Shown piece by piece: positions 1-30,688 of a stretch of 30,688 bases of DNA (position 1 is the first letter of the stretch; every line of letters starts with the position of its first letter). The position numbers and the translations under genes are program-made. The DNA is from a virus: the IMG/VR virus record IMGVR_UViG_3300032241_000518, positions 1 to 30,688 of that record; one strand, 5' to 3'. The notes under the pieces are model-generated. The model did no database searches. It was not told where the DNA came from and saw only the letters and a program-made list of their open reading frames with translations.

Positions 1-2
1 CC

Positions 3-203
3 GAGATGAAAGCCTTCCGAGCATACGTAGCCAAGCGCACGAAAGCCGGATCATGGAGCCGAGACTTTGACTTCAAGACCGTGACCCCTGACGTAGCCGA
101 GGTTCTGAACGAACAGGCCCGAGTGAACGTTATCAAAGCGAGCCGCCGCCCTTTAGCCGGAAAGTCCATGAGTTACCGGGAGCCGCACGCTTCGACAAGC
201 TAG
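3..203 (+). CDS. Portal protein, C-terminal end (partial); zero frame of a probable frameshifted gene
   Basis: This frame is open at the left edge, so the gene starts outside the window. About 66 codons remain. The segment with FRAYVAKRTKAGSWSRDFDF followed by a VAEVLNEQ stretch looks like the basic, aromatic tail end of siphovirus portal proteins, which form the dodecameric ring at the capsid vertex through which DNA passes. The last 15 or so residues, after the CCCTTTA site at 149-155, are Ser/His-rich and look non-conserved, as expected for a zero-frame tail after a frameshift site. The next frame (MuF-like) begins in phase -1 and has no plausible start of its own. The portal assignment rests on this fragment and on gene order, so it is moderately sure; it could instead be the N-terminal part of a MuF protein. 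Confidence 0.6.
   Translation, partial: EMKAFRAYVAKRTKAGSWSRDFDFKTVTPDVAEVLNEQARVNVIKASRRPLAGKSMSYREPHASTS
149..155 (+). other. Putative -1 programmed frameshift site CCCTTTA (portal to MuF)
   Basis: The heptamer fits X XXY YYZ exactly in the zero frame: the codons are cct (Pro) at 150-152 and tta (Leu) at 153-155, preceded by c. A -1 slip re-pairs them as ccc ttt and continues into the MuF frame at 155, which is then open to 928. The zero frame stops 45 nt further on at 201-203. The same decamer CCCTTTAGCC, in the same phase, is found in the tail-chaperone gene at 7970-7979. No strong downstream hairpin was found by eye. An assembly indel cannot be excluded. Confidence 0.6.
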
Positions 204-928
204 TCAAGCACTACGGCCCGAAGATTGCTCAGGCTCTTGCCGCAGGCGTGACCCGTGAACACTTGATCGCTGCGATCCACGACGCTCAGAACAAAGTGAA
301 GGCGCCGATCCCCGGCGTGAACATCACGTACAACCCAATGCCGGTCTTGGGAGTCTTCCGTTCTATCTACGCTGACGCCTACCTCTCAGGCATCAAGGCC
401 GCAGGCGATAGCAGCGACGGCATCGTCAACATCAACGCTCTCGCAAATATGGCGACGAACATCAACTGGGACGACTGGAAGCCTGGCGATCCAGAAGCAG
501 CGTTGACGATGGCAGACGGCGGACTCAAAGACTTACTCGACGCCGCAGATCAGACCGTCAAGGACGTAACGGACACGACCTTGCTTCGCATGGGGAACGC
601 CATCGCAGACGGTCTTGCTTCTGGTGCATCAGTCGACACCATCGCCTCAGCGTTGCAAGACTTCCTCGACGATCCGTCAAGAGCGGACATGATCGCTACC
701 ACAGAGGTCAACCGAGCACAGACGACCGCTCAGGCTGAGCAGTTGGATGCGATGGGCTTCTCCCAGTGGACGTGGCTCGCCTACGACGGCGCCTGCGACG
801 AGTGTGCTGACAACGACGGTCAGGACTTCTCATTCGACGACGACATGCCACCAGCACATCCGTGGTGCCGTTGCTCAATAGTCGGTTCTGGCGAGGCTGC
901 ACTGAGCGATGACAACGAGGAAGACTAA
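155..928 (+). CDS. MuF-like head morphogenesis protein, probably made by -1 frameshift from the portal frame
   Basis: Phage Mu F / SPP1 gp7-type minor head protein, a portal-associated protein packaged in small numbers. The C-terminal domain holds the family signature: IATTEVNRAQ, then a YDGACDECADNDG loop with CxxC, and a HPWCRC ending that probably binds metal. The frame is open from 92 and contains no ATG, GTG or TTG until GTG 248, which has no ribosome binding site. The residues before it (ARFDKLVKHYGPKIAQ) read like real protein, so translation most likely enters from the portal frame at 149-155. If initiation at 248 were used, the product would be 226 aa. Portal-MuF fusions are known in actinophages; a frameshift-made one would be unusual. 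Confidence 0.75.
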   Translation, partial: SRKVHELPGAARFDKLVKHYGPKIAQALAAGVTREHLIAAIHDAQNKVKAPIPGVNITYNPMPVLGVFRSIYADAYLSGIKAAGDSSDGIVNINALANMATNINWDDWKPGDPEAALTMADGGLKDLLDAADQTVKDVTDTTLLRMGNAIADGLASGASVDTIASALQDFLDDPSRADMIATTEVNRAQTTAQAEQLDAMGFSQWTWLAYDGACDECADNDGQDFSFDDDMPPAHPWCRCSIVGSGEAALSDDNEED

Positions 929-1005
929 GTCACAGCGACCTAGCGCCACGAACTAAGTCGACGAGGCTACGGTTATCTCAGTTTCTCTAGGAGGCCCAAC
1001 TACTC

Positions 1006-2706
1006 ATGGACAACGTGACCTACGCCTACGTCGGCGACATCGTCAAGACCAACACTGAAGACGGCGACCTCATCGTCTATGGCAAGGCCACCGGCCCTGA
1101 CATCGACCTTGACGAGCAAATCTGCGACCCGAACTGGCTCAGGACTGCGATGCCCGAATGGATGAAGTTCGGCAACCTGCGCGAGATGCACCAGCCGATC
1201 GCCGCTGGCGTCGGACTCGACCTCGAAGCCAAAGGCGACGACTGGTTCCTGAAGTCTCAGGTCATCGACGAGAACACAAAGCGCAAGATCGAAGCAGGCG
1301 TGCTAAAGGGATACTCGGTCGGCATCAAGAACGCGAAAGTCGTCAAGGATGCCGCAGCACGCGGCGGACGCATCGTGAGCGGCACCATTGTTGAGGTCTC
1401 CTACGTTGACCGTCCTTGCAACCCGACCGCTACCGCCACCATCGCAAAGGCAGTCGGCTCAGACTGGACGGCAGTCGAGACTCAGATCGTCGACGTGGAC
1501 GCTGACATCACGAAAGACGTGACTCCCGAATATGCAGAGCCACAAGCCCAGACCATTGAAGTCGTCGAAGACGTGACTGAGAACTCCGAATGGAAGCCCG
1601 AAGACATGTACCAGCCTGCGCCAAACAATGAGCCGGGCGAATACCCTTCCGACCATGCGTGCAGCGTGTGTGATGGACTCGGCAAGTACCCCGAGACCGG
1701 CGCTACTTGCGTGAACTGCGGCGGTTCAGGCCGAGTTCAAGAGGCTCCGGTCGAAGACTCAGTTGCTCAGAACGACGACGACCAGCAGGCTGCGAAGGAT
1801 GCAGAGGCTGAGGTGGAGAAGCGTGAGTTCTCACAGGCCGAACGTGATGAGGCCGAGGCAAAAGGACAAGCAATGCCCGGCGGCGGCTTCCCAATCAAGA
1901 CCGTCCAAGACCTGAAGAACGCCATCCAGTCCATCGGTCGAGCCAAAGACCCAGCGGCTGCAAAGGCCCACATCAAGACCCGCGCCGCTGCACTAGGTCG
2001 CGAAGACCTGATTCCAGAGAACTGGAAAGGCGTCGACGCTGACCTCACCAAAGACGGCGCAGTCATGGACGATGGCTCGGAGATGGAGCACGACCCAGCC
2101 GACCTCATCGCCGTCCGTTCTGCGATGATCGCTCTTATCAAGGCCGAACTTGACGAAATGCTTGCCGGCAAGTCCGACGAAATCTGCGACGTTTCTGACC
2201 TGCTCGTCAGTCTCAAAATCTTCCTCGATTGGTGGGTTGACGAAGCAAGCGAAAATCAGACGACCGCTCCATTTACCTCATGGGACATGGACGACTCAAA
2301 GGATGATGACCAAATGGCATACGTTGCTCTCGGCGTTGACGCCGACATAATCAAGGCTGCTGCGTCTGGCGATGAAGCCGACGTGACAGCATTGCGTTCA
2401 GAGATAGTCAAGGCTCTGAACCTCGAAGAGACCGTAACCGAGATCGCTAAGGCGGCTCAGCGAGAGGAAGTTGACTTCCTGAAGGCTGAACTGGAGCGAG
2501 TCAAGGAAATGGCTGCACCGGGAGGCCCTGCACTGGCCCGGACGCAGGCGCAATCCTCAAAGGCGCTCGACGCAGAGAGGATGCAGTCGGAGGCTCGACA
2601 CCTTCGTCACATCGCAGGCCCAATCACCGACCCAGAGCTGAAAGCCTCATACATGGCTAAGGCTGCCAAGTTGGACAAATCTGCCGCCGAACTCCTCGGC
2701 GCCTAA
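1006..2706 (+). CDS. Prohead protease with embedded DnaJ-type zinc motif and scaffold-like C-terminus
   Basis: 566 aa capsid maturation protease. The N-terminal ~160 residues fit the HK97/XkdF-like serine protease fold: His62 in REMHQPIAAG, Ser104 in LKGYSVGIK, then a GTIVEVSYVDRPCNPTA strand; His62 and Ser104 are the likely catalytic pair. Residues ~218-241 hold two CxxCxG units (CSVCDGLG and CVNCGGSG), like a half DnaJ zinc finger. Residues ~296-342 (FPIKTVQDLKNAIQSIGRAK and the following AAxKAHI.TRAAALG) match a small domain common in actinophage structural proteins (DUF6582-like, from memory). The rest is acidic and helical, ending with a likely coiled coil, suggesting a fused scaffold. 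A clear SD (aggagg, ~990) precedes ATG 1006. It lies just before the major capsid gene, as usual. Confidence 0.85.
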   Translation: MDNVTYAYVGDIVKTNTEDGDLIVYGKATGPDIDLDEQICDPNWLRTAMPEWMKFGNLREMHQPIAAGVGLDLEAKGDDWFLKSQVIDENTKRKIEAGVLKGYSVGIKNAKVVKDAAARGGRIVSGTIVEVSYVDRPCNPTATATIAKAVGSDWTAVETQIVDVDADITKDVTPEYAEPQAQTIEVVEDVTENSEWKPEDMYQPAPNNEPGEYPSDHACSVCDGLGKYPETGATCVNCGGSGRVQEAPVEDSVAQNDDDQQAAKDAEAEVEKREFSQAERDEAEAKGQAMPGGGFPIKTVQDLKNAIQSIGRAKDPAAAKAHIKTRAAALGREDLIPENWKGVDADLTKDGAVMDDGSEMEHDPADLIAVRSAMIALIKAELDEMLAGKSDEICDVSDLLVSLKIFLDWWVDEASENQTTAPFTSWDMDDSKDDDQMAYVALGVDADIIKAAASGDEADVTALRSEIVKALNLEETVTEIAKAAQREEVDFLKAELERVKEMAAPGGPALARTQAQSSKALDAERMQSEARHLRHIAGPITDPELKASYMAKAAKLDKSAAELLGA

Positions 2707-2724
2707 CCCCTAAAGGACTCAATC

Positions 2725-4383
2725 ATGGCTATCGCAGCCCCACGCATTGACGAGATGTTCGGCGGACTTCCTGCCGATCAGCGCGTCGAGCGGTTCGAGG
2801 CGTACAAGTCTGCTCTTGCTGACTGCCACGCCCGCGCCCTCTTTGCCTCGTCTCGCGGCGAAACTCGCTTCGTTGCGAAACAGGGAATCATCAAGACCGC
2901 AAGCGTCGAATCAAAGATCGACGGTCTTCGCTCAGAATTGGTCAACAAGGCCATGTCTCCTGACCAGATCGCTGACGTTGAGAACACGCTTGCTCGTCTC
3001 CAAGACATCCAAAAGGACTGGACTCTCACCAACCCTCTTTCGAGCTCGGTTGGCACCTACGGTCTGGTCCCCTACGACCTCGACCCAGCACTTGCGCTGC
3101 TCGTTCCTCGGTCATTCATTCTCCGCAACTCGATCAGCCGTATTGGTGGCATCGGTCAGGCGAAGGAATACCGTCGCATCCTCGGCGTGTCGAACTCGAA
3201 CACTGGCGGCGTTGCTAACCAGAACACCTTCTTTTCATCCGCTTCGGCTGCTACAGCCTTCGGTGGAACAGGTGGCGACGTAACTCTCCAGCGTCCATCG
3301 AAAATCAGTTACGCGGCTGACCGTCAAATCCGCTCCTACGTGGAGCAAGGCGTCTCCGACTCTGTCAACTTCGAGGCACAGTACGCAGGTCAGGGATACA
3401 CCGACATCCGTCAGTTGTCGCACACCTCGCTCGTCTGGGCGCACATGCTCGGCGAAGAGCGCAACTTGCTCTACGGGCGTTCAAGCGGCACCGGCTACGT
3501 GGGCGCTCTCGCTGCTCCTGCGTCTGTCACCGCAGCAGGAACGACCGGCGGTTCATTGACCTCCGGCACGACCTACTACTACCAGTTGACCTACTCAACC
3601 GGAAACGGCGAGACGGTGCCTACCAGCATCACCTCCACCAGCCCCGGCGGATCGAACACGGCGATCACCTTCACCCCGGCTTCCATGCCTGCGGCTGCAC
3701 TGGCGATCAACGTTTACATCGGAACGGTCTCTGGCACCTGGACGAACAAGTTCACGTCGACCAGCAGCAGCGTCACCGCTACCGCTATCGGCTCGGGCTC
3801 GTACACCGCTCCTTCGTCTGACGCCTCGGCTAACGCCTACGGCTACGACGGCTTGGTCTCGGTTTTCACCGACACGACTCAGAGTGGCTACGTGAACCGT
3901 CTGAACTCGACCCTTTCCACAACGGAGCCGGGCAAAGAGTTCCAAGACGCCTTCGCCAGCCTTTACTCCAGCGTGATCGCTGACCCAGAGGTCATCCTGA
4001 CCACAGGTGCGATTCGTCGTGAACTGGCTAAGAGCATCCAGCAGCAAGGCAACCCAACCGGCTACCGCCTGAACCTCGAAGCAGGTTCTGACGGCGTGAC
4101 CATCGGTTCGGTCGTCTCCGCTATTGCGAACGAATACACAGGCCGCATGGTCGATGTAATCGCTCACCCTTACATGCCAGCCGGTGTTGCGCTAATCTGG
4201 TCGAAGCAACTGCCCTTCCCGGACAGTGGCGTCGCCGAGACTACGCAGGTTGCGAACGTTGTCGACATGCAGATCATCGAATGGCCGACGATCCAATTGT
4301 CATACGACATCAGCTCGTACCAATACGGCACGATGCTCCACCGTGCGCCAGCATGGTCGGGTGCCATCACGGGTATCCAGTAA
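2725..4383 (+). CDS. Major capsid protein with inserted beta-sandwich domain
   Basis: 552 aa HK97-fold major capsid protein by position (directly after the protease) and by its profile: a helical N-terminal region of ~100 aa (probable delta/scaffold-like domain), then PLSSSVGTYGLVPYDLDPAL and an A-domain/P-domain-like stretch with FILRNSISRIGG. Residues ~258-370 form a Thr/Ser/Gly-rich insert (GGSLTSGTTYYYQLTYSTGN and on) resembling an Ig or fibronectin-like beta-sandwich, flanked by RSSGTGYVGAL and the returning GYDGLVSVFTDT. Such surface domains decorate many capsids. The C-terminus (VVDMQIIEWPTIQLSYDISS) returns to capsid-like beta structure. SD aaagga at ~2711. An 18-bp RNA hairpin lies just downstream. 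Confidence 0.88.
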   Translation: MAIAAPRIDEMFGGLPADQRVERFEAYKSALADCHARALFASSRGETRFVAKQGIIKTASVESKIDGLRSELVNKAMSPDQIADVENTLARLQDIQKDWTLTNPLSSSVGTYGLVPYDLDPALALLVPRSFILRNSISRIGGIGQAKEYRRILGVSNSNTGGVANQNTFFSSASAATAFGGTGGDVTLQRPSKISYAADRQIRSYVEQGVSDSVNFEAQYAGQGYTDIRQLSHTSLVWAHMLGEERNLLYGRSSGTGYVGALAAPASVTAAGTTGGSLTSGTTYYYQLTYSTGNGETVPTSITSTSPGGSNTAITFTPASMPAAALAINVYIGTVSGTWTNKFTSTSSSVTATAIGSGSYTAPSSDASANAYGYDGLVSVFTDTTQSGYVNRLNSTLSTTEPGKEFQDAFASLYSSVIADPEVILTTGAIRRELAKSIQQQGNPTGYRLNLEAGSDGVTIGSVVSAIANEYTGRMVDVIAHPYMPAGVALIWSKQLPFPDSGVAETTQVANVVDMQIIEWPTIQLSYDISSYQYGTMLHRAPAWSGAITGIQ

Positions 4384-4394
4384 GGGATAACCTA

Positions 4395-4505
4395 GAGTCG
4401 TCGACCGGATGGGACTCGCCCGCTGCCCTTCGCGCGGTTGTCTCCCCAGAATGAGTTCCATCCGGTTGACCCCTCAAAAGATCAAGCAACGATAGGAGTC
4501 GTCGA
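4395..4505 (+). repeat. Direct repeat gagtcgtcga flanking the hairpin
   Basis: The 10-mer gagtcgtcga occurs at 4395-4404 and again at 4496-4505, bracketing the hairpin; the second copy lies between the SD and ATG of the next gene. This may be a duplicated regulatory word or the trace of a small insertion in the only sizeable gap of the head operon. Chance is possible in such a cga-rich sequence. Confidence 0.3.
4400..4470 (+). other. Large RNA hairpin downstream of the capsid gene
   Basis: 4400-4417 pairs with 4453-4470 over 18 consecutive positions (16 Watson-Crick, 2 G-U), enclosing a 35-nt loop. It starts 17 nt after the capsid stop. No T-tract follows, so it is not a canonical intrinsic terminator. 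It may stabilise the 3' end of the capsid message, attenuate transcription or be a processing site. A TAGAGT -10-like hexamer at 4393-4398 sits just before it. Confidence 0.6.
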
Positions 4506-4508
4506 TTC

Positions 4509-4769
4509 ATGCCTCGTCTAGTTGGCCCGGAAGATGGTGCTAAAGAGGTCGGGATCGGCGACTCTGTCATTGCTCGACACAAGGACGGCACGTTCCACGT
4601 CGACAATCCCCACGTCGCGAAACTCATGCGCAAGACCGGGGACTTCGCAGTCGTCGGCGTCAAGATGAACGGCACAGGCTACGAGTGCCAGTCCTGCGGC
4701 TTCATCGCTCTCTTCAAAGATCACTGCGGACGCTGCGGCGGCACCAAACTAAAGGCTGAGAAACGATGA
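4509..4769 (+). CDS. Small zinc-ribbon head protein
   Basis: 86 aa hypothetical protein between capsid and connector. The first ~55 residues look like a small beta barrel (VGIGDSVIARHKDGTFHV). The C-terminus carries a zinc ribbon of two CxxC knuckles, CQSCGF and CGRCGG, followed by basic residues. Proteins of this sort at this place in actinophages are usually small head or head-tail joining proteins; function here is inferred from position only. SD taggag at ~4493-4498 is about 10 nt before ATG. The stop overlaps the next gene by ATGA, so the two are translationally coupled. Confidence 0.75.
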   Translation: MPRLVGPEDGAKEVGIGDSVIARHKDGTFHVDNPHVAKLMRKTGDFAVVGVKMNGTGYECQSCGFIALFKDHCGRCGGTKLKAEKR

Positions 4770-5683
4770 CGACTTCATCAGTAAACCCACAGAACCTCTC
4801 CTACCTGAACCGTCAGCCCTACATCACCACGACCGAGTTCAAGCGTTCACCTATCGGCGCAACGGTCGACATCACGAACCTCGTCCCAGACGGCGGCTAC
4901 GCAGCTCAGGAAGCGGCGCTCTCTGAACTGATCGCAATGGCATCGGCTGAGGCCGACAACTACTGCCTCGGGCCGTTCGGAACACTTTGCGCCACCTCGA
5001 ACACCGAGCAAGGTCGCTATCGTCCGAACCGTCAGGGAATGTACGTGATCCACCCTGCCTTCTTCCCCATCCTCGAAGTCGACTCCTTCGCAGTCGGAAC
5101 CCTGCCAGCCGGTCAGACATCCGTTCCGGTCTCATCTCAGAATTGCTGGATCGAGGATCGCCAGTTCGTCATGGCAACTGGGCCGATCACCACGACCTCG
5201 AATGGGCCGCTCGATTTCGGTGGCTTCATGCAGACGAATCAGCAACAGTTCGTCACGTACTCCTACGTGAACGGCTGGTTCAATCAGTTTCTCTCGACCT
5301 CCATCGCTACCGGCGCCACCTCGATCACCGTTCCTTCTGGACTCGGACTCTATGCAGGCTCGAACTTCACGATCTGGGACGGCGCTACGACTGAGAACGT
5401 GACAGTCGCCTCGACCTACACCGGCGGCACGACGATTCCTCTCGTCTCTGGCGTTCTCCACGCTCACTCCGCAGGCGTCAACGTCTCGACCCTTCCAGCA
5501 TCGGTCAAGCAGGCAGTCATCCACCTCACCGTCGCAGCGATCAAGCAGCGCGGGGAAGGAGGTCTCGTTATCGCTGAGACCGGCGAGCCGGTTAGCGTTG
5601 GCAAGGGTGACACCTCGGGCGACGACCTTATGCGTGCGGAAGAGCTGCTGCACGCCTTCATCCAAGTCTGGGGACGTGCGTGA
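4766..5683 (+). CDS. Head-tail connector (gp6-like) with beta-module insert
   Basis: 305 aa. The N-terminal ~75 aa (ITTTEFKRSPIGATVDIT, ALSELIAMASAEADNYC) and the C-terminal ~65 aa (LPASVKQAVIHLTVAAIKQR, then DLMRAEELLHAF) are helical and match the general layout of HK97 gp6/SPP1 gp15-like adaptor proteins that sit under the portal. Between them is a beta-rich part, including ATGATSITVPSGLGLYAGSN...VTVASTYTGGTT, the same type of module repeated in the large tail protein at 10570-14562. ATGA overlap with the previous gene. The family call is based on architecture and position. Confidence 0.7.
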   Translation: MTTSSVNPQNLSYLNRQPYITTTEFKRSPIGATVDITNLVPDGGYAAQEAALSELIAMASAEADNYCLGPFGTLCATSNTEQGRYRPNRQGMYVIHPAFFPILEVDSFAVGTLPAGQTSVPVSSQNCWIEDRQFVMATGPITTTSNGPLDFGGFMQTNQQQFVTYSYVNGWFNQFLSTSIATGATSITVPSGLGLYAGSNFTIWDGATTENVTVASTYTGGTTIPLVSGVLHAHSAGVNVSTLPASVKQAVIHLTVAAIKQRGEGGLVIAETGEPVSVGKGDTSGDDLMRAEELLHAFIQVWGRA

Positions 5684-5754
5684 CGTGGGAAGCATGGCTC
5701 GGGCTTGCGCTCGTCTTCGGCGGACTCTTTCTCGTCGTCAGGGCTGAGCAATGA
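5680..5754 (+). CDS. 24-residue single-span membrane microprotein (putative)
   Basis: GTG-started ORF of 24 codons, MTWEAWLGLALVFGGLFLVV followed by RAEQ. It has one hydrophobic helix of about 16-18 residues with a short charged C-tail. It overlaps both neighbours exactly as coupled phage genes do: its GTG overlaps the upstream TGA (gtga, 5680-5683) and its TGA overlaps the downstream ATG (atga, 5751-5754). It fills what would otherwise be a 67-nt gap inside the connector operon. No function can be assigned; a membrane peptide is unexpected in a head-tail connector cluster. Confidence 0.5.
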   Translation: MTWEAWLGLALVFGGLFLVVRAEQ

Positions 5755-6299
5755 GCCGGGCCACGATACGCGAGGCCGTCACCTCGTACCTTTCACCAGC
5801 GCAATCGAACCTGCCATTCCTCGGCAACGTCTATCCGCACCCTGCCAAGTTCACGCCAGAAGGCGAGTTCTTCGACGGTCAAGATCCCGGACACTCGACT
5901 GGCGCAGTGATTTTTATTTACATCGGACGTCAGGAGGAACGTCGAGCAGCACTCGGAGGCCCGACTAACGGACGCAAGGTTGTCGAATACGACGTAGTGC
6001 TCGACTGCTTTATCCGCTCGATGGCGGTCAAATCAGAGGATGCAGGCGCTGACTCTGACACCTTCCTCGATGCGCTCGTCGAATACATCCGAGCAGATCG
6101 CACAGCCGGAACCTCGGCAAACTCGACCGGCCCCTACGCGAGCACCGGCTACATCTTCCAGTGGGGAGAAGGTGGCTACCCCGGAGCGACCGACATCGAG
6201 GTGCAGGCACTTTACCCTCGAACCCTTCGGGCTAGCGGCCAAGCGACGCAGGTCTACGCTACCGTAAGGACGAAGGTTGTCGAGATAGTCGACGCATAG
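5751..6299 (+). CDS. Tail terminator / head-tail completion protein (probable)
   Basis: 182 aa of unknown family by sequence. It begins with a short helix (TIREAVTSYLSPAQ) followed by beta strands (AVIFIYIGRQEERR, YDVVLDCFIRS), a helix (DSDTFLDALVEYIRAD) and terminal strands (ATQVYATVRTKVVEIVDA). This helix-sheet plan and the position between the connector and the tail tube suit the tail-terminator/minor tail U-like proteins that cap the tail tube. Function is inferred from synteny. It is coupled to the microprotein upstream (ATGA). Confidence 0.6.
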   Translation: MSRATIREAVTSYLSPAQSNLPFLGNVYPHPAKFTPEGEFFDGQDPGHSTGAVIFIYIGRQEERRAALGGPTNGRKVVEYDVVLDCFIRSMAVKSEDAGADSDTFLDALVEYIRADRTAGTSANSTGPYASTGYIFQWGEGGYPGATDIEVQALYPRTLRASGQATQVYATVRTKVVEIVDA

Positions 6300-6307
6300 G
6301 AGTCAAG

Positions 6308-6553
6308 ATGCCGCAGTTCACTTTCACAGGTTCGGAGACGCTGGTCTTCCCGACGTTGCCAGCCGAAGACGGCTCGACCCTTATCTGCAACCCCGGCGAC
6401 GTGGTGACACTCGACACTGACCCACAGATCGACCTTTTCGTCCCAGTCGCAGCAAAGGCGGCACCGGTTCCTGCTCCTACCCCAGTCGCAGCACCAGCAG
6501 AAGCCCCTGAGACGACCCCAGAAGCCCCTACAACGCCAGCACCGGCAGCGTAA
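6308..6553 (+). CDS. Small head-tail region protein with Pro/Ala-rich tail
   Basis: 81 aa. The first ~48 residues are a small beta domain (FTFTGSETLVFPTLP, GDVVTLDTDPQIDLFVPV). The C-terminal ~33 residues consist almost only of Ala, Pro, Thr and Glu (PAPTPVAAPAEAPETTPEAP), a flexible extension. Short proteins with this plan occur next to tail-tube genes in actinophages; role unknown. SD ataggag lies 6-7 nt before the ATG. Confidence 0.7.
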   Translation: MPQFTFTGSETLVFPTLPAEDGSTLICNPGDVVTLDTDPQIDLFVPVAAKAAPVPAPTPVAAPAEAPETTPEAPTTPAPAA

Positions 6554-6587
6554 GAACTAGGACACCCGGAAAGCAGGAGAACTCAAA

Positions 6588-7571
6588 ATGCCGTTTATGA
6601 GCGTAAACAGTTACGTCGGTCTCGGAGTCGAAGGCACGCGCGGAACTGCATCATCGAACATGAAATGGGTGCCAGTCACCGGCCCACAGGTCACGCCTCA
6701 ACAGAAGTGGCTCCGAGACGAGGCCTATCGTGGCTCGCCGGTCGACAACTACGGCGAAATCCTTAGCGTGCGTTCAGACGACTACGAGTTCAAGTCCTAC
6801 CTTTTCGCTGACACCTTCCCATTAGTCGCAAAGGCCGCACTGGGCTACGAGGCCATCACCGGCTCAGGCCCGTACGCACACACGATCAGCACTTACAACA
6901 ACTCAGCGTCTGGATCACAGCCACCAGCGTTGACGGTTCAGGACTTCGACGGCGCGAACCCATTCCAGATTCTCGACGCGCAGCTCGACACGCTTTCAGT
7001 GACCTTCGGTGCGGAAGCCGCAGCCGAATACAGCGCAAAATTAGTCGGTCAGCCTTTCACGGTCATCACCGCTCCGACGAACACGCCATCGACTGAGGTC
7101 TTCGTTCCCGGTTGGGACTTGGCAATGACCATCGGTGGCACCTCGACCAGCGTTGTCGTGGACGGAAGCATCGACATCAAGCGCAACACCGCTCCGATCT
7201 TCACCTCGCAAGGCGTCAACACTCCTTACCGCCTCTTCGCTGGGCCGCTCAACGTGCAAGGCAAGTTCACGTTCGTCGTCGAGTCAAACGACCCGATCCT
7301 CTACAACGGATCATCAAACGGCTACGGCCTGACCGCCGGACAGAAGGCAGTCGTCCTGACCTTTACCGACCCAGTCAGCACGCACACGGTCGCCTTCCAG
7401 ATGAGCGGCGTGCAGTTCGAGAACCCGAAGCGCACACGCGGCAAGGCCTACGTCGAAATCGAGACCGAGTTCATGGCAGTAGCAAACACCACCGACGCAG
7501 TTTCGGCAGCAGGTGGCGGCTACGCACCTATCAAGATCACCGCCACGAACGCAGTTTCTACCGCCTACTAA
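6588..7571 (+). CDS. Major tail tube protein
   Basis: 327 aa tail tube protein, which polymerises into the hollow tube of a long non-contractile tail. Its sequence is beta-rich: an opening VNSYVGLGVEGTRGTASSNM, a VSVTF/SVTFGAEAAAEYSAKLVGQ strand pair and an IDIKRNTAPIFTSQGVNTP stretch are typical of the actinophage/siphovirus tube fold, as is the closing AYVEIETEFMAVAN. It stands directly before the frameshifted tail-chaperone pair, the standard order for lambda-like tails. SD gcaggaga precedes ATG 6588. Confidence 0.88.
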   Translation: MPFMSVNSYVGLGVEGTRGTASSNMKWVPVTGPQVTPQQKWLRDEAYRGSPVDNYGEILSVRSDDYEFKSYLFADTFPLVAKAALGYEAITGSGPYAHTISTYNNSASGSQPPALTVQDFDGANPFQILDAQLDTLSVTFGAEAAAEYSAKLVGQPFTVITAPTNTPSTEVFVPGWDLAMTIGGTSTSVVVDGSIDIKRNTAPIFTSQGVNTPYRLFAGPLNVQGKFTFVVESNDPILYNGSSNGYGLTAGQKAVVLTFTDPVSTHTVAFQMSGVQFENPKRTRGKAYVEIETEFMAVANTTDAVSAAGGGYAPIKITATNAVSTAY

Positions 7572-7595
7572 TCCTGAACAGGGAAGGGAGACCCC

Positions 7596-8039
7596 ATGAT
7601 CGTCGCGTTACCAGGCAATGAGTCAGCAACGCTACGCACTTACGAAGAACTGACCGAGCGTCAAGCACGTCGCATCCGGGCGGCTCTTCGCGAGGCGTTA
7701 GTGGAGGCAGGCAACCTAGCGGCGGCAGGCTTCGACGAAACCAAGCCCGAGACGTGGGCGACGATCAAGAAGGATGAGAACGGCACATCCATCGAGGCCT
7801 ACCAAGACCGCTGCATCGTCGAACTCGTCAAGCAATGGACACTCGGCGACCTGCCAACGATGGAGACGGTCGGCGATCTACCTGCCAAGACCTACGAAGC
7901 ACTCGCACTTGCAGCGACAGAGGCCGCTCGCATGACATCGGAGGATGAAGGCGTCGACGCTAAGGTCAACCCTTTAGCCTCCAGCGACGGCTCGAACGTC
8001 TCCGCGCTCATCTCACAGGTCGAGGTCTCGAACCCGTAG
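7596..8039 (+). CDS. Tail assembly chaperone, G product (zero frame)
   Basis: 147 aa, analogous to lambda gpG. It is helical and Ala/Glu-rich (EELTERQARRIRAALREALVEA, PAKTYEALALAATEAARMTS). Chaperones of this kind bind the tape measure protein and recruit tail tube subunits and are not part of the virion. Near the end the codons for Pro-Leu (cct tta) form the slip site at 7970-7976. The zero frame ends 61 nt later. SD aagggag precedes ATG 7596. Confidence 0.85.
   Translation: MIVALPGNESATLRTYEELTERQARRIRAALREALVEAGNLAAAGFDETKPETWATIKKDENGTSIEAYQDRCIVELVKQWTLGDLPTMETVGDLPAKTYEALALAATEAARMTSEDEGVDAKVNPLASSDGSNVSALISQVEVSNP
7970..7976 (+). other. -1 programmed frameshift site CCCTTTA (tail chaperone G to GT)
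   Basis: In-frame X XXY YYZ heptamer (aac cct tta gcc in the zero frame). After the slip, translation continues from 7976 in a frame open to 8197. A -1 (sometimes +1) frameshift here is conserved in most long-tailed phages. The surrounding decamer CCCTTTAGCC is identical to the one at 149-158. Confidence 0.8.
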
Positions 8040-8197
8040 ACCCGGAGTTGGCTGATTGGTGGCGTGAGTATCGCTATCGTCAGTTGATCCCGATGCCCCA
8101 TGAGGCATACATGGAAGAGCCGGTCGGTGTGGTGGAATGGATGCTACGACTCGACAACCTGCGGCTGGAGGTGGAACACGAATGGCAGGCTCAATAA
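7976..8197 (+). CDS. Tail assembly chaperone, T extension (-1 frame, made as GT fusion)
   Basis: This frame lacks its own start and is expressed by slippage at 7970-7976 (fusion of 7596-7975 to this frame, about 200 aa). It encodes a charged linker followed by EPVDPELADWWREYRYRQLI and VVEWMLRLDNLRLEVEHEW, the aromatic/charged signature typical of T domains that contact the tape measure or tube protein. It overlaps the start of the next gene at 8182. No stop lies between the slip site and 8195. Its position directly upstream of the tail genes supports the call. Confidence 0.8.
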   Translation, partial: SLQRRLERLRAHLTGRGLEPVDPELADWWREYRYRQLIPMPHEAYMEEPVGVVEWMLRLDNLRLEVEHEWQAQ

Positions 8198-8688
8198 TCC
8201 TCGAAGGTCGCCAAGAGTTCAACACCGCCATCGACAAGATCAAGACCAAGACAAACGCCTACGTCAAGAAAGCCATCACCGAGATGAGCCAAGCGGTCGT
8301 TGAGTCCGCTCGTCGTGAGTTCACCACAGTCGTCGAGTCCGCAGACGGTCAGCGAGTCCTAGCGTCTGGCGAAAAGAAACTCAAAGGCGAGAAGATCGTG
8401 CGCAAGGGTAATCACGTCGGCGGCGTGCAGCCTCACATCCGATCCGGCGCACTGGCTCGCTCAATCAAGGCCGACATCACGAACATCAGCGTCGGTCGCT
8501 ACATGGCAGAAATCGGGCCGCACATGGTCTACGGTCGTCGCGTCGAACTGGGATTTACCGGACAAGACTCGCTAAAGAGAAACTACGATCAGCCCGGCTA
8601 CCCTTACCTCGGCCCCGGCTTCGAGAAAGCCATGCCAAAAGTCCGAAAAATCTACATTCGCAACATGACGGAGGCATTCAGTGTCTGA
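8182..8688 (+). CDS. HK97 gp10-like tail protein
   Basis: 168 aa. Starts at ATG 8182 with SD ggagg (8167-8171); the frame is open further upstream but that overlaps the T frame and has no SD. Features: N-terminal helix (REFNTAIDKIKTKTNAYVKK), VQPHIRSGALARSIKADIT and a GPHMVYGRRVELGF / YPYLGPGFEKAM ending. RxSGALxxSI, the xYxxxxExG element and the P-FLxPAxEK-like end are the hallmarks of the HK97-gp10/minor tail completion family. This protein is usually placed before the tube gene; here it lies between the chaperones and the tape measure. Confidence 0.7.
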   Translation: MAGSIILEGRQEFNTAIDKIKTKTNAYVKKAITEMSQAVVESARREFTTVVESADGQRVLASGEKKLKGEKIVRKGNHVGGVQPHIRSGALARSIKADITNISVGRYMAEIGPHMVYGRRVELGFTGQDSLKRNYDQPGYPYLGPGFEKAMPKVRKIYIRNMTEAFSV

Positions 8689-10327
8689 CCTTTTGCCCCC
8701 AGTAATCGCAACACTCATAGCCGACACTAAAGAGTTCAACGCAAAGATGGACGAAGCCATCGGCAAAATGGAAGCGGTCGACGGCGCATCGGCTGAATCT
8801 GGCGCAGGCATCGCAGCCGGTCTCGGACTTGCAGGTGGCGCAGTCGCTGGTCTGGCAGTTGGAATTGCCGGTCTCTCCATCGACGCAGCGATGAACTTCC
8901 AGAGCGCCATGACGCAGGTGCAGAACTCGGCAGGTCTCAGCGCTAAGCAGGTCAAGTCGCTTGGCGATGCCTTTCAAGGCACCATGTTTACGACTGAGTT
9001 CTCATCGACGCAGATAGCGCAGGCCTACTCAGGCGTCGCCGGTCAGTTGGAACTTCTCAACGGCAAGGCGCTCACGACCAATCAGGCGATGGGCTTCGTG
9101 ACCGCGACGATGGACTTGGCGACTGCGAAGCATCTTTCACTAGCCGATGCGATGTCATCCGTGACGAGCGTAATGAAGTCCTTCCAAATGCCAGTCGCGC
9201 AAGCTCAGAGCGTCACGAACGCTCTCTACGTCACCTCGGGTCTCACCGGAAGCAGCGTCGACAGTCTCTCGGGCCAGTTCACGAAAATGAAGATGAAACT
9301 TGGCGAAGTGACTCCGAGCGTTTCTGACCTGGACAACCTCATGGTCGACATGACTGAACACGGCGTCGGTCAAGGTCGGGCGCTGCAAACGGTCTCGTCA
9401 GCGATGACCAAACTGCTTGACCCTTCCTCGAAGAACAACGTGCTCATGGAGCAGCTCGGCGTCAACGCTTTCAACGCGTCAGGCAAGTTCGTCGGCATGC
9501 AGCAAGTTCTCGCTCAACTTCAACCAGCGTTCGCCAACATGAACCAAGAGCAGCAAATCCAAACGGCGACCACATTGTTCGGCGCTGGCGCTGCACAACA
9601 AATGCTCACGCTGATTCAGGCAGGCCCGGCGGCCTACAGCGCAGCAGCGACAGCAATTCAGAATCACGCCAACGTCACGCAAGGCGCAGCAAACGCTTCT
9701 AATAACCTGCACACGCAACTCGAAACGCTGAAGAGTGGAGCGCAAGACCTCGCCACGCAACTTGGCAACGCACTTCTCCCAGTTGCCAATCAGGTCGTCG
9801 GCTGGCTCTCAACGACAGGCGTGAAGGACTTACATGACTTCACAAACGCATTCGACGGAAAAAAGATTCAAGGCTTTGCCGGCACACTCGGCGCAGAATC
9901 GAAGAGCATCATCAAGTCGGTTCAAGACATTTACAAGGCAGTCGAGCCGCCTACGGCAGGCGTCATCGGTTTCGTGAACAAAGTCGTCACACTTATAGGA
10001 TTCAGTAAGGGTCTTATGTCAACGTGGGACTCAATCGCCAACGATGTCAAGACACACGCTCAGCAACTCACGCCTCAGCCGACGCTCTCGCAGATTCCTC
10101 AATCACAACAGGCGCCATCGTCAGTTGGCTTTCCGAACATCAGTCTGTCCGGGCTTACTGCCACAGAAGGCCAAGTGGCATCAAACCTGACCAATGTCGT
10201 TTCAAACACCGCCACGACGCATCAAAAAATCACCACAAGCAACACGCATCTTGGCAACATCAACACCGGCATCACCAAACTGGCGAACCAGAAAAACACT
10301 TACAAGGTCAAGGGGACGATCAAGTAA
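8681..10327 (+). CDS. Tape measure protein (short)
   Basis: 548 aa. It sets the tail length and is ejected with DNA. The sequence starts with the usual ...LIADTKEFNAKMDEAIGKME helix, a Gly/Ala-rich hydrophobic segment at ~42-70, then a conserved TMP core (FQSAMTQVQNSAGLSAKQVK, then a GTLFG-like TATTLFGAGAAQQML) and helical repeats. The C-terminus is Gln/Thr-rich. At about 0.15 nm per residue the tail would be roughly 80 nm, short for a siphovirus. GTG start overlaps the previous gene by 8 nt. Confidence 0.88.
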   Translation: MSDLLPPVIATLIADTKEFNAKMDEAIGKMEAVDGASAESGAGIAAGLGLAGGAVAGLAVGIAGLSIDAAMNFQSAMTQVQNSAGLSAKQVKSLGDAFQGTMFTTEFSSTQIAQAYSGVAGQLELLNGKALTTNQAMGFVTATMDLATAKHLSLADAMSSVTSVMKSFQMPVAQAQSVTNALYVTSGLTGSSVDSLSGQFTKMKMKLGEVTPSVSDLDNLMVDMTEHGVGQGRALQTVSSAMTKLLDPSSKNNVLMEQLGVNAFNASGKFVGMQQVLAQLQPAFANMNQEQQIQTATTLFGAGAAQQMLTLIQAGPAAYSAAATAIQNHANVTQGAANASNNLHTQLETLKSGAQDLATQLGNALLPVANQVVGWLSTTGVKDLHDFTNAFDGKKIQGFAGTLGAESKSIIKSVQDIYKAVEPPTAGVIGFVNKVVTLIGFSKGLMSTWDSIANDVKTHAQQLTPQPTLSQIPQSQQAPSSVGFPNISLSGLTATEGQVASNLTNVVSNTATTHQKITTSNTHLGNINTGITKLANQKNTYKVKGTIK

Positions 10328-10566
10328 TGACCGATGACATCGAAATCGAAATAGACCTCGACCTCGCCTCGCTTATCTCGAAACTCCTGAACGATCAGAC
10401 GTTTATCAACGGCATGGCAGACCTCATCCGCACGAACATCCTGCGCAACGCTCGAGCCTATGGAACGGCGCTCGGAGGCTATGCAGGCACCTCGTCGCGT
10501 GCGCAGCAAACTTCGCCAGTCTTCAACGGACACTGGAACTCGGCGGGCGTCTGGGTTAGAGGGTAG
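10327..10566 (+). CDS. Small tail-region protein
   Basis: 79 aa. Starts at ATG 10327, overlapping the tape-measure stop (taatg). The N-terminus is acidic (MTDDIEIEIDLDLASLISKL), followed by an amphipathic helix and a Gly/Ser/Gln-rich end (GYAGTSSRAQQTSPVFNGHW). No family recognised. Its location between the tape measure and the main minor-tail gene suggests a tail-tip or assembly accessory role, which is an inference only. Confidence 0.65.
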   Translation: MTDDIEIEIDLDLASLISKLLNDQTFINGMADLIRTNILRNARAYGTALGGYAGTSSRAQQTSPVFNGHWNSAGVWVRG

Positions 10567-10569
10567 TTC

Positions 10570-13500
10570 GTGGCTTCTCTCCCTACGCTTTCCGTTCAGT
10601 TCGCCTTCCTCGACGCCACGACCGGGACGGCCCCGGCAATGTTCTCCCTGCCGCAACTCAGCGTCACGTCTTCATCGGGCATCCTTGTTTCGACGACCTG
10701 CACCGCAGCGACAGCGCTCAACACATCTACTGGCGTGACCTTGCCAGTGACCAGCGCATCGGGCTTCTCGGTGAGCGGCGGTTCTGCCTCGATTATTCAT
10801 GCAGGCACTCGCTACTCGATCACTTACACCGGCACGTCCGGCACGAACCTCACCGGCGTCAAGGCAGTCACGACCGGCTTTACGACCTCGAACAACGACA
10901 TATGTGGCATCTCTGCGAACTTCAATGTCAACCAGCCCGGCAGCGTCACACTCAACTCGCCGTTCGTCTCAGTCGCCGGCACCGTGACTCTGACGCATGG
11001 CGGCATGAACTACTCAATCGCCTACACGAACTTCCAGTCTGCGTCGCTTGGCACGTACACCTTCGCCAACGCTCTGCTCACAACCGTAGGGCAGTTTACT
11101 CCCGGCACCTCAGACAGCATCGTCACGTGGAACTGGTATGAGACGAACGCCTACGTCCGAGACTTCACGACGAAGATGGGTCGCCAGCATGAGCTCGATC
11201 GCGTCGAGGCCGGAACGCTGCAACTCAGCCTCGACAACCGAGACGGTCGCTGGTATCCCTGGAACACAAACTCGTTTAGTTACACGAACCTCACGACTAG
11301 CGGCACGACGAACTTTGTGCCTCAAAACATCCTCACGGTTGGCGTCCCAGTTCGCATCGTCGCTACATGGAACTCGGTCTCTTATCCGATCTGGTACGGC
11401 TTCGTCGACTCATGGGAACCGGCAAGCCCGGACGAAGTGAATACAGACGTGACCGTCATGGCGACGGACGTAATGAAGCGCCTCTCGCTGACTCGCCTCT
11501 CGAACGCCACGCTCTACCTCGACGCCCTGACCGACCCAACAGCCGTCTACGCAGCTGCAGGTCTTGGCTGGAGTCCTGACGTATGGCGCTGCAATGACAA
11601 CCCGGCGTTCTTCTACGAATCGAACCGACTGACGAACAGTGGATCGGCGGCGGTCATCACCTCAACAGGCGTCACCTTGTCACCTACCTCAAACGCCACC
11701 ATCAACGTTATAGGCTCAAACTCGTCCAGCCTGCCGAAATCCTTACCTGCAACAGGCGGCACGTTCGTACTGAACCACGAAGGCGGCGCAACCTATAACG
11801 TCACCTATCAGTCATGGACTGGCAGCGCAGGCGCTTTCACATTCAACAACTGCAACACGACCGCAGGCACAGTGACGCTCGGATGGTCGGACTACATCGT
11901 CGGCGGCACGAACTATGCGATGCTCTACACCGCCACGACTACCTCCGCATCGAGCATCTTCCAACAGGCAGGCGTGCAGGCCTACGATCCATCGGCAGGC
12001 GGACTCTCGCTCTCGGCAGGAACCTCGACGCCATCGGTTGCCATTAGCGCACTGAACTATCCAAGCGTCACTGCATCTGCGAACGGCTACACCATCGAAG
12101 CATGGGTGAAGAATCCGCAAGCGACCTCGACGTGGAACTCGGCAAGCGTCACAAACGCCACATCTGGCGACACGCTGCTTGGCTTTATTCTGCCAGCGAG
12201 CGACAACACTGGCAGCAACATTGCTCAATACATGGTCGGCGTCGATCCGAACGGACACGCAAGAATCATCAACCGAACGGTCGGCGCAAGCGCCACGACG
12301 GACAGCCTGCCAGCCTTCTCAGTCACTGGCATCGGGCCGTCTCTCAACGATGGAAACTGGCACCTCGTCACGTTCTCGGTCATGTATAACGGCACGACTG
12401 CAAAAACCCTCAGCCTGACGTTTTACGTCGACGGCATTTTCCTCGGCACATTCACCACTGCGGCAAGTTTCAACTCATTCACGCCATCGGCGGCCTACGG
12501 CACGACCCTTATCGGCACGACTTCGCTTCCACTGCCAGCCTTCACCAGCGTCGCCACGATCGCTGACTGCGTTATGACCGCAGACCAGAACCCCTACAGC
12601 CTCTATCCGGCAGGACTCTTCGCTTCTTTAGCGTGGTATCGCTACATGACAGCGACCTACATGTCATCCTGGACTTTCTCAACGACGACCGCAGCAAGCG
12701 CCACGATCACCAAGACCGCCACGACGCTCAGCGTTGCCTCGACGCAAGGCTTTAACCCTTACGGCGGCCAAGCGTTCATAGGTCTCAACCAATACCCGAT
12801 CCAATACACCGGCATCCTCGGAAACACTTTGACAGGCGTGACTCTCGGGATCAGTTCGCCAGTGAGCACCTACACGACGAACAGCACCTACGGCGACTCG
12901 ATTTGGACAGTGCAGCCAAAGACTCCAGGCATGAAACTTATGGAGGCCGGAATCGTCGCTGGACTCCTGCCCTATGACGGCACAGCGACTCTCAGCTCGT
13001 CGCCAGTTGCGCTCGATCCCGGCATAGTTCCCTGCGCAAACGAACCCTCGACGACGTTCACGACAAGCCTGCTCGATTACTCATTCCAATACACCGAGAC
13101 GGAAGACGGTCTCTACTACCAAGACCCATCCGGCACGCTGCGATTCCGCAACCGTTTCTACCCTCAGAAGCACACCGCCAACCTCGTTCAACTTTCGGAC
13201 GCAAACACGACCGGGACGGCTCACTACATGCTCGGCGTCGAGACGGTCATCGACGACCTCGACCTCTGGAGCATCGCCCAGATCACATCCTCGACCTCGG
13301 GCCAGACGACCTACGTGCAGAATCAAGGCGCTGCATCGACCGCGCAGTTTGGCCCACGCACCTACTCACGCGGCCAAAACTGGGCGACTCGACAGGCTGA
13401 CGTGACCTCGCTCGGCTCCATGATCGTCAACCGTTACCAAACTCCGAAGATGCGCGGCAGAAAAATAATCTTCGACAACACCTACATCGACTCGACAGGC

Positions 13501-14562
13501 GCTACACCGAACCAGCCGGTCATGTTCGGCACGAATCTCTGGGATCAACTCGTTCTCAACCACGACGGCTACGGCACGAACTTCGTCTCACCGATGGTCG
13601 TCGAGTCCATCGCTAACGACTACAAGGCCGACCCCGGCACATGGCAGACGACCTTCATCATGTCGCCATACGAACTCAACGGATCATCGACTCCGAACAG
13701 TTCATCGTTCTTCGCTCTTTCTGCCGCCAGTGGCTACCCGGTCGGCTCTTGGTCGACGCCATACTCGCAGAACACATCCGGCGCCAGCCTCGCAGTGCTT
13801 ACCTCGACCTCATCGCCTGCGTCAACTGGGACGCTTTTTTGGCAGGTCAACGGACTCACCTACTCAGTCAACTACTCAGGCGTCTCGGCAGGCTCGGTCT
13901 ACACCACGTTCACTTTGAGCGGCACGCCATCACCGGGGAACGTCACGATCCCTGCCAACACGACAATCTTTCTCGGCGGCTTCTCGAACTTCCAAGTCGC
14001 ACAAGGCGCAGTCGCTACGGCAGCGACAGTCTCGACGACAGGCGTGCCAGTGCAGCTCGTCACACCGACTGCGATGGGTGGACTAGTGCCGACAGGCGCT
14101 CAGACCGTCGTCCCCACGTCTTGTCCGTTCCCTACTGGCGTGACATCAGTGACCATGAACCACGCAGGCACAAACTACGCAGTCACTTGCACCGGACGCA
14201 CACAACTCAGCACGACAGCAAACGGCGCAACGGTCACTCTGACGACGAGTTCGTCGGTCACGCTCACTCTCGCATCAGTCTCAAACCTGCCTACTGGCGG
14301 CGGTCTTTTCTGGATCGAGCCTGTCGTCGGACAGTGGGCGGCCTGCTCCTACGCTGCGGTCTCAGGCTCGACGATCACCGGCTGCAAACTGCTCAACACC
14401 TCAGTCGTGTCGAGTCTCGCAGTCGGGCCATCTTCTAACTACCCAGTCGTCAGTCCAGCAACCCTCACCGGCTGCACCGTCGCATCTGGCAACGTGACCT
14501 TCTCGGCTGGCGATACCGTGTACTACAGCACCGGCACCGCTCAGGACACCTTCGGGGGATAA
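10570..14562 (+). CDS. Giant modular minor tail protein with LamG-like domain
   Basis: 1330 aa, GTG start at 10570. Core tail motif at ~198-233 (FTTKMGRQHELDRVEAGTLQ, followed by LSLDNRDGRWYPWN), typical of actinophage minor tail proteins at the tail tip. Residues ~505-640 fit a concanavalin/LamG fold (YTIEAWVKN ... WHLVTFSV ... LTFYVDGIFLGTF), likely carbohydrate binding. At least seven copies of a ~40-aa beta module of the form GxxxxxHxGxxYsIxYTG...tFTgv recur at about 60-105, 131-175, 390-435, 722-767, 1081-1125, 1183-1212 and 1236-1278, some interrupting other domains. The protein probably combines baseplate/hub and host-recognition functions, replacing several separate genes. Confidence 0.8.
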   Translation: MASLPTLSVQFAFLDATTGTAPAMFSLPQLSVTSSSGILVSTTCTAATALNTSTGVTLPVTSASGFSVSGGSASIIHAGTRYSITYTGTSGTNLTGVKAVTTGFTTSNNDICGISANFNVNQPGSVTLNSPFVSVAGTVTLTHGGMNYSIAYTNFQSASLGTYTFANALLTTVGQFTPGTSDSIVTWNWYETNAYVRDFTTKMGRQHELDRVEAGTLQLSLDNRDGRWYPWNTNSFSYTNLTTSGTTNFVPQNILTVGVPVRIVATWNSVSYPIWYGFVDSWEPASPDEVNTDVTVMATDVMKRLSLTRLSNATLYLDALTDPTAVYAAAGLGWSPDVWRCNDNPAFFYESNRLTNSGSAAVITSTGVTLSPTSNATINVIGSNSSSLPKSLPATGGTFVLNHEGGATYNVTYQSWTGSAGAFTFNNCNTTAGTVTLGWSDYIVGGTNYAMLYTATTTSASSIFQQAGVQAYDPSAGGLSLSAGTSTPSVAISALNYPSVTASANGYTIEAWVKNPQATSTWNSASVTNATSGDTLLGFILPASDNTGSNIAQYMVGVDPNGHARIINRTVGASATTDSLPAFSVTGIGPSLNDGNWHLVTFSVMYNGTTAKTLSLTFYVDGIFLGTFTTAASFNSFTPSAAYGTTLIGTTSLPLPAFTSVATIADCVMTADQNPYSLYPAGLFASLAWYRYMTATYMSSWTFSTTTAASATITKTATTLSVASTQGFNPYGGQAFIGLNQYPIQYTGILGNTLTGVTLGISSPVSTYTTNSTYGDSIWTVQPKTPGMKLMEAGIVAGLLPYDGTATLSSSPVALDPGIVPCANEPSTTFTTSLLDYSFQYTETEDGLYYQDPSGTLRFRNRFYPQKHTANLVQLSDANTTGTAHYMLGVETVIDDLDLWSIAQITSSTSGQTTYVQNQGAASTAQFGPRTYSRGQNWATRQADVTSLGSMIVNRYQTPKMRGRKIIFDNTYIDSTGATPNQPVMFGTNLWDQLVLNHDGYGTNFVSPMVVESIANDYKADPGTWQTTFIMSPYELNGSSTPNSSSFFALSAASGYPVGSWSTPYSQNTSGASLAVLTSTSSPASTGTLFWQVNGLTYSVNYSGVSAGSVYTTFTLSGTPSPGNVTIPANTTIFLGGFSNFQVAQGAVATAATVSTTGVPVQLVTPTAMGGLVPTGAQTVVPTSCPFPTGVTSVTMNHAGTNYAVTCTGRTQLSTTANGATVTLTTSSSVTLTLASVSNLPTGGGLFWIEPVVGQWAACSYAAVSGSTITGCKLLNTSVVSSLAVGPSSNYPVVSPATLTGCTVASGNVTFSAGDTVYYSTGTAQDTFGG

Positions 14563-14565
14563 CGA

Positions 14566-14976
14566 ATGCCTCTTTCATGGAACAACATCAACAACCACGT
14601 TGCCGGCGATGTCCTGCCGCTCGCTGACTGGAACCAAGCCGCGACTGCGCTGAACTCTTTTGTCGGAACATGGGTTACGACTGGCACAATCAACAGCGTC
14701 AACACGAATGGCACGCCACCGTTCTACGCCTACGTCGCTTCGGTCAATGTCACGACAACCTCGGGCGGCGCAAACATCACGATTCCGAACGGCGGATTCC
14801 CGAACGGCGTCATTGCTGCGTTCGTCAGTGGCGTCGACTATGCGACGATCCTTTGGGAAATAGTCTCAGCCGGTTCATCGAAGACGACGGTCGAGGTCTT
14901 TGGAACCATCTGCAACACGGGATCGGCAGCCTCGAACGCCACGTATCACGTCAACGTTCTCATCATCGGTTACTAG
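14566..14976 (+). CDS. Minor tail protein (small)
   Basis: 136 aa. The opening (PLSWNNINNHVAGDVLPLAD, WNQAATALNSF) is a short phrase common at the start of phage tail-fibre/tip proteins, describing an N-terminal attachment peptide. The rest is beta-structured and Thr/Asn/Gly-rich (ANITIPNGGFPNGVIAAFVS), ending in hydrophobic strands (YHVNVLIIGY). Probably a tip-bound fibre or decoration. Starts 3 nt after the previous stop, with SD gggggat. Confidence 0.65.
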   Translation: MPLSWNNINNHVAGDVLPLADWNQAATALNSFVGTWVTTGTINSVNTNGTPPFYAYVASVNVTTTSGGANITIPNGGFPNGVIAAFVSGVDYATILWEIVSAGSSKTTVEVFGTICNTGSAASNATYHVNVLIIGY

Positions 14977-14984
14977 GAGCAAAC

Positions 14985-15881
14985 ATGACAGACGTTCGTA
15001 ATCAGATCGTGCAGTGGGCCGAATGGGGCGTGGCAAATCACGCAGGCTTTACGTACTCCGAAGGCAGCGACCGGATGGAAGGCGTCCACAAGCCCGGCGT
15101 CACGCCATGCGTTTGTGACTGCTCAGCGTTCGTGACCTACTGTTACTCATGGGCTGGCGCTGCTGACCCGAACGGACAGGGCTACGACGGCGAAGGCTAC
15201 ACCGGCACGCTGCTCTCACACGGCACCGAGATTCTTCTCAGCGAGGTCATTCCCGGCGACGTGATCGTCTATGGGCCGGGAACTGGCGAACACACGGCAC
15301 TCATCGTTCAGGGTGGCGCAGACCCTCTCACCGTCAGCATGGGCGAGCAGGGCGACCCTTCCTACATCCACGTCAGCCAAGACGGTCGTCAGCCGCAGCG
15401 TTACCTCCGCTTCGACACCACCCTCGTTGGCACCTCGGCACCACAGCCAAAAACGGCGCCAGTCGTCGCAGCACCGGAAGTCTCGAACTTCGATCAAGTG
15501 CCAGGCGTCACGGTCGCTCAGATTCAAGCCAAGTTAGGCGTCACCGCCGACGGCGTCGCTGGGCCAGTGACCATCGCAGCTGCGAAGGCATTCCAAGCAG
15601 CACACGGTCTCGAAGTCGATGGAGAAGTCGGGCCGCTTACGTGGGCTGCGCTTAACAAGACCGCTCCTGCCCCGGCACCCACACACGCAGTCGAGCCGAC
15701 CATCTCGCAAGGCGCTACAGGGCCTGCGGTCGTCTTGCTCCAACAGCACCTCGGCGGTCTCGTCACTGACGGCGTCTTCGGCCCACAGACGAACGCTCAC
15801 GTCCGCCAGTTCCAAGCAGCACACCATCTCGTCGTCGACGGCATCGTCGGCCCGCAGACATGGGCGGCACTGGGAATCTAA
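14985..15881 (+). CDS. Endolysin: NlpC/P60-type peptidase with two peptidoglycan-binding domains
   Basis: 298 aa. ATG 14985 follows SD taggag; longer in-frame starts overlap the preceding gene and are rejected. The catalytic domain (1-150) has the NlpC/P60 cysteine motif DCSAFV with Cys46 and the histidine motif GEHTALIV with His103, expected to cleave peptide bonds in cell-wall stems. Two PG_binding_1 domains follow: ~172-222 (VAQIQAKLGVTADGVAGPVT) and ~240-298 (VVLLQQHLGGLVTDGVFGPQ; GIVGPQTWAALG), separated by Pro/Ala linkers. No signal peptide, so export depends on a holin, and three membrane-protein genes follow. Confidence 0.9.
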   Translation: MTDVRNQIVQWAEWGVANHAGFTYSEGSDRMEGVHKPGVTPCVCDCSAFVTYCYSWAGAADPNGQGYDGEGYTGTLLSHGTEILLSEVIPGDVIVYGPGTGEHTALIVQGGADPLTVSMGEQGDPSYIHVSQDGRQPQRYLRFDTTLVGTSAPQPKTAPVVAAPEVSNFDQVPGVTVAQIQAKLGVTADGVAGPVTIAAAKAFQAAHGLEVDGEVGPLTWAALNKTAPAPAPTHAVEPTISQGATGPAVVLLQQHLGGLVTDGVFGPQTNAHVRQFQAAHHLVVDGIVGPQTWAALGI

Positions 15882-15885
15882 TGAC

Positions 15886-16215
15886 ATGGTGGCTCTCGGA
15901 CTTACAGGATGGAACCTTTGGTTCTCGATCATCTGCTCGGTCGGCTTTTGTGTCGGCTTCTTGCTTGCCGTCATTCGATGGGCTCATCATCAGTTGGTCA
16001 ACAGTGTCGAAGAGCGCATCGGGGTCGTCCGAGCAGCCGTGACACCGAACAGCGGCTCGTCGATGGCAGACGCAGTCGCTCGAATCGAGATTGAGTTGAA
16101 CCGTCAAGGCGGCGAGTTAGATCGAGTGGCGTTGGATGTTCAGCACGTCAGCCTAAAGATCGAGCGTCACTTAGCATTCCATGAAGGACGCGAGTCAGTT
16201 TCCCGAGTGTCATGA
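15886..16215 (+). CDS. Holin-like membrane protein (DUF2746-like)
   Basis: 109 aa; ATG 15886 lies 4 nt after the endolysin stop. One transmembrane helix at ~8-31 (WNLWFSIICSVGFCVGFLLA), then a segment with SSMADAVARIEIELNRQGGE and a coiled coil (VALDVQHVSLKIERHLAFHE). This layout, a single span plus SSxxDAVxRIE and a coiled coil, is that of the DUF2746 family placed next to endolysins in actinophages and often annotated as holin. Lysis function is by context. Confidence 0.7.
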   Translation: MVALGLTGWNLWFSIICSVGFCVGFLLAVIRWAHHQLVNSVEERIGVVRAAVTPNSGSSMADAVARIEIELNRQGGELDRVALDVQHVSLKIERHLAFHEGRESVSRVS

Positions 16216-16310
16216 CCATCATCGAGGCTCCCCAGGCCCCAGAGGAGGAATACCTCTGCAACAATCCACCCTGCGCGTGGTGTTTCTGTCAGGACAACAA
16301 TGATGAGTAA
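16212..16310 (+). CDS. Cysteine-rich microprotein (32 aa)
   Basis: 32 codons from ATG 16212 (ATGA overlap with the previous stop) to TAA at 16308-16310, overlapping the next gene's start. The N-terminal half is acidic/proline-rich (MTIIEAPQAPEEEYLC) and the second half packs four cysteines: LCNNPPCAWCFC. This could bind zinc or iron or be disulfide bonded. Tight overlaps on both sides argue it is a real gene. Function unknown. Confidence 0.55.
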   Translation: MTIIEAPQAPEEEYLCNNPPCAWCFCQDNNDE

Positions 16311-16686
16311 ACAAACACCAGAACGCAAACGCTGGGACTTTCACCCAACCGTCCGTAGCGGCAGTGAACTTTCAATTGGTGAGCGCCTCGCTGACGGTAT
16401 GCGCCTCGGCATGGGATCGTGGACGTTCATCATCCTCTTCATCACTGCGCTTATAGCGTGGCTCTTTACTGGCGGCTTCGGCGCAGACCCTTCGCCATAC
16501 TTCCGACTGAACCTGATCCTCTCCTGCCTCGCAGGACTCCAGGCGGCCATGCTTCTCATCTCGGACAAGCGAGCCGACCGCATCCGCTCGGACGTGGCGA
16601 AGCATCACCTCGAAATCAGCGAAGAGATACATCGCATGGTCGCCGAGCTGCACGAACTCCACCAGCACATCGAGGAAAAGTCATGA
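16303..16686 (+). CDS. DUF1003-family membrane protein
   Basis: 127 aa from ATG 16303 (ATG 16300 is also possible; AGGA at 16291-16294 spaces better to 16303). Two transmembrane helices: GSWTFIILFITALIAWLF and YFRLNLILSCLAGLQAAMLLI. The pattern ADGMRLGMGSWTFI ... PSPYFRLNLILSCLAGLQA ... ISDKRADRIRSDVA matches the DUF1003 family of bacterial inner-membrane proteins (motif GSWxFI, DPyPFxxLNLxLSxxA, R...D). Its C-terminus is helical and His-rich. The family's function is unknown; here it is part of the lysis region chain and may act as a second holin or in superinfection control. Confidence 0.75.
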   Translation: MSKQTPERKRWDFHPTVRSGSELSIGERLADGMRLGMGSWTFIILFITALIAWLFTGGFGADPSPYFRLNLILSCLAGLQAAMLLISDKRADRIRSDVAKHHLEISEEIHRMVAELHELHQHIEEKS

Positions 16687-17120
16687 GCACGTGGGGGCCG
16701 ATCATCGGCTATTCCGCCATCGGTTGCCTCGCTATGGGCGTTCAGGACTTCGTGAACACCTACTACACACGATTCGTCAACATCGGCAGGTCGTGGGAGG
16801 CCGGTGCCATGAACGGCATCTTCGACCTTATGAGTTTCGTGATTCTGTCCTTCTCAGGCGTCAGCCTCGTCACGAAGTACGGCTGGCGAGGCTGGATTGG
16901 CACTATCCCAATTATCATCGTCGCAGTCATCGTGACCGCAGTTTCGAGCAAGATGGCACACGACATCGAGGATGAGGATGAGGTTGCCGAGGATGACCAG
17001 CGTGACGACCTCCTAGAGTCGCTTCAGAAGCGCCTAGAATCGCTGGAGAGGGCCGCAAGCCTTCAAGTAGACCCGTCCTATACCGAAAAGCGTCTAGCGA
17101 ATCTGGAAGGCCAGAAGTGA
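16683..17120 (+). CDS. Membrane protein with acidic coiled-coil tail
   Basis: 145 aa starting at ATG 16683 (ATGA overlap). It has two to three hydrophobic segments (IIGYSAIGCLAMGV; NGIFDLMSFVILSFSGVSLV; WIGTIPIIIVAVIVTAVSS), then a very acidic stretch (DIEDEDEVAEDDQRDD) and a short coiled coil (LLESLQKRLESLERAASL). The multi-span N-terminus and charged cytoplasmic tail fit class I/II holins, but no family was recognised. It is the third membrane protein in the chain. Confidence 0.65.
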   Translation: MSTWGPIIGYSAIGCLAMGVQDFVNTYYTRFVNIGRSWEAGAMNGIFDLMSFVILSFSGVSLVTKYGWRGWIGTIPIIIVAVIVTAVSSKMAHDIEDEDEVAEDDQRDDLLESLQKRLESLERAASLQVDPSYTEKRLANLEGQK

Positions 17121-17854
17121 GTTATACCCTGATAGTCGACATCGCCTCGAATAATGGCTACGTCAACAGCGCCACAGTCGACGCTTATGACATCTCACGC
17201 TTCGGCTCAAGCGCCGTTCCTGCGGCTGGCACCGCTGCACCCTCAGGATCGCCAGACGCTATTGGCGTGAGCGGATCGAACGGCAATCCCGGTCAAGCAG
17301 TCCTGACCGTTCCGAAGAACAATGTCTACAATTGCCTCGTCACTTACAACGGTACAAATTACTGGACGCAGGCGATCGCCATCGCTGCCGCAGCGCAGCT
17401 CTACTACGGCTCGTTCTACTCAACGCAGACGCAAACGAACGGCGGAGCCACGACTGCCAACCTCGTCACCTTGAACTCGACAGACGTTGCGCAGGGAATC
17501 TCCGTCGTCTCCGGTTCTCAGATCACCTTCGCCAACGCTGGCACGTATTACCTGAACATGCTTGGCCAGTTCATCACGGTAGGTGGAGGCTCGAACTACG
17601 CAGTGACGGCGTGGTACACAATCAACGGCGGATCGCCAGCCACCGCATCGGCGTACACCTTTACGACCTCGGGCGTGAACAATCAAGTGCTCGCAAACGT
17701 GGCGGACACGGCAACATTCAACGCTGGCGATTACATCCAGTTCTATTGGTGGAGCCAGAACACCTACATGGAACTCCTTGCCACCGCAGCCGGATCAAGC
17801 CCGACTCGACCTCTCAGTCCGAGCGTCAACGTCAACATTTTCAACGTCGGCTGA
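17117..17854 (+). CDS. C1q/TNF-like jelly-roll tail fibre (receptor-binding candidate)
   Basis: 245 aa, GTG start overlapping the previous TGA. The N-terminal ~95 aa is a beta domain (SYTLIVDIASNNGYVNSATV). The C-terminal ~140 aa resembles the C1q/TNF jelly roll used in phage fibre tips: QGISVVSGSQITFANAGTYY, LNMLGQFITVGGGSNYAVT, FNAGDYIQFYWWSQN and SVNVNIFNVG at the end, the 'feNaGtYyi ... V.aGDyiqlw' pattern. Probably a trimeric adhesin. Its place after the lysis genes is unusual but seen in actinophages. Confidence 0.7.
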   Translation: MSYTLIVDIASNNGYVNSATVDAYDISRFGSSAVPAAGTAAPSGSPDAIGVSGSNGNPGQAVLTVPKNNVYNCLVTYNGTNYWTQAIAIAAAAQLYYGSFYSTQTQTNGGATTANLVTLNSTDVAQGISVVSGSQITFANAGTYYLNMLGQFITVGGGSNYAVTAWYTINGGSPATASAYTFTTSGVNNQVLANVADTATFNAGDYIQFYWWSQNTYMELLATAAGSSPTRPLSPSVNVNIFNVG

Positions 17855-18063
17855 TGCCAGTTCTGCCAGTCACCGCAGCGACCGGGACGCCTCCTGAAAT
17901 CTCGATCATCGGTCGCAACATGATCTTCCTTTCGCTTGCCATTCCCGGCACCGTCGCAGGATCATTCGAGACCGCCACAGTCGGAGCCGACCACACGACC
18001 GCCACCGTCGCCGGGCGTGGCGTCTGGGCTACCGTTTCAGGGAATGGAGAACCACTGATATGA
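17854..18063 (+). CDS. Small beta-rich structural accessory
   Basis: 69 aa. ATG 17854 overlaps the previous stop (tgatg). The opening MPVLPVTAATGTPPEISIIG and the repeated short strands TATVGADHTTATVAGRGVWA suggest a compact beta fold. It ends in overlap with the next gene (ATGA-type). Probably a tail or fibre accessory belonging to the fibre cassette; no family recognised. Confidence 0.6.
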   Translation: MPVLPVTAATGTPPEISIIGRNMIFLSLAIPGTVAGSFETATVGADHTTATVAGRGVWATVSGNGEPLI

Positions 18064-18386
18064 CCTCGTACAACATCATCGAAGGCACCTTGCTTCGCCT
18101 CTACACCTCGACGCCGTTCACTGAAATAGGCGGAACGGTTGCCGACCCGACGACCGTTATCTTCGCTTTCCAAGTCGAGAGCGGAGCGGTTCAGTCCGCG
18201 ACCTACGGCACGCCTGCATCGTTCGGCACCATTGTCCGTGACAGCACTGGCACCTACCACATCGACATCGACACGACCGGACTTTCTGGCGTGTGGAACT
18301 ACGTCTGGGTCGGGAATGGAGTTGTCACAACCCGCGCAGAGAATCAGTTATACGTAACCCCGATGGGCGTCTCAATCGCAAACTAG
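18060..18386 (+). CDS. Beta-sandwich fibre-cassette protein
   Basis: 108 aa. Reads as an Ig-like beta sandwich: GTLLRLYTSTPFTEIGGTV, TTVIFAFQVES, ASFGTIVRDSTGTYHIDIDT, LSGVWNYVWVGNGVVTTRAE. The 'DsTGtYhidvdttg..G.w.yrw.g.G...' pattern is common in phage structural proteins of unknown role. It is the last gene of the rightward late structural run; a 74-nt gap follows. Confidence 0.65.
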   Translation: MTSYNIIEGTLLRLYTSTPFTEIGGTVADPTTVIFAFQVESGAVQSATYGTPASFGTIVRDSTGTYHIDIDTTGLSGVWNYVWVGNGVVTTRAENQLYVTPMGVSIAN

Positions 18387-18418
18387 CAGTATCACACGCT
18401 AGTCATGGAGTCCTGAAT

Positions 18419-18424
18419 TAGAAT
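18419..18424 (+). promoter_or_regulatory. -10-like hexamer TAGAAT before the HTH gene
   Basis: TAGAAT fits the actinobacterial TANNNT -10 consensus and would start a transcript near 18431, ahead of the SD gaaggaga and the GTG at 18461. No recognisable -35 is found 17 nt upstream. It sits in the only gap (18387-18460) in this part of the genome. Confidence 0.35.
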
Positions 18425-18460
18425 CATTCGTGGCGGAGGCAGACACGAAGGAGACATCCA

Positions 18461-18715
18461 GTGGCACTCAGAGAAGCAATGAAGCAACGTGCGCCGAAGA
18501 CCTGCAAGTTCGCAGTCATCGTCGCCTCTTTTGACGATGAGGATAGAGACACGATCGTCGAGTGGCTATCGACAAACGTCTCTATCTCAGCGATCGCTCA
18601 GGCAATCAAGGACGACAACCCCAAGAACGCCGTGACTGACTCGACGATCGTGAAACATGCGCGAGGCCGTTGCCAGTGCAGCGAGCCTGACGTGACGTAT
18701 GGGATCGTGTTGTGA
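18461..18715 (+). CDS. HTH protein (small, DNA-binding)
   Basis: 84 aa, GTG start preceded by SD aaggaga. Residues ~35-70 (TIVEWLSTNVSISAIAQAIK, DNPKNAVTDSTIVKHARGRC) form a helix-turn-helix in which isAIAqaik is helix 1-2 and the TDSTIVKHARG segment the recognition helix; the protein ends with CQCSEP. Small proteins of this kind are regularly encoded directly before a phage metallophosphoesterase, as here (overlap GTGA). It might be a regulator or an adaptor bringing the nuclease to DNA. Confidence 0.7.
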   Translation: MALREAMKQRAPKTCKFAVIVASFDDEDRDTIVEWLSTNVSISAIAQAIKDDNPKNAVTDSTIVKHARGRCQCSEPDVTYGIVL

Positions 18716-19875
18716 GTCTGCGAGACCGGAAGGCTGGGCCACCGACAACGCATCCAAAAGGCTGGGAACCCGGCATTGTCTGGGACGGCTCGAAAGGTGA
18801 GGTCTCATCGGGGCCGCTAGAGGATGAACCAGATGACGCATTGTGGTCTGAGCTCGTCGCCGACTGGGGCGTCACTCGATCAGTGCGCATCGTTCCCGGC
18901 TCGGTGCAGGTGCGCGCATGGGACACCCACGACGGACGTCGGCTGAAGTATTACCGAGCGAGGCTCGAGCCATCATCCACTTTTGAGGATCGAGCAGACG
19001 TAGAATCTCTCATCGACGAAATCAAGCGGCGCCGACCTCTGAGCGTGAAGACCGCTCAGGGCGGCGACCGCGCCTTTGTTGTTTTGCTTTCTGATTGGCA
19101 GGTCGGCAAGGGTGAGGGTGGCGGCACGCCAGCGTTCATAAAGCGCCTACTCGAAGCGTTCGATCGGATTGAGGCCAAAGCCAAGAAGCACAAGAAGGCA
19201 GGCGTCGAAGTCGTTTATCTCGTAGGTCTTGGTGATCTCGTCGAGCAATGCTCAGGCCACTATGCGATGCAGGCGTTCCAGACTGACCTTGACCGTCGAG
19301 AGCAGATGCGAGTAGTGCGGCGACTGATCCTCGACCTCGTCGAGCGCATGGTCAAGATCGGCCTGCGAGTTGTGCTCGGCGCAGTGCCGGGCAATCACGG
19401 CGAGAACCGGAACTCGTCCGGCAAGGCGTACACCACATGGACTGACAATGACGACCTCGCAGTCTTCGACCAGGTGGCAGAAATCCTCGAACACAACTCC
19501 GAGCGTTATGCGAACGTCAGCGTGCCTCTTGGAGCCATCGCAGAAGACCTCACGATGACGCTCGACGTATGCGGCGTTCTCATCGGCTTCGCTCACGGCC
19601 ACCAGATCAGGCAGGGTGGGCCGACGACGTGGTGGATGAAGCAGAGTCACGGCAAGCAGCCCATCGGCAAGGCTGACGTCCTTTGCGTCGGTCACAAACA
19701 TCATTTTGCTCTTAGCGAGGGATCGGGTCGAGTCTGGTTCCAATGTCCGGCTATGGACGGCGGCTCGTATTGGTGGACGGCTCAGGAAGGCGCCTCGTCG
19801 CCATCGGGCGTTCTGACCTTCCTCGCTGGGACAGGTTGTGGCGAGCGAGGGTGGAGCGACCTCGCCATCATCTAG
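18712..19875 (+). CDS. Metallophosphoesterase (putative phage nuclease/phosphatase)
   Basis: 387 aa, GTG start overlapping the previous stop. Calcineurin-like metal-site motifs are in order: SDWQVGK (Asp128), GLGDLVEQC (Asp175), VPGNHGEN (Asn228-His229), AHGHQ (His295/297) and VGHKHH (~326-331). These bind two metal ions for phosphodiester or phosphomonoester cleavage. The N-terminal ~120 residues form an extra domain with a charged linker. The substrate is unknown; an Mre11/SbcD-like DNA nuclease role is possible but the protein is smaller and lacks a partner ATPase. It ends 4 nt inside the convergent leftward gene. Confidence 0.82.
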   Translation: MSLRDRKAGPPTTHPKGWEPGIVWDGSKGEVSSGPLEDEPDDALWSELVADWGVTRSVRIVPGSVQVRAWDTHDGRRLKYYRARLEPSSTFEDRADVESLIDEIKRRRPLSVKTAQGGDRAFVVLLSDWQVGKGEGGGTPAFIKRLLEAFDRIEAKAKKHKKAGVEVVYLVGLGDLVEQCSGHYAMQAFQTDLDRREQMRVVRRLILDLVERMVKIGLRVVLGAVPGNHGENRNSSGKAYTTWTDNDDLAVFDQVAEILEHNSERYANVSVPLGAIAEDLTMTLDVCGVLIGFAHGHQIRQGGPTTWWMKQSHGKQPIGKADVLCVGHKHHFALSEGSGRVWFQCPAMDGGSYWWTAQEGASSPSGVLTFLAGTGCGERGWSDLAII

Positions 19876-20375
19876 TTATCAGATCGGATCATTGCTTCAT
19901 AGAGTTGCGCGGGCGTGACTTGATACACATCGGGCCACGTATCCATGCGTCCGCCGGCGAGCAATGACTGGGCGACCAGCGCCGAGCAAATCCACGTCCC
20001 CGGTCGGCGAATCGTGAGGAACCAGGGAGCGATGATGCTGACCGCTATCGAGAAGATCGTCAGGTAGCCATACTTCATCCCGACCTGCTCGTTAGCAAAG
20101 TCGACCGCAGCGAGCCAGTCCGGGCAGGGCCGAGGCACGACGACGACACTGCCACCGGGAGCAAGGTCTTTTGGTGATGAGTACCACGACGAAGTCACGC
20201 CTTTTGAGGTGGCCTGAACGATCCTCACTTGTCCAAGTTTGTCCACGTCGACAATGATCGCCGCGTGATTTGGATGTTTACCTGACTTCAAACGAACCTT
20301 CTCGGCGATCTGGATCGCGCGCGAGAGAAAGCCTCGACCATGAGCAAAGATCACGTCTCCGGGTGCGTAGCTCAT
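19872..20375 (-). CDS. Permuted NlpC/P60 (YiiX-like) cysteine peptidase or acyl hydrolase
   Basis: 167 aa on the minus strand. Opening YAPGDVIFAHGRGFLSRAIQ, then HPNHAAIIVD with His37 and, late in the chain, PGTWICSALVAQSL with Cys130: the histidine precedes the cysteine, as in the circularly permuted papain-like NlpC/P60 group (YiiX/YaeF, LRAT-like). A hydrophobic stretch at ~105-121 (LTIFSIAVSIIAPWFL) may be membrane-associated. Members hydrolyse amide/ester bonds in cell-wall peptides or lipids. It is the last gene of the leftward cassette and converges with the metallophosphoesterase with a 4-nt overlap. Confidence 0.75.
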   Translation of the reverse strand: MSYAPGDVIFAHGRGFLSRAIQIAEKVRLKSGKHPNHAAIIVDVDKLGQVRIVQATSKGVTSSWYSSPKDLAPGGSVVVVPRPCPDWLAAVDFANEQVGMKYGYLTIFSIAVSIIAPWFLTIRRPGTWICSALVAQSLLAGGRMDTWPDVYQVTPAQLYEAMIRSDN

Positions 20376-20797
20376 AACGCCTCCGCAGGTGGCTTCAAGT
20401 CGTCACGCCAGACACGGATCAGATTCCAGAACGGATCGGGCAGGACGTGAACGCCAGTTGATCCTCGGTGATGCTCGACGCAAAGCGGTTCAAGATTCCC
20501 CGGCCCCTGCACCCATTCTTCGAACTCTTCATCGCTCAGGTGCAGTCCGTACATATCGTTCAACTTGCGAAGGCTGACACCTTCCTGCCATGCGTGCTCG
20601 ACGTAGGAATGGTGATACTCGACAGGCAGGCCGGTCGAGCAGCCAGGCACTCCGCACTTCACCAAGCCAAGTTCCTTCATGCGTTTTTTAGCGCGACGAA
20701 ACGCAGCGCCTCGAAGACCGTGTGGCGGCACGTGCTCGATCAGTTGGATGGTGATCTTCTGATCGTGTGCTGGCGTTACTTTGCGACTGCCGGGCAT
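20372..20797 (-). CDS. HNH-type endonuclease-like protein
   Basis: 141 aa from ATG at 20797 (a TTG at 20803 is possible; AGAGG lies 6 nt before the ATG). Zinc/HNH elements: KCGVPGCSTG with a Cys pair, VEYHHSYVEH, then GNLEPLCVEHHRGSTGVH, the 'NL.pLC..HH...' ending of HNH nucleases. The basic N-terminus (RGAAFRRAKKRMKELGLV) would contact DNA. Stop overlaps the start of the peptidase gene (ATGA). Free-standing HNH genes in phages act in homing or packaging; which applies is unknown. Confidence 0.75.
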   Translation of the reverse strand: MPGSRKVTPAHDQKITIQLIEHVPPHGLRGAAFRRAKKRMKELGLVKCGVPGCSTGLPVEYHHSYVEHAWQEGVSLRKLNDMYGLHLSDEEFEEWVQGPGNLEPLCVEHHRGSTGVHVLPDPFWNLIRVWRDDLKPPAEAL

Positions 20798-20940
20798 CGA
20801 CAACCTCTTGCCTCTAGGTGGGAGATGAAATCGGCTACCTCAGATGGAAGTTTTTGAAACGGAATACCGACTACATCTCCACGATAAAGGTCTCGGCGGC
20901 ATCCGCAGGGCAAGGTCAGAGTCAGAATCGCAGTTGTCAT
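20776..20940 (-). CDS. CxC microprotein (54 aa)
   Basis: Minus-strand ORF of 54 codons starting at ATG 20940 and overlapping the start of the HNH gene. It carries two Cys-x-Cys pairs, LPCGCRRD near residue 12 and GCRCPAV near the end, likely a metal site, around a hydrophobic core (VVGIPFQKLPSEVADFISHL). First gene of the leftward cassette. No family recognised. The arrangement and clean CxC pairs support a real gene. Confidence 0.55.
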   Translation of the reverse strand: MTTAILTLTLPCGCRRDLYRGDVVGIPFQKLPSEVADFISHLEARGCRCPAVAK

Positions 20941-20949
20941 AGGTTTAGA

Positions 20950-20955
20950 ATCCTA
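20950..20955 (-). promoter_or_regulatory. Possible leftward -10 element (TAGGAT)
   Basis: On the minus strand the AT-rich sequence TTATTTATAGGATTC contains TAGGAT ending 9 nt before the ATG of the CxC microprotein. It could start the leftward transcript. No convincing -35 was found. It lies 50 nt from the divergent rightward promoter. Confidence 0.3.
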
Positions 20956-20993
20956 TAAATAATCGGCGTTTGACGGGGTGGCTAGAAATGTTG

Positions 20994-21031
20994 CCAAATG
21001 TCTTGACATCTCTAGACAACGCAACTAGAAA
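20994..21031 (+). promoter_or_regulatory. Early promoter P1 with CCAAATGTC box and internal inverted repeat
   Basis: TTGACA at 21003-21008, 17-nt spacer, TAGAAA at 21026-21031: a near-consensus sigma70/sigmaA promoter. The box CCAAATGTC (20994-21002) abuts the -35. Within the spacer and -10, TCTAG (21011-21015) and CTAGA (21025-21029) form an inverted repeat separated by 9 nt, a possible operator. The segment from -35 to just past -10 is almost identical to P2 at 24919-24947. Expected start near 21038, giving a ~26-nt leader with SD aaagga before ATG 21064. Confidence 0.75.
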
Positions 21032-21063
21032 TAAGACAGGGAAACAAACATAAAGGAAACAAC

Positions 21064-21192
21064 ATGAGCGTCTTCGACCTCGATCAGGAAGACCTCGACT
21101 ACCTCGCTGCGAAGTTGGCGGAGATTCGACGGACGATACAACCGGCGACTAACCTAGACACACTGACAAGAAAGGAGACAGAATGGCAGTAA
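21064..21192 (+). CDS. First gene of early operon, acidic 42-aa protein
   Basis: 42 aa from ATG 21064 with SD aaagga. Sequence MSVFDLDQEDLDYLAAKLAE continues with IRRTIQPATNLDTLTRKE: a short amphipathic, acidic then basic helix. Ends 10 nt inside the next gene, whose SD (aaggaga) lies within its last codons. Function unknown; being first behind the strongest promoter suggests an immediate-early host-directed or regulatory peptide (inference). Confidence 0.6.
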   Translation: MSVFDLDQEDLDYLAAKLAEIRRTIQPATNLDTLTRKETEWQ

Positions 21193-21380
21193 CCCTCTGG
21201 GATCACATCGACAAAGAACTGGACGGCGGACTCAAAGACCTACTCACCGAATGGTATTCAGTTCACGGCGTTGGCACACCGACCATCGCCAAGCGACTCA
21301 ACAATATGGGATTCAGCGTTGAGCAGCGAACAGTCTGGCGCTGGATCACTCAACACAACATCATCAAGAAAACCAACTAG
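21183..21380 (+). CDS. Helix-turn-helix protein (65 aa)
   Basis: 65 aa. Residues ~28-62 read as an HTH: GVGTPTIAKRLNNMGFSVEQ followed by RTVWRWITQHNI, where TIAKRLN is the first helix and VEQRTVWRWI the recognition helix, similar to resolvase/transposase or sporulation-type HTHs. SD aaggaga precedes ATG. Probably an early transcription regulator that could act at P1/P2; no direct evidence. Confidence 0.7.
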   Translation: MAVTLWDHIDKELDGGLKDLLTEWYSVHGVGTPTIAKRLNNMGFSVEQRTVWRWITQHNIIKKTN

Positions 21381-21397
21381 GGATAGGAGACTCCCAA

Positions 21398-21979
21398 ATG
21401 AGCGAAGGCATTATCTACAGCAAACTGGCCGAGGTCATTCGTGACACTGAGCCAGTCGGGAAGAACGGCTACAACGGTCAGCAGAACTTCGCGTTCCGCT
21501 CGATCGACGACACCGTTCATTCAGTACGCAAGGCACTCATCAAGCATGGCGTCGCCATCGTGCCGGAAGTCGTGAGCGTTGAGAAGTCGACCTACTCGAC
21601 CAAGTCCGGCGCAATGATGAACGTCGCAGACGTGCTCGTCGCCTACAGCCTCATTGCCGAGGATGGCTCCTGCGTCATCGCAACGATGGCAGGTCAGGCA
21701 GCCGACTCTGGCGACAAGGCGATCAGTAAGGCGCTCAGCATGGCGTTCAAGTACTTCTGCTTCCAGACGTTCCTCTGCGGAACCGATGGCGACCCAGACG
21801 CAGAAATCGTGCCAGACGCAGCGCCAGTGCTGACCGTAGCGAACGCCAAGCGTCAACTACTTGAAGCACTCGGAGGCGACAAAAACGCAGCGCAGGCCGC
21901 ATGGAATGGCCGCAAAGACATCACTGTCTACGAGCTCGAAGAACTTATCGAGGAAACCCTGCGCAAGGAGAACGCATGA
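21398..21979 (+). CDS. erf: ERF-family single-strand annealing protein
   Basis: 193 aa. The first ~140 residues match the ERF recombinase family (P22 Erf-like): SKLAEVIRDTEPVGKNGYNG, QQNFAFRSIDDTVHSVRKAL, KHGVAIVPEV, VLVAYSLIAEDGSC, then AADSGDKAISKALSMAFKYF, the diagnostic 'GeA.D.gDKa.sKA.s.A.KY' motif. It anneals ssDNA for recombination and genome circularisation. A short helical C-terminal domain follows. It overlaps the next ORF (ATGA) and is followed by SSB, the typical pairing. SD ggataggaga. Confidence 0.88.
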   Translation: MSEGIIYSKLAEVIRDTEPVGKNGYNGQQNFAFRSIDDTVHSVRKALIKHGVAIVPEVVSVEKSTYSTKSGAMMNVADVLVAYSLIAEDGSCVIATMAGQAADSGDKAISKALSMAFKYFCFQTFLCGTDGDPDAEIVPDAAPVLTVANAKRQLLEALGGDKNAAQAAWNGRKDITVYELEELIEETLRKENA

Positions 21980-22191
21980 GGGGACTGCGCGCACCGAACC
22001 TTCGGTCAACGTGCGTCCACTGCGGCGAAGGAGCTATCAGAAATGATCCATCATCGAGAATGGGGCCGTCAGGCCAACCCTCATGGCAACACTTTCGAGA
22101 CATGCGTCAACTCGGAACACTCTGCGATGGCAAGACCGTCGCTGAACCAATAAACACAACCAAATGTCAAATCAATCCAAAAGGAGACAAC
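21976..22191 (+). CDS. Zinc-ribbon segment in frame with SSB (N-terminal extension or gene that lost its stop)
   Basis: ATG 21976 overlaps the ERF stop (ATGA), the usual sign of a coupled gene. The first ~50 residues have a zinc-site pattern Cys13-x2-Cys16 ... His39 ... Cys50 (STCVHCGEGAIR, WQHF, GTLCDGK) like small phage zinc proteins. There is no stop before the SSB ATG at 22192: the frame reads straight through, 72 codons upstream of SSB. The second half (cca ata aac aca acc aaa tgt) looks like an AT-rich leader rather than coding. So a Zn-finger-SSB fusion of 221 aa plus internally started SSB may both be made, or a frameshift hides a stop. Confidence 0.5.
22160..22168 (+). promoter_or_regulatory. 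CCAAATGTC box upstream of SSB
   Basis: Third copy of the 9-mer that abuts the -35 elements at 20994 and 26854. Here it lies 23 nt before the SSB ATG, with no -10 at the proper distance, so it may be an operator or translational site rather than a promoter part. It is inside the frame of the Zn-ribbon extension. Confidence 0.35.
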
Positions 22192-22641
22192 ATGAGCGCA
22201 AACACCTACACCATCACCGGACGCCTCGGTCGAGATGTCGACCTGCGATTCAGTCCAAACGGCGTTGCAGTGGCGTCACTGAACACGGCAGTCAGTCGTC
22301 GCAAGAAGGACGGCAACGACTGGAAGGAAGAGACCGTGTGGATGGAAGTCAAGTGCTTTGGGCAACTGGCCGAGTATGCAGCCGAGTCACTGAGCAAGGG
22401 TGACGAAATCATTGCCCAGGGCTACGTCGAGGAACCTCGCACCTACGAGAAGAAGGACGGCACCATCGGCGTCAGCCTGCCATTCATCGCAAACGACCTC
22501 GGCTTCTCTCTGCGCTGGGGATCGGTCGTCAAGACTGGCATCTCATCAAGCCGGAAGCCACCGCACCTGCACAAGGACGCCTACACGCCAGAGCGCATGA
22601 AAGAGAACGCAGTTGCCAAGTTTAGCGACGAGCCGTTCTAA
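22192..22641 (+). CDS. ssb: Single-stranded DNA-binding protein
   Basis: 149 aa. ATG 22192 follows a strong SD (aaaggagacaac). OB-fold signature: TYTITGRLGRDVDLRFSPNG, VAVASLNTAVSRRKKDGNDW, TVWMEVKCFGQLAEYAAESL, KGDEIIAQGYVEEPRTYEKK. The tip FSDEPF is a shortened form of the acidic SSB tail that recruits partner proteins. It protects ssDNA during replication and works with ERF. An in-frame upstream start at 21976 exists. Confidence 0.9.
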   Translation: MSANTYTITGRLGRDVDLRFSPNGVAVASLNTAVSRRKKDGNDWKEETVWMEVKCFGQLAEYAAESLSKGDEIIAQGYVEEPRTYEKKDGTIGVSLPFIANDLGFSLRWGSVVKTGISSSRKPPHLHKDAYTPERMKENAVAKFSDEPF

Positions 22642-22835
22642 TGGACGCTCGCAACTATCGAGACCGTTGGAGCATCCTCGGCGCGGTCGTCGGCATGATC
22701 GTGATTTTTGTTGGGATGGCATTGACACCTGAATCGAGGAACCTCGCCGGCGGATGGTATCTGGCCGGGATCATCTGCGCCTTCATCGGCCTACTCATCG
22801 GTCAATTCATCTACAGGAGGAAGTCAGAATGGTAA
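22641..22835 (+). CDS. Small two-span membrane protein
   Basis: 64 aa starting in the SSB stop codon (taatg). Two hydrophobic helices, ILGAVVGMIVIFVGMAL and YLAGIICAFIGLLIGQFIY, linked by a short polar loop, ending in RRKSEW. A helical hairpin like this could alter host membrane function or exclude superinfecting phage; no family recognised. It lies in the early operon, so a lysis role is less likely. Confidence 0.65.
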   Translation: MDARNYRDRWSILGAVVGMIVIFVGMALTPESRNLAGGWYLAGIICAFIGLLIGQFIYRRKSEW

Positions 22836-23059
22836 AGGGCAACCTTGCGCACGTATTGAAAGCGACGCGCCAGACGGTCGAGGAAGCACCCTTTCCTGAC
22901 GAATGGTGGAAAGAGACCATTGGGCGAGTTCCAAAAGATCGCTCGAAACTCACTGAAGCTGAGGTCTTCGGCATTCTCTATCTGCTCGTCATCGACCAGT
23001 ACGCACCACAGATCACGACTGGGCCGAATCGAGCCAAGCGTCGAGCGAAGAAGAAGTGA
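22829..23059 (+). CDS. Hypothetical basic protein (76 aa)
   Basis: 76 aa from ATG 22829, SD aggagg (22815-22820). Contains DEWWKETIGRVPKDRSKLTE and a very basic end (NRAKRRAKKK), typical of nucleic-acid-binding or packaging-associated small proteins. A hydrophobic segment VFGILYLLVIDQY lies in the middle. It overlaps the neighbours on both sides. Function not recognised. Confidence 0.65.
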   Translation: MVKGNLAHVLKATRQTVEEAPFPDEWWKETIGRVPKDRSKLTEAEVFGILYLLVIDQYAPQITTGPNRAKRRAKKK

Positions 23060-23367
23060 TGCTGCCGCTACGTTGGCAAGACCGGGCTGCGTGCAAGGGA
23101 GAAGACACGGCGGCGTTTTACCTCGACGCTGCGGACTATCCCGACGAGATAGAGCGCCTGCGCAACATCTGTCGCACCTGCCCGGTTCTTGCCGATTGTG
23201 GCGAGTATGCGCTCAAATACGAGTCATGGGGCTTTTGGGCTGGCATGACCGTGTCGGAGCGTAGAAGAATCAGAAGTCGGGAAGGGATCGCGAAGGTCTC
23301 TATTCGCAACGCACATCTAGCACTATTACCGGGAAGACAAGATGAAAAAACTATGGGAACACCCTGA
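23059..23367 (+). CDS. whiB: WhiB-family transcription regulator
   Basis: 102 aa from ATG 23059 (GTG 23056 would add one residue). Numbered from the GTG, four cysteines at 13, 39, 42 and 48 (AACKGED ... NICRTCPVLADCGEYAL) have the C...CxxCx5C spacing that binds a [4Fe-4S] cluster, followed by the GFWAGMT turn (usually GvWGG) that contacts sigma factor. A basic tail (RRRIRSREG) follows. Such proteins are confined to actinobacteria and their phages; phage versions can redirect host sigmaA transcription. It supports the host assignment. Confidence 0.9.
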   Translation: MLPLRWQDRAACKGEDTAAFYLDAADYPDEIERLRNICRTCPVLADCGEYALKYESWGFWAGMTVSERRRIRSREGIAKVSIRNAHLALLPGRQDEKTMGTP

Positions 23368-23518
23368 GACCGGGATCATTCTCTGCGACCGTCATGGGCC
23401 AAGAGTTCGTGACCCTCAGGAGTGGATCGACGTAAGTGACCATCGAGTCCAGGCGCACGTCGAGGCGTACGGCTCTGAGCTCGAATGCGACGAGTGTGCA
23501 TTGCGAGCCGCATCGTGA
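23342..23518 (+). CDS. Small CH/CC zinc-site protein (58 aa)
   Basis: 58 aa from ATG 23342 with SD gggaag, inside the end of whiB. Sequence has Cys-x2-His (ILCDRHGP) and Cys-x2-Cys (LECDECAL), a likely treble-clef or zinc-ribbon-like site, separated by EWIDVSDHRVQAHVEAYG. Stop overlaps the initiator start (GTGA). No family recognised; its position directly before the replication initiator suggests it accompanies replication (inference). Confidence 0.6.
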   Translation: MKKLWEHPETGIILCDRHGPRVRDPQEWIDVSDHRVQAHVEAYGSELECDECALRAAS

Positions 23519-24306
23519 GTGACGAAGCACGCGCCTACGTGAAGCAGTTCAGCCCGTACAGGAACTCAACCTTCTGGGTTCATTACGCACTGGCGGACAT
23601 CGCAAACGCTCAGCATGGCTACGAGCTCTGGGTCGCAGACGATCACCTCATGGCCGAATGGCCGTTCAGCCGATCCTCGATTCACTCGGCTTACTCAGAA
23701 CTTGTCCGAGCCGGATTCCTGACAGTTATCGAGGCCGCCCAGCCCGGTCGCCGGACTCGCTACCGCTTCGAGTTTATCGAGGTCGAAGAGGCAAGACCGT
23801 GTCCGATGTCGTCCAAAGTTCGGACGACATCAGGTCTAGGGTCGTCCAAAGTTCGGACGACGTCGTCCAAAGTCTGGAATCAAGACCTATATATAGAACA
23901 GAAAGAAACAGAACTTTCTCGCGACGAAATCTTCGACGCACTCATCGAGGTTTGCGGTCTCAACGCTAAACGCCTGACGGCGTCAGCAAGAGGACCGCTC
24001 AATCGAGCAGTCAAAGAACTGCGCGCGGTCGGCGCCACTGAGGACTCGATTCGAGCCGCAGCGAAGGCCTATCGCAAGAAATGGCCGGAGATGGCTATTT
24101 CGCCTTCTGCCGTATCCAAGCACTATGCCGCCTTCTCGACCCTAAAGGCCGTCAGAACGCAAAATAGCGACCTCTCAGGGCAAACTTGCGAGGCGTGTGA
24201 CGGCACAGGATTCGAGCGGCCTGACATAGAATTAGGCGTGGCGACACTCACGCGCTGCAAGTCGTGTCGAGGTATGGGACTGGCGATGGCCGGGGGAGTG
24301 TCCTAG
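23515..24306 (+). CDS. Replication initiator (winged-helix O-like protein)
   Basis: 263 aa, GTG 23515 (overlapping the previous TGA; the open frame upstream has no SD). Residues ~1-95 fit a winged helix of phage replication/replisome-organizer proteins: PYRNSTFWVHYALADIANAQ, ADDHLMAEWPFSRSSIHSAY, SELVRAGFLTVIE, then a wing (GRRTRYRFEF). Residues ~97-120 are low-complexity Ser/Lys/Arg/Thr encoded by the iteron-like DNA. Residues ~140-225 (DALIEVCGLNAKRLTASARG, PLNRAVKELRAVGATEDSIR) are typical of actinophage initiators' second domain. The end has a DnaJ-like CEACDGTG ... CKSCRGMG zinc motif. It probably binds the origin within its own gene and recruits the host helicase/primase. Confidence 0.82.
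   Translation: MSDEARAYVKQFSPYRNSTFWVHYALADIANAQHGYELWVADDHLMAEWPFSRSSIHSAYSELVRAGFLTVIEAAQPGRRTRYRFEFIEVEEARPCPMSSKVRTTSGLGSSKVRTTSSKVWNQDLYIEQKETELSRDEIFDALIEVCGLNAKRLTASARGPLNRAVKELRAVGATEDSIRAAAKAYRKKWPEMAISPSAVSKHYAAFSTLKAVRTQNSDLSGQTCEACDGTGFERPDIELGVATLTRCKSCRGMGLAMAGGVS
23805..23873 (+). repeat. Iteron-like palindromes in the initiator gene
   Basis: Three direct copies of GTCGTCCAAAGT at 23808-23819, 23841-23852 and 23862-23873. The first is the arm of a perfect 10-bp inverted repeat (GATGTCGTCC, loop of 7, GGACGACATC; 23805-23831). The second has a 7-bp inverted repeat GTCGTCC/GGACGAC with the same loop aaagttc (23841-23861). The third is a half site. Spacings of 33 and 21 bp are close to whole helical turns. 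They encode the linker of the initiator. Confidence 0.8.
23805..23925 (+). other. Putative replication origin (iterons plus AT-rich tract)
   Basis: The iterons at 23805-23873 are followed directly by an unusually AT-rich stretch (~23878-23922) that includes the palindrome CTATATATAG (about 23887-23896) and an AGAAAG...CTTTCT inverted repeat. Iterons and an unwinding region within the initiator gene is the lambda-O-type arrangement. The region stands out from its GC-rich surroundings. Confidence 0.65.
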
Positions 24307-24339
24307 CGTGGACATCCCGGCACGAAAGGAGCCTGCATT

Positions 24340-24362
24340 GGACGACTGAGCAACCGGACGAC
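24340..24362 (+). repeat. Paired GGACGACT repeats in the gap after the initiator
   Basis: GGACGACT occurs at 24340-24347 and 24356-24363 in the 168-bp gap 24307-24474. GGACGAC is the half site of the iterons at 23.8 kb, so these may be extra binding sites. The gap otherwise shows no gene and no AT-rich promoter; only tiny ORFs without SD are present. Confidence 0.3.
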
Positions 24363-24474
24363 TAAACGCCTGCCAACTCTCCAGCGCCGCGAGCGCACGA
24401 CGAAAGTGTCGAGAGAGTCCAACCACGAAACACCGGCATGAAGGGCGCCGTCCTCCCCGAGCAAAGGAGTCCAC

Positions 24475-24873
24475 ATGCGCGTTCGCGCCTCCATCATCAC
24501 AGCCTTATTCCTTCTATCGCTTGGCGTCTCACTGATCGCCAGCAACCCAGCAGCAGCGGCGAAACATCGTTATCACCGCAGCAGCTCGAACTTCCCGGTC
24601 GTCGTCTTCGTGATGCCAGTGACGACATCGACCGTTTCGACCCTACCTGCCGACTACGCAGCCTGGACTCGCGTCGCAAACTGCGAAGAGGGTGGATGGA
24701 TCGGCTACTCAGGCCCGGCCTACCCGGACAGCCTCGGCATCAACGCGACGAACTGGTACGCGTTCGGCGGCGGCTCAGACGTGTCGCCAGTCGCACAGAT
24801 CGCAGTCGCCGACCGTCTCATCGAGGCCACTGGCTCTTCGATTCCTGACCAGAACGGCTGCGCAGCATGGTGA
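24475..24873 (+). CDS. Secreted Rpf-like / transglycosylase-like protein
   Basis: 132 aa. N-terminal signal peptide: MRVR, hydrophobic core (ASIITALFLLSLGVSLIA), then a likely cleavage in SNPAAAAK. Mature part: low-complexity His/Ser/Thr linker, then ~74 aa with WTRVANCEEGGWIGYSGPAY, SLGINATNWYAFGG and DQNGCAAW, the pattern of the Rpf/transglycosylase-like domain (W..va.CE..gW.......G.LGi...nW..fGG). The glutamate of NCEEGGW would be catalytic in muralytic Rpf proteins. SD aaaggag. Host-cell-wall remodelling is a plausible role; a virion or lysis part is less likely given its place among early genes. Confidence 0.8.
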   Translation: MRVRASIITALFLLSLGVSLIASNPAAAAKHRYHRSSSNFPVVVFVMPVTTSTVSTLPADYAAWTRVANCEEGGWIGYSGPAYPDSLGINATNWYAFGGGSDVSPVAQIAVADRLIEATGSSIPDQNGCAAW

Positions 24874-24901
24874 AAAGCCACAAAATACCGGCACTTTCAA
24901 G

Positions 24902-24947
24902 AAATGTCATCAAAACTATTGACATCTCTAGACAACGCAACTAGAAC
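24902..24947 (+). promoter_or_regulatory. Early promoter P2, near-copy of P1
   Basis: TTGACA at 24919-24924, 17-nt spacer identical to that of P1, and TAGAAC at 24942-24947, followed by the same taagaca. AAATGTC (24902-24908) resembles the box upstream of P1. The predicted start is near 24954, exactly at an ATG, so a leaderless mRNA is possible; a second start with SD lies at 24987. Confidence 0.75.
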
Positions 24948-24986
24948 TAAGACATGGCAACAACGCCAACCGGGAAGGAGACCCCG

Positions 24987-25214
24987 ATGAGTAACAAGAA
25001 GCGAGTTGAGCAGCACGTTGCACTGGCTAAAGGCGACATCGTCAAGATCAAAGGCGAGTCGGGCGCAAAGTTCGTCGTCATGTGGATCGACGAGTTCGAG
25101 GATGTAGAGCGTCCTGCGGAAGTCACGGTCGTGGGCGGCTCAAGCGGTCGCAAAGCGTGGCGCACATTCGAGGCAAGCAAGGCAACCAAGCAAAAGAAGG
25201 GAACGATCCGATGA
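24987..25214 (+). CDS. Hypothetical protein, first gene of second early operon
   Basis: 75 aa from ATG 24987 with SD aaggaga 6 nt upstream; ATG 24954 in the same frame (adds MATTPTGKETP) would be a leaderless start from P2. Sequence has a beta-barrel-like core (HVALAKGDIVKIKGESGAKF, VVMWIDEFEDVERPAEVTVV) reminiscent of KOW/SH3-like small proteins, and a basic end (KATKQKKGTIR). Probably nucleic-acid binding; not recognised. Confidence 0.65.
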   Translation: MSNKKRVEQHVALAKGDIVKIKGESGAKFVVMWIDEFEDVERPAEVTVVGGSSGRKAWRTFEASKATKQKKGTIR

Positions 25215-25420
25215 TCGACACGGAAGCAACATTCAGCAAAGAAACAGGCCCGATGGTCTTCATTGTTAGTGACGTAGAGCCGATTCAGAACGGCCCGGAC
25301 TGGCAACTCGAAGGACTCAATCTTGACGATGCACTTTATCTCGCCATCCAGTTATTGAACTCGATCGAGGCCGCCAAGATCATGGACCGAGTTCATGGCG
25401 TCGAGAGGGGCGTGGCATGA
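25211..25420 (+). CDS. Hypothetical acidic protein (69 aa)
   Basis: 69 aa, ATG 25211 overlapping the previous stop (ATGA). MIDTEATFSKETGPMVFIVS is followed by a beta strand and a helix (LDDALYLAIQLLNSIEAAKI). A similar layout occurs in small phage proteins of unknown function. The tight overlap with both neighbours places it in the P2 operon. Confidence 0.6.
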   Translation: MIDTEATFSKETGPMVFIVSDVEPIQNGPDWQLEGLNLDDALYLAIQLLNSIEAAKIMDRVHGVERGVA

Positions 25421-25773
25421 GCGACATGATGACTTCACTCTTCGACATTCTTTGGGAAAACACGAAAATGCTCGCAGACACTGTCGAGATAACTACCGCC
25501 GAAGCAATTGAGCGAGCCGACGAACACGCAGACCCTGAGTGGAAAAAGCAAGCACGTCAAGCCATCAAGCGCGCTGCGGCACTGGGCGAGTTCACGACCG
25601 ACGATGTGTGGCTCCAGCTCGAAGGCGTCGAGGCTCCGCACGAACCTCGCGCATTGGGCGCACTCATCCGAGAGGCGAGGAAGAACGGACTTATCGTGGC
25701 GACTGGCCGCTACCGGAAATCGAGTCGGGTCGAGTGTCACGGAAACCCCAAGATGATTTGGAGAGCAGCATGA
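25417..25773 (+). CDS. Winged-helix-type early protein
   Basis: 118 aa (ATGA overlap). Residues ~45-118 give the recurrent actinophage pattern: QARQAIKRAAALGEFTTDDV, APHEPRALGALIREARKNGL, VATGRYRKSSRVECHGNPKM, IW. It reads as a winged helix (FTTDDVW..L, PRALGALIREARKNGLI, then a wing). Proteins with this 'EPRALGA...KS.R..CHGNP' signature are widespread in phages and prophages without an assigned job; DNA binding is likely. Confidence 0.7.
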   Translation: MSDMMTSLFDILWENTKMLADTVEITTAEAIERADEHADPEWKKQARQAIKRAAALGEFTTDDVWLQLEGVEAPHEPRALGALIREARKNGLIVATGRYRKSSRVECHGNPKMIWRAA

Positions 25774-25949
25774 CCATTGAAGACTGGTTCAGCAAGATCG
25801 GCAACAAGAGCGCAAGGATGGAGGATGTGTGGAAGCACTCACGAATCCGCACACGCCGATGCCACGAATGCGACGAAGTGCTCGGCCCAGACGAAGACTT
25901 CACACTCTGCGACTTGTGCTGGCCAATAGAGGAAGGAGACAACCCATGA
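25770..25949 (+). CDS. Small zinc-finger protein (59 aa)
   Basis: 59 aa from ATG 25770 (overlap with TGA). Zinc site CxxC...CxxC: RCHECDEVLG and LCDLCWPI, spaced by PDEDFT. The N-terminus is short and helical (MTIEDWFSKIG). A zinc ribbon for nucleic-acid or protein contact; function unknown. It ends in an overlap with the next gene whose SD (ggaaggaga) it contains. Confidence 0.6.
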   Translation: MTIEDWFSKIGNKSARMEDVWKHSRIRTRRCHECDEVLGPDEDFTLCDLCWPIEEGDNP

Positions 25950-26170
25950 AGCCAACTGTCAACGATTACGTCGAGTTTGAGGGAGAAATCCTGAAAGTCC
26001 TTTCGATCGACGTTTATAGCGGCGAAGGAAAGCCGGCGATTATCACAGCCGTTCGAGATGACCTGCGCGGCGCTGAGCTCCGCAACGCCATCCAGAAACG
26101 AATCAACGTGGACAGGATCACACGCACCATTTCACGCCGAACGGTCAAGAAATGGAGGCAGGCAGCATGA
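25946..26170 (+). CDS. Hypothetical small beta/helix protein (74 aa)
   Basis: 74 aa from ATG 25946 with strong SD. Begins with a small beta domain (VNDYVEFEGEILKVLSIDVY) and ends with a basic helix (RTVKKWRQAA). The 'v.dyVeyeG..lkVl.id..' opening is shared by many small phage proteins; probably binds nucleic acid or a host protein. Coupled to both neighbours (ATGA). Confidence 0.6.
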   Translation: MKPTVNDYVEFEGEILKVLSIDVYSGEGKPAIITAVRDDLRGAELRNAIQKRINVDRITRTISRRTVKKWRQAA

Positions 26171-26385
26171 GAGAAGACCTGAGCGGCTACTCAAAGCCAT
26201 TGTGGACGACGAAACGGTTTATCCAGATACGTGGTGAACGCTCAATCGCAGGCACTCGTTACATCTTGCAACAGGCAGCAGATCGACTGGCCGAGTATGT
26301 CGGCTCGTCCCCTCAGGCGGACGAAGGCACCGTCGCACTTATCGAACAGCTCGACCTTCTGCGTCGAGACATTATGGAAAGGTAG
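26167..26385 (+). CDS. Hypothetical helical protein (72 aa)
   Basis: 72 aa, ATG 26167 overlapping the previous TGA. Largely helical: YILQQAADRLAEYVGSSPQA and VALIEQLDLLRRDIMER suggest a helical hairpin. No family recognised. Its stop codon TAG is also the first three bases of the -10-like TAGACT before the next gene. Confidence 0.55.
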   Translation: MREDLSGYSKPLWTTKRFIQIRGERSIAGTRYILQQAADRLAEYVGSSPQADEGTVALIEQLDLLRRDIMER

Positions 26386-26388
26386 ACT
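26383..26388 (+). promoter_or_regulatory. -10-like TAGACT, leaderless start for 26396
   Basis: TAGACT ends 7 nt before the ATG at 26396, the distance expected if transcription starts at the A of the start codon. One of four such sites; see 27531, 27912 and 29986. A weak gaaagg at 26377-26382 could act as an SD but is too far from the ATG. Confidence 0.4.
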
Positions 26389-26395
26389 CGGAATC

Positions 26396-26656
26396 ATGTC
26401 AGAACGACACCACAAAGGCGGCATTGCTTCGACCCACAGCATCGAACAAATCACGCAGGCCTACGAACACGGCGACTACGACTCATCATCGGCCCCAGTC
26501 ATCGCCTCGCTTCTAAAGCGCATCGAGGTGTACGAAACCGCGCTGGCCTATCGCAAGCGTCAAATCAACATTCTGATCGACTCATGGGAACAACTTTTCG
26601 GCGCCAGGAACACTCCTGATCGTGACCTCTTCAACGAAGAGATGTGGTCGGAATGA
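26396..26656 (+). CDS. Hypothetical helical protein (86 aa)
   Basis: 86 aa from ATG 26396. It has SIEQITQAYEHGDYDSSSAP and a coiled-coil-like middle (VIASLLKRIEVYETALAYRK, RQINILIDSWEQLFGA) with an acidic end. No motif recognised. Probably leaderless or coupled weakly to the preceding gene; overlaps the next gene by ATGA. Confidence 0.55.
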   Translation: MSERHHKGGIASTHSIEQITQAYEHGDYDSSSAPVIASLLKRIEVYETALAYRKRQINILIDSWEQLFGARNTPDRDLFNEEMWSE

Positions 26657-26775
26657 GCAAGCGGACTCCCGGCAGTAAGTACGCAATGAAAGCCGGAAAG
26701 AAGCGTTACCTTGAAGAGCGTGCGCGTTACCGGGCGAAACTGGCTCGACGTGCAGCACTAAAGGAGACAGAGTGA
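26653..26775 (+). CDS. Small highly basic protein (40 aa)
   Basis: 40 aa from ATG 26653 (ATGA overlap). About 15 of 40 residues are Lys/Arg (MSKRTPGSKYAMKAGKKRYL, then EERARYRAKLARRAA). A nucleic-acid-binding peptide, perhaps a ribosome- or RNA-associated effector. Ends in LKETE with an embedded strong SD (aaaggagac) for a possible next micro-ORF at 26772. Confidence 0.55.
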   Translation: MSKRTPGSKYAMKAGKKRYLEERARYRAKLARRAALKETE

Positions 26776-26822
26776 GCGACTACCCCATAACAGGTCTGAC
26801 GCCGGAAGCAGTCAGATCATGA
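26772..26822 (+). CDS. Micro-ORF of 16 codons with strong SD (doubtful)
   Basis: GTG 26772 overlaps the previous stop and lies 5-6 nt after aaggag (26761-26766). It would encode MSDYPITGLTPEAVRS. The strong SD is the main evidence; the length is too short to judge coding quality. It could be a remnant of a deleted gene, given the promoter region that follows. Confidence 0.25.
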   Translation: MSDYPITGLTPEAVRS

Positions 26823-26853
26823 GTTCACCCCACTCCTAGCCCACTCCATCGGA

Positions 26854-26891
26854 CCAAATGTCTTTACATTTTGACTTTTCTCGTTCATTAT
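26854..26891 (+). promoter_or_regulatory. Early promoter P3 with CCAAATGTC box
   Basis: In the AT-rich gap 26823-26964: the box CCAAATGTC (26854-26862) directly abuts TTTACA (26863-26868), with a 17-nt spacer and CATTAT (26886-26891). The box-to--35 geometry is the same as in P1, but spacer and -10 differ. An alternative TTGACT (26871-26876) overlaps. It would drive 26965 onward; a leader of ~70 nt with SD aaagga remains. Confidence 0.65.
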
Positions 26892-26964
26892 CGGTCTTAA
26901 AGGTAAAAACGTCAAAACACCTAACACGCAAAAGCCAATTTCAGGCAACGCCAAAGGAAACGAC

Positions 26965-27147
26965 ATGAGTGAGTTTGATTCAGTAACCATTCCAGAGCAG
27001 GTCGAGACGATCACGATCCCGCGCGCCGAATATGCGGCTCTCTGCGAAATCGCCTCGATTGCTGAAATGTATTTACGGACTGGAAATCCCGACCTCGCCG
27101 CCGAGCTGCGTGACGCCGTTCTGAAGAATCAAGCGTGGACGGACTAA
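26965..27147 (+). CDS. Hypothetical protein (60 aa), first gene behind P3
   Basis: 60 aa, SD caaagga before ATG 26965. Contains TITIPRAEYAALCEIASIAE and MYLRTGNPDLAAELRDAVLK. The 'i.iPraEYaaL' motif followed by an acidic helix is common among small phage proteins. Not assigned. Confidence 0.6.
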   Translation: MSEFDSVTIPEQVETITIPRAEYAALCEIASIAEMYLRTGNPDLAAELRDAVLKNQAWTD

Positions 27148-27148
27148 C

Positions 27149-27529
27149 GTGCGGAACATGGAGACCGACACCTCATCCGGCAGCCCAGCGTACTTCGACC
27201 TGCTCTTTCAACTGGCAGAGATTCACAGCACCAAATCAGCCGACTACGGAATCCGTGACCTCGAAGATGTTGGCTATGCAGACGATCCACTGGCGAACTA
27301 CCGCACCTCGCCGGACTGGGGGACTCCGGCATGGATCGGCGCTCTCATTCGAGCCGACGACAAGCGTCGCCGACTCATCACCTACGCAATGCGCGGCGAA
27401 TTGGCGAACGAATCCGTCATGGACGCCTTCCTCGACTACGCATCCCACATCCTCATCGCCTGCGTTCTTTGGCAGGAAGACATCGACGACTTCGAAATAG
27501 AGGCAACCCTTGACGACCTCGACGATTGA
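27149..27529 (+). CDS. All-alpha NTP-pyrophosphohydrolase-like / DUF1599-type protein
   Basis: 126 aa from GTG 27149 (ATG 27158 possible). Key elements: LFQLAEIHSTKSADYGIRD (helix with His-x3-Lys-x2-Asp-Tyr-Gly), DPLANYRTSPDWGTPAWIGA, LIRADDKRRRLITYAMRGEL, then NESVMDAFLDYASHILIACV. The E..H..K..DYG plus a second D..D helix is the metal-binding pattern of the MazG/dUTPase-like all-alpha superfamily and the DUF1599 family. It may clean up or modify nucleotides for phage DNA synthesis. Confidence 0.7.
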   Translation: MRNMETDTSSGSPAYFDLLFQLAEIHSTKSADYGIRDLEDVGYADDPLANYRTSPDWGTPAWIGALIRADDKRRRLITYAMRGELANESVMDAFLDYASHILIACVLWQEDIDDFEIEATLDDLDD

Positions 27530-27530
27530 C

Positions 27531-27536
27531 TAGCCT
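27531..27536 (+). promoter_or_regulatory. -10-like TAGCCT, leaderless start for VRR-NUC gene
   Basis: TAGCCT (TANNNT) ends 6 nt before ATG 27543, which has no SD. The following ctcgg resembles that after TAGACT at 26383. Confidence 0.35.
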
Positions 27537-27542
27537 CGGCAC

Positions 27543-27887
27543 ATGGCCGACAAGATCACCGAAGCAGAGTTCCAAGCCCAGATCATCGACGCTGCGCATC
27601 TCATGGGCTATCGGGTCGCTCACTTTCGTCCTGCGCAGAACTCCCGAGGCCAATGGCGCACGCCAGTCGCAGCCGATGGCAAAGGCTTCCCCGACCTCGT
27701 TCTCGTCCGACCCGACTGGAACAATCGAGGCAGGCCGCCACGCATGGTCTTCGCCGAGTTGAAGTCATCGACTGGGCGACTCTCGACTGACCAGGCAGCG
27801 TGGATCGACGACCTCATCAGCGCAGGCGTCGAAGCCTACATCTGGCGTCCGAAAGACTGGGACGACATTCTTGACATTCTCAGATAA
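27543..27887 (+). CDS. VRR-NUC nuclease
   Basis: 114 aa. Matches the VRR-NUC (PD-(D/E)XK-type) fold: TEAEFQAQIIDAAHLMGYRV, then AHFRPAQNSRGQWRTPV, GFPDLVLVRPDW (catalytic Asp in the PD), MVFAELKSSTGRLSTDQAAW (catalytic ExK) and VEAYIWRPKDWDDI. Stand-alone phage VRR-NUCs cleave branched or other DNA structures and suit Holliday-junction resolution during recombination/packaging with ERF. No SD is present; a -10-like TAGCCT is properly placed for leaderless translation. Confidence 0.87.
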   Translation: MADKITEAEFQAQIIDAAHLMGYRVAHFRPAQNSRGQWRTPVAADGKGFPDLVLVRPDWNNRGRPPRMVFAELKSSTGRLSTDQAAWIDDLISAGVEAYIWRPKDWDDILDILR

Positions 27888-27911
27888 TCACGCTGCGTTG
27901 CATCCATAACC

Positions 27912-27917
27912 TAGACT
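27912..27917 (+). promoter_or_regulatory. -10-like TAGACT, leaderless start for 27925
   Basis: TAGACT ends 7 nt before ATG 27925, in the 37-nt gap after the VRR-NUC gene. No SD. The block ataacctaga-c-tcg here matches ataacctaga-g-tcg after the capsid gene (4387-4400) except for one base. Confidence 0.4.
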
Positions 27918-27924
27918 CGATGGC

Positions 27925-28107
27925 ATGGGTGAGACCTTCTATTGCCAGCGATGCAAGACCACGACACACCACAAGGACGCGCCGAACGACAAAGTGCGCT
28001 GCGTGCCATGTGGTCTCATTAGATCGAGACCGTGTTCGCATGACCTGATCGAAGCCGACTCCTACGGTCACGTCTCTTGCACTGATTGTCGGATGACCTT
28101 CGCATGA
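27925..28107 (+). CDS. Zinc-finger protein (60 aa)
   Basis: 60 aa. Three cysteine pairs: FYCQRCKTTTHH, RCVPCGLI and SCTDCRMTF, with nearby histidines (HHKDAP; CSHDL), so at least one, perhaps two, zinc ribbons. Ends in overlap (ATGA) with the HNH gene. Probably a nucleic-acid-binding accessory; no family recognised. Confidence 0.65.
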   Translation: MGETFYCQRCKTTTHHKDAPNDKVRCVPCGLIRSRPCSHDLIEADSYGHVSCTDCRMTFA

Positions 28108-28457
28108 GGCAGGTGAGCAAGAAACGCCAGAGCCAGTTATGGCAGCGCGTGGAACTGCGCATCGAGCAGCTTGAAAAGTTCCCGAACTGCGAAGCCAAGT
28201 TTCAAGGGTGCGGAGGCCGAGCGACAGACGTTCACGAAATCATCAACCGCTCTCAGCGATCGACCTCATGGATTGAACCTGAACTCTTCTGCTCGCTCTG
28301 CCGTTCCTGCCATCAGTGGATCACAGTCCATCCAGCGTTCGCCAAGCGTCACGGCTACACGCTCTCGAACTGGCAGTTCGTCCCCGAGATACTCGCCAAA
28401 GCGAAGAAGGCTCGAAAGGCCTGCCACAATCGAGACTGTCTAGAGGATCACTTATGA
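28104..28457 (+). CDS. HNH endonuclease
   Basis: 117 aa from ATG 28104 (a TTG at 28086 is open but overlaps the zinc-finger gene more). HNH/zinc layout: CEAKFQGCGGRATDVHEIIN with the catalytic His of the VHEI element, then LFCSLCRSCHQWITVHPAFA with the second CxxC and H. Basic N-terminus (KKRQSQLWQRVELRI). HNH proteins near terminase genes often help packaging-associated cleavage in phages; the gene lies ~1.9 kb before TerS, so this is possible. Confidence 0.82.
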   Translation: MRQVSKKRQSQLWQRVELRIEQLEKFPNCEAKFQGCGGRATDVHEIINRSQRSTSWIEPELFCSLCRSCHQWITVHPAFAKRHGYTLSNWQFVPEILAKAKKARKACHNRDCLEDHL

Positions 28458-28696
28458 TGCCGCCACGCACGCCAGTCGAGAAAATCGCAGCGATGACGAC
28501 CGCCGAAATCATCCTCGACGCCTACAACACATCACTCCAGGCGCTCAATGCGACCCTCGCTCTCACGAATGAATCCATGCACGATTCCTGCTTTCGCACG
28601 TTCAACGAACTAGCCGAAGCGATGAAACATCTTGGTCATGCGTACTCAGTCATGCTCGCAAACGTCGGCGAAGGGAGCCTCGATGAAAAAAGTTGA
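28454..28696 (+). CDS. Hypothetical helical protein (80 aa)
   Basis: 80 aa, ATG 28454 (ATGA overlap; second ATG at 28457). PVEKIAAMTTAEIILDAYNT, SLQALNATLALTNESMHDSC and FNELAEAMKHLGHAYSVM make a helical bundle without recognisable motif. It overlaps the start of the methyltransferase gene by 14 nt, whose SD (cgaaggga) lies inside it. Confidence 0.6.
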   Translation: MMPPRTPVEKIAAMTTAEIILDAYNTSLQALNATLALTNESMHDSCFRTFNELAEAMKHLGHAYSVMLANVGEGSLDEKS

Positions 28697-29993
28697 CCGG
28701 CTAGATATCAAAAGAATCAAACTCTCAGACACCAAACAGCATCCGCACAACCCTCGACAGGGTGATGTCGGAGCCATCGTGCAGTCACTCGAAGCGCATG
28801 GTCAGTACGTGCCAATCGTCGTTCAAGCCTCGACAATGCACATCATCAAGGGAAACCACACGGCGCAGGCTGCTCGAATCCTCGGACTGGACGAGATAGA
28901 GGCAGTAATCCTCGACGTAGACGACGACCAAGCTTTGCGCATCATGCTCGCCGACAATCAGACCGGCGACTTGGCAACTAATGACAAATCCATCCTCGCC
29001 GATCTGCTCGAAAGTCTGATCGGTTCCGAATTTGGACTGGGAGGCACCGGCTTCACCGGCGACGACCTTGACGAGCTGCTGGTCGAATTTGAGCCAGAGA
29101 CCATCATCGAAGACATCAAAGAAATTGAGCCAATCCAAAACCTTCCCAAAATCACCAAGCCGGGCGACATTTGGATTCTTGGTCGGCACAAGCTCATCTG
29201 CGGAGACTCGACCACGCACGAAACCTACCGAGACTTACTGATAAATGAGCCAGTGGATTTGATCATCACCGATCCGCCATACAACGTTGCGTATCAAGGT
29301 CGCACTGACGACAAACTGACAATTCAGAACGACAACATGAGCAACAAAAATTTCCATGACTTCCTAGCAGCATCGTTCAGGCAGATGGAAGCCGCCATGA
29401 AGCCAGGTGCTCCGATTTATGTGTTTCACAATGACACCGCAAGCCAACAATTCCGTGAGACTTTGTCAAACTCAGGATTGCTACTCAAGCAGGTGCTCGT
29501 CTGGGTCAAGCAAAAAATTGTGCCGGGACGGCAGGACTACAACTGGCAACATGAGGCAATCCTTTATGGGTGGAAGGAAGGCGCAGCTCATCGCTGGTAT
29601 GGACAATTCAACAAAAGCACCGTGATCGATGACGACCTGAATCCAGAAGGCATGACCAAAGACGAACTAGTTGATATCTTTAATCAAATCAAACTGTTAT
29701 CAACGGTCATCAGGGAGGATCGGCCCAACCGCAACGGCGAGCATTCAACGATGAAGCCAGTGCGCCTCATCGCAAGGCTGATGCAGAACTCCAGCAAACC
29801 TAGAGACATCGTCCTCGACCCATTCGGAGGCTCCGGCTCTACCCTCATGGCGGCCGAGCAGCTCAACCGACAAGCAAGACTGGTGGAACTAGACCCTTCA
29901 TACTGCGACGTCATCTGCAACCGCTTTGAGGGTGTCACCGGCATCGTGCCCATACTGGAATCCACAGGCGAGGAAGTTTCGTTCGTAGACTGA
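28683..29993 (+). CDS. ParB-like domain fused to DNA methyltransferase
   Basis: 436 aa; ATG 28683 with SD gaaggga (open frame upstream rejected). Residues ~1-120 are ParB/Srx-like (KLSDTKQHPHNPRQGDVGAI, GQYVPIVVQ, HIIKGNHTAQAARILGLDEI, ADNQTGD), a common partner of phage MTases. The MTase part has motif IV DPPY at 197-200 (ITDPPYNVAYQG) and later motif I FGGSGST at 381-387, an order (IV before I) of the beta class acting on adenine-N6 or cytosine-N4. PGDIWILGRHKLICGDS is the usual lead-in. The part from ~29250 to 29720 is visibly more AT-rich than its neighbours, suggesting acquisition. Likely protects phage DNA from restriction. Confidence 0.87.
   Translation: MKKVDRLDIKRIKLSDTKQHPHNPRQGDVGAIVQSLEAHGQYVPIVVQASTMHIIKGNHTAQAARILGLDEIEAVILDVDDDQALRIMLADNQTGDLATNDKSILADLLESLIGSEFGLGGTGFTGDDLDELLVEFEPETIIEDIKEIEPIQNLPKITKPGDIWILGRHKLICGDSTTHETYRDLLINEPVDLIITDPPYNVAYQGRTDDKLTIQNDNMSNKNFHDFLAASFRQMEAAMKPGAPIYVFHNDTASQQFRETLSNSGLLLKQVLVWVKQKIVPGRQDYNWQHEAILYGWKEGAAHRWYGQFNKSTVIDDDLNPEGMTKDELVDIFNQIKLLSTVIREDRPNRNGEHSTMKPVRLIARLMQNSSKPRDIVLDPFGGSGSTLMAAEQLNRQARLVELDPSYCDVICNRFEGVTGIVPILESTGEEVSFVD
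29986..29991 (+). promoter_or_regulatory. -10-like TAGACT, leaderless start for TerS
   Basis: TAGACT (overlapping the end of the methyltransferase gene) ends 6 nt before GTG 29998, which has no SD. It would uncouple terminase expression from the early operon. Shares its sequence with the sites at 26383 and 27912. Confidence 0.45.
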
Positions 29994-29997
29994 TACC

Positions 29998-30534
29998 GTG
30001 GAAAACCCTATGGCCGTGGAAAAACCAGTGCAACACGCAGCAACCGGCAAGTTTGTTCGCACGCCCGAACAGATCGCAGACGACCGTCGAGCTGCGGACC
30101 TACGCTCACTGGGTTACACCTACCAAATGATCGCCGACCGTTTTGGCGTGTCGGTTGGCGCGGCACACAAGATGGTTGCCAGAGCCGTTGCTGAAGTCCC
30201 AACTGAGGGTGCTGAGGCAGTTAGGAAAATCGAACTAGAAAAGTTGGACAACGCCGAACGGTACTTGCAAAGCGTTATCCAGAACCCGCCAGTCAAAGTG
30301 TCGGCGTCGGGTCGCATCGTCAAGGACGATCAGGGCCAGTCGGTGATTGACGAAGGCGCACGCATGGACGCCGTGAACGGAATCCTCAAAGCACAGCAAG
30401 CTCGCGCTCGACTACTCGGCCTGAACGCTCCAACTCGAATCCAAGAGGAAATCGTCGTTTACGAAGCCGACCCTGACCGGGAGCAAAGGATCAGAGATGC
30501 CCTCGCCGCAGCCCTCGACGCCAAGCGACTTTGA
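29998..30534 (+). CDS. terS: Terminase small subunit (putative)
   Basis: 178 aa from GTG 29998 (a shorter version from ATG 30010 is possible). N-terminal HTH of terminase type: DDRRAADLRSLGYTYQMIAD, RFGVSVGAAHKMVARAV. Then a coiled helical central part (RKIELEKLDNAERYLQSVIQ) and a C-terminal charged helix. TerS rings bind the packaging site and deliver it to TerL. It overlaps the start of the TerL gene by 38 nt, supporting the assignment. Confidence 0.78.
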   Translation: MENPMAVEKPVQHAATGKFVRTPEQIADDRRAADLRSLGYTYQMIADRFGVSVGAAHKMVARAVAEVPTEGAEAVRKIELEKLDNAERYLQSVIQNPPVKVSASGRIVKDDQGQSVIDEGARMDAVNGILKAQQARARLLGLNAPTRIQEEIVVYEADPDREQRIRDALAAALDAKRL

Positions 30535-30688
30535 CTACCTCGCAGCGACCCGGCTCGAATGGATCACTGCCGCGCGCAAGGAACAACTTGAACCGAACGG
30601 AGACTGGACGACCTGGCTTTATCTGGCAGGTCGAGGCGCTGGCAAGACACGATCCTGCGCCGAATGGCTGGCATGGAAAGCCATCGAG
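30497..30688 (+). CDS. terL: Terminase large subunit, N-terminal part (cut by window end)
   Basis: The first 64 codons of the packaging motor. ATG 30497 is preceded by aaagga. The sequence has the adenine-binding region (RLEWITAARKEQLEP) and Walker A motif WLYLAGRGAGKTRSCAEWLA with Gly45 to Thr51, the classic TerL GRGxGKT loop. Continues beyond the window; downstream should be the nuclease domain and then the portal gene seen at the left edge if the genome is circularly permuted. Confidence 0.9.
   Translation, partial: MPSPQPSTPSDFDYLAATRLEWITAARKEQLEPNGDWTTWLYLAGRGAGKTRSCAEWLAWKAIE

Follow-up and report, generated by a model that had tools for sequence, protein, structure and literature searches.

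Introduction

A -1 frameshift in dnaX yields gamma/tau, and in phage T7 a -1 shift in gene 10 gives a minor extended virion protein. The tail assembly chaperone G/GT of phage lambda is made through a -1 frameshift (Xu, Hendrix and Duda 2004, as described in the papers citing it), and a -1 shift is on record for the major head and tail proteins of Lactobacillus phage A2 (as cited in PMC7260188). In the searchable literature, the annotated frameshift genes of phages are nearly all tail chaperones (PMC10885494). The portal and MuF proteins are known as in-frame fusions in Arthrobacter phage Sonali and in Microbacterium subclusters EA3, EA5 and EA8 and cluster EB (PMC7302621), which matches what an initial annotation of the DNA studied here had stated for actinophages. 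In SPP1 the portal is bound by the MuF protein gp7, of which a capsid contains 1–2 copies (PMC5576092), and about 25% of the virions are infectious when gp7 is missing (PMC6316719). Slippage was predicted in the head morphogenesis gene (gp4/gp5) of phage Emery by Merrill et al. 2014 (PMC4168068; KC595516). A literature search, which had most subscription journals outside its coverage, found no further portal-MuF frameshift; the unconfirmed predictions of PRFect list MuF-like genes (PMC10885494) and may include further cases.

Here we analysed an uncultured-phage contig of 30,688 bases, hereafter the window, in which one gene very probably produces the portal protein and, through a -1 frameshift, a minority portal-MuF fusion; the same appears to hold for a wide range of related phages. 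The claim of the initial annotation that the two are joined by a programmed -1 frameshift was strongly supported, and the support came from comparative evidence.

Results

The first base of the window already lies inside the portal gene, and its far end is an ORF resembling the start of a terminase, as judged by eye. The C-terminal end of the portal gene spans 3–203 on the + strand, with codons counted from 3 and the stop TAG at 201–203. The whole portal ORF has 669 codons and is present in the related contigs L003 and L010. As the window holds the C-terminus alone, the portal domain was scored on the whole ORF of L003, which matched PHROG 2662 (portal) at 6.5e-33 and Pfam Phage_portal PF04860 at 2.6e-7 (30.6 bits, under the cut-off of 39.1). 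The MuF frame is -1 relative to portal, overlaps the portal ORF and is open from 92 to 928 (TAA at 926–928); its product matched Pfam Phage_Mu_F PF04233 at 1.7e-14 with 55 bits, above the curated cut-off of 29.6. The first ATG, GTG or TTG in this frame is the GTG at 248–250 (+), the sole canonical start candidate ahead of the MuF core, which was judged to be unused. Within the overlap, the heptamer C CCU UUA of the X XXY YYZ type is found at 149–155 (+) with the zero-frame codons CCT (150–152) and TTA (153–155), which confirms that it is in phase for a -1 shift from portal to MuF. The positions given in the initial annotation for the portal stop at 203, the open MuF frame, GTG 248 and the heptamer, along with its phase, were thus all found to be correct in the sequence. 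In E. coli, C_CC.U_UU.A is one of the motifs at which -1 shifting exceeds 0.10% without a stimulator (PMC4066793). The predicted fusion would continue from 155 to 928 (+) in the -1 frame up to the stop at 926–928, and its product across the slip site would read ...SRRPL-SRKVHELPGAARFDK.... PHROG 2662 is one in-frame portal+MuF model, and the portal and MuF halves map to its two parts.

The possibility that the frame change is an indel error near 149–155, as the initial annotation had cautioned, was checked in related contigs. Four of them from other metagenomes (L003–L006, 98.2–98.5% identical) align through the junction with no gap. In the relatives L012/L013, whose portal and MuF are 68% and 52% identical to those of the window, the layout is the same; the portal ends with KASRRPL plus 11 residues, a start-less MuF occupies the -1 frame, and the 19 nt GCGAGCCGCCGCCCTTTAG recur unchanged. 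Because the frame relation is kept in four contigs of about 98% identity and in a 68%-identical relative, the frame change is not an indel error. This 19-nt block, at 138–156 (+) in the window, is identical, synonymous positions included, in the window, L012, L027 and L029. On the + strand of the window CCCTTTA occurs at 149 and 7970 only, and TTA accounts for 11 of the 5,927 codons in the set of likely genes. Under synonymous recoding, the p for a heptamer arising in phase in the overlap of the window itself was about 0.08; the heptamer by itself could be chance and is weak evidence alone, and the argument therefore rests on the relatives.

Relatives were collected by a portal search with alignment, which gave 80 loci, and by a second search, which gave 80 more. 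The MuF frame relative to portal was -1 in 112 loci, +1 in 2, and 31 loci were in-frame fusions. The -1 loci, counted unthinned with near-copies included, fell into 49 with a heptamer in the overlap and no junction start and 63 with a junction start, mostly ATGA, and no heptamer; no locus was mixed. After thinning at 85% identity there were 23 loci with heptamer and no start against 16 with start and no heptamer (Fisher p 2.7e-11, relatedness ignored). The initial annotation had proposed to look for the same site in related phages, and an in-phase heptamer was present in 23/23 non-redundant start-less -1 loci, against 3.5 expected under synonymous recoding and 0.9 from base composition (this set was thinned slightly differently from the 85% set). 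Portal bodies had 9 in-phase heptamers in 14,126 codons. The loci are related, and their counts overstate independence. Homologues with separate MuF genes, which the initial annotation had named as evidence that would speak against a frameshift, do exist, chiefly in one sister clade, where the start of MuF overlaps the portal stop, but they have no heptamer in the overlap.

Six heptamer types were found in the start-less relatives, namely CCCTTTA, CCCTTTT, CCCAAAA, GGGAAAA, AAAAAAA and AAAAAAG, and all belong to motifs that are shift-prone in E. coli, GGGAAAA through the general rule V_VV.A_AA.R (PMC4066793). There are at least 10 changes of type along the portal tree, with slipperiness and phase retained. 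A scan of viral contigs with the 19-nt pattern alone brought up another divergent member, L226; matches in L218 and L220 lay outside portal genes and were taken as chance. A search for prophage relatives in bacterial genomes confirmed none, and a portal search among isolate phages returned distant relatives only; those inspected (Sonali, Mufasa8, THSA-485A, Polewnik and MMB025) encode the portal together with a MuF-like C-terminus as a single reading frame. In L054:6965-9199 a papain-fold, glutamine-deamidase-like domain (Pfam PF15644, 2.6e-5) lies at the C-terminus of the MuF behind the predicted shift, and the MuF ORFs of L012:5172-6929 and L035:6803-8728 have long C-terminal extensions with no additional Pfam match.

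Directly after the heptamer, pN was lower than pS in the -1 frame both between L027 and L029 (0.06 vs 0.53) and between the window and L012 (0.26 vs 0.81). Purifying selection acts on the -1 frame from the heptamer onwards, including on the part ahead of GTG 248, where the initial annotation had found the residues to read like protein. Upstream, four phages share the six codons GCG AGC CGC CGC CCT TTA without a change. When stimulators were searched for, the clade with A7, CCCAAAA or GGGAAAA showed a 5-bp hairpin starting 6 nt behind the heptamer, all pairs of which form in 10/10 sequences; two pairs are changed on both sides, giving 6 doubly changed cells, and 0/500 shuffles scored as high. 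Behind CCCTTTT, L044–L075 have a comparable hairpin, in which one pair is changed on both sides. At the window's site and in its clade, the search for downstream RNA structure gave nothing significant (z -0.6). Ahead of the window's site an SD-like sequence scores weakly (z -2.4); as a general rule, an upstream SD-like stimulator was not supported, since the whole-set mean z was -0.34 and the signal was clear and strong in L035 only.

The second CCCTTTA, C CCU UUA in phase at 7970–7976 (+), is the same heptamer as at the portal-MuF junction. It lies in a gene at 7596–8039 (+, zero frame) that is taken as a G-like tail assembly chaperone from its position ahead of a minor tail/tape-measure-like gene (8681–10327) and has relatives in 7 contigs; it had no PHROG match and no profile names it. 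The putative GT-like -1 extension of 75 residues (7970–8197, +) is conserved in its relatives; in the comparison of the window, L106, L111 and L112 the heptamer is CCCTTTA or CCCAAAA, and the opposite-orientation loci L107–L110 were left out. By position, form and conservation, the site at 7970 appears to fit a lambda-type G/GT shift. The portal-MuF site does not belong to the lambda type, as it joins head genes, though it would work alike.

Heptamers were also found in the linker region, in phase, in 9/11 thinned in-frame fusion relatives, against 0/16 separate-gene relatives with a heptamer in the last 50 portal codons. Neither these sites nor the chaperone heptamer had been noticed in the initial annotation. 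In the clade of L015 the heptamer is C CCA AAA (C CCT TTA in L069), and a -1 stop follows 4–9 codons on, always as TAC TAA from the zero-frame xxT ACT AAR. The fusions with a heptamer and a near -1 stop include L015 (6079), L034 (5227), L039 (2758), L045 (6072), L047 (3114), L059 (7031), L069 (3561) and L085 (7067). For each locus of this clade, the probability that synonymous recoding gives both a heptamer and a near stop was 0.007–0.25, and the product over nine loci was 9e-13 with relatedness ignored. There are exceptions: a heptamer is missing from L084, L064 retains the -1 stop but lacks a strict heptamer, and L082 and L086 have their -1 stop a long way off. A slip in most of these in-frame fusions would yield the plain portal, and because of the exceptions this reversed polarity is likely, not certain. 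In the AlphaFold model of the L015 fusion the portal part is poor (mean pLDDT 55.5), and the slip region is a linker of low confidence, after which the MuF domain is modelled better. In L042:4938-8563 the portal ORF keeps the linker DTPK and the -1 TACTAA and then runs into an extra domain, and MuF is a separate ORF after it with an ATG overlapping the stop.

Emery resembles the window in having a weakly portal-like protein (Portal_T4 at 4.8e-4, under the cut-off) with MuF behind it in the -1 frame; the site is T TTT TTA. Emery (L102:3246) has six T at this place, whereas its relatives, one of them 97% identical and the most distant about 70%, have T7 and an in-frame fusion, with the read-through seen in L191, L192 and L194. 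The Emery case is therefore probably a one-base homopolymer indel and was not kept as an independent second case; the comparison with relatives, which the window passes, is failed by Emery.

Other features of the window were also recorded. A WhiB-like transcription factor at 23056–23367 (Pfam 2.7e-16) points to an actinobacterial host, and the host is probably actinobacterial. At 28632–29993 a ParB N-terminal domain is fused to an N6/N4 DNA methylase, and a tRNA-Ser (tga) given by ARAGORN at 15468–15557 (-), antisense inside a lysin-like gene, is likely a false call.

Discussion

The reading of one gene with two products is supported because all start-less loci are slippery, the heptamer and the start are mutually exclusive, and the heptamer type changes while its phase stays. 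It is further supported by selection on the -1 frame, the single model PHROG 2662, the clade hairpin and the same heptamer at the G/GT-like site. The frames, the site and its conservation, the lack of a start, the selective constraint on the shifted frame and the association across relatives are seen in the sequences themselves; the slip, its rate, mixed rings and a MuF dosage set by slip frequency, as the initial annotation also supposed, are what we infer from them. In the proposed mechanism most ribosomes would stay in the portal frame and stop at 201–203, giving a portal of about 669 residues (from the L003 ORF). At C CCU UUA, both tRNAs would move back by one base on a minority of ribosomes and pair with CCC UUU, and from AGC 155 translation would run on into MuF to give a fusion of about 911 residues. 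With its portal half placed in the portal ring, the fusion would bring MuF to the head, and the slip rate would fix the number of ring subunits bearing MuF. A portal ring has 12 subunits; if the MuF copy number resembles that of SPP1 gp7, the predicted slip would be roughly 8–17%.

The expression of MuF as a separate protein, starting at GTG 248 or at a non-standard start and coupled to portal termination, is unlikely. Separate MuF genes with ATGA-type overlaps exist in the sister clade, and GTG 248 sits 45 nt behind the portal stop; yet no SD precedes it, whereas the neighbouring genes have one, and a start there would remove about 30 conserved N-terminal residues (ELPGA...HYGP.I). The position is also not conserved, with no start in L012, TTG in L027 and ATG elsewhere in L031, and selection on the -1 frame already acts upstream of it. 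A frame change that arises in the mRNA, through slippage of RNA polymerase and not of the ribosome, is very unlikely. Relatives with runs of A7–A9 could use such slippage, which PMC4066793 discusses for A runs, but CCCTTTA is not a homopolymer, and just the tandem-slip pattern and the phase are common to CCCTTTA, CCCTTTT, CCCAAAA and GGGAAAA.

That the heptamer is a by-product of Ser-Arg-Arg-Pro-Leu conservation and not a shift site would agree with the conservation of SRRPL in the close clade and with the p of 0.08 for the window alone. We regard it as extremely improbable in view of the rare TTA and all the adjacent synonymous choices, which are the same in four phages, and of the relatives that have KKK, DPF or LPK instead of SRRPL and remain slippery. 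The chance that an in-frame fusion gene was broken by an indel, through sequencing error or decay, is next to negligible: in-frame relatives exist and Emery looks just like such a case, but here the same frame relation recurs in contigs of several metagenomes and between portals that differ by more than 30%, and an intact MuF under purifying selection argues against a broken gene.

The portal-MuF frameshift so favoured differs from lambda G/GT in that it concerns head and not tail proteins and its product is presumably part of the virion; it is like lambda in that the same phage appears to have a tail-chaperone shift with the same heptamer at 7970. It shares with the in-frame fusions of actinophages the same two domains in the same order, under PHROG 2662, but those are read in one frame, whereas the window's fusion needs a -1 shift and has plain portal as its default. 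Like the A2 proteins and T7 gene 10, it would make a minor, longer form of a virion protein through a -1 shift, though other proteins are concerned there and no MuF. The sisters of the L015 type recall dnaX, with an in-phase heptamer in a linker, a near -1 stop and a short product that a slip would give, and the window type has the opposite polarity; both slips are predicted from sequence.

On balance, we think it reasonably probable that what the family conserves is its output, a set ratio of plain portal to portal-MuF, rather than the wiring, which can be a fusion made by -1 slip, an in-frame fusion with a slip to a stop, or separate genes. If so, the selected trait would be the composition of the ring with a few MuF-bearing subunits. 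A slip site would let translation set the number of MuF copies at one or a few per head, although the portal ring has many subunits. For annotation, gene callers would begin MuF too late or overlook the fusion in many phages. A MuF number set in translation could be tuned or abolished through synonymous changes, which makes the question testable, and it matters for the MuF proteins that have toxin-like C-terminal domains.
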